DNA of 53,799 nt from Desulfobacterales bacterium. GTDB lineage: Bacteria; Desulfobacterota; Desulfobacteria; Desulfobacterales; SURF-7. This document shows, piece after piece, positions 1 to 53,799 of this stretch. The notes under the pieces are model-generated. The model saw only the letters and a list, made by a program, of their open reading frames with translations, had not been told where the DNA came from and searched no databases. The stretch is from positions 1-53,799 of the forward strand of contig JABHLN010000010.1 in assembly GCA_018693105.1 (NCBI GenBank). Direction: 5' to 3'. Both the position numbers and the translations under genes were made by a program. Every line of letters begins with the position of its first letter. The first letter of the stretch is position 1.

Positions 1-2
1 AT

Positions 3-215
3 GGGAATACGATTGTAAGGAGTCGGGTGGTTGCGATTATGACACCTGGCTCTGCTCCCATGAAAAGACTGAAGGATGAGTCTAAGAAAAATAATAAACT
101 CATTGATGCCACCAATGGAAGGAAAACTCGTTCCATCATTGTACTGGATAGCGACCATATAATTCTTTCAGCAATCCAGGCTGAGACAGTCACACAGCGT
201 TGTAGGCAATCTTAA
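3..215 (+). CDS. remA: RemA/DUF370-family regulatory protein, 5' truncated by the window edge
   Basis: The frame is open to the left edge (GNTIVRSRVVAIMTPGSAPMKRLKDESKKNNKLIDATNGRKTRSIIVLDSDHIILSAIQAETVTQR), resembling DUF370 (LIDATxGRKTRxxIxxDSxHxxLSAxQxET). Confidence 0.75.
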   Translation, partial: GNTIVRSRVVAIMTPGSAPMKRLKDESKKNNKLIDATNGRKTRSIIVLDSDHIILSAIQAETVTQRCRQS

Positions 216-217
216 TT

Positions 218-235
218 ATTGAGTTTAAACTCAAT
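218..235. repeat. 18-bp perfect palindrome ATTGAGTTTAAACTCAAT
   Basis: Self-complementary sequence read directly, between the remA stop and the integrase start. Confidence 0.8.
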
Positions 236-329
236 GGATTATTCAACCAAAACAGATACTTATTGACGGCTTAGATCTATGAATGATACATATACTCTAT
301 CACATATACAGAAAGGAGGTGAATTGTGC

Positions 330-1517
330 ATGATAGGGTATATAGATTCAGAACAAAAATGTCCCATCTGCAAATCAGGGTTTCAAGATAACCTCAGAGA
401 TGGGCTTGTCTGTCCTAACCATCCAGAATGTAGGGCAACACGGTTCAGGGTAAAATTTGGTCGTAAAGTCTGCAAACGTTTCAAAAGATACGAACCCGCC
501 TATAGATTCCTCAATGGCCTTCGTTATAAAAAAGATGAAGGCACGTTTGATCACCGAGATTACAAAAAGGATAATCCTTTTGGATTTGAAAATCTCGCTT
601 TGAAATATCTTAAAGTCAAGGAACGAGAAGTCAAAAGAAAATCCTATAATAACCTCGCAAACTACCTTAACCGTGCGATTATCGTATGGGGTAACAGTAA
701 CATCAAGACACTTGGGTATGCAGAAATTGAAGACTTCTTACTGACACAGAAAACTAAGTTTGGTGAGTTTGTTTCTGATAAAACCAGATCAAACATGTGT
801 TCAGCCCTTCACGACTTTTGGAAATGGCTTAAGAAAAGAAGGATCATTACCGTGCAGCAGTTTCCTGATTTTCCTGAAGTCAGTTTCCAGCTTGGATGGA
901 GAAAAATTGTTGATAAGGAAACTCAAGAAGATATCATTGATGAAGTGTACCGGATCAGCCACCATATCAATATTAAGGTTTGGCTCGGTATCAAATGGCT
1001 CTCAACTTATATCTCAATGCGTCCAGGGGAAATGCTCGGCCTCAAGGAAAGCGACATCGATACTAAGATTGGTGCATTGATTATCCCACACCCCAAGGAA
1101 AAAGAACCTAAACTGATTTACCTGCTCGATGAGGATATTGAACTCATTGAGAGTATACCTCGTGGAATGCCTCACCTACCCTTTTTCAGGCATGAAAAAG
1201 GAGTGAGCGGTGTAACTCCTGGTGAAAAATTTGGAGATAGGTATTTATGGAAATGGTGGAAAAAAGCCTGTGCTAATCTTAGAATTGAAGGTGTTGATCT
1301 TTATGGTGGGACGAGACATTCAACAACAACTGCACTATCAAAAGTCATGAGTAAGGAGGAAATTAAAGGAGGCTCACTGCATAAAACAAACAAAGCGTTT
1401 GAAAGATACATGCAATCTAAATCAGCCGATGCAATGAAGGTCTATAAAAAAGCATCTGAGCTGACAGGCAAGAAGGCCAGAATCATTAAACTCAAAAAGA
1501 CCGCAAATGAAAACTGA
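330..1517 (+). CDS. Tyrosine-type site-specific recombinase/integrase with N-terminal Cys-rich (zinc-ribbon-like) segment
   Basis: C-terminal block with TRHSTTTALS and a later Tyr (RYMQSKSADAMKVY); N-terminal CPICKSGF...CPNHPEC. An AGGAGGTGA RBS precedes TTG324/ATG330. Confidence 0.8.
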   Translation: MIGYIDSEQKCPICKSGFQDNLRDGLVCPNHPECRATRFRVKFGRKVCKRFKRYEPAYRFLNGLRYKKDEGTFDHRDYKKDNPFGFENLALKYLKVKEREVKRKSYNNLANYLNRAIIVWGNSNIKTLGYAEIEDFLLTQKTKFGEFVSDKTRSNMCSALHDFWKWLKKRRIITVQQFPDFPEVSFQLGWRKIVDKETQEDIIDEVYRISHHINIKVWLGIKWLSTYISMRPGEMLGLKESDIDTKIGALIIPHPKEKEPKLIYLLDEDIELIESIPRGMPHLPFFRHEKGVSGVTPGEKFGDRYLWKWWKKACANLRIEGVDLYGGTRHSTTTALSKVMSKEEIKGGSLHKTNKAFERYMQSKSADAMKVYKKASELTGKKARIIKLKKTANEN

Positions 1518-1584
1518 CCTACCACTGACCTACACTCGTAGGCCACAAAAAACCTTCTAAGTTACTGAAATTATTACAAAAAAA

Positions 1585-1931
1585 TGGTGGAGGCGGCGGG
1601 AGTCGAACCCGCGTCCGGAAACCTTCAACAATGGCGTCTACATGCATATCCTGAACTTTGGCATTCGCCTTTAAAGCCTCCTCCAGGCGGGATGCTTTTA
1701 AGACTATCCTGTGAAAGTTTGCTGATAATGAAACAGGAATCCAGAATCAGCTATCCTGCTAGTCGCGTCCAAACCAGGTTTGCAGGAAAAACCCGGAAGG
1801 ACGATGGCCTTTAAGCGGCCATGGCGTAGTTATAATCGTCTGCGATTATGTTATGTCCACCTTTTTACGAGATGGTGGGACTCGTCATGCAACCAAAGCA
1901 TCTTAATCCCCGTCGAAGCCGTTTCGCCCCC
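1585..1931 (-). ncRNA. ssrA: tmRNA (transfer-messenger RNA)
   Basis: On the minus strand, 5' GGGGGCGAAACGGCTTCGACGGGGATTAAGATGC and 3' GGACGCGGGTTCGACTCCCGCCGCCTCCACCA. The tag ORF at 1811-1843 reads ADDYNYAMAA-stop. Confidence 0.96.
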
Positions 1932-2016
1932 ATATATTGTAACTTTTAAAAGAACATCTCCTATAAAAATAACGTTAAAACGATTGTTTGTCAAGGTTCG
2001 TAATTACTGACTCTGT

Positions 2017-2484
2017 TTATTTTATATTATATTTTTTCCGTTCTCTGTCCAGGTCTCTTTTAGCTTCCCTGTTTTTTATGGTTTGACGCTTATCATAGAG
2101 CCGTTTTCCTCTTGCAAGTCCAAGACTTATTTTGACTTTTCCTTCTTTGAAATACAGACTCAAAGGAACGAGGGCATACCCTTTTCCCTGCATTTTGCCG
2201 TGTATTTTATTGATTTCCTTTTTATGTAAGAGAAGTTTTCTCGGCTGGAGCGGCTCATGATTATCAATATTTGCATATTTATAGGTGCCTATATGCATCT
2301 GATATACAAACATTTCACCATTTTTCACCCTGGCGTATGAATCTTTCAGGTTTGCACTACCGTTTCTTATGGACTTGACTTCAGTTCCTCGAAGAACAAT
2401 TCCGGCTTCATATTCATCATCTATATGGTAGTTATATCGTGCTTTTTTATTACGGGCTATAACTCTAATATGCTGCTTTTCCAC
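2017..2484 (-). CDS. smpB: SsrA-binding protein SmpB
   Basis: 155 aa; NKKARYNYHIDDEYEAGIVLRGTEVKSIRNGSANLKDSY and C-terminal KRQTIKNREAKRDLDRERK. Confidence 0.97.
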   Translation of the reverse strand: MEKQHIRVIARNKKARYNYHIDDEYEAGIVLRGTEVKSIRNGSANLKDSYARVKNGEMFVYQMHIGTYKYANIDNHEPLQPRKLLLHKKEINKIHGKMQGKGYALVPLSLYFKEGKVKISLGLARGKRLYDKRQTIKNREAKRDLDRERKKYNIK

Positions 2485-2505
2485 AACCTTTATTACTCCT
2501 GATTT

Positions 2506-4275
2506 TTATATTCCGCTTTTTATCTTTGAAAAAAGTTCACCGTACTTATTCTGCATCATTTCATGAATTTTGGTCGTCGATGATTCTGCAATCACTTCGT
2601 CAACAAACTTAATTGATTCTTTAACCTTTATGGATTTTACGATTTTCTTCACAGCCGGTATAGATTGCGGGTTCATACTCAGTTCATCAAGCCCCAAACC
2701 TAATAGAAGTGGCATATTATATGGATCGCCGGCCATTTCACCGCACATAAAAACCTTTATTCCTTTGCTCTTTGCCACATCAACCAGAAATTTGATCATT
2801 CTTATAACAGCCGGGTGAAGAGGATGATAAAGATACGCAACCTGCTTGTTTCCCCTGTCAATTGCCAGCAGATACTGCACAAGATCATTTGTACCGATAC
2901 TGAAAAAATCAGATACATCTGCAAGGGCATCTGCCATGACAACTGCAGAAGGAACCTCGATCATAATCCCGATCTCAATATCTTTTTTATATAGTATTCC
3001 TTCTTTGTCCAGAGCTTGAGAAACATCACTTAATATTTTTTTAGCTTCCAGAACCTCTTCAACCCCGGATATCATGGGGAACATAATTCTAACATTCCCA
3101 AAGGCAGATGCTCTTAAAATTGCCCTGAGTTGTGTTTTGAATACCTCCTGACGTTTCAGGCAGAACCTTATTGCACGAAGCCCTAAAGCAGGATTTGCCT
3201 CGTCATTTTCTGATGCATAGGCAACCTCTTTATCACCGTTAATATCAAGGGTTCTGATAGTAACAGGACTAGGAGACATTAATTCTACAACCTCTTTGTA
3301 TTGTTCAAAAAGCTCATCCTCCCTTGGAAAATTTGACCGGCTTAAATAAAGAAATTCTGTCCGGTACAGGCCTATGCCGTCCCCTCCATAATCACGAACC
3401 GATACGATCTCTTCCGGCAGTTCAATATTACCCATTATATTTAAACGAATACCGTCTTTAGTTTCAGCCGGAGCATGGCTTTCACGGGTAATTACTGCCT
3501 GATGCTCTTCATACCTTGCTTTTAAGTCCTCGTAATGAAGAATTGTTTCGTCTTCAGGATGTATGATTATAACACCTTCTATCCCGTCAACGATTATTAT
3601 ATCATCAGTCTTTATTATTCCGGTTGCATTATCAAGCCCGAGTACTGAAGGAATATCAAGAGTTCTTGCTATTATTGCCGTATGTGATGTTTTCCCGCCT
3701 CGATCAGTAACAAACCCCATAATACGTTCCAGCTGAATCTGGCTGGTATCAGCAGGAGAAAGGTTGTGGGCCACAAGGATAACACGTTTATCAATATTGC
3801 CGATATCCTCTTCTTTCCGGCCTATCAGGCTTTTCATGATGCGATCATATACATGTTCAATATCAGTGGCTCGGCCCTTGATATAAGGGTCTGATATGCT
3901 TTGAAACATAACCTTGGCTTCAGAAACGACCTTTTTCAAAGCCCATTCGGCGTTAACATGATCTTTTTTAATAGTATCTATAGCTTTTCCATAGAGCATC
4001 TTGTCTTCATGAAGCACCAGATGTGTCTTCAGAATATTTATATGATCTCCAAGCTTATCTGAACTATCCTCAATTATTTTTCGGAGTTCATCTTTTGCCT
4101 TTTTTGCAGCAGATTTGAAACGCTTTATTTCAGAGGACAGTTCCTTCTTGCTGATAAAGTACTTTTCAATTACTTTAACACCTTCCTTATCAACAAGATA
4201 TGCCTTACCTATACAAATTCCGGGTGATCCACTGACTCCGGTTAGTTTAATTTCTTTGGTTTCAATATCAGACAT
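2506..4275 (-). CDS. ptsI: Phosphoenolpyruvate-protein phosphotransferase (PTS enzyme I)
   Basis: 589 aa; GGKTSHTAIIARTLDIPSVLG phospho-His motif and PEP-utilizer C-terminal motifs (GLYRTEFL, IMIEVPSAV, SIGTNDLVQY, MCGEMAGDP). Confidence 0.96.
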   Translation of the reverse strand: MSDIETKEIKLTGVSGSPGICIGKAYLVDKEGVKVIEKYFISKKELSSEIKRFKSAAKKAKDELRKIIEDSSDKLGDHINILKTHLVLHEDKMLYGKAIDTIKKDHVNAEWALKKVVSEAKVMFQSISDPYIKGRATDIEHVYDRIMKSLIGRKEEDIGNIDKRVILVAHNLSPADTSQIQLERIMGFVTDRGGKTSHTAIIARTLDIPSVLGLDNATGIIKTDDIIIVDGIEGVIIIHPEDETILHYEDLKARYEEHQAVITRESHAPAETKDGIRLNIMGNIELPEEIVSVRDYGGDGIGLYRTEFLYLSRSNFPREDELFEQYKEVVELMSPSPVTIRTLDINGDKEVAYASENDEANPALGLRAIRFCLKRQEVFKTQLRAILRASAFGNVRIMFPMISGVEEVLEAKKILSDVSQALDKEGILYKKDIEIGIMIEVPSAVVMADALADVSDFFSIGTNDLVQYLLAIDRGNKQVAYLYHPLHPAVIRMIKFLVDVAKSKGIKVFMCGEMAGDPYNMPLLLGLGLDELSMNPQSIPAVKKIVKSIKVKESIKFVDEVIAESSTTKIHEMMQNKYGELFSKIKSGI

Positions 4276-4300
4276 ATGTATTATCCTATCCCCAAATTTT

Positions 4301-4453
4301 GATGGCGTCGTAGAAAGGCTCCATCTACTGCGTTATAGAGGTTGATCAGAAGTTCGACATACTACATGTATGCCTTCACTCCTAATCAACCGCTATGCCT
4401 TGTATATGAAGATTTCTACTTAGCCATCGGTTATACTTTTTACGAGTTCATCA
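4301..4453. repeat. Family-1 palindromic intergenic repeat (copy a), between HPr and ptsI
   Basis: GATGGCGTCGTAGAAAGG...CATACTACATGTATG...TTATACTTTTTACGAGTTCATCA. Confidence 0.9.
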
Positions 4454-4572
4454 AATTTTTTATATTGAAAAATCTAACTTTCATCCGGATTGTATTCTAC
4501 AATAAGCTAAAAAAATCAAATTATTTCAGGGATATAATTTTATAAATCGCCGTATTTGCAGCTCAAAGTTGA

Positions 4573-4812
4573 CTATTCACCAAATCCAGCCTCAATTAGT
4601 TCTGAAATTTCATTTAAAATGTTAATATCCGATATATCATCAACCTGGAGTAATATCTCCGTCCCTTGTACACAGGCAAGAGAAAGAACATCAATGATGC
4701 TTGCGGCATCAGCTCTTTCACCTTCTTTAATAACCCAGACATTTTCTAACGCGTTTTTAGCTAAATTTGCTATACATGCTGCGGATCTGGCATGAATACC
4801 AAGTTCATTCAC
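4573..4812 (-). CDS. HPr-family phosphocarrier protein, GTG start or a further upstream non-ATG start
   Basis: VNELGIHARSAACIANLAK matches the HPr His-15 motif. Upstream in-frame KELTRKVKVV suggests the true N-terminus is longer. Confidence 0.85.
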   Translation of the reverse strand: MNELGIHARSAACIANLAKNALENVWVIKEGERADAASIIDVLSLACVQGTEILLQVDDISDINILNEISELIEAGFGE

Positions 4813-5174
4813 AACTTTGACTTTTCTTGTAAGCTCTTTAACAGCAACCCCCGGAACCTGTTTTTAATTGTATTTGTTATAAAAATAAAATATTATCATC
4901 TCAAATAAATCGTGTCAATTCAGATTATTTCCCTCAATTCACCAGATCCTGACTGTTTAAGAGGCGTTGACAAAAAAAAATGCTGATGATAATTTTTTAA
5001 ATATTAATGTCGCAAATTATTGCCGAAATTTCGTGGTGTGAAGACCGACGTAAAGGCATACATATAGTATGTAGAGCATATGGTCAAAAATATAACGCGG
5101 AAAACGTAGACTTTTACGACGACATAAAAAACAACAATATAACCCGATATAAACTAACTATAGAGGAGCATAAC

Positions 5175-5402
5175 ATGCCGGATAAAATAATGATTTTTGG
5201 AAAAGACACATGACCTTTTACAACTTCGGCTCGGGAAGCCTTGTCAAAAGAAAACAAAACTATTGAATACATAAATGTAATATCAGACCCAAAGCAGCTT
5301 GAAATAATGCTCAAATTTTCAGACGGCGAGCGAAAGGTTCCGGTTATTGTCAATGGGGACAAGGTAACAATAGGGTTTGAAGGTAACTCCTGACGCATTT
5401 GA
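5175..5402 (+). CDS. Glutaredoxin-like selenoprotein with in-frame UGA at 5211-5213 and probably at 5391-5393 (MPDKIMIFGKDT-U-PFTTSAREALSKENKTIEYINVISDPKQLEIMLKFSDGERKVPVIVNGDKVTIGFEGNS-U-RI-stop)
   Basis: RBS-like GAGGAGC before ATG5175. The frame continues in perfect register through the TGA with a thioredoxin-fold pattern (active-site position, VPVI cis-Pro). SECIS-like hairpins follow both TGAs. Confidence 0.85.
5215..5250 (+). promoter_or_regulatory. Putative bacterial SECIS hairpin for Sec codon 1
   Basis: CTTTT/AAAAG and ACAA/TTGT outer pairs enclose either GGCT/AGCC or CTTC/GAAG, with a G-rich apical loop about 16-22 nt after the UGA. Confidence 0.7.
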
Positions 5403-5405
5403 AAC

Positions 5406-5424
5406 TTTCGGCTGGATGTCGAAA
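5406..5424 (+). promoter_or_regulatory. Putative bacterial SECIS hairpin for Sec codon 2
   Basis: TTTCGGC-TGGAT-GTCGAAA: 7-bp stem with one G-U pair and a GG-containing 5-nt loop, about 20 nt after the UGA at 5391. Confidence 0.6.
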
Positions 5425-5474
5425 AAAACAGTTTATAGCAATTTACCATACAAAAACATTAAAATATATATTAT

Positions 5475-6140
5475 TTGAGAGAGAATCTTATGGAAAAACA
5501 ATTTCTTATAGACGATTTAAAGTTGGGCGAATCCTGGCGGCTTTTTAAAATTATGGGTGAATTTGTTGACGGAGTTGAAGCGCTTCATGACCTTGGACCG
5601 GCAGTAAGTATATTTGGTTCTGCAAGAACAAAGCCCGAAAATCCAATTTATAAAAAAACTGAAGAGATTGCAGCACTTCTGGTTAATAACGGGTATGGTG
5701 TTATTACCGGGGGCGGGGGCGGTATAATGGAAGCAGCCAACAAAGGTGCAGCAGAATCAGGCGGGAAATCAGTTGGGCTGAATATAATACTCCCTTTCGA
5801 GCAGCAGCCTAATAAATATTCAAACATTCAGCTTGAATTTAAATATTTTTTCATTCGCAAGGTAATGTTTGTCAAATATGCTCAGGCCTATATCATCATG
5901 CCGGGAGGCTTTGGGACATTGGATGAACTATTTGAAGCGGTTACCCTTATCCAGACGCACAGGATAATGCCTCTTCCTGTCTTTCTGTTTGGAACAGATT
6001 ACTGGGGAGGATTGGTCGAATGGATTAAAGCGAGTCTTCTTGAAAAAGAAATGATATCTCCCGAAGACCTTTCGATACTGCATGTTACTGATGATCCTGA
6101 AGAGATTGTCAGTACAATAAAAAAAGCAATAGCTAATTAA
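5475..6140 (+). CDS. LOG-family protein (TIGR00730-type phosphoribohydrolase / 'lysine decarboxylase-like')
   Basis: GGGGGIMEAANKGA and PGGFGTLDELFE motifs. Confidence 0.9.
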   Translation: MRENLMEKQFLIDDLKLGESWRLFKIMGEFVDGVEALHDLGPAVSIFGSARTKPENPIYKKTEEIAALLVNNGYGVITGGGGGIMEAANKGAAESGGKSVGLNIILPFEQQPNKYSNIQLEFKYFFIRKVMFVKYAQAYIIMPGGFGTLDELFEAVTLIQTHRIMPLPVFLFGTDYWGGLVEWIKASLLEKEMISPEDLSILHVTDDPEEIVSTIKKAIAN

Positions 6141-6390
6141 ATTGAATAATTGAAAACAATCAATAAAAATATTTACAATAACCTTGTATTCCTATATATT
6201 TTTAGTGTTTTTTTGTTCTAATACAATCAGAAATGTTACAGGCTCTGATAAACACAATGTTTTATATTGAGAATTTTATAAATGTAAATTTTTTGATCAA
6301 ATTCACGTCTAAGATTCCGGCCTGATTATCTCATTTCGTTATAAATAACTGTTCGCTTGAAGTAATAAAACCTTCATAAAGGTATCATTA

Positions 6391-6531
6391 TAGAAGCTAT
6401 CTCAAAAAAATGATAGGGTTCCTGGCAAGGCACAAAGGGGCGAGAAAGCAGAGCGGCGGTAGTATGTGAGCATTTTGAGCCGCTTTGTAACACCGCCGGG
6501 GGCACTTAGATTTATTTTGAGATAGCTTCTA
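6391..6531. repeat. Family-2 MITE-like repeat (copy a)
   Basis: Termini TAGAAGCTATCTCAAAA / TTTTGAGATAGCTTCTA. Confidence 0.9.
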
Positions 6532-6672
6532 AAAATTATAATAAGAGTAGAGAACAAGTTGTATTGACATCTGCGTCAAAACTGTTTCCCTCTTACCGAA
6601 TTCAAGGCACTCAATTACTTTTCGGTTAAAAGAGGAGCTTCGTTATTATTTATATTTTTCAAAGAGGTTAAC

Positions 6673-8001
6673 ATGGGAAAAAAAAGTTTGCTGAAATCAA
6701 CTTCAAAGAAGAAGGCTGCACCTAAAAAAACTACAACAAAAAAAACTGCTGCAAAGAAGAAAGCCGGGGCAAAAAAAAATACAGCTAAAAAATCGACTCC
6801 AAAGAAAAAAGCTGCCGCAAAGAAAAAAAGTAAAGCCGGGGCCACTAAAGGACCTGCTGTTAAAAAAACATCAGGAGCAAAACCGGTAGCTGAAATAAAA
6901 GAAGAAAAGACAACACCTGAAATTGAAGCTATTACCCCCGAAGAAAAACCACAGGCGACCATAGTGGAAGCAACAAATTCCGAACTCATAGCCGGCAAAA
7001 AAGCAGAACCAGTCGATAAAGTTACTGAAGAAGAATCTCCTGCAGTTGTTATTCAAAGCGAAGAACATACCAAAGATACCAACAGCGAAGAGCCTGAAAC
7101 TGCGGATAAGTTGTATGAAGAAAAAGCCACAGAAACTGTGATTCATGATGAAGAAGCAACTGATGAAGCAGCTAATGAAGAAGTGGCTATAGATACCACA
7201 ATAAAAAAACCTGAAACCGATGAAGAGTTTAAAAATGATATTACCGGGCCAGCTTCTGCAGATGCCATTGAAGAGCTAAATCCGGTACCGGCTTCTACGA
7301 TTCATAAAACTATACATAATAATCCGGAAACATTTCCTCCACCGGGGAAAATAGCTCACGAAAACGCAGATTCTACAGGGAAAATGCCAATAATATTCGG
7401 TGCGGCTCTGCTTGTTATTATAATGATATTAATAACCGGAATCAGTATATCAAACTCTAAAAAATATTATTTGGAATACAGAAATGGCGCTATTAAAATT
7501 TTCAAAGGCACTTTCGAACCTGTTGGAAAGTCTTTGTTAATAATACTACCTGGAATAGAAGCTCCGAAACCGGCAAAGGCTGTTTACACTAAGGAAGAAA
7601 TATACCCGATTATCTCCAAATATTATATAAATAAAGCAGCTACCCTTCTCGAAGTCCCCGGGATGCCTGATTTTAAAGGTGTAAAAATTTACCTGCAAAA
7701 AGCTACAAAGTTTGCGACCTCAGAAAAGTTATTGAATGAAGCGGAGAGGCGAATACAATCAATAGACTTCATGGTTCTCATTTACAAAGCAGATCTTATG
7801 GAAGATACCGGAACTCTTTCCGGCTTTGAAGATGCCATCAGGTATCTTAATGGAGCAGCGTCAATGAGTACTGACAAGACCGAAGCCGAAATTGTACAAA
7901 AGAAGATAGCAGCGGTGCAGAAATTAATTGATGATGCAAAGAAAAAAACTGATAATGAAACGAAAACATCAACGGGTGTTTCAAAAGATAATAACGAATA
8001 A
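6673..8001 (+). CDS. Membrane-anchored protein with histone-H1-like Lys/Ala-rich N-terminus
   Basis: About 75 aa of KKAAPKKTTTKKTAAKKKAG-type repeats, an acidic linker, one TM segment (MPIIFGAALLVIIMILITGI) and a C-terminal helical domain. Confidence 0.75.
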   Translation: MGKKSLLKSTSKKKAAPKKTTTKKTAAKKKAGAKKNTAKKSTPKKKAAAKKKSKAGATKGPAVKKTSGAKPVAEIKEEKTTPEIEAITPEEKPQATIVEATNSELIAGKKAEPVDKVTEEESPAVVIQSEEHTKDTNSEEPETADKLYEEKATETVIHDEEATDEAANEEVAIDTTIKKPETDEEFKNDITGPASADAIEELNPVPASTIHKTIHNNPETFPPPGKIAHENADSTGKMPIIFGAALLVIIMILITGISISNSKKYYLEYRNGAIKIFKGTFEPVGKSLLIILPGIEAPKPAKAVYTKEEIYPIISKYYINKAATLLEVPGMPDFKGVKIYLQKATKFATSEKLLNEAERRIQSIDFMVLIYKADLMEDTGTLSGFEDAIRYLNGAASMSTDKTEAEIVQKKIAAVQKLIDDAKKKTDNETKTSTGVSKDNNE

Positions 8002-8016
8002 AGTTATTATCTTTTT

Positions 8017-8170
8017 GATGGCGTCGTAAAAAATCTCCATCTACTGCGTTATAGCATTTGGCCAGACATTTGACATACTACATGTATGCCTTCACGCCAG
8101 GCCAAATGCTAAGCCTTGTATATAAATATTTTTACTTAGCCATCGAATATACTTTTTTACGAGTTCATCA
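8017..8170. repeat. Family-1 repeat (copy b, GGCCA-arm type)
   Basis: Same termini; inner arms GCATTTGGCCAGAC...CGCCAGGCCAAATGC. Confidence 0.9.
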
Positions 8171-8227
8171 TTTTTTGAGCATAACGCAAATATTGGGCAA
8201 TCCCGCTTTGGCGGGACCGGATGGGCA

Positions 8228-10264
8228 CTATTTAACAAGATGACATGAAGCCATATGTTCAGCTTTGTCTGAAGTTGTTATAAATTTTAATGCGGGCTCA
8301 TGTATTTTGCATTCTGCATAAGCAAGAGGACATCGGGTATTGAAACTACACCCTTCTGGCGGGTTTGAAGGTGAAGGGACATCACCGTAAAGGACCTGTT
8401 TTTTTGAGCTTCTCATGGGATCTGGAATTGGGATTGATGAAATCAAAGCCTGCGTATACGGATGCAGCGGGCTGGAAATAATTGTCTCTGCATCAGCATA
8501 CTCAACAATTTTACCAAGATACATAACTGCGATCCTGTCTGAAACATGCTTTACTACCGCAAGGTCGTGAGCGATAAAAAGATATGTCAGGTTCATTTCC
8601 TCCTGCAGTTCCATAAGTAAGTTCAGTATCTGAGACTGAATCGATACGTCAAGAGCAGATACCGGTTCATCACATATTATCAACCCTGGTTTTAGTGCAA
8701 TAGCTCTTGCGATTCCAATTCTCTGGCGTTGTCCACCTGAAAACTCATGGGGGTATCTATTTACAGCATTTTCCTGAAGTCCTACACGAGCAAGAAGCTT
8801 TTTCACCTCTTTTTTTCTTTCCGCAGGAGTTCCGATTTTATGAATGATAAAGGGCTCTTCAAGTATATCACCTATTGTATGTCTTGAATTAAGGGATTCA
8901 AAAGGATCCTGAAAAATCATCTGCATGTTGCGGCGTAATGGTCTTAAATCCTTTTGCCGCATCTTTAAAATATTATTCCCGTTAAATGAGACCTGGCCGG
9001 AGGTGGGATTGTAAAGCTTTAAAACACATCTTCCAAATGTTGTTTTTCCACAACCGGATTCACCCACAAGACCTACTGTTTCACCAGCATTAATCTTCAA
9101 GGAAACATCATCAACCGCATATACTTTGCCTGTCTGACGCCTGAAGATACCACCATAAATGGGGAAATGCATTTTCAGATTACTCACAACAAGACTTTCA
9201 TTTCCATCATTTAACCCGCTACCATAAATCTTAACATCATTTTTAGTGTTTATATCAAATAATGTAGATGTGGTTTCACTGAAATGGCATGCTGCAAAAT
9301 GGTTTTCACTGACTTCGGCAATTTGAGGGGGCTGTACTTTACATAACGGCTGAACAGCAGGACATCTGTTCTGGAAACGGCATCCTTCATGCATTTCATC
9401 AAGGCCTGGAACCATCCCCTTGATAATAGAAAGCCTGGTTTTTCGCTTAGTCCCAATACGCGGAATTGACGAAAGAAGCCCTTTTGTATAAGGATGAGAA
9501 GGCCTTTTAAAAAGATCCGATGCTGTTGCTGTTTCAGCTATTCTCCCTGCATACATAACTACCACGTCATCACATATCTCTGCAATCACTCCAAGATCAT
9601 GAGTGATAAAAATCACGGACATTCCATTTTCCTCTTGAAGATCTTTTATCAGCTCAAGAATTTGAGCCTGAATAGTAACATCAAGAGCTGTAGTGGGTTC
9701 ATCTGCAATAAGAATATCCGGTTTGCATGCAAGAGCCATAGCAATCATTACCCGCTGCCGCATCCCACCTGAAATCTGGTGAGGATATTCATTATATCTT
9801 ATGTCCGGATCAGGTATACCTACCCTGTCAAGTAAGTTTATTGATCTTTCTTTTACTTCCTTTTTATTTATTTCCGGAAAATGAAGTCGGTAAACTTCAC
9901 TAATCTGCCTCCCGATTTTATGAACAGGGTTTAAGGCTGCCATGGGTTCCTGAAAAATCATTGATATCTTTTTACCGCGAATATTCTGCATTTCTTCAAC
10001 CGGCATACCAACTATGTCCTTACCGTCAAAAAGTACCCGACCGTTGTCGATAACACCAGAAGGTTGAGGTAGAAGCCGCATAATGGAAAGTGCAGTAACG
10101 CTCTTTCCACATCCTGATTCCCCGACAATCCCAAGTATTTTCCCTTTTCTTAACTCAAAAGATATATCTCCAACAGCCGGTAACCTTCCTGATTCAAATT
10201 CAAAGGAAACTACGAGGTTTTCAACTTTCAATATTACTTCGCTGTCTGGCCAGTCTTTATGCAT
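8228..10264 (-). CDS. yejF: Peptide ABC transporter ATP-binding protein, two fused ATPase domains (YejF-like)
   Basis: Two sets of Walker A ([16 protein letters not shown]), signature (SGGMRQR/SGGQRQR) and Walker B motifs, with oligopeptide-type C-terminal Cys motifs. Confidence 0.9.
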
Positions 10265-10360
10265 AAATAAATCCGATATTCATATGATACTTTTTTACAG
10301 GAGCACTCAGGATGTTTTTACTAAAACCTGATGGATCTTTTAAAACTCATTGAGGGATTA

Positions 10361-10493
10361 GAAACTATTTCAAAAAAATTGGGTTCTCGGTAAAGTACAA
10401 GTGACCTATAAAGTAGAACATACATTTAGTATGCGGGTAATTTATCTGATTTGCACTCCGCCGGGGTACTTATATTTATTTTGAGATAGCTTC
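10361..10493. repeat. Family-2 MITE-like repeat (copy b, diverged), between yejA and yejF
   Basis: GAAACTATTTCAAAAAAATT...ATTTATTTTGAGATAGCTTC. Confidence 0.85.
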
Positions 10494-10496
10494 AAA

Positions 10497-12320
10497 TTAT
10501 ATATTTTCCATTTTGTATGTTTTATCTATAATTGTAACAGGTTTTAATTTTTCTTTTCTTTTTACAGCAGCCTTTGTTGTTTCATGGACATGCTTATCAT
10601 ACCAGAAAAGACCGCCTGTGGTACTGCCGAAAGGATCAAACAGGTTTCCTGATATTTTTGTACCGGATGCTGCAGGCAACTTCCACCAACGCCAGTAAGC
10701 GTGCCGTACATAAGGCACCATGAATGTCGGTACATACATACCTATGTCATGTATTTTCTCCTGAATTTTTAAAGAAACCGCTATACGCTCATCTTCTTCA
10801 AGAGAACTTCGATAAGCTTCTATCAATTTATCCATCTCAGGATCATCAGTATTGGTTATGTTATTTGTCTGTGGTTTATGGGCATTTGTGGAATGAAAAT
10901 GTTCCCAGTATTGAGGCCTTAAAGAGGTACTCCAGCCGCTCCAGGCGACATCATGTCTTTTTTCAAGAACTTTTTTATACGCAGCCGCAGGGTCAAGCCT
11001 TTGAAGTCTCAGCTCAATCCCTGCTTTTTTTGCCTCTTCTTTAAGAACAACGAGCCTTTTAGTATGCTCATCAAAGTGATATGAGACCTCTACTGAAAAA
11101 CGTTTGCCGTTTTTCTCCCAGATTCCATCCCCTCCCCTTTTCCAATTTTCATTTTTAAGATAATTTTTTACTTTCTCAAGGTCAAAACGCCTTGCATGGA
11201 TACTATTATTAGAGTAACTGCCGTACCCCATAAAGCCGTGCTCAAGTCTGTAGTAATCATTTCTGAGAACTTTTTTTATTACTTTTTGAATATTCATTGA
11301 ATGGGCAAATGCATACCTTACTTCCTTATCTTTAAATATAGCTCTATCCTGATTCAGCCACATGCCTTGTGCTGATTGTTGTGTGTCGTTGAAAAACCAT
11401 ATTTTATGAACATAACCGTTTTCAACGACAGGAGTCTTTGTTTTAACATGCCAGTATTTCGGGATTGTAATTACAAAAGCATCAATTTTACCCTTCTTGA
11501 AATATTCCCATAAAACATTACTATCCCTTATTACTTTATATATCACAGTATTTACGTTAAAACGGTTTTTAGAATATCTATGATCCTTTGCCCACCAATT
11601 CCGTTTTCTCTTGAATTTTATATATTTCCCTTTTTTAAAATCATAAACCTGGTATGGGCCTGTATTCGGGGCAATTTTCCAATTATATTTTCTTACAAAT
11701 TTTTTATCTAGTTTCCCGTAATAATGTTCAGGTGTGGGGTTAATACCAACCCTTAAATGCAGATCCGGCTGAGCCTTTGTAGCAACAACAGCAAGAGTAT
11801 GATCATCATAAACTATAACCTTCTCGATCTCTTTTGTATAATAATCATTGTACCATGGTGCTACTATAAACTTTGAACGCATGAATTCCAGGGTATAGGC
11901 AAAATCATGGGAACTTACCGGTTTACCGTCAGACCATTTTGCCTGTTTATCAAGTTTGAAATACATGGTTTTTTTATCATCACCATATGCCCAGTGCGTT
12001 GCAATTTCAGGTATGATACTTTCAGTATTTGGGTGGATATTGATCAAACTTAACTGGTTGTCAAGAATAGCACTCCTGAAACTGCTATTTGAATCAGGGC
12101 CCACTGTACGAAAGGTAAGGGGAAAACTCATAATAGATGAATGAAATGTTCCGCCCTTTTTTGCTTCCGTTGAAGAAAAGACCGGGTCGGAATTATTAGT
12201 CAGCCATTTTAAATTTTTCGGAAGTCCCATTGCTGCGCATTTTATTTCCATTAACCCGAAAATAAAAAACGAAAAAATCACAATGGCGGCATATACTCCG
12301 CTTTTTTTTCCCATTATCAA
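10497..12320 (-). CDS. yejA: Extracellular solute-binding protein, family 5 (YejA-like)
   Basis: Signal peptide, SBP_bac_5-like sequence (ATHWAYGDDKKTMYFKLDKQAKWSDGKPVSSHDF), and a yej operon context. Confidence 0.87.
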   Translation of the reverse strand: MIMGKKSGVYAAIVIFSFFIFGLMEIKCAAMGLPKNLKWLTNNSDPVFSSTEAKKGGTFHSSIMSFPLTFRTVGPDSNSSFRSAILDNQLSLINIHPNTESIIPEIATHWAYGDDKKTMYFKLDKQAKWSDGKPVSSHDFAYTLEFMRSKFIVAPWYNDYYTKEIEKVIVYDDHTLAVVATKAQPDLHLRVGINPTPEHYYGKLDKKFVRKYNWKIAPNTGPYQVYDFKKGKYIKFKRKRNWWAKDHRYSKNRFNVNTVIYKVIRDSNVLWEYFKKGKIDAFVITIPKYWHVKTKTPVVENGYVHKIWFFNDTQQSAQGMWLNQDRAIFKDKEVRYAFAHSMNIQKVIKKVLRNDYYRLEHGFMGYGSYSNNSIHARRFDLEKVKNYLKNENWKRGGDGIWEKNGKRFSVEVSYHFDEHTKRLVVLKEEAKKAGIELRLQRLDPAAAYKKVLEKRHDVAWSGWSTSLRPQYWEHFHSTNAHKPQTNNITNTDDPEMDKLIEAYRSSLEEDERIAVSLKIQEKIHDIGMYVPTFMVPYVRHAYWRWWKLPAASGTKISGNLFDPFGSTTGGLFWYDKHVHETTKAAVKRKEKLKPVTIIDKTYKMENI

Positions 12321-12360
12321 CCCCTTTGAAAAATTTTATAAACCGGACTTTATTCTCCCT

Positions 12361-12511
12361 GATGAACTAAAAAAAATATAATAGATGGCTAAGTAAAAAT
12401 CTTCATATACAAGGCATAACATTTGGCCAGGCGTGAAGGCATACATGTAGTATGTCGAACCTCTGTCCAAAAACCATAACTCCGCAGATGGAGTTTTTTT
12501 ATGACCCACCT
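12361..12511. repeat. Family-1 repeat (copy c, diverged)
   Basis: GATGAACTAAAAAAAATATAATAGATGGCTAAGTAAAAATCTTCATATACAAGGC... Confidence 0.85.
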
Positions 12512-12516
12512 ATTCA

Positions 12517-12668
12517 TGATAAACTCGTAAAAACATATTCGATGGCTAAGTAAAAATCTTCATATACAAGGCATAGCATTTGGCCAGGCGTGAAGGCATA
12601 CAAGTAGTATGTCGAACGTCTGGCCAAATGTTATAACGCAGTAGATGGAGATTTTTACGACGCCATCC
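12517..12668. repeat. Family-1 repeat (copy d), tandem to copy c
   Basis: TGATAAACTCGTAAAAACATATTCGATGGC...TTTTTACGACGCCATCC. Confidence 0.9.
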
Positions 12669-12670
12669 AT

Positions 12671-13714
12671 CTATTCATAAATGGTATGCATTTTAGGATC
12701 AAAGGCCTCCCTCACACCTTCCCCGATAAATGTAACAGTCATTAATGTAACAACCATGGCAATAGTTACTGATCCTGCAATCCACCATGCATCCATATTC
12801 GCCCATCCCTGCTGAAGAAGCTCTCCCCAGCTTGGAATAGGCGGTGGTAAACCGAAGCCAAGATAATCTAGAGAGGTTAACGCAACTATCCCGCCTGATA
12901 TAGCAAAAGGAGCAAAAGTGACAATTATTGAGATTGTATTAGGTATAATATGTTTAAATATTATTCTGAAGTTCGAAGCCCCGAGAGTTTCGGCTGCCAA
13001 TACATATTCTCTTGTTTTTTCTTTATATGTAATTGTCCTCATTATCCATGTAATACCCATCCATCCGAAAAAAGCCATAATAAAAATCAGAATAATAAAA
13101 TTGGGAACAATTATGGAAGATACAATTATGATAACATATAAGAATGGGATATTTGACCAGATTTCAATAATTCTCTGAAAAAACAAATCAAATTTCCCCC
13201 CCCAGAAACCCATGGCGCTGCCTATGCTAACCCCTATAGAGTATGTTACAACAAGAAGAATTAATGAGAAAAAAATCGCTATCCTGAATCCATATAACAG
13301 CCTTGCAGCAATATCCCTGCCGACATTGTCAGTACCAAGATAATGCTTGTTTTCAATTGACGGGGGGAATGGCGGGTATTCATCATCCCTGAGATCATTT
13401 TCATATGAATCATAGGGTATTACAGGCATTAAAACCCAGTTACTGCTTTTCTGCTTTTTAAATTCTCGGGAAAGCTCGCGATAATTTGTTTCGTAATCAT
13501 AGTTCTGACCAAAGGTTTTCCCTGGAATCATTGCTCCGTATGTAGGTAAATATATATCCCCGCTATAGTATACTACGAGCGCTCTTTTATTTACTAAGAC
13601 TTCTGCAAAGAGTGATATTATAATCAAAAAAATAAATAACGCCAGGGAATAATACCCGCGTTTTATTGATCTAAAACGCCTTATTTTTTTTATAGTTAAA
13701 GGATTTATTTTCAT
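12671..13714 (-). CDS. yejE: ABC transporter permease (YejE-like)
   Basis: GTDNVGRDIAARLLYGFRIAI and EAA loop AAETLGASNFRIIFKHIIPN. Confidence 0.9.
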   Translation of the reverse strand: MKINPLTIKKIRRFRSIKRGYYSLALFIFLIIISLFAEVLVNKRALVVYYSGDIYLPTYGAMIPGKTFGQNYDYETNYRELSREFKKQKSSNWVLMPVIPYDSYENDLRDDEYPPFPPSIENKHYLGTDNVGRDIAARLLYGFRIAIFFSLILLVVTYSIGVSIGSAMGFWGGKFDLFFQRIIEIWSNIPFLYVIIIVSSIIVPNFIILIFIMAFFGWMGITWIMRTITYKEKTREYVLAAETLGASNFRIIFKHIIPNTISIIVTFAPFAISGGIVALTSLDYLGFGLPPPIPSWGELLQQGWANMDAWWIAGSVTIAMVVTLMTVTFIGEGVREAFDPKMHTIYE

Positions 13715-13728
13715 AATTAGTTTTTTAA

Positions 13729-14757
13729 TCAGTTAAACTCAACCCTGGGATCAACAGCGGCAACACATATATCTGATAAAACATTCCCTATTAAAAAAAG
13801 AAGCGAAGAAACAACTAAAACTCCCATTACTACGGGATAATCTCTTTGAACAACAGACTCATAACCCAAAAGACCCATTCCGTTTATATTAAAAATTTTT
13901 TCTATTAGAAAAGAACCGGTAAGTATAACTGAAATATTATTACCAAAGCTGGTTGCTATAGGCACCATGCTATTTCTTATTGCATGATGAAAAACAGCTT
14001 TTTTAAATGAAAGGCCCTTTGCTATAGCTGTGCGAACATAGTCTGAAGCCAGGTTATCCATAAGCGTATTTTTCATTAAAAAGGTCATTACTGTAAATGC
14101 ACTTACCAAATAGGAAAATAACGGGAGCATGGTATGCCATAAAAGATCTGCAACTTTCCCCCACAAAGTAAAATCTTCGAAGTCATCACTTACAAGACCT
14201 CCCAGCGGGAAAAACTCCCAATGTGATGCAAGAACAATTAAGAGAAAAATACCTACAACCCAACCCGGTATCGCATAACCTATGAAAACAATTACCGAAG
14301 ACAGGTTATCGAATGAGCTTTTATGTTTAATAGCTTTTGCAATGCCCAGTGGGATACAAACCCCGTATATGCAAAAAAGAGATATAAGCCCGAAATATAG
14401 TGAGATTGGGATTCGTTCCTTTATCATATCCCACACAGGGTCATAATATCGTGTTGATATACCAAGATCACCTGTAATAACTTTTTTAAGCCATAGAAAA
14501 TAGCTTGTTAGGACCGGCTTATCAAAGCCGTAATATTTTTTTAACTCTTCTATCTGCTCTTCAGATAAAGGCTGAGTTTGATCCGCTGAAGTTTTCCCCT
14601 GTACAGTACCTGAATTTATATTTTTCATTCGAGCCTCGGCTATCATCCTTTCTATAGGACCGCCGGGAACAAACCGTGTGATAGTAAACACCATTATTGT
14701 TATACCCAGAAAAGTAGGAATAACTAAAAGGAGGCGTCTTATAAAATATGCTGTCAT
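13729..14757 (-). CDS. yejB: ABC transporter permease (YejB-like)
   Basis: MTAYFIRRLLLVIPTFLGITIMVFTITRFVPGGP; EAA loop YVRTAIAKGLSFKKAVFHHAIRN. Confidence 0.9.
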   Translation of the reverse strand: MTAYFIRRLLLVIPTFLGITIMVFTITRFVPGGPIERMIAEARMKNINSGTVQGKTSADQTQPLSEEQIEELKKYYGFDKPVLTSYFLWLKKVITGDLGISTRYYDPVWDMIKERIPISLYFGLISLFCIYGVCIPLGIAKAIKHKSSFDNLSSVIVFIGYAIPGWVVGIFLLIVLASHWEFFPLGGLVSDDFEDFTLWGKVADLLWHTMLPLFSYLVSAFTVMTFLMKNTLMDNLASDYVRTAIAKGLSFKKAVFHHAIRNSMVPIATSFGNNISVILTGSFLIEKIFNINGMGLLGYESVVQRDYPVVMGVLVVSSLLFLIGNVLSDICVAAVDPRVEFN

Positions 14758-15336
14758 AAATATATTATTCTCCGGTATGCTCAGGTAAAACCTTTCATTT
14801 CTGGATGGACACTAACTAATATTGAGCATAAGCTCAAGTTATTATATTAAATTGAAATATAAAGAGTCCAAATCATTTAATCAATCTGCAATTAAATCTG
14901 ACGTGATTACTATTTATTCCTTAATCACCTTTCAATATTTCCCTGTAATACTTCTTTCAGATGAAGTGGTTTATCAAACCATCTAAAAAACCTGATAGGC
15001 TCGGGGACAATGCACAGAATAATTATGTTATGATTCTTTTAATCAACTTATGGCTAAACTATCGGACGATATATTGATTTTTTGATATAGATTCCCGTAT
15101 TTATCTAACACAGGTAACTTCAGAAAAGAGTGCTAAACGATTTGTTAAATAATCCTGTAGATAGTTAATTTAAAACCTCAAGATCAAACCGATTTCTTTT
15201 AAAGGTGGACAAAAGTGTAATTTTTTATTAAGAAAATAATATAAAAATGATGAACCCGTAAATATATATAAACATATGGGTAAACACTTTTAACACAGAA
15301 GACCCGCTACAGAAGAATTTACAAAGCCATTAACAT

Positions 15337-15427
15337 TGATAAACTCGTAAAAAGTATAACCGATGGCTAAGTAAAAATCTTCATATGCAAGGCATAGCGG
15401 CTGATGGAGACTTTTTACGACCCCATC
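15337..15427. repeat. Family-1 repeat (copy e), central hairpin deleted
   Basis: TGATAAACTCGTAAAAAGTATAACCGATGGC...GGCATAGCGGCTGATGGAGACTTTTTACGACCCCATCA. Confidence 0.85.
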
Positions 15428-15464
15428 AACATTAAGTTTTATATAAATAGTTTAGGAGGACTTT

Positions 15465-15911
15465 ATGAGCGAGATAGACTTACAGGAAGGTAAAATTTTA
15501 TTTGAAGGTGAATGGCTTTCTGCTGAAGAACTAAAAAAAATGATCCAGGAAAAAATGCAGGCTGAAGACATGAAGTTTGCAAATCTTGCATCTGCACTCG
15601 AAGAACTTAACAAATCACTGGAAAACTCGCACGCAGTTGAAGTAAGGGTTGTAATAACGAAAGATGAATATGAAAAATTAAAAACCCTTGGGGGCGATAA
15701 TGATATTGATTCTGTTAGAAGTGCAATACATGCTTTTATAGGAGAAGATAAAAAAGAAAAATCAGAAAAAAAGAAGATGGTCATCAAATGCCCTAAATGC
15801 AAAGCACCGATCGAAGTAACAACAAATGAAAGGCCTCTTGTTATTGAATGTAATGGCTGTGGCACAAGCGGAAGGCTGACTGCTCAAAATAAATGGGCTA
15901 AGCTTGAATAA
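15465..15911 (+). CDS. Hypothetical protein with C-terminal zinc ribbon
   Basis: 148 aa; CPKCKAPIEV...IECNGCGTSG. RBS AGGAGG just upstream. Confidence 0.7.
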   Translation: MSEIDLQEGKILFEGEWLSAEELKKMIQEKMQAEDMKFANLASALEELNKSLENSHAVEVRVVITKDEYEKLKTLGGDNDIDSVRSAIHAFIGEDKKEKSEKKKMVIKCPKCKAPIEVTTNERPLVIECNGCGTSGRLTAQNKWAKLE

Positions 15912-16389
15912 ACTCTTTACAGGAAATCACGTTTATATTTACAAGTATGATGTATGTAAAATGATACCGGTAAATATAGACGTTTTTTTGTCTGGATAAC
16001 AGACCGTTTGCACTTTTCGGATTGAAAAACAAATACATCTCTATCGTTAATCCCGCCAAGGCGGGATTAACCTTCCTTGAGCTTCAATAAAAATAAACAC
16101 CCTTCAAAGGTTTCAAGAAAAAATATTTGATAATAAAAAGACTTGAACGATCAATTCGGACCTGATCTGTATATTCAAAACAGTTAGGCTGAGATATATA
16201 AAGGTGAATAATAGGGACCTGCAGGCAGATTTAGCATCTGGATTGAACACGCCATTTGAGAAGACTGCTTATAAAAAACACTTCTAATAAAAACAATAAA
16301 GCGGTTGATAATTAAAATAAAAAAAGGGGGCCGGATACAAAATCCCTCCCCCTTTTTGAAAATACAGATAATATATAGATATAAAAATT

Positions 16390-16785
16390 TTAACGTTTTG
16401 AGAACTGGAATCTGGCCCTTGCACCTTTCTGACCGTATTTTTTACGTTCCTTGATTCTTGAATCACGAGTAACAAATCCAGCTTTTTTCAATACAGCTCT
16501 TAAATCCGGGTCCGCAAGCAAAAGCGCTTTTGTAATTCCATGCCTTACAGCACCGGCCTGTCCGGAAATCCCACCGCCTTTAACTCTGATTTTAATATCA
16601 AAAGACTCCATATTATTGGTCAGAACAAGGGGTTGAGTCAGATTCATTTTCGATGAGTCGATAGTGAAATATTCATCAAGCGGGCGATCGTTGATAATAA
16701 TTTCTCCCTTCCCGTGTTTCAGCCAGGTCCTTGCAATAGATTTTTTCCGTTTTCCTGTTGCGTAAAAGACGTTTCCCTTTTCCAT
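16390..16785 (-). CDS. rpsI: 30S ribosomal protein S9
   Basis: [15 protein letters not shown]...[12 protein letters not shown]...[17 protein letters not shown]. Confidence 0.97.
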
Positions 16786-16834
16786 TAAATACCCCGATAT
16801 ATATAAAAAATAAGATTAAGCCATGCTTTTAGAA

Positions 16835-17269
16835 TTATAAATTAAGTACTTCAGGTTCCTGTGCAGTATGCGGATTCTGGTCTCCCGAATAGACTCTTAA
16901 TTTTTTCATAAGCTTTCTTCCAAGCCTGTTTTTAGGCAACATTCCTTTTACAGCAATCCTGATAAGATCTTCAGGTCTTTTTTCCATAAGTTTTTCAGCT
17001 GTAATACCTTTTATGCCTCCCATAAAACCACTGTGGTGGTAATAGGTTTTCTGCTTCCATTTTTTACCGGTAAGGACTATCTTATCAGCATTAATAACTA
17101 TTATGGAATCACCCAGATCAGCATTGGGTGTAAAAAGCGGATTATGTTTTCCTCTAAGCCGAGCTGCTATACCTGTTGCAATCCGTCCAAGAACAGCACC
17201 CTCAGCATCAACAACATACCATTTGTTTTCATTATCAGAATTTTTTGCGCTATATGTATATTTTTTCAC
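16835..17269 (-). CDS. rplM: 50S ribosomal protein L13
   Basis: WYVVDAEGAVLGRIATGIAARLRGKHNPLFTPNADLGD...GMLPKNRLGRKLMKKLRVYSG. Confidence 0.97.
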   Translation of the reverse strand: MKKYTYSAKNSDNENKWYVVDAEGAVLGRIATGIAARLRGKHNPLFTPNADLGDSIIVINADKIVLTGKKWKQKTYYHHSGFMGGIKGITAEKLMEKRPEDLIRIAVKGMLPKNRLGRKLMKKLRVYSGDQNPHTAQEPEVLNL

Positions 17270-17465
17270 TTTTCTACTCCTAAAATCAAAAAAAGAATCT
17301 TAAGTACTTAAATAAAATTTCATCTTGTGTCAAGAAAAAACATACATATAAAACAGAATATGCTACCAATTGACACAACTAATTCATTTAAATATAATTC
17401 GCATGAATTTTCAGATTTAATATGTGAATTTTATACTCAATAATTAACAGGTTAAAAAACACAAT

Positions 17466-18104
17466 ATGAATATAAACAATTCAGCAGACCATTTAGAGAT
17501 TGAGGTCAAATACTATTTACCTGATATCATCTCAGTTCGCAACCGTATTGTCGATCTTGGAGCAGATTCTATGGGTAAAACATATGAAATGAATATACTC
17601 TTTGATGACCCCGACAGGAATCTTTTAAATAAAAAATCGGTTTTAAGGCTTAGAAAGGATACTAAAACAAAATTAACTCTAAAATCCTCTCCGGGAATAT
17701 CTGACGATGAATCCGATAAACAATTTAAAATATTCAGGGAACTTGAAGTCGAAGTAGCAAGTTTTTCAACTATGAAAAGTATCATTGAATCGCTCGGGTT
17801 CCAAAAAACCCTTATGTATGAAAAATGGAGAGAAACATTTCTGTATAAAGACATAGTCATATGTTTTGATAATATGCCTTTCGGAGATTTTCTTGAAATT
17901 GAAGGAGAAAAGGATACAATCAAACTATTTGTTCATAAAACAGGCATGAAATGGGGAAAAAGAATTCTTTTCAGCTACCCTCAATTATTCAAAACAATCA
18001 AAGAAAAAGAGAAAATATTATTCACGGATATCACATTTGAAAACTTTAAAAAAACTCCATTTGATTTTTCAAGGAATATTTCTCTTTTTGAGGCAGGCGA
18101 ATAA
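17466..18104 (+). CDS. CYTH-domain protein (class IV adenylate cyclase / CyaB-like)
   Basis: N-terminal LEIEVKYYL, SVLRLRKD, FLEIEGEKD: the CYTH pattern. Confidence 0.85.
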   Translation: MNINNSADHLEIEVKYYLPDIISVRNRIVDLGADSMGKTYEMNILFDDPDRNLLNKKSVLRLRKDTKTKLTLKSSPGISDDESDKQFKIFRELEVEVASFSTMKSIIESLGFQKTLMYEKWRETFLYKDIVICFDNMPFGDFLEIEGEKDTIKLFVHKTGMKWGKRILFSYPQLFKTIKEKEKILFTDITFENFKKTPFDFSRNISLFEAGE

Positions 18105-18135
18105 TTAGACACTAAAGATTACATATAAATGCTAT

Positions 18136-18534
18136 TTATGGTTTAATCCATTTTTCACTTGCTTCGTTAAAAGGCGCTGTGTTTGTTTTATTTGGCAATT
18201 TACTTCCTGATTGGACATAAGATACTTTTGCGTTCAAACGGCCGCCGCTTTCAACTGTGAGATCCTTGCATGCCACTGTGCCGGAGCAGTTTCCGGTTGA
18301 AAGTATTATTAATTCGTTTGAAGCTGTTACATCGCCTTCAAATCTTCCGCCAATTGTTATACTGGAAACCTTGGCTTGAGCAATTAACGATCCTTCTTCA
18401 GCAATGACAACTGTATCTCCAACAAGTGTTCCGGTTACTGTTCCCTTTATTACCAGTGTTCCTTTGCTGGAAATTGTTCCGTCTACCAATAATTCTTTAT
18501 CAATTATAGAAAGATTCTTTTTATCTCTTTTCAC
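18136..18534 (-). CDS. Bactofilin (polymer-forming cytoskeletal protein)
   Basis: SIIDKELLVDGTISSKGTLVIKGTVTGTLVGDTVVIAEEGSLIAQAKVSSITIGGRFEGDVTASNELIILSTGNCSG beta-repeat pattern. Confidence 0.92.
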   Translation of the reverse strand: MKRDKKNLSIIDKELLVDGTISSKGTLVIKGTVTGTLVGDTVVIAEEGSLIAQAKVSSITIGGRFEGDVTASNELIILSTGNCSGTVACKDLTVESGGRLNAKVSYVQSGSKLPNKTNTAPFNEASEKWIKP

Positions 18535-20339
18535 TTTTCATCTCCCTTAAAAAAATTCATCATAACTGATCCTAAAATTATATCATTCTGCTGAATATCA
18601 ATTCGATAACTACCTGATGTTTTGTTGTTTGAAGAAAGTACGCTGTTTAAATCCACAGTTTGATTTCTTTTAATCATTTTTTTAAAAGATCCCGGGCCGG
18701 TTATAAATGCTTCAACATACCTGCTTTGAATGGTATCAACAATTATATCAATTAACTGAAGACTCATACGTTGATCTATTGATATAGTATCACCAGGTAC
18801 ATAACAATATTTTTTCTCATCGCCTTTTCCTAAAACAAGATATTTCAATACTGGTGTTTCAAGCTTTATAAAAAGTTTACCGAGTTGGTCATTATCTCTT
18901 GTAACAACAATCTGATAAATCTTTCCATCTTTATTTAATGAATAATTTTTCCAAAGGTCCCTGTCAGTGTATATAATAAACCCTCGATCCTCACCGATGT
19001 TTTTTGAGACTTCACCAACATACCCCTTAAAATTCACTACAAAATCGGAATGATAAGCGAGGTTAGTGAAAACATCAACAATTTTCAATTTATCACCTTT
19101 TACAATAGAAACAAATTCATTGTTCTGGCAGATCTGGTTTTTCCCGTTAATATTTAGTTTAAAATAAAGAAAGGGGGCTTCATGTTTAGAATCATTTGAA
19201 ATTGAAACATTATTTGAGGCTTTTTCCCTCCCCCAGTCAAATGCAACGTTTATGGATCCACATGAAAAATAATCTTTCCTGACAATAACTTTTGCCGGTT
19301 TTTTTATTACAATTTTCTTCCGCAGATCATTCACTGCACCATATCCGATAATATCAGCGCTAAGACCTCTTTCATAATTAGCTTCGATATGAGATATCAT
19401 AATAGAGTCGCCTTTGTTGAGATACAGAGTCTGATCTTTTTCAACAAGAATCGGCAGTGAATTGTTTACTGAAACAATAAGATAACGTAATTCAGGATCT
19501 TCAAGGTTAAAACCCGGTGATTCCGGAACAACTCCCAACAAATCCATAAATGCATTTATGGCCAGGTTATGATGAAGGACTTTTGTTTCCAGGGGTAATG
19601 ATTTACTGGACTCAACACCGAATGCCGGTATACCCCATTTATATAATGCATAATACGTGGCAGATTTACGTTGTTCTTTATGCAGAGAATCTTTCAGCCT
19701 TGTATTGTGATTGTTAAAATGAAAATGGTAATCAGGATTTTTAATATCCTTATTGATCATCCCGGCTACCTTTTTCCCCATATCACCGAGCCTGATGACT
19801 TTACCGGTATCCTGATTAGTAAATTCATCACAATCTGCTATCAGTGATTGTCCATACCTCTTTGGATTTCTCTCAGGACTTTCCCATTTCTCTGAGTAAA
19901 AGCCTGAACCGTCATGCAGATTAAGAAGACAGTCGCTTTCGGCAATAAGTTTTTTCAGGATTGAAACAACCTTGGTTTCATAATTATCTTTTTTATCTTC
20001 AGCAAATTTCCGATTCATATCTTCATTTATTTTTCTCCGCTTTAATAAAATAGAGTGGAAATTTGCTCTTGGAACTACAATAAGATTTCCTTTGGCAAGG
20101 GAAAGATCAGCATATAAATCTGCGGAAATAAAACCGCCTGGTTCATCACCCTGAATACCTCCTATAAGTAGTAGGGTTTTACCAGGTTCTTTTCCATGAA
20201 TCCTGTATACGTTAAGTTCATGGTCGGTGCCTTCAAAAAAGACAGTATGAATCTTTTCCTGAGCGTTTATGGAGCATGACAGAAATAAAACAAATAGAAA
20301 AAAAAAAGGCGGTAAAAACAGTTTTATATTTTTATACAT
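18531..20339 (-). CDS. M14/M99-type zinc carboxypeptidase (Csd4-like), secreted
   Basis: Signal peptide; GGIQGDEPGGF, LNLHDGSGFY, FGVESSKSLPLETKVLHH; 4-bp overlap with the bactofilin gene. Confidence 0.8.
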   Translation of the reverse strand: MYKNIKLFLPPFFFLFVLFLSCSINAQEKIHTVFFEGTDHELNVYRIHGKEPGKTLLLIGGIQGDEPGGFISADLYADLSLAKGNLIVVPRANFHSILLKRRKINEDMNRKFAEDKKDNYETKVVSILKKLIAESDCLLNLHDGSGFYSEKWESPERNPKRYGQSLIADCDEFTNQDTGKVIRLGDMGKKVAGMINKDIKNPDYHFHFNNHNTRLKDSLHKEQRKSATYYALYKWGIPAFGVESSKSLPLETKVLHHNLAINAFMDLLGVVPESPGFNLEDPELRYLIVSVNNSLPILVEKDQTLYLNKGDSIMISHIEANYERGLSADIIGYGAVNDLRKKIVIKKPAKVIVRKDYFSCGSINVAFDWGREKASNNVSISNDSKHEAPFLYFKLNINGKNQICQNNEFVSIVKGDKLKIVDVFTNLAYHSDFVVNFKGYVGEVSKNIGEDRGFIIYTDRDLWKNYSLNKDGKIYQIVVTRDNDQLGKLFIKLETPVLKYLVLGKGDEKKYCYVPGDTISIDQRMSLQLIDIIVDTIQSRYVEAFITGPGSFKKMIKRNQTVDLNSVLSSNNKTSGSYRIDIQQNDIILGSVMMNFFKGDEK

Positions 20340-20571
20340 ATTATTCTAAGTTACTTTCAAAATAGTATTATAGTTTGTTTCAATTTAATAAATATCTAGT
20401 ATAAACATAACAATCAAAATCAGTAATTATAACCTTATTGTCATGTTTTTCAACATACTTTTATCGTACCTGGAATATGATTGATTAACCTGCCTCCTAA
20501 AAGGCCCCAAAAAAAAACTTTCACAAAAAAGAACTATAAAACAACAAATTATTATTTAATAAAGACTTACC

Positions 20572-21429
20572 TTAACTTTCCGGTGGCAATTCGAAAGGTT
20601 TTGTTTCAAAAGGCATATTCTTTTCAAGCATCAACGTCCCGTCGGGTTTAAAAATGAAAACAGACGCCTTCTTGAATTGCTCTGGATGAATCTGATTTCT
20701 AATCTTAAATCGTACAGGTTTAAATCGTGAAATCTTGAAATATTGTCCTCTTGATATAACCGACGGACGTCCTGAAGAAAGAGCTACTGATGGAATTATC
20801 AACCAATTATTCAAATTATCATCAGCTTTAAGTATGGTAAATATATAGCCGGACATTTTTACATCAGGCTGTTTATTGCTAATATTAAATATTACATGTA
20901 AAGTGTTGTCTGATGAATCATGGTAAACTGAAAAATCGGTAACAACAACATCCATATCATTTTCAGTCACGACCCCTTCAATCTTTTCTCCTACTGTATC
21001 TTCTACAACAGCTTCAGGGGAAGTATGAAGTTCTTCCGGTTTTTCTTCAATACTTTCCGGGAATTCCTCGATACTTTCTGAAATCTTTTCCTCAAGCTTT
21101 GATTCAGTCAGTACAAGTCTTGTCATAAGGATATCCATTTCTTCCTTGAACGTTTTTAATTGCTGCCGGGAAGATTCGGCCTTTGTTTTCAAAATTTTAT
21201 TCTCGGCCAGAATACCTCTATAAACGAATGAAAGATAAACAGATACTGCTATTGCTATAACAAGTGCGGTAATTATCAGGATCATTACTGTCTTGAACCA
21301 TCTTACAGATAAAATTTCTCCATGATCGCCTACAGCCAGAAGCTCCCAACGCTTCTGCTTTCTCGTAGAAGTTGGTATTGGGACCTCAGCTATTTCTTTT
21401 TTATATTTTCCCGTCAGGTTTTCCATCAA
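20572..21429 (-). CDS. Hypothetical single-TM protein with extracytoplasmic coiled coil
   Basis: One TM (TVMILIITALVIAIAVSVYLSFVY), then a coiled-coil and beta-rich C-terminus. Confidence 0.65.
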   Translation of the reverse strand: MMENLTGKYKKEIAEVPIPTSTRKQKRWELLAVGDHGEILSVRWFKTVMILIITALVIAIAVSVYLSFVYRGILAENKILKTKAESSRQQLKTFKEEMDILMTRLVLTESKLEEKISESIEEFPESIEEKPEELHTSPEAVVEDTVGEKIEGVVTENDMDVVVTDFSVYHDSSDNTLHVIFNISNKQPDVKMSGYIFTILKADDNLNNWLIIPSVALSSGRPSVISRGQYFKISRFKPVRFKIRNQIHPEQFKKASVFIFKPDGTLMLEKNMPFETKPFELPPES

Positions 21430-21945
21430 GGACCTTTTTAACTATAATGGGTTTTTAAAGTCAGCTTGGGAAATATCGAAATCAGTCATGTATCCAGTCT
21501 TGAGACTTTTAAATAATGTATCTTTTTTACAACTTCAGTGGTCAGGTTTAATAGTTAGAATTCTATAATTGAGAGCTGACAATTATTGAGTAACAATTTA
21601 TAATTTCAAAAAAACTTTTGTTCGCTATCCTGAACTTTCGATTGTCAATTTATAGTAAAAATATTGATTTGTCAATGGTACCGAGGAGTTATCTTTTTAT
21701 CACACCGGGATTTAAACATTTTAGGCCGGGTTTTTTATTCCGGACTATGGAATACCGATAACATTATCACCTTGACCAGTATAATAATATATTCTTGCTT
21801 TTCAACACCTTATATCTCTTTCTATTTTCAACCATTCACTATTATTAAAAGAGGTTTCTTAATACAAGTTCTATCATAAACTACAGAAATTCTTCTTATG
21901 CTGATATCGCCTGAACATGTAACCGTAGATCATGCTATTCAGGTG

Positions 21946-22968
21946 TTATTTAATTCCAAAATGCCGATATGCAGTCTCGGAAACCTTTCGCCCCGAAGAT
22001 GTCCTGATAATAAACCCCATTTTCAAAAGAAACGGTTCAACAACATCTACAAGTGTATCAGACTCTTCCTGAAGTGTAGCTGCAATAGCATCTATTCCTA
22101 CAGGTCCGCCATTATAAAACTTTATTATTGTATCGATATATGACCTGTCCAAATTTGTCAGTCCAACCTTATCAACACCTTCAAGAGCTAGGGCAGCCTC
22201 CACAGTCTCAACTGATATTGTACCGTCTGATCGTACCTGGGCATAATCCCGAACTCTCTTTAAAAGTCTGTTTACAATTCTTGGAGTCCCTCGTGAACGT
22301 TTTGCAAGCTCCAGTGCACTTTCATCATCTATCGAGAGGCCGAGTAATTTTGCAGAACGCCTGGTAATATTTATAAGGTCATTTTCACTGTAAAAATCAA
22401 GACTCTTGAAAATGCCGAACCGGTCCCTGAGCGGTGATGATAACATTCCAACCCTTGTAGTAGCTCCAACAAGAGTAAAATGTTTTAAACGGTACCTGTG
22501 ACTCCGGGCATGTACACCCTTGTCAAAAACAAAGTCAATTGCAAAATCCTCCATTGCCGGATATAAGAATTCCTCTACAGCCTTAGGAGTGCGATGAATT
22601 TCATCAATAAACAGGATGTCACCTTCACCAAGATGGGTTAGAACTCCAACCAGGTCCCCACCTTTTTCAAGTGCGGGCCCTGAGGTAACGGTGAGCTTAC
22701 CACCCATCTCACTAGCTATAATGTGTGCCATTGTCGTCTTGCCAAGACCTGGAGGGCCGTGAAATAGTACATGCTCAATAGGTTCACTGCGTTGTTTTGC
22801 AGCCTCAATAGCTATCTTAAGTGTTTCTACCATTTCAGGTTGACCTATGTAATCAGAAAAATGCTGGGGGCGTAAAGATATAATATCGGGTTCGCAGTCA
22901 TCGGGGAGAGCAGAACCTGTAACAATACTTTGTTTTTCTGAAGAAAATGTAAGAATTTTATCTGTCAT
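21946..22968 (-). CDS. ruvB: Holliday junction branch migration DNA helicase RuvB
   Basis: [57 protein letters not shown]. Confidence 0.97.
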
Positions 22969-23003
22969 GACATAACCTGAAACAATCACTAATGTTGATG
23001 AAT

Positions 23004-23147
23004 TAGAAGCTATCTCAAAATAAATCTAAGTGCCCTTGGCGGCGTTATAAAGCGGCTCAAAATGTTCACATACTACATGTATGCTCTGCTTTCTCACCCC
23101 TTTTTGCCTTGCCAGGAACCCTAATCTTTTTTTTGAGATAGCTTCTA
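23004..23147. repeat. Family-2 MITE-like repeat (copy c)
   Basis: TAGAAGCTATCTCAAAATAAATCTAAGTGCCC...TTTTTTTTGAGATAGCTTCTA. Confidence 0.9.
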
Positions 23148-23291
23148 TTAAAAAATATAACCGATGGCTAAGTAGAAATCTTCATATACAAGGCTTAGTT
23201 GTTGATCAGGAGTGAAGGCATACATGCAGTATGTCGAACTTCTGATCAGCAACTATAACGCAGTAGATGGAGACTTTTTACGACGCCATCA
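23148..23291. repeat. Family-1 repeat (copy f), abutting a family-2 repeat between ruvA and ruvB
   Basis: AAAAAATATAACCGATGGCTAAGTAGAAATC...TTTTTACGACGCCATCA; one outer end is truncated. Confidence 0.88.
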
Positions 23292-23295
23292 ATAT

Positions 23296-23910
23296 TTATA
23301 ATATCTCACTTCGATAAACCTCTTCAAAAAGCTCTTCAGGTGTGGAAATAGATATATTTCTTTTCAATGCCTCGGAAATATAACGTTTTGCATCTGCCGG
23401 CTTATGACCAAGCTGGGTAACAAGTACATCCAGCACCTGACTTTCAAAATCTTTAACAGGTATTTCTTGAGATGCCTCACCTTTACGGATTAATGCAAAT
23501 TTATTAACCTTACCTTCAAGAGAAGCAATAATTTTCTGTGCGGTGCGATTACCGATCCCTTTTAATTCTTTCAATTTTGAGACATCTTTACTTTCTATGG
23601 CCCTTGCTATATCGCTAATAGGCCTACTTAGTGCCTGTACAGCTTTCAGGGGGCCAATAGCTTCAACAGAAATGAAATGCTGAAAAAATTCTTTTTCAGC
23701 TTCGAGATTAAAACCGATCAGGACCGGCTTAGGCTGTCGTTCAGTCTGATGAAAATATATAAAAAGCGATACTGAATCTCCAATAGAGCTTGCATTCAAA
23801 GTTTCCATAACAAATGCAGGCAGGAGAACTTCATATCCTACTTGATTCACAAGAAGAAGTATCCTTTCTTCTTCTTTTTTCAATAATGTACCTTCAAGGT
23901 AGCCTATCAT
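23296..23910 (-). CDS. ruvA: Holliday junction branch migration protein RuvA
   Basis: MIGYLEGTLLKKEEERILLLVNQVGYEVLLP...LKELKGIGNRTAQKIIASLEGKV. Confidence 0.95.
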   Translation of the reverse strand: MIGYLEGTLLKKEEERILLLVNQVGYEVLLPAFVMETLNASSIGDSVSLFIYFHQTERQPKPVLIGFNLEAEKEFFQHFISVEAIGPLKAVQALSRPISDIARAIESKDVSKLKELKGIGNRTAQKIIASLEGKVNKFALIRKGEASQEIPVKDFESQVLDVLVTQLGHKPADAKRYISEALKRNISISTPEELFEEVYRSEIL

Positions 23911-23940
23911 ATTTATTACTTTAAATAACCTTATATACTG

Positions 23941-24435
23941 TTAATCTGAATTTATGAAATTTTCGTAACGAAAAAGTCCCACAAGAGCCAGTGCTATTGC
24001 ATCTGAGGCATGGTCAGGTTTAATTGGATCAGAATGGTTAATCAGCTGTCGTACAGACCTTTCAAGCTGGGCTTTACCTGCATTCCCGTTTCCTGTAACA
24101 ACCTGTTTTGTCTCACGAACCGAAACCTCAATAACATTAATACCGTTCCTGTATCCTGCAAGTAGAACAACACCTGAAACCTTTCCCAGAGAAATACCTG
24201 CTTTGGGATACTTACCAAGTGAAAAAGCATCTTCCACAACCATAAGATCCGGTTTTTCATCTTCCAGAACCTGAAAAACCTTTGAAAAAATAATATCAAG
24301 TCGTGCCGCCGATGAAATATCTTTTGGAGTATTTATAGCACCGAAAGAATAACCAGCAATATCAAAACCTTCACCCCTGACGACACCGATACCGGTTGAA
24401 GCGAGCCCTGGGTCTATTCCTATTACCTTTATCAT
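23941..24435 (-). CDS. ruvC: Crossover junction endodeoxyribonuclease RuvC
   Basis: MIKVIGIDPGLASTGIGVV...VVEDAFSLGKYPKAGISLGKVSGV...DHASDAIALAL. Confidence 0.96.
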   Translation of the reverse strand: MIKVIGIDPGLASTGIGVVRGEGFDIAGYSFGAINTPKDISSAARLDIIFSKVFQVLEDEKPDLMVVEDAFSLGKYPKAGISLGKVSGVVLLAGYRNGINVIEVSVRETKQVVTGNGNAGKAQLERSVRQLINHSDPIKPDHASDAIALALVGLFRYENFINSD

Positions 24436-24628
24436 GGCATATAATGCACCATTATTGATCACCTAATGCAAGAATTTTTATGATTTTTTTTAACACGGAT
24501 ATAATATTCAGAGAAGGCCTTGAAGAATAAAATTCAAATATAATCTAAATCCGGAAAGATGAGCCTTAATATTATGATGCGGACACTAAATAGTTAATCC
24601 GGCATTTTTTAAAAACTTTTATTGAATG

Positions 24629-25435
24629 TCATTCCAACTTGGATATATTCTTTTTTGCAAGTACAGCTTCTGGAGAATCAGGAAACTTTCTTATCACCTC
24701 TTTCAGGAAAAGACGTGCTTTAGATTTCTCTCCCATATTTTCAAAAGCCATCCCCTGCTTTAATATTGCAGCAGGTATTTTGTTTCCTTTCGGGTAATTA
24801 TCAATCACCTTCTGATATTCAAGGATAGCTTTTTCGAACCACCTTTGCCTGTAAAATGTTTCCCCAATCCAGAACTGGGCATTATCTGCATTTTCAGATT
24901 CCGGCCATTTTTTCAAAATTTTTTTAAACTCTTCACGGGAAGAATCAAAGTCTCCCTTATCATACAAGCTCCTGGCAAGAGCGTATGTATTTTCAGAAGT
25001 AACTTCCTTTAACTGGTCAACCGAACTTTCAACCCCTTTTTTGTTATCAGGTGTTTCAAAACCGACATATTTCTCAATATTTATAACTCTATCAGTAATA
25101 GCAGATATTTTCCCGTCAAGACTTTGAATTATCTGTTTTTCCTGCTCATTTTTTAATAGATGATCAATCTCTTCCAGTTTACCATTTACGATTTGAAGCT
25201 CTTTTTTAAGACTATCGAGTTTTGTGCCAAGCCTTGCAATATTATTTCTAAAATCCTTTTCGGTCTCTTTAAGAACCTTATCAAGTTCATCGGTACGATT
25301 TTTTTGTGACAGAATCAGCCGGCTCTGTTCGGCAACGATGCCATCAGTGTTGACTCTTACAGGAGCTGCTACACAACCGTATAAATAGAAAACTAAAACA
25401 GGAATAATGAAAAATACTTTCATATCAAATACCAC
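24629..25435 (-). CDS. cpoB: Tol-Pal system protein CpoB/YbgF
   Basis: N-terminal coiled coil and C-terminal TPR (YALARSLYDKGDFDSSREEFKKILKKWPESENADNAQFWIGETFYRQRWFEKAILEYQKVIDNYPKGNKIPAAILKQGMAFENMG). Confidence 0.9.
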   Translation of the reverse strand: MVFDMKVFFIIPVLVFYLYGCVAAPVRVNTDGIVAEQSRLILSQKNRTDELDKVLKETEKDFRNNIARLGTKLDSLKKELQIVNGKLEEIDHLLKNEQEKQIIQSLDGKISAITDRVINIEKYVGFETPDNKKGVESSVDQLKEVTSENTYALARSLYDKGDFDSSREEFKKILKKWPESENADNAQFWIGETFYRQRWFEKAILEYQKVIDNYPKGNKIPAAILKQGMAFENMGEKSKARLFLKEVIRKFPDSPEAVLAKKNISKLE

Positions 25436-25645
25436 CCTGAAATTTTAAAAACTCTGAAACTGGTAAAATATGAGGCTTTTAGAAAACATACATTCTTGTT
25501 CAAGGAAAGTAAAAAACTTTAACCGATGAATACATTAAGTATATATAGGGCCTGCCCACCTCAGCGGGTAAAATTTCAGCATGGCGAAGAAGCCGACAAC
25601 AAGAGGTGTTTTGCAAAGGTCTCATCTAATGGTAGACGACGTAGT

Positions 25646-25799
25646 TGATGAACCCGTAAAAAGAATAACCAATGGCTAAGTAGAAATCTTCATATAAAAG
25701 GCATAGCGGTTGATCAGGAGTGAAGGCATACATGTAGTATGTCGAACTTCTGATCAACCGCTATAACGCAGTAGATGGAGACTTTTTACGACGCCATCA
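25646..25799. repeat. Family-1 repeat (copy g), between cpoB and pal
   Basis: TGATGAACCCGTAAAAAGAATAACC...TTTTTACGACGCCATCA. Confidence 0.9.
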
Positions 25800-25848
25800 T
25801 AGTAAGCCGTCTGCCATTATATAACATAATAAGAATCAATAAAAAAAA

Positions 25849-26373
25849 CTACTCTATAGAGAAATGAACACGCCTGTTTTTTGCATATGCTTCTTCAGTA
25901 TTTCCTGAAGATATAGGCATTTCTTCACCATAGCTGTTCTTTGTCAAACGATCGGCGGCAATTCCCATGTCAACCATGAAACTTTTTGTGCTTTCAGCAC
26001 GACGATCTCCTAAAGCAAGGTTGTATTCTGCAGAACCGCGCTCGTCACAATGGCCTTCTATGACAACAGAAACTACCGGGTTCATTTTCAACCATTCTAC
26101 TTTAGCCTTTAATGCTTCCATGGCTTCAGATTTGAGAGTTGATTCATCATAATCAAAATATATGTCCGTATTCTCAAATTTTTCCTTAGCCTTCATTTTC
26201 GCAAGTTCCGCTGCTTCTGCTCGCTGTCTTTCAATATCAGTCTGAATTGCTCGATTATCCATGGAAGTAGTAGACTGTTGTTGGCTCACAGGTTTTTTGG
26301 CACAACTTGCATTCAACAACAACCCCGGAACTACAAGTACTAATGCTAAACATATCCTTAAATTCTTTTGCAT
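25849..26373 (-). CDS. pal: Peptidoglycan-associated lipoprotein Pal
   Basis: Lipobox LLLNASCAKK; OmpA-like IEGHCDERGSAEYNLALGDRRAESTKSFMVDMGI. Confidence 0.95.
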   Translation of the reverse strand: MQKNLRICLALVLVVPGLLLNASCAKKPVSQQQSTTSMDNRAIQTDIERQRAEAAELAKMKAKEKFENTDIYFDYDESTLKSEAMEALKAKVEWLKMNPVVSVVIEGHCDERGSAEYNLALGDRRAESTKSFMVDMGIAADRLTKNSYGEEMPISSGNTEEAYAKNRRVHFSIE

Positions 26374-26400
26374 TTATTTTCCTCCCTTATTTATATTAAC

Positions 26401-27759
26401 TTAATATTTTATATCTCTTGGTGACCATTTTGGGTTTGTCTGCTCTCCCGGTATCTCAAGCAAACGCCGCTGATCGGTTCCATAGACTGTCATTACATAA
26501 ATCCTTGGTGGACCTTGACGTGTTGAACAGAAAACAATAAGGCTTCCGTCAGGTGACCAGGAAGGTGTCTCATTGTTACCAGCATTGTTGGTAAGAGAAA
26601 CCGGTGTTCTACTTTTAATATCTATAACATATATATCAAACTTGCCATTATTCATGGAAGAATATGCTATTTTATCTCCCCGTGGGGACCAGCTTGGAGA
26701 TGTATTATATTTCCCCTCAAAGGTCAACCTTTCTGTCTTCCAGGTATTCAAGTCAAGTATATATATCTGTGGAGTTCCTGACCTTTTTGAAACAAAGGCC
26801 ATCTTCTTCCCATCCGGAGAAAATGACGGCGAAACATCGATACCCCAGTTTTCAGTCAATCTCTTAATAATTTTTCCGTTTCCGGTCAACATATATATTT
26901 CAGGATCTCCTGAAAATGAAAGGGTTGCTGCAAGAGCGAATTTTCCCGGAACCCAGTCTGGTGTAATATTTATACCCTCTTTGGCTACAACAACTCCCCT
27001 TTTTTCTTTTAAATTCTCAATATATAGATCAGGCCGCCCCTTTTTATAGGAAGTGTAAGCTATATATTTACCATTTGACGACCATGCCGGTGAAAGAGTA
27101 ATATTTCTGGTTTTTGTCCACTGCCTGGGTTCGTATCCGTCAAAATCACATAAATATATTTCCTTATTTCCCGAACCGGTAGAAATAAATGCAATTTTAC
27201 TGTTAAAATACCCCTTGTTGCCGGTTAAACGTTCAATAACTACACTGCAAAAACGTCGTATTATCTTCCTTCGTTCAGAAAATCGGCCCTTGTATCTTTT
27301 ACCGACAATCATAGTCTCTTTATAGGTATCAATGAGTCTGAACTCAAAATCGACTACTCCACCCTTAACAAGAACACCGCAGGTGATAAGAAACTCTGAC
27401 CCGATACCGGTCCAGTTTTTAAAAACCACTTTAGATGTCACTATTCCTGATTTTTGAGAATCTTCAAGATATGCCTCCCGGTTTAATACTTTGAAGTATC
27501 TCGTAAATATTAATGTTTCGGAAAGAAGGTCGGCTCCTTCCCTTGAAATCAATATTTCTTTTTCGTTTCCGGACATGGCTTTAAATAAAGGTACAGCAAT
27601 CGGAATCTTTTTCAGGAAAGGATTGCTAATATTAATATAATCATATCCTGCAAAAGAAAAGTCAGGTTTGAAAACAAGCGAAATTACAATTGTCAGAAAT
27701 AAAACAGATTTTATTTTCATAAATATTGCCTGAGACTTTTTTATTATAAAAGCATTCAT
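26401..27759 (-). CDS. tolB: Tol-Pal system beta-propeller protein TolB
   Basis: Repeated SPSFSPDGKKMAFVSKRSGTPQIYILDL-type blades. Confidence 0.93.
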   Translation of the reverse strand: MNAFIIKKSQAIFMKIKSVLFLTIVISLVFKPDFSFAGYDYINISNPFLKKIPIAVPLFKAMSGNEKEILISREGADLLSETLIFTRYFKVLNREAYLEDSQKSGIVTSKVVFKNWTGIGSEFLITCGVLVKGGVVDFEFRLIDTYKETMIVGKRYKGRFSERRKIIRRFCSVVIERLTGNKGYFNSKIAFISTGSGNKEIYLCDFDGYEPRQWTKTRNITLSPAWSSNGKYIAYTSYKKGRPDLYIENLKEKRGVVVAKEGINITPDWVPGKFALAATLSFSGDPEIYMLTGNGKIIKRLTENWGIDVSPSFSPDGKKMAFVSKRSGTPQIYILDLNTWKTERLTFEGKYNTSPSWSPRGDKIAYSSMNNGKFDIYVIDIKSRTPVSLTNNAGNNETPSWSPDGSLIVFCSTRQGPPRIYVMTVYGTDQRRLLEIPGEQTNPKWSPRDIKY

Positions 27760-27838
27760 TCTCTTTAAAATATTTTACCACGCCATCAAAATCAATCCAA
27801 ATAATATCACTGTCAGCAAAACTTGAACCAGGTATATT

Positions 27839-28636
27839 TTACTTCCAATCTTCAGGAGTAAACACAAGCCCTATATCATAGTAGGAATATCCTTCAGGGA
27901 GGGATGGAAGCGGATTAGATTTCAAAACAGCCCTGTAGGCCGAATCATCAAAATAACTGTTTCCTGACTTTATATCAAACCAAAAGTCCTTTATCTCTCC
28001 ATGCGGTAAAATTCTTATTCCGAATGCAACCTTGAGATCTTTTTGTCCCTTGATAAGCTGTTCGGATAAAATCCAGTTTTTACGAATATGGTACTTGATT
28101 TCAATTTTATATATATCAATCTTTTCAAGGGTGTTTTTCCCGCTTCCAACCGATCCTGACCGATTCGGCCCATTTGTGTTTATACTTGTATCTTTTTTAA
28201 GTTCTTCAATTGCATCGGCCATCAGATCGTCTTTTGTCTTTTCAATAACCTTTTTTACCGGTTTAAGAGTTTCTTTTTTAATTTTAGAAATTTTATATGT
28301 TTTTTTCTTAAGAGATTTCTTACTTTTTTTCTTTTTTACACTAACCGGCACCTTATTTTTCACAGTAGTCTTCTTTAAAGACTTTTTTCTCTCATGATCG
28401 AATTGTGATGGCCCATCTGTAGAAGCCACAGGTCCTACAGCAGAAAGTGAAAGAAGATTAACATTTATTATATTTTCCGGAAATCTTTTTTCAGGTTTTA
28501 ACATTGGAGCAAAGATCAATACCAACAGCACTATAGCATGGCTCATGAAGGAAAAAATAAAAAAAAGAGCCCATTCTTTAGTATTATTTACGAAATTATA
28601 ATGTAAAGAAGTATCAGCCGGTATTTTTTTATTCAT
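27839..28636 (-). CDS. TonB/TolA-like protein
   Basis: N-terminal TM, Lys-rich linker and TonB C-terminal domain (VAFGIRILPHGEIKDFWFDIKSGNSYFDDSAYRAVLKSNPLPSLP). Confidence 0.87.
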   Translation of the reverse strand: MNKKIPADTSLHYNFVNNTKEWALFFIFSFMSHAIVLLVLIFAPMLKPEKRFPENIINVNLLSLSAVGPVASTDGPSQFDHERKKSLKKTTVKNKVPVSVKKKKSKKSLKKKTYKISKIKKETLKPVKKVIEKTKDDLMADAIEELKKDTSINTNGPNRSGSVGSGKNTLEKIDIYKIEIKYHIRKNWILSEQLIKGQKDLKVAFGIRILPHGEIKDFWFDIKSGNSYFDDSAYRAVLKSNPLPSLPEGYSYYDIGLVFTPEDWK

Positions 28637-28650
28637 CTTTTACCTGCATG

Positions 28651-29076
28651 CTATTTCTTTTTTACCGATCCTTTGGTTTCCATGGGGCCTGTGAGCATAC
28701 CGAGCTTTTCAACTCCGGCGCCTCTTATTTCAGACATAACCCGGACAACTACCCCGTATGGTATATTCTTATCGGCTCGGAGAAAAACCTCTCGGCTTTT
28801 ACGTCCTTCCAGTATTTTTGACATCTTATCCTGTAAAAAATCCAGTGTTACCTGCATGTCATTGATAAATACCTTATTGTTCTTGTCAATACTAACAATA
28901 AGCTGTTCATCATCAATAGTCATAGGGCCGGAAGCAGCTTCAGGCAGCGATACATTTTCACCCTGCATCATCATAGGTGCCGTAACCATGAAAATAATTA
29001 ACAGGACAAGCATGACATCAACAAAAGGAGTTACATTGATATCGGACATGAAATCATTATTTCCACCGATCATCAT
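28651..29076 (-). CDS. tolR: ExbD/TolR-family protein
   Basis: NDFMSDINVTPFVDVMLVLLIIFMVTAPMM. Confidence 0.93.
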   Translation of the reverse strand: MMIGGNNDFMSDINVTPFVDVMLVLLIIFMVTAPMMMQGENVSLPEAASGPMTIDDEQLIVSIDKNNKVFINDMQVTLDFLQDKMSKILEGRKSREVFLRADKNIPYGVVVRVMSEIRGAGVEKLGMLTGPMETKGSVKKK

Positions 29077-29796
29077 TTATTTATCCCCCTTCGCATTGAG
29101 GATATCCCTTTCTACAATATTTAGAAAATCAGCTGAAAAACTTTGAAGCTCGGATTCAATAACCCTTATTTTCTGTGTAAAATAATTGAAGGCAATCACG
29201 GCAGGGATGGCAACAGCCAACCCGGCAGCAGTTGCAACAAGAGCTTCGGATATTCCGGGGGCTACAACTGCAAGGCTTGCCGAGCCTCTTTGGCCTATTT
29301 GATGAAAAGAACTCATAATACCCCATACAGTACCGAACAGACCTATAAAAGGAGCTGTATTTCCGGCAGTTGCAAGAAAAGGAACCATCTGAACCAGCTT
29401 TGTAATCTCAGTGTTGATAGCCCTTCTAAGGGACCGCTTAATATTATCAACACCCTTGAATCTGGTATCAAAAGATACCTGCTCAGTAGAAGTAGCTTTT
29501 GGCGCTCCTGTATTGGTTACTTTTTTTAGTTCCGTGTACCCTATTCTGAAAGTCCTGGCTACAGGACAGGATTGAAGCTGCTTTGCCTCTGAAAAGGCAT
29601 CTGACAAATCGCGACTCCCCCAGAAGAAATCAATGAAATAAGCCGACTCATTGAGTGCCTTTCTGATGTAACGATATTTGATTAATATTATTGCCCAGGA
29701 CGAAATTGAAAAAAACAAAAGAATGATCATAACAAATTTTACAACTGGCCCGGCATTGTAGAACATCTGTATAATATCTATCTGGTCGGAAATCAT
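29077..29796 (-). CDS. tolQ: MotA/TolQ/ExbB proton channel family protein
   Basis: LATAGNTAPFIGLFGTVWGIMSSFHQIGQRGSASLAVVAPGISEALVATAAGLAVAIPAVIAFNYF. Confidence 0.94.
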   Translation of the reverse strand: MISDQIDIIQMFYNAGPVVKFVMIILLFFSISSWAIILIKYRYIRKALNESAYFIDFFWGSRDLSDAFSEAKQLQSCPVARTFRIGYTELKKVTNTGAPKATSTEQVSFDTRFKGVDNIKRSLRRAINTEITKLVQMVPFLATAGNTAPFIGLFGTVWGIMSSFHQIGQRGSASLAVVAPGISEALVATAAGLAVAIPAVIAFNYFTQKIRVIESELQSFSADFLNIVERDILNAKGDK

Positions 29797-30175
29797 TTAA
29801 AACTCCTGGTTTATATCTGTAAATGCAGGAAAATTTCTATTTAGGAAATCAGGTAATAAATCAAAGAAAAGTTATTAAATACCGCAAAATCATCTATATT
29901 ATCATATATTATATATCTGGTATTATTTATCAGGCATTATTTGTCTGATATTATTTGTCTGGCATTTTGTATTATTTCAAAGACTTCGAAAATATAATTA
30001 TACGAGCTTTATCGCAGTGTCAAGATATTTGGGTTATTCTTGCAACATTAAGGGGTCAAAAAAACATCGCAAAGGCTCCAAAATTCAAGCAATATCTGTA
30101 ATTTTAAATTGAAACATGCATAAACCTGTCTCAAGTGTTATTCGTTATATTATACAAGCAAGCCTTTGTATAAAT

Positions 30176-30215
30176 AAAAAACCCCCATACAAAAATATGT
30201 ATGAGGGCTTTTTTA
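30176..30215 (-). terminator. Intrinsic terminator downstream of groEL
   Basis: CCC-CATAC...GTATG-A-GGG stem flanked by A and T tracts, 25 bp past the groEL stop. Confidence 0.75.
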
Positions 30216-30240
30216 TTTATTTAAAACAGAGCCGGGGGAA

Positions 30241-31920
<1,680 letters not shown>

Positions 31921-31928
31921 TTATGTAA

Positions 31929-32249
31929 TTATTCAATAACTCCGAGAACATCGTCTTCACGCATAATCAGGTATTCGTCACCTGAAATTTTAACATCAGT
32001 GCCGCCATATTTACTAAATAAAATACGGTCACCAACCTTTACTTCAAGAGCAACTCTCTTGCCATCATCTCCAACTTTGCCGTTACCTACTGCTACTATC
32101 TCACCTTCAGCCGGTTTTTCTTTAGCAGTATCAGGTATGATAATACCGCCTTTAGTCGTTGATTCTTCTTCAACACGTTTTACGATAATTCGATCCTGCA
32201 ATGGTCTGATTTTCATCTTTCTTTCTCCTTTCATGATGCATATTGACAA
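31929..32249 (-). CDS. groS: Co-chaperonin GroES; first in-frame Met of the mature form likely MKIRPLQDR
   Basis: [46 protein letters not shown]. Confidence 0.97.
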
Positions 32250-32577
32250 TCAAAAAATTAACCAACAATGGTAATTAAAAAAGTTTTCCAATATAACCAT
32301 CTGAATAAAAAAACAAATAATTATTCCATCAATGGATAATTCCTGTAGTCATGTAAACATATCAACAGTTTAGCGTAAGTCCATATCCGGATGTTCCATA
32401 TTATCTTAAGATTCTCCTAACAAAGAAATCTAAGAAAAAATAATCAACTTTTCAAATTTGTAAAGAGATATAATATTTTTTAATATCATATCTAATGACG
32501 ATAAACATAATTTCCCGGTTAGCCTGTCCGGAAATTTACAGCTCTATATCAATCAAAAAAACCAAAAAAAATTACAT

Positions 32578-32868
32578 TTAATCAGCTTTCTTGCTGTCTA
32601 TTTTTTTACTAACGGTTTTTTCTGTTTTCTTGGTATCAGTTGCAGAAGTTTCCTCACTCTTCGGTGGGGGAGCTGAAGAGTTTTTTGAACCATTTGCATA
32701 ATCGGTTACATACCAACCGGTACCTTTTAAATGAAAAGTGCTCTGGGATATAAGCTTATGAAGTTTCCCTGAACATTGTGAACACTTTTTTAAGGGTTTA
32801 TCTGAAATTTTTTGTATGGCTTCTTCAAAGCCGCCACATTCCGTGCATTCATATTCATAAATAGGCAT
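32578..32868 (-). CDS. FmdB-family zinc ribbon protein
   Basis: MPIYEYECTECGGFEEAIQKISDKPLKKCSQC. Confidence 0.93.
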   Translation of the reverse strand: MPIYEYECTECGGFEEAIQKISDKPLKKCSQCSGKLHKLISQSTFHLKGTGWYVTDYANGSKNSSAPPPKSEETSATDTKKTEKTVSKKIDSKKAD

Positions 32869-32959
32869 TGTATAAAAATCTCCGTTAAATCAAACTGTTT
32901 TAAAATAGGCAGTGTATTCCTGTTGTCAAGTTCAGGTTGACAGCTTTTCCTAAAAAAAA

Positions 32960-33487
32960 TCAATATATATGAGTTTTCCTCCATTTTTCATAAAATATCA
33001 GAGCATTGCCCAACCCGGAAAAGTTCTGCCGGCTTAAAATTTCATTGGTTTTTTCATGGACCAAAACCTCTTCCTTCATTTTTTCATCATCCGAAGCATC
33101 GAAATTCTGAAGATACTTGCTGAATCTCACAATATGAATCAGTTCATGGGCAACGATATAAAGTGCAAAAGAGAAAAGTTGCAAACCTTGTGAATTTCTG
33201 ATTGCTGAAAGGATTGAATGGTCCTGTATGCATATTTTATAAAAATCATATTTCGATGAACCAAGAGACATATTTTCCCGCTGCCCCATATAACGCATTA
33301 CCTGGGCAAAAGGGCCGTTTATTATCTCTGCCGGGAGGAGGTCTTCAAGAGTCTTTACGTCATACCTGTGACGAAGCCATTGATTTGCAGATATTTTATA
33401 AAAATTACAAACAAGCTCTTCAGCCATAGCTATGGAATTGTTTACAATCTCTATTTCTTCTGCATTAAAATGTTCCAGCTTTGCCAT
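32960..33487 (-). CDS. Putative metallopeptidase-like protein with HExxH motif
   Basis: ALYIVAHELIHIVRFSKYLQNF contains HELIH. Confidence 0.6.
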   Translation of the reverse strand: MAKLEHFNAEEIEIVNNSIAMAEELVCNFYKISANQWLRHRYDVKTLEDLLPAEIINGPFAQVMRYMGQRENMSLGSSKYDFYKICIQDHSILSAIRNSQGLQLFSFALYIVAHELIHIVRFSKYLQNFDASDDEKMKEEVLVHEKTNEILSRQNFSGLGNALIFYEKWRKTHIY

Positions 33488-33778
33488 TTAATTTTCACCG
33501 ACTAAAATATCAAATATTTTTAATAAATACGCTCAGACCTGACTTCGGAAGCCCGTAAGCCGTTAAAATTCTTCTCCAAAGCACCTACAAAGACCGTCAT
33601 TAGTTACGTACTATAATAGCCTGTATCCTGTTTCAATAACTCACTATATTTAATAAAAACATAACAATTATAAAAGAATTTACAATACTATTAAAAAAAA
33701 TGTGGACAAACAATAAAAAATTATGTTATTTATTAAACTTATTTTTAAAAACAACAATCTTAAATTGGAGGTGATCTG

Positions 33779-33877
33779 TTGGGTAGTGTAATTAAGAAGA
33801 GAAGAAAAAAGATGCGGAAACATAAACACAGAAAACTATTAGCCCGGACTCGTCATCAGAGAAGAAAAGGCAAATAA
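33779..33877 (+). CDS. Small basic ribosomal protein, bS22 / AURKAIP1-COX24 domain family (32 aa)
   Basis: TTG start after GGAGGTGATC: MGSVIKKRRKKMRKHKHRKLLARTRHQRRKGK-stop. Closely resembles mycobacterial bS22 (MGSVIKKRRKRM...KHRKLLRRTRxQRRK) as recalled. Below the ORF track length cut-off. Confidence 0.9.
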   Translation: MGSVIKKRRKKMRKHKHRKLLARTRHQRRKGK

Positions 33878-33907
33878 TATACCTCCAATATTTTTTTAAT
33901 ATACTTT

Positions 33908-33958
33908 AAAACAGAAAAAGCACCAGAGTTTGTCTGGAGCTTTTTCTGTTTTTTTTTG
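33908..33958 (+). terminator. Intrinsic terminator after the bS22-like gene
   Basis: AAACAGAAAAAGC-ACCAGA-GTTTG-TCTGGA-GCTTTTTCTGTTTTTTTTT. Also lies past the hflC stop on the minus strand. Confidence 0.8.
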
Positions 33959-33992
33959 TCTATTTATATCTATTTCTGTAAGATATTTAAGG

Positions 33993-34943
33993 TTATTTAA
34001 GATCTTTCAGGTATTTTAAAAGTTCAGAGTCTGTTGATAAAATAAGAGAACTGTCGCCATCAAGAGACTTTGCGTAAACATCCAGTGTCTTAACAAAAGA
34101 ATAAAAATCAGGATCTTTTGAATATGCGTCGGCAAATATTTTTGTTGCCGTTGCATCGGCTTTACCCGTTAAAATTTGAGCTGTTTTATAGGCCTCAGAA
34201 GTGATCTGTTTTAGTTTCTTTTCTTTTTCACCAAGTATCTTCTGGGCTTCACCTCTTCCTTCAGAACGGAATTTTTCCACAATCTGGACACGTTCGGCAA
34301 TCATCCTGTCATATACCGAGGCCCTTACATCCTCCCGATAATTAATTCTCTTTATCTTGACATCAACAAGTTCAATACCGAATTCTGCAAGCTTCGGTTT
34401 AGCCTGATTGAAAATTCTACTTGTTATTTCCGTCCTACCAAGCGCCACATGGTGTTCACGGCTTGCGGTTGCTTTAACCGATTTGGTATCTTTTATATCT
34501 GTTCTGGAATCCATTTTTCTGTCAGAATTTCTGACAGCCTCAATAATTTCAGTATTTGCAATAACATTTTTTACTGCGGTATCTATAATATCAGCCATAA
34601 TATCCGATGCATTTTCCACGGAAATAATTGTCTGAAAAAACAGTACCGGTTTATTTATCCGCCATCTGGCAAAGGTATCCACCCATATGTATTTCTTTTT
34701 TAAGGTCGGTAGTTCACCCTTCTCACCATCCCATTCCCTTAAGTTGGATGGAAATTTGTTCACCATATCTATAATCGGATATTTGAATTTAAGACCGGGT
34801 TCTTTTAATGTTTCACCGATTACTTTCCCGAACCTGGTTATAACAACCTGTTCAGTCTCATCAATAGTATAAGTGGACAATAATAATATAAAAACACCTG
34901 CCGCAAGAATAAAACCTGTTATAGTAAGCCACTTTGATTTCAC
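33993..34943 (-). CDS. hflC: Protease modulator HflC
   Basis: SPFH/band-7 protein: TIDETEQVVITRFGKVIGE...GEAQKILGEKEKKLKQITSEAYKTAQ. Confidence 0.93.
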   Translation of the reverse strand: MKSKWLTITGFILAAGVFILLLSTYTIDETEQVVITRFGKVIGETLKEPGLKFKYPIIDMVNKFPSNLREWDGEKGELPTLKKKYIWVDTFARWRINKPVLFFQTIISVENASDIMADIIDTAVKNVIANTEIIEAVRNSDRKMDSRTDIKDTKSVKATASREHHVALGRTEITSRIFNQAKPKLAEFGIELVDVKIKRINYREDVRASVYDRMIAERVQIVEKFRSEGRGEAQKILGEKEKKLKQITSEAYKTAQILTGKADATATKIFADAYSKDPDFYSFVKTLDVYAKSLDGDSSLILSTDSELLKYLKDLK

Positions 34944-36001
34944 TTTGTTACACCTTTTTTGCTTTCAATATTCAGTAAAGGCAGAAAGTTTTTCTGACTT
35001 GAATCAATCAGATACTTCTGGCCTATTTTTGGGAACACATCTATAAACATTTCAAGGTAAAGACGCCTTTTGGTAACATCTTTTGCCTTGGCGTATTCAT
35101 TATAAAGAGCCGTAAATTTTGAAGCTTCACCTTCTGCCCTGTTGATTCGATCAAGGGAATATCCTTCGGCAGCCCTTATTGTTCTCTCGGCTTCACCTTT
35201 TGCAGCCGGAATCGCCTGGTTATAATCCTTCTTGGCGGTTAATATCATTGTTTCCTTTTCCTGTTCTGCTTTGTTTACAGCATTAAAGGAAGGCTGTACC
35301 TTTGTCGGCACATTTGTTTTTTTCAATTCAAGGTTAACAAGCCTGATACCTGTTTCTGAATTATCTAGTTCTTTTTGAAGAACTTCACGGCATTGTGTCG
35401 CAATTTCTTCACGTTCATTTATAACCTCGTTAACACTCCTGTCTCCAACAACCAGCCTCATGGCGGCTTCGGAAAGGTCTCGCAAAAGCCCTTCAGCATC
35501 ATATACCCTGAAAAGAAACTTTTCAGGATCTTTTATTTTATACTGAACAATCCATGGAACAATAGCCACATTCAAATCCCCGGTAAGCATAAGTGCTGCT
35601 TCCATGCCCCTCCGGTATGTCACCTCACCCCCGGTCATCCTCCTGTCAGTGCGACCGGTAGTAACACCGAACTCGGTCCTTCTTGTTCCGTCAACATTTA
35701 CTATTGTCAGCTTTTCGATTCCGTTTGGCCACTTTAAATGCAGACCGGGATGAGTCTTTCGCACAAACTTACCGAACTGTTGAATCATACCGACTTCACG
35801 TAGTTTCACCTGGTAAACCATTGAATATCCTAAATATCCGAGTACAATCAAAATACTTAAAATAAACGGGCCACCAGGGAATTTAATATTCTTAATTTTA
35901 TTTCCCAGTTCTTCTAAATCAGGTGGTCCAATACCGTCTGAGCCCTGAGTTTTTTTGCTTTTCTTTTGATTTTCCTGAAGTTTTTCCCAATCCCAAGCCA
36001 T
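34940..36001 (-). CDS. hflK: FtsH protease activity modulator HflK
   Basis: N-terminal MAWDWEKLQENQKKSKKTQGSDGIGPPDLEEL, SPFH domain; 4-bp overlap with hflC. Confidence 0.93.
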   Translation of the reverse strand: MAWDWEKLQENQKKSKKTQGSDGIGPPDLEELGNKIKNIKFPGGPFILSILIVLGYLGYSMVYQVKLREVGMIQQFGKFVRKTHPGLHLKWPNGIEKLTIVNVDGTRRTEFGVTTGRTDRRMTGGEVTYRRGMEAALMLTGDLNVAIVPWIVQYKIKDPEKFLFRVYDAEGLLRDLSEAAMRLVVGDRSVNEVINEREEIATQCREVLQKELDNSETGIRLVNLELKKTNVPTKVQPSFNAVNKAEQEKETMILTAKKDYNQAIPAAKGEAERTIRAAEGYSLDRINRAEGEASKFTALYNEYAKAKDVTKRRLYLEMFIDVFPKIGQKYLIDSSQKNFLPLLNIESKKGVTK

Positions 36002-36266
36002 AATATTATCCGTTGTTTTGTTGTTTGTTTATGTACTTTAATAGTGCCCGAAAAAGAATAAGCGAACAAAAAATACCCAAGTAAAGAATATAGGTCTTTC
36101 ATATTCAAAAAAGTTAATACCACATGAACAGACTTTACCGAAATAATTTGCTTTAAGGCATATTAATCTTTTTACAGGCAGACATTATATGTTATAACTT
36201 ATAAGCTTACAATTTTAAGTTACGTTCTATTTTAAGTCAAGTAAAATCAGATAAATCAAGCAGTTT

Positions 36267-36351
36267 TGATAAACTGATAAAAAGCATAACCGATAGCTAA
36301 GCACTATAACACAGTAGATGGAGGTTTTTTATAACGCCATCAGTTTTATAT
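36267..36351. repeat. Family-1 repeat (copy h), central hairpin deleted
   Basis: TGATAAACTGATAAAAAGCATAACCGATAGCTAAGCACTATAACACAGTAGATGGAGG...ACGCCATCA. Confidence 0.75.
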
Positions 36352-36447
36352 CTTTTGATTTTTTACTCAAATTCCATTAAAACGAAAATCATTCAAAATG
36401 CTTTGTTGAAACCTTGATTTATTTGATAAATAAAAAATAAGAGATCT

Positions 36448-36759
36448 ATGAAAAAAAGATATAACAAGGAACCGATTCACATAAGTAATGTTCTGGATAA
36501 TTTTATTGCAAAACACAAAACCCGGACCGATACCGGAATGACCCGGATCTGGGACCTGTGGGAAAGTACCATTGAGGGCCAGATAGCCGAAAACGCTCAT
36601 CCAGCAGCTTTCAAAGGAAAACTCCTCCTGGTACATGTGTCAAGTTCCGTCTGGATTCAGCAATTGCAGTTCCTTAAGGTTGAGATAATGAATAAGATAA
36701 ATGAGGCTGCGGGGAAAGAACTGGTAAATGACATCAGGTTTAAGATTGGACCTGTTTAA
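36448..36759 (+). CDS. DUF721/DciA-like protein
   Basis: WDLWESTIEGQIAENAHPAAFKGKLLLVHVSSSVWIQQLQFLKVEIMNKIN matches the DUF721 pattern. Confidence 0.8.
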   Translation: MKKRYNKEPIHISNVLDNFIAKHKTRTDTGMTRIWDLWESTIEGQIAENAHPAAFKGKLLLVHVSSSVWIQQLQFLKVEIMNKINEAAGKELVNDIRFKIGPV

Positions 36760-36765
36760 TCTGCT

Positions 36766-37488
36766 ATGAGTGAATATACTACAGACACTTTTTTTGATGG
36801 ACAAATCAGTGTTACCCAGGAAAGTACCGGGTACCGTTTTTCTATTGATCCTATCCTGTTGGCGTGGCATGCCAGGCCTGCCCCTGGGGATAAAATACTT
36901 GACCTGGGAACCGGATGCGGCATCATTCCCCTGATGCTTGCATACAGAAACCCTGAAACCATTATTACCGGAATAGAAATACAACCCTCCCTTGCGAAAA
37001 CCGCCGCCCTTAATATTAAAGAAAACAACATGGGAGACCGGATAAAAAGCATCTGCTGCAACATGAAAAATATTAATCAAAGCGATACCGGGGGGCCTGT
37101 CGATTTGATTGTCAGCAATCCGCCATACAGAAAGACAAACTCGGGAAGAGTAAATCCAAATCAACAAAAGGCTATAGCAAGACATGAAATAGAAATCACT
37201 ATTAACGAGATTATGGAAACCTCCCGCAGTATGCTCAGAACAATGGGCAAATTCATTACCATTTATCCTGCAGAGCGTTCAATAGACCTCCTGGCTGCCA
37301 TGAGAAAGGCCGGTATTGAACCAAAAATGCTGCGAACAATCCACTCCTATGAAAATACTGAAGCTGTACTGATAATCGCTGAAGGTGTAAAAAGAGGCAA
37401 CCCGGGTATAAAAATCATGCCGCCTTTAATAATATATAAGGCAGAAGATGTATATAGTGATGAGGTCAAAAAGATGTACATCCCTTAA
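36766..37488 (+). CDS. tRNA1(Val) (adenine-N6)-methyltransferase-like protein (TrmN6 family)
   Basis: ILDLGTGCGIIPLML and NPPYRK motifs. Confidence 0.87.
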   Translation: MSEYTTDTFFDGQISVTQESTGYRFSIDPILLAWHARPAPGDKILDLGTGCGIIPLMLAYRNPETIITGIEIQPSLAKTAALNIKENNMGDRIKSICCNMKNINQSDTGGPVDLIVSNPPYRKTNSGRVNPNQQKAIARHEIEITINEIMETSRSMLRTMGKFITIYPAERSIDLLAAMRKAGIEPKMLRTIHSYENTEAVLIIAEGVKRGNPGIKIMPPLIIYKAEDVYSDEVKKMYIP

Positions 37489-37490
37489 AC

Positions 37491-37645
37491 TTGATGGCGT
37501 CGTAGAAAGTCTCCATCTACTACGTTATATCGGTTGACCAGAAGTTCAACATACTACATGTATGCTTTCACTCCTGATCAACCGATATGTCTTGTATATG
37601 AAGATTTCTACTTAGCCATCGATTATACTTTTTATGAGTTCATCA
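37491..37645. repeat. Family-1 repeat (copy i), between trmN6-like and DUF1015 genes
   Basis: TTGATGGCGTCGTAGAAAGTCTCCATCTAC...TTATACTTTTTATGAGTTCATCA. Confidence 0.9.
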
Positions 37646-37679
37646 AACTTGATAGCGTCGTGAAAGTCAGCTTGGGATG

Positions 37680-37901
37680 GCAAAGTAAAAAGTTCAAGAT
37701 CAAGGCGTCGCAAATCCCGAGGAATGAGACGTGCTTATCGTACACCGCAATGACGTGGGATGAAGCGCAACGAATAAATTGGACTTTATAGCAAAGTAAA
37801 AAGTTCAAGATCAAGGCGTCGCAAATCCCGAGGAATGAGGTGTACTTATCGTACACCGCAATGACGAGGGATGAAGCGCAACGCAGATATTGGACTTTTT
37901 A
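37680..37901. repeat. Family-3 palindromic repeat, tandem duplication of a 111-bp unit
   Basis: GCAAAGTAAAAAGTTCAAGATCAAGGCGTCGCAAATCCCGAGGAATGAG... begins at 37680 and again at 37791. Apical hairpin GGTGTAC-TTATC-GTACACC. Confidence 0.85.
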
Positions 37902-37906
37902 CACTG

Positions 37907-39232
37907 CTATTCCAGAGTATTCATTACCTGACCGGTTATAGCCTTTGGATAAAAATATGTGGTCTTTCGAGGCATCACCTGCCCCTGTTCGGCAATATTT
38001 TTGACCTGTTCAATTTTTGTGGAATTCAGGATAAAAGCTATATCACATTTGCCAGAGTCCACGGCGTCTATCGCATGACTATCAACACTTGAATAGGAAA
38101 TCAGCTTTTCATTATCCAGCATAGCCTGATCAAAACCTAATATATCCATCATACATAATCGTGTAAGAACTGTAACATCAAGCATTAACAATGATTCAGG
38201 CATTTCATCTGCATATTTCATTTCCATTATTCCGGGCTTTAATGAAATAATATAAAATATTTTCCTATTCTTGATATAAACACCAATTGTATTCTTATCT
38301 GAATTTGACCTCAGCGAAGAAATAAAATCTGATCTTGCCTTTTCAGGACCCATGTCAATTAGGGAAATCTCTGAAATATCAAAATATTCTTTTGCATTTT
38401 CAATAAACATTTCAAGTTTTGAATCAGGTATATCATGAAGCATGCGATGTGCGGGGAGCACAACCATGCCCGGATCTTCCATACTGCAAAGATACATCAT
38501 TACATAATTTGCAGGATGCTCTTCATTAAAAGCAGGATCTGTTTCGGATAAAAATTTGCGATAATTAAGTGATGTTTCATACCTGTGATGACCATCTGCG
38601 ATATAAAGTTTTTTATTTTCCATGGCATTAGAAACAAAATCACGCACATCGGGATCCGATATCCTCCACATCATATGTTTCTCGCCTTTATCACTTTCTA
38701 TATCCATATCAGGCTGTTTGCCTGATATACTATCTATCAATGTTTTAAGTATATTACCAGTATCAGAATAAAGAGAAAATATAGGGCTGAAATTAGCCTT
38801 GCAGATTTTAAAAAGTTCAAGCCTTTCGGATTTTACCTTTGAAAAGGTCTTCTCGTGTGGGAGTACAATACCCTCGTCAAAAGGTACAATCCCCACAAGC
38901 GCTATAAGACCGAAACGTGTAACCTTCTTTTTTTCCAGCTCAAATTCAACCGAAGTCAAATAAAATGCATTGGAGTCATCACGTGACAGGATGTCTTCCG
39001 AGATCCAGTCATTAAAATATCCGGCTGCTCTTGTGTGAGGATTATTTTCTTTTGTATCTTCTTCTGTTTTTTCCCCAAGAATAAGGCGAACGATATTATT
39101 CGGGTGTCGATTATGCAGCGCCTTATGCTCCTCTTGTGAGATTACATCATATGGCGGAGCAACGACATCTGCCAGATTACTAATTTTTTCCGGATTATAT
39201 AAAATACCTTTGAATGGAACAACTTCAGCCAT
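37907..39232 (-). CDS. DUF1015 family protein
   Basis: MAEVVPFKGILYNPEKISNLADVVAPPYDVISQEEHKALHNRHPNNIVRLILG; IADGHHRYETSLNYR. Confidence 0.93.
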   Translation of the reverse strand: MAEVVPFKGILYNPEKISNLADVVAPPYDVISQEEHKALHNRHPNNIVRLILGEKTEEDTKENNPHTRAAGYFNDWISEDILSRDDSNAFYLTSVEFELEKKKVTRFGLIALVGIVPFDEGIVLPHEKTFSKVKSERLELFKICKANFSPIFSLYSDTGNILKTLIDSISGKQPDMDIESDKGEKHMMWRISDPDVRDFVSNAMENKKLYIADGHHRYETSLNYRKFLSETDPAFNEEHPANYVMMYLCSMEDPGMVVLPAHRMLHDIPDSKLEMFIENAKEYFDISEISLIDMGPEKARSDFISSLRSNSDKNTIGVYIKNRKIFYIISLKPGIMEMKYADEMPESLLMLDVTVLTRLCMMDILGFDQAMLDNEKLISYSSVDSHAIDAVDSGKCDIAFILNSTKIEQVKNIAEQGQVMPRKTTYFYPKAITGQVMNTLE

Positions 39233-39474
39233 TATTTTTTCCCCTGATACTATGCAAGATTGATGTTTCCGTAAAACGCATAACTGATTTTTAAGTATAA
39301 ATCTTCATATAAAATGCATAGAAATTGATGAAGACTTTTTTACAACATCAATAAAATTAAAAACATCGCAATTGATACTAAAAAGTATTTTTTTATTCAA
39401 GAAAAATAATAAAGAAGATTATTGACAGTACATGCAAAAAAAATATAATTACCTCTTTTTAGTGTTCATGTTTA

Positions 39475-39567
39475 GGAGAGGTGGCCGAGAGGCTGAAGGC
39501 TCCGCTCTCGAAAAGCGGTATCCTGTCAAAAACGGGATCGTGGGTTCGAATCCCACCCTCTCCGCCA
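39475..39567 (+). tRNA. tRNA-Ser (anticodon CGA) with encoded CCA
   Basis: GGAGAGG...CCTCTCCGCCA acceptor, anticodon arm CCGCT-CTCGAAA-AGCGG, long variable arm, T arm GTGGGTTCGAATCCCAC. Confidence 0.96.
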
Positions 39568-39587
39568 TATAAATACATGTAATCATT

Positions 39588-40274
39588 TCAAGAAGTATTC
39601 TCTTTAAACCCTTCCCAGAGAGTAATATTTTCCACGGCTTCCCGGGGTGTTTCAATGTTGTTGGCAGGAAAATCCCAGTTGGGGTAGCCTATGGCAATAG
39701 CCATAATGATGCGTTTTTTTTCTGGTATCTCTAACATTTCGTACAATATCTCCGGAAACGCAACTCCTTGACCCTCGATACAGGTTCCAAGATCGTATTC
39801 AAGTGCCATCAAACAAATCGTTTGCATAAGCCCGCCGATTTCAAGTTGCACTTGCTCAGCCGGGAGTGATTTGTCGGAGAGCAGAATTATGACAGCCGGG
39901 GCATTGAAATACCTGAATCCTCTTTCCATCCATATTCGTCGTTTCTCTTTGTCCTCTCTTTCAATATCCATCAGGCGAAACAACTCTCTGGCCAGATCGA
40001 CTTGCCGTTTAAGGTATGGACTGTCAGGTGGCAGTGTACTAGTTTTTCCTAGTGAAGACCCGGAGGAGTAAAGCCGTTGCACATTCGCTTCTTTAATTTT
40101 ATCAAGCAGATGGCCTGTGATGACTGCAAATTCCCATGGTTGTCTGTTGACGCCGGAAGGTGCGAGAACTGCCGTTGTTAAGATCTCTTTAATTACCTTC
40201 CGGGGAACTGGATCAGTTTTAAAATCCCGAATACTTTTACGTGTTTTGATTGCGTTGACAAGTTCCATTGGCAT
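39588..40274 (-). CDS. Nitroreductase family protein
   Basis: ELVNAIKTRKSIRDFKTDPVPRKVIKEILTTAVLAPSGVNRQPWEF. Confidence 0.92.
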   Translation of the reverse strand: MPMELVNAIKTRKSIRDFKTDPVPRKVIKEILTTAVLAPSGVNRQPWEFAVITGHLLDKIKEANVQRLYSSGSSLGKTSTLPPDSPYLKRQVDLARELFRLMDIEREDKEKRRIWMERGFRYFNAPAVIILLSDKSLPAEQVQLEIGGLMQTICLMALEYDLGTCIEGQGVAFPEILYEMLEIPEKKRIIMAIAIGYPNWDFPANNIETPREAVENITLWEGFKENTS

Positions 40275-40427
40275 ACTCCTATTAAGGCATTCAATTCATT
40301 ATAATTTATTGGAGTCTGAAAAACCTGGTCCCTGATACCTAATGTATCGTCACGTAAAAAACCAAGGAGTCGAGTCTTGAATCTTGAAAGACTGAGCTTA
40401 CCACCAAGATCATTAATTTTTCCATCA

Positions 40428-40578
40428 TTTTTATCTTTTGCTATAGTTTTTTGCAACTCTGCGAACTGCATGAGATAATGCTGGTTCACTTACACCGAAT
40501 CATTCACCAATATTTTTAAGTTTTTCTGATGTGTATCGATGAGATAAATACTGTTTTACATTTCTGGGCTGTCTGTCA
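40428..40578 (-). pseudogene. Decayed C-terminal fragment of a RAYT-type transposase (DnaA-like HTH tail)
   Basis: Minus-strand reading PRNVKQYLSHRYTSEKLKNIGE*FGVSEPALSHAVRRVAKNYSKR has an internal stop and resembles the C-terminal HTH of REP-associated transposases. Confidence 0.5.
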
Positions 40579-40738
40579 TTTTAATATTCGTGGAAGATGG
40601 AAGACCAGGATAATTTACCCTTAACGGTCTTGCCATAATAATCCCTATATAAAGCCTGTTACACTATTCAAGTTTCAAGACTTGATAATCATATAAAGGA
40701 TATTGAACATATGATATGTTTACTTCGATTGTTTTTCT

Positions 40739-41413
40739 TCATGGATTATCGAAGCATTCACTGACAATATAGAGTATTTGTGCCAGCGGTGTTGTGATTG
40801 TTCTCTCAATACTATCAGGAATACCCAACTCAATGGTGTATTTTGGAGAGGGCCAGGACAATGACATAACTGCAGCAGGTTCACCGCTTACATCACCTGT
40901 AATGGCATTAATGAGCTCGCCATCTACTAAAAAAAGTTTACATGAAGGATGGCCCTGCTGGGTCACAGTAATGGTAGCTGTCGCCCGGTCTTTAGAGGCC
41001 AAGTTCACAAAATCCGGCAATTGGATTCCGCCACAGGTGTTAGGATCTCGTTGGCGGCTCAAGGCCGCATCCACCGCAATGGCCAGTTCGTCGGTATCAA
41101 TTGGTTTGTCATAGAACCGAAACAGATCATCAGGCATTTTGGCCTTAAGGCGTGCGGTTCCATAAGACGTTATTACAAAACATGGTGCATTAGGTGCGAA
41201 AGCATTTAAAAAAGATATCAGCATTAAACCGCTTACTTTGGGCATCTGAATGTCTGTGATAACCAAATCCATCGGTTGTGCTTCAATTATATTAATAGCC
41301 GTCATTCCATTTTCTGCTTCATGAAGCGAAAGCTCGCTATTCTTATTTATGAGAGACTTTACTATGCGCTTGCGTAATATATTATCATCATCTGCAATGA
41401 GTATATGTGCCAT
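40739..41413 (-). CDS. Response regulator receiver domain protein with C-terminal DUF4388/PATAN-like segment
   Basis: ILIADDDNILRKR, DLVITDIQMPKVSG, FVITSYG; C-terminal SCKLFLVDGELINAITGDVSGEPA. Confidence 0.85.
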   Translation of the reverse strand: MAHILIADDDNILRKRIVKSLINKNSELSLHEAENGMTAINIIEAQPMDLVITDIQMPKVSGLMLISFLNAFAPNAPCFVITSYGTARLKAKMPDDLFRFYDKPIDTDELAIAVDAALSRQRDPNTCGGIQLPDFVNLASKDRATATITVTQQGHPSCKLFLVDGELINAITGDVSGEPAAVMSLSWPSPKYTIELGIPDSIERTITTPLAQILYIVSECFDNP

Positions 41414-41679
41414 TATATATCCTTTACCTTATCAATATCATCCCGTGGTGACCATACCCATCTAAATTTACCCCGATATTTTCTTATATCATAGTCCTTA
41501 ATAATTACAGCTATTACATCAAACGTAAATAACTTATTATTAAAAATCAACAGTATTAAGTTTATTCGGCGGTCGGTTGTTTTGGCCTATGTATTCTTTG
41601 CCCTGCCAAGAATGAAGAACTGACTCCTATGTTTTCTCAATAGACGTGTTTATCTGACATGCTTCGATAATTATCAACA

Positions 41680-42177
41680 TTAAATAATAACAGCCCCGTC
41701 ACTATCCCTTTTTACTTTTGTGATTCCAGGTTGATCATTTTCAAGGTTTTTAAGGGTTCTTTTAAGGTCATTTATTTTCTGGATAAGTCTAAGATTCTCC
41801 CTTTTCAGTTCAATGTGTTCAATTGCCTGGCGAATAGTTAATCTCAGATCATCCATATTGCATGGCTTTGTAAAGAATCTGTAGACTTCTCCACTATTTA
41901 TTGCCTTGATTGCTAAGTCAAGGTTTGCATGCGCTGTAAGAATAATCCTGTAGGTGTCCGGACATTTTATTCTGGTTATTGCAAAAAGCTCAGTCCCTGT
42001 CATGCCGGGCATCACTTCATCTGATATTATCAGGTCAAACTCCTCTCTTTCCAGGATTGTAAGCGCCTCTTGACCTGAATTCGCACAGATTACATCATAA
42101 GACTCTCTTTCAAGAGACTTTTCCAATAAGGTTAGGGTGACTGATTCATCGTCGATGATTAAGACTTTATTTCTCAT
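41680..42177 (-). CDS. Response regulator receiver domain protein
   Basis: KVLIIDDESVTLTLLEKSL, DLIISDEVMPGMTG, IILTAHANLDLAIKAINSGEVYRFFTKPC. Confidence 0.92.
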   Translation of the reverse strand: MRNKVLIIDDESVTLTLLEKSLERESYDVICANSGQEALTILEREEFDLIISDEVMPGMTGTELFAITRIKCPDTYRIILTAHANLDLAIKAINSGEVYRFFTKPCNMDDLRLTIRQAIEHIELKRENLRLIQKINDLKRTLKNLENDQPGITKVKRDSDGAVII

Positions 42178-42609
42178 AATTTACCTCCCTGATTAATTTT
42201 CTTAAATTGTTTCCTTTATGTTTCAGGTTGATATGAATATTTTGTTAGGCTTAACATTTTCGTTTTATGGAGGTTAGGTTCAGTCGGGTTTCAGTATAAA
42301 TTGTGTTTGCGAATCAAAATCTGTGAGTCTTTTGATGAGTCTGGTATAAATCTATAATACTAAAAATATTGGTGTGTCAAGTGCTGTGGTTATTCGGCGG
42401 GTTTGTTGTTTTTGGACCATGTATTCTTTGCCATGTCAAGAATGAAGAACTGACCCCTATGTTTTCTTTATTTTTTTGATTTTAAACTGGATTACAAAGT
42501 TATATTAATTATTTTTTGCCGTATAAGTATGTCTATGTTAATAATGAAAAAATTCATTTAACTATCAGTTAACATTTTTGACCTCATCACTATTAAAAAG
42601 GTATTCAAA

Positions 42610-43302
42610 ATGGGAGGGCTTTTACTGGAAGGTGGCTCAGAGTTTCAGGGGCAGATGGATGAACCTGACCGTCAGGCTATTGCCCTTACAGGCAAGAAAG
42701 AAGCGGAGATCTGTATTATACCAACCGCTGCAGCACCGGACAACAATCATATAAACGCAGGGGAAAATGGCGTTCGCTGGTTTCAGTCCCTTGGTGTAAA
42801 AAATATCAGAAGTCTTCCTATAATTGATACCGCATCAGCAAACGATACAACTCTGGCAGAAATCCTGATAAATACAGATTTGATTTATTTCCTTGGCGGA
42901 TATCCCGATTATCTGGAAGAAAGTTTGCGGGAAACTCTCTGCTGGTCAGCAATTCTTGAAGCATATAAAAGGGGTGCGGTACTGGCAGGCAGCAGTGCAG
43001 GAGCCATGGTCATGTGTGAATGGTTTTTCAATCCTGAAAGCAAAGAACTTCAGCCCGGCCTGGGAGTAATTCCAAATATGATTGTCATTCCACACCACGA
43101 GAACATTGGCAAACAATGGAGTGGAATCATCCAAAATCAATTGCCTGATATTACTATTGTCGGAATTGACGAACAGACCGGAATGCTTCGGAAGCATGAA
43201 GATGATAACTGGAATGTCTACGGAAAAGGATCTATAACCGTTTATCAGAGAAATAATATTATAGAATATACTACCGAGAGTTCCTCATTTAGTTTACAAT
43301 AG
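42610..43302 (+). CDS. Cyanophycinase-like / peptidase S51 family protein
   Basis: LLLEGGSEFQ, DLIYFLGGYPD, VLAGSSAGAMVM (Ser nucleophile). Confidence 0.82.
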   Translation: MGGLLLEGGSEFQGQMDEPDRQAIALTGKKEAEICIIPTAAAPDNNHINAGENGVRWFQSLGVKNIRSLPIIDTASANDTTLAEILINTDLIYFLGGYPDYLEESLRETLCWSAILEAYKRGAVLAGSSAGAMVMCEWFFNPESKELQPGLGVIPNMIVIPHHENIGKQWSGIIQNQLPDITIVGIDEQTGMLRKHEDDNWNVYGKGSITVYQRNNIIEYTTESSSFSLQ

Positions 43303-43423
43303 CTGGATGGATATAACCGACTAACAAAATAAGTATTGATTTTATTAGACAATACTACTTAATATTAACTTAAGTAATCCAATAATAAAGAGAACATTTT
43401 GCAATGATTTCTAAGGATTTGCC

Positions 43424-44683
43424 ATGACCGCAGGAAAAGGCCGGATAGTTTTAATGGGTTCGGGTGAGCTGACATCTACCATGGTGGGTGTCCATAAGCA
43501 GATGCTTTCATTAAAGGAAGGTTCGCCGAAAGCAGTATTTCTAGATACTCCTGCAGGATTTCAACTTAATGCAGATGAGATATCTAAAAAAGCTGTGGAG
43601 TATTTTCTCCATAACATCCGTCACCCAATGTCCATAGTGTCTTTTAAATCCGCTGAAACCTCAACAGAGTTTGAGGTTGAAACCGCTTATCGCCAGCTGA
43701 AAGAAGCTGATTATTTTTTAATCGGGCCCGGCAGTCCCACCTACACAGTTTTAAATCTTCAACATACAAACATTCCCGATATCATTATAAAAGGTGTTGA
43801 ATCCGGAGCATGCCTGACTGCTGCCAGCGCAGCAGCATTAACAGTCGGCAGTCATACCCTTCCTGTTTATGAAATTTATAAGGTAGGCCAAAGTCTTCAC
43901 TGGATTGACGGGCTTGATATCCTGTCTCATTTTGGTTTTAACATGGTGGTAATTCCCCACTGGAACAACGCCGAGGGCGGCACGCATGATACGAGGTTCT
44001 GCTATATGGGCGGCTCACGTTTTGAAAAACTCAAGGCATTGCTGCCAAAAGACACAATATTTGTCGGTCTTGATGAGCACACCGCCTGTATTATGGATCT
44101 GGAAACACAAACTGCGGAAATCAGGGGGTTGGGAAATATCACCATCCAACAAGGAAGCAGGGAATTATCTTTCGGGAAGGGAGAAACAATTCCTTTACAA
44201 GTATTCAAAGAAGGAATCAAGCAGTCTCCGAAGAAATCAAATACCCAAACCAAATTTAATGATGTGAAAAATATTGAAAAGAAAGAAAATTCTTTTTGGG
44301 AAAACATACATCAGCTTGAAGAAGTATTTCGGAAGGGACTGGAAGAAAACGATTCTAAAAAGATGACCAGTGCATTGCTTGATTTAGATAGTACGCTATG
44401 GAAAGCCGAAAGTACTATGGAAAGCGCGGAAAACATATCTCAGGTCCGGGAAATACTGCGTGAACTGATTGTAGTTTTAGGGGTTGAAATGGACAACAGA
44501 CCCGGTAGTTTTGAATCAGTAATGAATCCATTGGTTTCCCGTCTGCTTGATTTACGTGAGGATTACAGAAAAGAAAAAAGATGGGCAGATTCTGACCAAA
44601 TAAGAGATATACTGTATCAATGCAATGTCATTGTTGAAGATACAAAAGACGGACAAAAATGGCGAGTGATCAATAAGCAATAA
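43424..44683 (+). CDS. S51-like/type-1 GATase-like domain fused to a C-terminal CysRS (DALR_2-type) domain
   Basis: N-terminal GRIVLMGSGELTSTM...YFLIGPGSPTYT...CLTAASAAAL. C-terminal LRELIVVLGVEMDNRPGSFESVMNPLVSRLLDLREDYRKEKRWADSDQIRDILYQCNVIVEDTKDGQKWRV matches the CysRS C-terminus pattern. Confidence 0.8.
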   Translation: MTAGKGRIVLMGSGELTSTMVGVHKQMLSLKEGSPKAVFLDTPAGFQLNADEISKKAVEYFLHNIRHPMSIVSFKSAETSTEFEVETAYRQLKEADYFLIGPGSPTYTVLNLQHTNIPDIIIKGVESGACLTAASAAALTVGSHTLPVYEIYKVGQSLHWIDGLDILSHFGFNMVVIPHWNNAEGGTHDTRFCYMGGSRFEKLKALLPKDTIFVGLDEHTACIMDLETQTAEIRGLGNITIQQGSRELSFGKGETIPLQVFKEGIKQSPKKSNTQTKFNDVKNIEKKENSFWENIHQLEEVFRKGLEENDSKKMTSALLDLDSTLWKAESTMESAENISQVREILRELIVVLGVEMDNRPGSFESVMNPLVSRLLDLREDYRKEKRWADSDQIRDILYQCNVIVEDTKDGQKWRVINKQ

Positions 44684-44789
44684 GAGTTGCTTGAAAAGGT
44701 AGTAAAACATTTATAATATAATCGTGCTGAATACACTGCTAAAAGCCCCGACAGTCAGTACGGTTTTTATCCAGGTCAAATAAAATCAT

Positions 44790-45809
44790 ATGTGCCCCAA
44801 CAAGAAATTGGAACAAATACACATATCTTCTATCTCAATGGTAGAGCTTGAAAATATCTATAATGACACCGGACAAAAGCTGAACTGGGATTGTCTGTTT
44901 GTTCTTCCATTCTGGTTGAAAAACTGGTGGCAGGTATTTGGAGCCGGTAAAAAACTGGCGATTTTAGCTGTAAGGTCAGACACATCATCAATTATTTGTC
45001 TGGCTCCTTTCATGATAGAGGAAAATACTGCAAAATTTATAGGCAGTGAATCTGTCTGTGATTATCAGGATATTATTATTGCTGACAAATTTCCTGATGA
45101 CCTTTTTTTACTTCTCCTTGAACACTTAAAAAAAATGGGTGTTAGCCGCATCGAGCTTGGAGCCCTGCATCCTGATTCAAAAGCATTGACAGGGTTTTCA
45201 CAAGCAGCAAAGAAGTCCGGTTATCATTCTTCTTACGACGAAGCAGAAAAATTTTATAAACTGGATCTGCCGAAAACATGGGAAGAGTATCTTAATGTCT
45301 TAGACGGAAAACAGCGCCATGAGATTCGCCGGAAAATAAGAAGACTCAATGAAACCGGGCAAATTGACTACCAGATAGTCAATAACAAGGAAGCAGTAAA
45401 AGATGCTTTTGATGAATTTCTTTCATTATTTCAGACCAGCAGAAAAGATAAGGCTGAATTTTTAACTGACCGGATGAATTCTTTTTTTACATCCCTTGCA
45501 AAGACAATGGCAGAACATGACATGCTGCAGCTCGGGTTTTTGCGTGTTGATGGCAGGGTAGCAGCAGCAACTTTATGTTTTGAATATGGAAATACCGTTT
45601 TCTTATACAATAACGGGTATAACCCGGAATTTCGAAATCTGAGCGCCGGCCTTCTCGGTAAAATTTTCAGTATTAAACATAATATCGAAAAAAAAATAGC
45701 ATGTTATAATTTTTTAAAAGGGGATGAAGCATACAAAAAAAGACTGGGGGGTCAGCCTTTACCGTTGTATCGCCTTACCATTGAATTGAAATATACGGGT
45801 TTTAAATGA
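44790..45809 (+). CDS. GNAT-superfamily FemAB/BioF2-like (Acetyltransf_6) transferase
   Basis: RHEIRRKIRRL, GRVAAATLCFEYGNTVFLYNNGYNPEFRNLSAGLLG, YNFLKGDEAYKKRLGG. Confidence 0.82.
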   Translation: MCPNKKLEQIHISSISMVELENIYNDTGQKLNWDCLFVLPFWLKNWWQVFGAGKKLAILAVRSDTSSIICLAPFMIEENTAKFIGSESVCDYQDIIIADKFPDDLFLLLLEHLKKMGVSRIELGALHPDSKALTGFSQAAKKSGYHSSYDEAEKFYKLDLPKTWEEYLNVLDGKQRHEIRRKIRRLNETGQIDYQIVNNKEAVKDAFDEFLSLFQTSRKDKAEFLTDRMNSFFTSLAKTMAEHDMLQLGFLRVDGRVAAATLCFEYGNTVFLYNNGYNPEFRNLSAGLLGKIFSIKHNIEKKIACYNFLKGDEAYKKRLGGQPLPLYRLTIELKYTGFK

Positions 45810-47083
45810 CCAACAACATTAAACACGAAAAATCAATCGATTCAAATGATGTCCTCAAAATTGCAATGCTCAGTATTCACTCAAGCCCTGTAGGTGAACT
45901 GGGGACCAGCGATACCGGCGGCATGAGTGTTTATATCAGGGAACTGGCCGAAGAGCTTGGTAAGACAGGAGTTTCAACAGATATTTTCACCCTGTGTCAG
46001 AATCGTCAATCTTCTTCTATTACTTCTCTTTATAAAAATGTTCGTCTGATCTATCTGAATATTAAAACCGACCAACCAATCATCAAAGAGACCCTCTTTG
46101 ATTATCTACCATCGGTGTTTGATGCCTTCAATGAGACTGTGACAAAAGACCAGACCGATTATGATAAGGCCGGGTATGATCTTATTCACAGCCATTACTG
46201 GCTTTCCGGAGTGCTCGGAAATCAAATAAAGCAAAAATACGACCTGCCTCATATAATAACCTTTCATACAACAGGCGCAGTTAAAAACCGGTTCTGTACA
46301 CAGGAATTGGAGCCGGATTTTCGTATTGAAAAGGAAAAAGGGCTGACCGCCGCCTGTGACAGAATCGTAGCATCCACGCAGAATGAAGCGCATGATTTGA
46401 TATCACTTTACAATGCAGAATCTGAAAAGATCAGTGTTGTTCCGGCAGGTGTCAACCTGGAACTTTTTAAACCTTTAGATAAGACCGCTGCATGCCGGGA
46501 AATAGACTTTAATGATGATGCGAAGCTGCTTTTGTATGTTGGCCGTCATGTCCCGGTAAAAGGGCTGGACCGCTTATTGAAAACCATTTCCGAAATCAGA
46601 AATAAAATCAGTTTACGACTACTGGTAATCGGTGGTGATGATGAAAATGAAAAACTGAAGTCTACGATCAAAGACTTAAATATTCAAAAGGAAGTGGATT
46701 TGTCAGGACGGAAGGACCAGAAGTTTTTACCGGCATACTACAGTGCCGCGGATATGCTGGTTGTACCGTCATACCATGAAAGTTTTTGTCTCGCAGGTCT
46801 TGAATCGCTTGCATGCGGAACACCGGTTGTCAGCACTCCGGTGGGCATTATGCCGACGATTATAAATAATAAAAACGGCTGTATCCTGACTGAAAATAAT
46901 GATAGTGCAATGGCTGAAGCTATTTTGCGGGTCGCAAATAACCATGACCGGGGTAACTACAGCCCAGCACAGATTCGGAACTCTGTAAAAGACTATTCAT
47001 GGGCAAACACGGCAGAATTGATGCTGGGAGAATATCATAGGGTTATAAGTAATTTTGATAACAAAAAAGGCGAAGGGAAATAA
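45806..47083 (+). CDS. Family-4 glycosyltransferase, MshA-like
   Basis: AMLSIHSSPVGELGTSDTGGMSVYIRELAEELGKTGVSTDIFT; YDLIHSHYWLSG; VPSYHESFCLAGLESLACGTPVV. Overlaps the previous gene by 4 bp. Confidence 0.88.
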   Translation: MTNNIKHEKSIDSNDVLKIAMLSIHSSPVGELGTSDTGGMSVYIRELAEELGKTGVSTDIFTLCQNRQSSSITSLYKNVRLIYLNIKTDQPIIKETLFDYLPSVFDAFNETVTKDQTDYDKAGYDLIHSHYWLSGVLGNQIKQKYDLPHIITFHTTGAVKNRFCTQELEPDFRIEKEKGLTAACDRIVASTQNEAHDLISLYNAESEKISVVPAGVNLELFKPLDKTAACREIDFNDDAKLLLYVGRHVPVKGLDRLLKTISEIRNKISLRLLVIGGDDENEKLKSTIKDLNIQKEVDLSGRKDQKFLPAYYSAADMLVVPSYHESFCLAGLESLACGTPVVSTPVGIMPTIINNKNGCILTENNDSAMAEAILRVANNHDRGNYSPAQIRNSVKDYSWANTAELMLGEYHRVISNFDNKKGEGK

Positions 47084-47085
47084 CT

Positions 47086-47781
47086 TTGGAAAACAAGACT
47101 GATTATATGATAATTTCCGCTCATCCGGATGACGCAGAATTCGGAGTTGCCGGATCGGTTGCAAAATGGACGTCAGACGGCAAAAAGGTAGCTTATATTG
47201 TTTGTACCAGCGGTGACAAGGGGAGCAGTGATCCTGATATGAATCCCCAGGAACTGGCAATAATCCGTGAGGAAGAGCAGAAACAGGCAGCTAAGCTTCT
47301 GGGGGTCGGTATAGTCGAGTTTTTAAGATATCCGGACCAGGAGCTCGAAGACACACCCGATTTCCGGAAACATATTGTACGAATGATTAGAATATACAAG
47401 CCGGAGATCATTATTACTATGGACCCCTATCGAAAATACATCTGGCACAGGGACCATCGCATTACCGGCCAGACAACACTTGACTCGATATATCCTTATG
47501 CCCGGGATCATATGGCATACCCGGATTTAATTGATGAAGGTATAATGCCGCACAAGTCAAAAGAAATCTGGTTCTGGGGGACGGAAGATATTAACCATAC
47601 TCTTGATATTACCAAAACCATGGATACCAAACTGGCAGCTTTGTTTTGCCATAAAAGCCAGATGGAGTCTATGGGAACTGAAAACATTGAAAAGTGGGTG
47701 AAAAATAAATGTCAGGAGATAGCAGAAGGTACCGGTTTTACTTACGCGGAAGGGTTTCATCGTGTGAAAATTCCGCTATAG
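47086..47781 (+). CDS. PIG-L/LmbE-family deacetylase (MshB/BshB-like), TTG start
   Basis: MIISAHPDDAEFGVAGSVAKWTSDGKKVAYIVCTSGDKGSSDPD; WHRDHRITGQ. Confidence 0.9.
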   Translation: MENKTDYMIISAHPDDAEFGVAGSVAKWTSDGKKVAYIVCTSGDKGSSDPDMNPQELAIIREEEQKQAAKLLGVGIVEFLRYPDQELEDTPDFRKHIVRMIRIYKPEIIITMDPYRKYIWHRDHRITGQTTLDSIYPYARDHMAYPDLIDEGIMPHKSKEIWFWGTEDINHTLDITKTMDTKLAALFCHKSQMESMGTENIEKWVKNKCQEIAEGTGFTYAEGFHRVKIPL

Positions 47782-47784
47782 CTC

Positions 47785-48429
47785 CTACCATAAAGGGCTA
47801 TTTATAAAAGGCGGTGCTGCATATGATACTTTCGGAATTTCTTCCATATCAGTTGTTTGATAAGTCAGTGTGGTGATAGATCCTGTTGCCGGATAATTCT
47901 TAACGACACCAATTTTATTTAAATTTAATTTGTTTTCAGCGGTAACAGGGATATTGTTTGCCAGGAAAATGGCAAACAGGACAACATCTCCATGGGTAAC
48001 AGCTGCAACATGCCGCCTAAAATGATTTTTCCGTATACGATAGATAAATTTTTGCACCCGCCGAATCACATCTTCAGGCTGTTCATATTTCTGATCCTTT
48101 CCGGCATAAACATCCAATGCATATCGGGCAAGCATTTCGTTCGGCTTACCCTGAAACATGGAAAAAACTTCAGTAATCAAAGAGGATATTTTTAATTTAA
48201 AACCGGGATGGAGTCTAAGGATTTCATTTGCTGTCTGACGGGCACGGAGCAAGGGACTGCTGTAAACACAATCGATAGGGCTGCCTTTTAGAACCTCAGA
48301 TACCAGCAAGGCTTCTTTCTGACCGTTTATATCAAGTTTAAACCCCGGAAGCCGCCCGTAAAAGATATCATCAGGATTATCTACATTACCGTGACGGATA
48401 AAAGATATGCGGGTAATAGATTTATTAAT
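47785..48429 (-). CDS. Histidine phosphatase family (phosphoglycerate-mutase-like) protein, probably starting at a non-canonical ATT codon
   Basis: The track ORF starts too late. In-frame upstream sequence restores SITRISFIRHGNVDNPDDIFYGRLPGFKLDINGQKEALLVSEV (RHG motif). ATT at 48429-48427 is preceded by AAAGGA and sits at the end of the upstream gene. Confidence 0.8.
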   Translation of the reverse strand: MNKSITRISFIRHGNVDNPDDIFYGRLPGFKLDINGQKEALLVSEVLKGSPIDCVYSSPLLRARQTANEILRLHPGFKLKISSLITEVFSMFQGKPNEMLARYALDVYAGKDQKYEQPEDVIRRVQKFIYRIRKNHFRRHVAAVTHGDVVLFAIFLANNIPVTAENKLNLNKIGVVKNYPATGSITTLTYQTTDMEEIPKVSYAAPPFINSPLW

Positions 48430-49528
48430 TATACAAATCCTTTGATATAAACTTTTCGATCATGGAAAACGCAGTATCATCTGTATATTGAGCAGGTGGT
48501 CGTTTGCAGTATAAGGCAGATGGCCCCTCTAGGACTCCGCCGATATTCCTGTCTAAAGCCAGCTTGCATAGGCGAATGCAGTCAATTACTGCACCTGCAG
48601 AATTCGGAGAATCTTCAACTGATAACCGCAGCTCAAGATCCATGGGTACATTGCCGAAGATGCGGCCTTCCATTCTTATAAAAGCCACCTTTTTGTCATT
48701 CAGCCATGGGACATAGTCACTGGGGCCTATATGGATATTCCTATCATCCGGTTTTTCTTTCATGACAGATTTTACAGCTTCGGTTTTGGACAGTTTCTTG
48801 GAAGACAACCGGTTTTGATCCTTCATATTTAAAAAATCGGTATTTCCGCCGGTGTTCAACTGATACGTGTTGTCTATTTTCACGCCCCGCTTTGCAAACA
48901 AATTGGCAAGAGAGCGGTGGATAATCGTTGCACCCATTTGTGATTTAACATCATCACCAATTATAGGGATTTTTGCTCTTTGAAACTTTTCAGCCCATTC
49001 CGGATCACCTGCAATAAACACAGGAATGTTGTTAATCAATGCAACCCCGGCTTCCAATGCGCACTCCGAGTAAAACCGGGTGGCTTTTTCAGATCCCACC
49101 GGCAGATAATTCAACAATATTTCAGTTCCGGAATCCTTCAGGATTTTGATGATCTCTTTTTTGTCAGGCTCGGGTTGGTCAGCAGGGACAAACGTATACT
49201 CTTCATCAAAATTTTTCATATGATCTGCACAACCATCTAAAACTGCTCCCATAGATACTTTAACTCTTGAAGGCGGTATTTTTTCAGCGAATTTTACTGT
49301 ACAATTAGGCGGTTGAAAAATAGCTTCATGAACATCTTTTCCAATTTTTCTCCGATCAATATCAAATGCTGATGATACAATAATATCCGAGGGGGTATAT
49401 CCGTTGATTTCCCAATACAGGAGACCAATAGATTCTTCTTTTGACCTATACCTGTAATATTCAATTCCCTGAAGCAGGGAACTTGCGCAATTACCGATAC
49501 CTACAATACCAATTTTTATGGGCTCCAT
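48425..49528 (-). CDS. ino1: Inositol-3-phosphate synthase (myo-inositol-1-phosphate synthase)
   Basis: MEPIKIGIVGIGNCASSLLQGIEYYR...GDDVKSQMGATIIHRSLANLFAKRGVKIDNTYQLNTGGNTDFLNM. Confidence 0.93.
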   Translation of the reverse strand: MEPIKIGIVGIGNCASSLLQGIEYYRYRSKEESIGLLYWEINGYTPSDIIVSSAFDIDRRKIGKDVHEAIFQPPNCTVKFAEKIPPSRVKVSMGAVLDGCADHMKNFDEEYTFVPADQPEPDKKEIIKILKDSGTEILLNYLPVGSEKATRFYSECALEAGVALINNIPVFIAGDPEWAEKFQRAKIPIIGDDVKSQMGATIIHRSLANLFAKRGVKIDNTYQLNTGGNTDFLNMKDQNRLSSKKLSKTEAVKSVMKEKPDDRNIHIGPSDYVPWLNDKKVAFIRMEGRIFGNVPMDLELRLSVEDSPNSAGAVIDCIRLCKLALDRNIGGVLEGPSALYCKRPPAQYTDDTAFSMIEKFISKDLYN

Positions 49529-49886
49529 ATAAATTCCTTTAGCAAAAGGACTGAGATGAGGTGCGACAAATGTTATTTCAAATAAATATAATCGATTTAA
49601 ATAAAAACCAAAAGACAAGAAGCTCTTTTAGAGAGTAAAACCTTTGAAAAACGCTAATTCTTTTCACTCTTTTTGTAAGTAATATATTTACAAAATTTAT
49701 AAAAAAACACAAGGGGGGGTGACTATGTTATAATTTTCATATACAAGACATAGCGGTCAATCCCGCTATAGCGAAGTTTACGACATCATCATATTTTAAA
49801 GTTATAACACTATGTTATTTACAATCCTTACATCTCCCAAATCACTGGCTTAAACCCTATGAAAATATCGTAAAAAGTATGACGAG

Positions 49887-50036
49887 GAACTGAATTGGGG
49901 ACGGGCCATTTTTATCCTGGCCTTAAAAGAGTGATTTTAGCCCCAAAATGGTGTGTTTAAGATGAAATATTGCGTCCAAATATAGATAATAGCTTATAAT
50001 GTATAACTGTTAGTGCGGCCCGCCCCTAAATACTTC
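49887..50036 (+). repeat. RAYT-associated repeat, copy 1
   Basis: GGGGACGGGCCATTTTTATCCTGGCCTTAAAAGAGTGATTTTAGCCCCAAAATGGTGTGTTTAAGATG...GCGGCCCGCCCCTAAATACT, near-identical to 51703-51835. Confidence 0.85.
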
Positions 50037-50106
50037 CTAAATACTGTAAGAATGAAGACCTTGCCCTTTGTCACTCAGTAGTAGTCTATGAGTCTTATTA
50101 AATTTA

Positions 50107-50874
50107 CTACTCAACTCTTGTTAATATAGATATTCTTTGCCTGCTAGATTGTCCACATCCACCACTGCCAACAAATACTATTTCATTTTCTCTGAGCTTA
50201 ATTAATCTAGGTATGACAGAATTTTCGGTTAACCTATTAAAATGAGTAAAAACTATAACATCTTCTGTATATATTTTATATATCTGATTTTCCTCTGTAT
50301 GGCTGCAAAAGCCATCGCCATCTTGGTGCATAAAACTTGGAGGGCCTTCACCTGAACCCATACCAATAGCTGCGAATGATCCTTCTATTAAATCGAAAGT
50401 CTCATCATCATAAATTTCTATATGACCCGTTGGAAGGTGAAGGTCTTCTTGATTGAAATTTTGGATATTCCATGTGCCAACTATCACAACAGACAACTTT
50501 AAACTGATTTCCTCTAATGCATCCTGAACATTATCTGACTCAATCTGAGAGTCAAGATTATCTTCAATAATAACATTTGAAGCCAATATTTGTGTGTTAG
50601 TATCTACTACTTCAGATTCTGCGAAAGCAGTTTTTATTATATTAAAATTGAAAAAATTAGACAATTTAAAAAAAACAGACTTGTTAGATGATTTTGCAAC
50701 TGCAATGTTATCTGTATCTGAGCTGAAAATTATATTACTGGCTAAATACTTTGTATTTAGGGAAGGTGTATTATTAACTACCGGTGCAGCGCTATCGCCA
50801 CCACCACCGCCGCAACCATTCAAGTTCAATATCAGAAGAAATCCAATCAGTAGAACAAGAAAATTTTTCAACAT
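50107..50874 (-). CDS. Hypothetical lipoprotein
   Basis: MLKNFLVLLIGFLLILNLNGCGGGGGD: signal peptide with lipobox LNGC. Confidence 0.75.
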   Translation of the reverse strand: MLKNFLVLLIGFLLILNLNGCGGGGGDSAAPVVNNTPSLNTKYLASNIIFSSDTDNIAVAKSSNKSVFFKLSNFFNFNIIKTAFAESEVVDTNTQILASNVIIEDNLDSQIESDNVQDALEEISLKLSVVIVGTWNIQNFNQEDLHLPTGHIEIYDDETFDLIEGSFAAIGMGSGEGPPSFMHQDGDGFCSHTEENQIYKIYTEDVIVFTHFNRLTENSVIPRLIKLRENEIVFVGSGGCGQSSRQRISILTRVE

Positions 50875-51148
50875 ACAACCTCCTACGTTATTTATAGTTT
50901 GAATTTTATTTTGAATCAAAATCTGTGAGTCTTTGGTGAGTCTTGGCAAGTTTATATTATGAAAAATATCGGTGTGTCAAGTCTTACACTCACTCCTGCT
51001 GGATTGGGTGGATTGGGGACGGGCCACCAGAAACACTTAAAATAACATCTAATCAGTTAAATACACCCATTAAAAACAAGCTTAAACCGATCATTTTGGC
51101 CCCAAAATGCTATGTTTAAACAATTTGAACAGTACAACATTTATACCC

Positions 51149-51706
51149 TCATATATCCCATATAATCTTATTAATTATATCCTTAATTGAAGGGACCCCG
51201 TATTTCGCTTGCGATTCACGAAGCAGGAATGAATCTGGGTTACCGGCCCCTAAAATACTACGTCCTCTTGCCAGATATCCCAGCTTTTTCTTTACTGTTT
51301 TTAGAAAATAATTATTCCCAACACCTATACTTTCTTTCCATTTGTTGTCACGAACCAGGTTTCTATTCTTTAGCTCTTCTTCGACCCATTTGTGATGAGA
51401 TTCCTTCAGTACTTCATAATTATCAAATTGCAGGAATTTCATAAGGATAGCAAAGTCTATAATACTATACCTTATTGAATTTGGAATTACATTTTTTTCT
51501 CCGTTGTCGAAAACAAGAAGATGGATATGGTTTGAAGTAATGATATAATTTAAAACACTCAAACCATAACGTTTCTTTGTTTGAAACAACCAGTCTATCC
51601 ATCGCTGACGGTCTTTCACAAGCTTTAGTAGGAAGTCCCTTTTATGGCATCTATGGGTGATATGCCAGACATAGCCTAGTATGAAATGCCTTTTGGCACG
51701 TGCCAT
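51149..51706 (-). CDS. REP-associated tyrosine transposase (RAYT, IS200/Y1-like)
   Basis: MARAKRHFILGYVWHITHRCHKRDFLL...YIITSNHIHLLVFD: Y1 HUH motif (HIHLL). Confidence 0.87.
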   Translation of the reverse strand: MARAKRHFILGYVWHITHRCHKRDFLLKLVKDRQRWIDWLFQTKKRYGLSVLNYIITSNHIHLLVFDNGEKNVIPNSIRYSIIDFAILMKFLQFDNYEVLKESHHKWVEEELKNRNLVRDNKWKESIGVGNNYFLKTVKKKLGYLARGRSILGAGNPDSFLLRESQAKYGVPSIKDIINKIIWDI

Positions 51707-51835
51707 TTTTATCCTGATCTTAAAAGAGTGTTTTTAGCCCCAAAATGGTGTGTTTAAGATGAAATGTTGCATCTAAATATAGATAATAGCTTATAATGTC
51801 AGCCTATTAGTGTGGCCCGCCCCTAAATACTCAGC
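51703..51835 (+). repeat. RAYT-associated repeat, copy 2, overlapping the transposase start codon
   Basis: GCCATTTTTATCCTGATCTTAAAAGAGTGTTTTTAGCCCCAAAATGGTGTGTTTAAGATG...TGGCCCGCCCCTAAATACT. Confidence 0.85.
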
Positions 51836-51975
51836 GCCTACAGCTGGTGTGGCAATTGCAGAGGTTGTCAAAGTAACTATTGTGGAAATAGCATTAATTG
51901 TAAAACTCTGCCCTGTTGTAAGCAAACCCCAAGGATCCACCCAATTAACCGGATCACTTAGGATATATCTGTTAC
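51829..51975 (-). pseudogene. Orphan RHS C-terminal tip, truncated by the adjacent repeat
   Basis: RYILSDPVNWVDPWGLLTTGQSFTINAISTIVTLTTSAIATPAVGA parallels YGYVLNDPVNLIDPLGLKLTDRQNAG...ASAIGTPAAGA of the full RHS gene. Confidence 0.7.
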
Positions 51976-52376
51976 TCTTCTTTCCTATTACTTTTAAACA
52001 GGATATAAATTGTCTCAAAATACCTGTAAGCAGCAATGGAAAGAACGAATATTATTATCCCCTTTTTAATCCCTGGAGTAAGAAAAGATATATATGAGAA
52101 TATCAATACTCCAGGGAGAGCAGATGATATTATAAAAAATTCTGATCTTGCCTTTTCATATCTATTGGCGGTGTAATAATCGGGATGGATAAATCCTTTT
52201 TGCATTAAATAAGGAAGAATAAACATTATCACAGAAAAGTTAATAATAGCTATACGAATCAGAAAATTGAACAAATGTATTTGATCATTAGAAAGTCCTT
52301 CTCCTGTGGCATTCGGTAGAAAAAAAACCCCTATTAAGCCTATAATTCCAATAGTACAAAAAAATAATTTTCTCAT
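51972..52376 (-). CDS. Multi-TM hypothetical protein, candidate immunity protein for the RHS toxin
   Basis: MRKLFFCTIGIIGLIGVFFLP... with about four TM segments. ATG 4 nt after the RHS stop codon. Confidence 0.6.
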   Translation of the reverse strand: MRKLFFCTIGIIGLIGVFFLPNATGEGLSNDQIHLFNFLIRIAIINFSVIMFILPYLMQKGFIHPDYYTANRYEKARSEFFIISSALPGVLIFSYISFLTPGIKKGIIIFVLSIAAYRYFETIYILFKSNRKEE

Positions 52377-52380
52377 AGAA

Positions 52381-53799
52381 TTACTCACATGGGCTATTAA
52401 TGAGTGTATCAGATCTATATAGAATCGCACCTAGTCCTAAGCCAGCAAAAAAACTCCCGGCACTTGCTCCAGGCCTTATAACACTGGCTGCTTTGCCTAA
52501 ATTCCCTATTAACCCGCCTAAATACCCTCCTAATGCTCCACTTGCAACACTATTAACAATATCAGCAAAATCTCCACCTAAAGCTATACTTGATAAGCCC
52601 CCAACAAGTGCACCTGCAACTGCACCTGCGGCAGGTGTTCCAATCGCAGAGGCAGCTATTGAAGCGATAGAGCTTGCCATTGTTATACCAGCATTTTGTC
52701 TATCAGTTAGTTTTAATCCCAAAGGATCAATCAAATTAACCGGATCATTTAGGACATAACCATAAAGGTCAGAATCCCCACCAGCAAAGCCAATTGGATC
52801 TTTGGCTGTCCATCTTCCAATTTCAGGATCATAATCTCTTGCACCGAATCTTACCAGCCTGGTATCCTGATCGTACAAACCACCTGCAAAGCCGAATGGT
52901 ATTTCAAAAGTTTCATCAGAATCATTAAGAATATATCCGAATGTATCATACTCTATTGTTTTTATAACAATTCCTGCTGAATCTATAACTGCTTTCAATG
53001 TACCGACCTGATCATAGATACAATAATATAAAATACCACCTTTTACCATGGAAATCGGCGTTCTACTGTCAGTGTATTCAAAACGCATCATAAGATTGTC
53101 TGATCCGTCATAAATCGCAAGGAGTGTTGTAGCCCCGTACCAAAGATATTTTTCGGTAATTGTCCCGTTAACTTTTTTGGCAATTCTTCTTCCAAGAGGA
53201 TCATGGACATACCCTATCACAGTATTATCAGGAAGGGTAACTTCTTGAAGCTCTCCGCGTGATGAATAGCTGTATGATGTTGTTTCTGTACCTTTAACTT
53301 TTGTAGTAAGGTAGCCATCTTCATTATAGGTATAAGATGTATCATCAGTATTAAGAAGACGATCCTCCTCGTCATAAGAAAGGTATTCAGATGAAATTCC
53401 CCTAAGGTCGTTAGTTCTATACGTACAGGTTCCATAAGGAACATTTGAATAATCATAAGTCTCAACAATAACATTGTTTTTGGCTGCAGTCTCAAGTCTG
53501 CCATTGTCATCGTAAGTATAATTATAAGTGTCGGTCATTCCAGCTATTGTTTCAGTTTTTTCCAAAATTCGACCCGCAAGATCACGACTTATAACATCCC
53601 ACGAACCAACACTTACACTATTCACAAGATAGTTTTCACCATCTGCTTTTCCATAATTGTTAAATGAACGCTCAAGAGAAAAATCTCCTTTGCTAACTTT
53701 ATCCGGCAAGCCGTTATCAGGTTTTCTGCTGATAGTATAGTTACCGACACCGGTTATAAGTCCGTCGTTATCATAGTTATAAGTCTCTGTTGTTCCGGC
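52381..53799 (-). CDS. RHS repeat-associated core domain protein, N-terminus beyond the right edge
   Basis: YD repeats (TYNYTYDDNGRLETAAKN...), core motif YDPEIGRWTAKDPIGFAGGDSDLYGYVLNDPVNLIDPLG, then a variable Gly/Ala-rich tail. The frame is open to the window end. Confidence 0.92.
   Translation of the reverse strand, partial: AGTTETYNYDNDGLITGVGNYTISRKPDNGLPDKVSKGDFSLERSFNNYGKADGENYLVNSVSVGSWDVISRDLAGRILEKTETIAGMTDTYNYTYDDNGRLETAAKNNVIVETYDYSNVPYGTCTYRTNDLRGISSEYLSYDEEDRLLNTDDTSYTYNEDGYLTTKVKGTETTSYSYSSRGELQEVTLPDNTVIGYVHDPLGRRIAKKVNGTITEKYLWYGATTLLAIYDGSDNLMMRFEYTDSRTPISMVKGGILYYCIYDQVGTLKAVIDSAGIVIKTIEYDTFGYILNDSDETFEIPFGFAGGLYDQDTRLVRFGARDYDPEIGRWTAKDPIGFAGGDSDLYGYVLNDPVNLIDPLGLKLTDRQNAGITMASSIASIAASAIGTPAAGAVAGALVGGLSSIALGGDFADIVNSVASGALGGYLGGLIGNLGKAASVIRPGASAGSFFAGLGLGAILYRSDTLINSPCE

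Follow-up and report, generated by a model that had tools for sequence, protein, structure and literature searches.

A conserved gene cluster for a candidate mycothiol-like inositol-glucosamine pathway outside the Actinobacteria

The mycothiol biosynthesis of Actinobacteria proceeds through Ino1, MshA, MshB, MshC and MshD and yields N-acetyl-Cys-GlcN-inositol; to our knowledge the phosphatase of this pathway has still not been identified. In bacillithiol biosynthesis, which uses BshA, BshB and BshC, the acceptor is malate. As far as we know, there is no settled answer to which redox thiol predominates in many sulfate reducers and their relatives. The mshA-D genes have been reported in Actinobacteria only (PMC6282198). 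The Fem-like enzyme Orf11 uses Gly-tRNA to aminoacylate an amino-sugar intermediate (PMC12945691).

Here we describe a gene cluster of a Desulfobacterales bacterium (assembly GCA_018693105.1, contig JABHLN010000010.1), located in a stretch of 53,799 nucleotides, hereafter the window (Table 1). We believe, with a probability of roughly 0.55, that the cluster encodes a biosynthetic pathway that yields an inositol-glucosamine conjugate; this would most likely be a mycothiol-like low-molecular-weight thiol. The gene content, its conservation and co-occurrence, and the fold and pocket similarities are directly established. No prior description of the cluster or pathway was found among open papers, and it looks like an apparently undescribed variant of the mycothiol/bacillithiol-type pathways.

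Table 1. Genes of the cluster, with positions in the window.
Feature	Position	Strand	Assignment
S51a	42610-43302	+	cyanophycinase/dipeptidase-E-like serine hydrolase; Pfam Peptidase_S51 1.6e-18; nucleophile motif GSSAGA
S51-CysRS-tail fusion	43424-44683	+	S51-type hydrolase domain with CysRS-like helical/anticodon-binding C-terminal domain; CysS_C 2.4e-07
FemAB/GNAT-like transferase	44790-45809	+	Acetyltransf_6 8.7e-30, FemAB_like 2.5e-08; candidate aminoacyl-tRNA-dependent cysteinyltransferase
MshA-like GT4	45806-47083	+	NCBIfam mycothiol_MshA 279 bits; candidate GlcNAc transferase to inositol phosphate
PIG-L/LmbE deacetylase	47086-47781	+	Pfam PIG-L 1e-31; TTG start; candidate GlcNAc-inositol deacetylase
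histidine phosphatase, within open frame	47785-48459	-	Pfam His_Phos_1 1.9e-17; candidate GlcNAc-inositol-phosphate phosphatase
ino1, L-myo-inositol-1-phosphate synthase, mycothiol type	48425-49528	-	Pfam Inos-1-P_synth 1.4e-37; NCBIfam mycothiol_INO1 416 bits

The first-pass annotation had described a plus-strand set (the S51 pair, the FemAB-like transferase, the GT4 and PIG-L) that converges with the phosphatase and ino1 on the minus strand, and all seven genes are indeed found in these places; the spacing it gave, i.e. a 4 bp overlap of the glycosyltransferase (GT) with the transferase gene and 2 bp between the GT end and the PIG-L start, is likewise exact. The histidine phosphatase is a stop-to-stop frame with an RHG motif that has no ATG, GTG or TTG upstream of it, i.e. 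the start codon is non-standard. The ino1 gene is the sole copy in its genome. About half of the related clusters have a pair of Gfo/Idh/MocA genes between the fusion and FemAB genes, which is missing from the window cluster.

The neighbour set of the window was found again in most of 31 related loci. Among named loci, 41 of the 46 whose sequence continues for at least 8 kb past the fusion gene keep it, and in 25 of 80 the fusion is preceded by S51a. Since the neighbours recur across related loci, the cluster is not a chance assembly. The gene set recurs in Desulfobacterota, in Nitrospirota and in soda-lake MAGs labelled "Syntrophomonadaceae"; neighbour conservation in related genomes, which had been suggested as a check on the first-pass reading, thus extends across three lineages and is accompanied by genome-wide co-occurrence. 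Of the 241 class genomes, 32 have the fusion, 31 the GT and 32 FemAB. GT and fusion occur together in 29 genomes (Fisher p 1e-31) and FemAB and fusion in 30 (p 1e-33), p-values that ignore shared ancestry, though the positive genomes span many families. FemAB is present in every GT genome. The exceptions, three genomes with the fusion and no GT and two with the reverse, are mostly explained by contig ends. Ino1 is found in 28 of the 32 fusion genomes as compared to 68 of the 209 others (p 3e-9), and some of the four fusion-positive genomes that miss it are incomplete. The orientation of the adjoining ino1 varies: it is convergent in the window, co-directional in locus L051 and divergent in L098, a Nitrospirota MAG. 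In L196 the gene order is FemAB-GT-MscS-PIG-L-MBL-ino1.

Capsule-type clusters often contain GT4, PF13480 GNAT and PIG-L proteins, so these three could act on a polymer in an exopolysaccharide or cell-surface glycan locus. We consider this very improbable, as the surroundings of the 31 loci show no recurrent gene for a flippase, a polymerase or an exosortase-type protein, there is a single GT, and the set co-occurs strictly with a soluble CysRS-tail hydrolase. An ordinary polysaccharide locus was rejected on the same grounds, i.e. no polysaccharide-type neighbours recur in the 31 loci. In other words, the exopolysaccharide or glycolipid role that had been raised as a counter-reading finds no genes of that kind travelling with the cluster.

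For the inositol-glucosamine reading we infer each reaction, and also the cysteine and the thiol product, from the similarities of the individual proteins. Ino1 would convert glucose-6-phosphate to inositol phosphate; its product matches PF01658 above the cut-off and scores 416 bits with TIGR03450, below the equivalog cut-off of 638. The MshA-like GT would then add GlcNAc from UDP-GlcNAc to the inositol phosphate. Its score with TIGR03449 (279 bits) is below the equivalog cut-off of 462.5, but the next family scores about 170 bits lower than MshA, and the nearest solved structures are those of Corynebacterium glutamicum MshA (3c48/3c4q). The pocket residues Y110, T134 and R154 are kept in all 26 GTs and K78 in 24; both GTs that lack K78 come from genomes without a mycothiol-type ino1. 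We take these four to be the Ins-P binding residues of MshA. No paper describing the contact residues of MshA or CysRS was found among open papers.

Removal of the phosphate would fall to the histidine phosphatase or, in other lineages, to a HAD phosphatase. These two unrelated families alternate: HAD occurs in about 14 clusters and histidine phosphatase in about 20, and never both. Deacetylation by PIG-L would then yield GlcN-inositol. The PIG-L protein reaches 38 bits with the MshB model TIGR03445 (cut-off 224) and a higher score, 92.7 bits, with the BshB1 model; its nearest solved structure is diacetylchitobiose deacetylase. Every score of PIG-L, GT, Ino1 and the MshD-like protein described below is under the mycothiol/bacillithiol equivalog cut-offs. 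The formation of GlcN-inositol by Ino1, GT, phosphatase and PIG-L is well supported by inference.

The combination of GT4 and PIG-L is also the logic of GPI synthesis, and a GPI-like glycolipid could be built by adding GlcNAc to phosphatidylinositol, deacetylating it with PIG-L and then acylating or aminoacylating it, as in the first steps of GPI anchors or in MprF lipids. The FemAB protein resembles MprF by fold, and in the Nitrospirota locus L208 ino1 adjoins a CDP-alcohol phosphotransferase-like gene, which hints at the use of phosphatidylinositol. On balance we find this reading improbable: lipid or membrane-synthesis genes are not conserved in the cluster, the GT keeps the phosphate-pocket residues of MshA, and a phosphodiester lipid has no need of the conserved phosphatase step.

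The next step of the proposed thiol pathway is where it departs from the actinobacterial one. None of the 32 cluster genomes has a protein above the MshC cut-off (TIGR03447), the matches being CysRS-like only, and BshC (PF10079) is found in none of them, while control genomes gave matches; a bacillithiol pathway was therefore rejected. A search for an MshC hidden elsewhere in the genomes gave nothing above the MshC cut-off; its only hits were ordinary CysRS and a CysK-CysRS fusion. The latter was dismissed as the missing ligase: it is present in 215 of the 241 genomes regardless of the cluster and thus is not cluster-specific.

The free amine of GlcN-inositol would instead be aminoacylated by the FemAB-like transferase, probably with cysteine from Cys-tRNA. 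Its AlphaFold model (pLDDT 92) has the double-GNAT Fem-type fold, and the top Foldseek matches are Sbb17, Sba18, FemX, FemA and MprF (E ~1e-12, TM 0.52-0.61). The likeness is at the level of the fold, with 10-15% identity, and tandem acetyltransferases match too; the fold may be common to the entire Acetyltransf_6 family. Solved FemX gave no sequence match to the protein. K316, in the motif YKxRLGG, is invariant and is a candidate equivalent of the catalytic Lys305 of FemX and Lys329 of DhpH-C. The earlier suggestion that this transferase potentially uses aminoacyl-tRNA is strengthened, because its best structural matches are aminoacyl-tRNA-dependent enzymes and both MshC and BshC are absent.

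The S51-CysRS-tail fusion brings cysteine into the picture from another side. Its S51 fold was recognised by structure. The structure of the fusion matches 6nqc and 1u0b, and the tail matches 1li5/1u0b; residues 271-414 align to positions 322-464 of the cysS model and CysS_C is above the cut-off. Among 22 relatives S135, H179 and E218 are invariant, as are R378, D391, R394, D406, G410 and W413 of the tail, and R382 is kept in 21. The fusion also has an invariant motif, PHWNNAEGG-HDTR-C. The tail residues R378, R382, D391, R394, D406 and W413 presumably correspond to the tRNA-contact side of CysRS, and the protein probably binds tRNA-Cys with this tail. It would then either aid the FemAB step or hydrolyse a product or conjugate. 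In its most specific form, i.e. a new thiol route in which a Fem-like enzyme transfers cysteine from Cys-tRNA to GlcN-inositol, with tRNA-Cys recruited by the fusion, in Desulfobacterota, Nitrospirota and the "Syntrophomonadaceae" MAGs, the proposal is tentative.

One may also reverse the roles within the same pathway: the fusion would attach cysteine through a serine acyl-enzyme formed from Cys-tRNA, and FemAB would be the N-acyltransferase in place of MshD. The fusion is the sole protein with a CysRS-derived tail and its catalytic triad is invariant, and FemAB is a GNAT-fold protein. We think this rather unlikely. Genome G030 has GT, FemAB, PIG-L, phosphatase and MshD-like genes and lacks the fusion; the fusion is therefore not required in every genome. 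In clusters L081 and L097 the FemAB gene occurs along with an MshD-like one, which argues that FemAB is not simply MshD.

The assignment of FemAB as the cysteinyltransferase leaves the final acetylation. In some lineages the cysteine would be N-acetylated by an MshD-like tandem GNAT (86 bits, cut-off 163), found in 6 of the 241 genomes, five of them cluster-positive; in some clusters its gene adjoins PIG-L and a glyoxalase-II-like (GloB-like) hydrolase. It had been suggested that the window could supply every step except a canonical MshC, but its genome has no MshD-like protein at E <= 1e-30. The first-pass proposal of an inositol-glucosamine pathway with a replaced MshC thus holds for the conserved set and the absence of MshC, and not for the presence of all other steps in the window, where one transferase would cover cysteine addition and acetylation would be absent or otherwise done. 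High-scoring GloB-like hydrolases are found in 15 of 34 cluster genomes and in 0 of 34 others. As a simple cluster marker the MBL hydrolase was discarded: with a loose threshold it is widespread, occurring in 50 of 68 genomes, and a link with the cluster is seen for the high-scoring form only.

The rarity of the MshD-like gene would also suit a non-thiol inositol-glucosamine conjugate, such as an aminoglycoside-like or osmolyte-like compound to which FemAB adds an acyl group or an amino acid other than cysteine. The steps of Ino1, GT, phosphatase and PIG-L require no cysteine, Fem-like enzymes use many different aminoacyl-tRNAs, and the Gfo/Idh dehydrogenases fit inositol or sugar modification. 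We hold this to be the less likely outcome, though one to be taken seriously: cysteine is suggested by the fact that a nearly constant companion of the set has a tail derived from CysRS, and some clusters include MshD-like and GloB-like genes.

The carriers of the cluster are sulfate-reducing and related anaerobic bacteria, and the predicted product is a protective sugar-inositol thiol. A specific inositol-glucosamine thiol is thereby predicted outside Actinobacteria, with a candidate gene for each step, the phosphatase included. If the cysteine does come from tRNA, this would be the first thiol cofactor known to be made in this way.

Compared with the mycothiol pathway, the cluster has a mycothiol-type Ino1, a GT with the MshA pocket residues, a phosphatase step, a PIG-L deacetylase and, in some lineages only, an MshD-like gene; unlike it, the cluster has the FemAB-like transferase and the S51-CysRS-tail fusion instead of MshC, a PIG-L closer to BshB1 than to MshB, and a distribution in other phyla. 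With bacillithiol biosynthesis it shares a GT4 followed by a BshB-like PIG-L and the proposed addition of cysteine to glucosamine, whereas BshC is absent, the GT is closer to MshA than to BshA, and an inositol phosphate synthase is part of the cluster. The FemAB protein has the double-GNAT-like fold of FemX, Orf11/Sba18/Sbb17 and MprF, but it differs from them by very low sequence identity and, as modelled, by cysteine as the putative donor residue and GlcN-inositol as the putative acceptor. Finally, the fusion has the fold and the Ser-His-Glu triad of cyanophycinase and dipeptidase E (S51), to which S51a is linked by a family match, and it is set apart from these enzymes by its CysRS-like tail and invariant motif.

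The seven genes that the first-pass annotation had placed at 42610-49528 of the window are all present, with the positions and spacings it had given; the gene of the GT4 glycosyltransferase (GT) shares 4 bp with the end of the FemAB-like gene, and the PIG-L gene starts 2 bp past the GT gene. The S51-CysRS-tail fusion was found with a high score in 32 of the 241 class genomes (2 of them as partial matches), and neighbourhoods of ~20 kb round it were compared in 31 of the 32. The gene order in these loci is S51a, fusion, (two Gfo/Idh/MocA genes), FemAB, GT, PIG-L, often accompanied by a convergent histidine phosphatase and ino1. The Gfo/Idh/MocA pair occurs in about half of the clusters, the window cluster being without it, and its first member has an additional N-terminal region of ~200 residues.

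In the same 241 genomes GT was detected in 31 (E <= 1e-60) and FemAB in 32 (E <= 1e-40), i.e. in 29 and 30 of the 32 fusion genomes, respectively (Fisher p 1e-31 and 1e-33, from tests that ignore relatedness). Where GT or FemAB is missing, the gap lies at a contig end or the assembly is fragmented. Two genomes have GT without the fusion: in G158 the contig begins where the fusion would be expected, while G030 is a true exception. Ino1 is present in 28/32 fusion genomes as compared to 68/209 other class genomes.

A collection scan for fusion relatives gave 364 loci, the best 80 of which are mostly from Desulfobacterota and Nitrospirota MAGs, and also from soda-lake MAGs labelled Syntrophomonadaceae. 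Among these 80, the 46 loci with at least 8 kb past the fusion contain FemAB (41), GT (41) and PIG-L (36). In the soda-lake MAGs no cluster partners lie beside the fusion, and GT is found elsewhere in the same genome in 4/6; one soda-lake locus, L196, has a complete run of FemAB, GT, an MscS-like gene, PIG-L, an MBL hydrolase and ino1. The genes for ino1, MBL and PIG-L are near one another in L200, L201 and L209, and in a Nitrospirota MAG (L098) ino1 is divergent from the fusion. Such differing arrangements of one gene set argue for a shared pathway, and we are nearly certain that the cluster represents one conserved pathway. In another Nitrospirota locus, the gene adjoining ino1 suggests a possible second use of inositol phosphate, in inositol-lipid synthesis.

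Coordinates of individual features
Source	Position	Strand	Feature
Window	47785-48459	-	Histidine phosphatase frame
Window	51149-51706	-	Resembles REP-associated (IS200-like) transposase, by eye only
Window	52381-53709	-	Fragment like YD-repeat/RHS protein, by eye only
L033 (also many Desulfobacterota loci)	6575-9306		Two Gfo/Idh/MocA oxidoreductases between fusion and FemAB
L163 (window genome, contig C95)	1972-4248		CysRS-like protein fused to cysteine synthase
L196 (soda-lake MAG)	7733-8644		MscS-type mechanosensitive channel look-alike (by eye) in FemAB-GT-PIG-L run
L208 (Nitrospirota MAG)	5791-7494		ino1 directly adjoining CDP-alcohol phosphotransferase look-alike (by eye)

The window GT scored highest with the mycothiol MshA model (279 bits; runner-up 107.5), and among solved structures it is closest to C. 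glutamicum MshA and to Tll1590, the latter taken here to be a sucrose-phosphate synthase. Window Ino1 scored 416 bits with the mycothiol Ino1 model. Of the C. glutamicum MshA residues that we assume contact inositol phosphate, K78 is kept in 24/26 aligned cluster GTs and Y110, T134 and R154 each in 26/26; the two GTs without K78 (G020, G113) come from genomes without mycothiol-type ino1. We consider GlcN-inositol or a close relative the probable product (roughly three chances in four). By the cluster genes a HAD phosphatase occurs in ~14 genomes and a histidine-type one in ~20, never both (probability of this exclusion by chance about 0.01-0.05), and this alternation supports a putative dephosphorylation step, as after an MshA-type reaction. 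In the window histidine phosphatase frame, no ATG, GTG or TTG codon lies 5' of the catalytic RHG motif; ATT or ATA may therefore serve as the start codon, and the gene may overlap or abut ino1.

Neither MshC nor BshC was found in the 32 cluster genomes. The predicted FemAB model (pLDDT 92) best matches aminoacyl-tRNA-dependent enzymes, i.e. Sbb17, Sba18, FemX, FemA and MprF, the first two solved with the amino-sugar compound streptothrisamine. According to a review, GNAT-fold enzymes of this kind use aminoacyl-tRNA, one acting on an amino sugar (PMC12945691). A tandem-GNAT protein with MshD as best family (86 bits) occurs in 6/241 genomes, 5 of them cluster-positive, its gene adjoining PIG-L and usually also a glyoxalase-II-like MBL hydrolase, whose high-scoring form is found in 15/34 cluster genomes versus 0/34 others. 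In G030, L081 and L097 FemAB occurs together with an MshD-like gene, which makes a role of FemAB as a mere acetyltransferase improbable. The fusion matches 6nqc in its S51 fold (TM 0.81 by target) and the CysRS-tRNA complex 1u0b in its tail, with triad and tail residues invariant among relatives; it may recruit tRNA-Cys, deacylate, or act as a conjugate amidase. We lean slightly towards cysteine being attached in the pathway, and only tentatively propose tRNA as its donor. A CysRS-like protein fused to cysteine synthase is class-wide (215/241 genomes) and unrelated to the presence of the cluster; its KMSKS motif is altered to KKVDEK, and a separate ordinary CysRS is encoded elsewhere in the genome.

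An earlier description of this pathway was not found among the open-access papers searched. In a published survey, Actinobacteria are the only group reported to have mshA-D (PMC6282198). The window GT and Ino1 score under the equivalog cut-offs; in other words, they are relatives of the mycothiol families rather than members.
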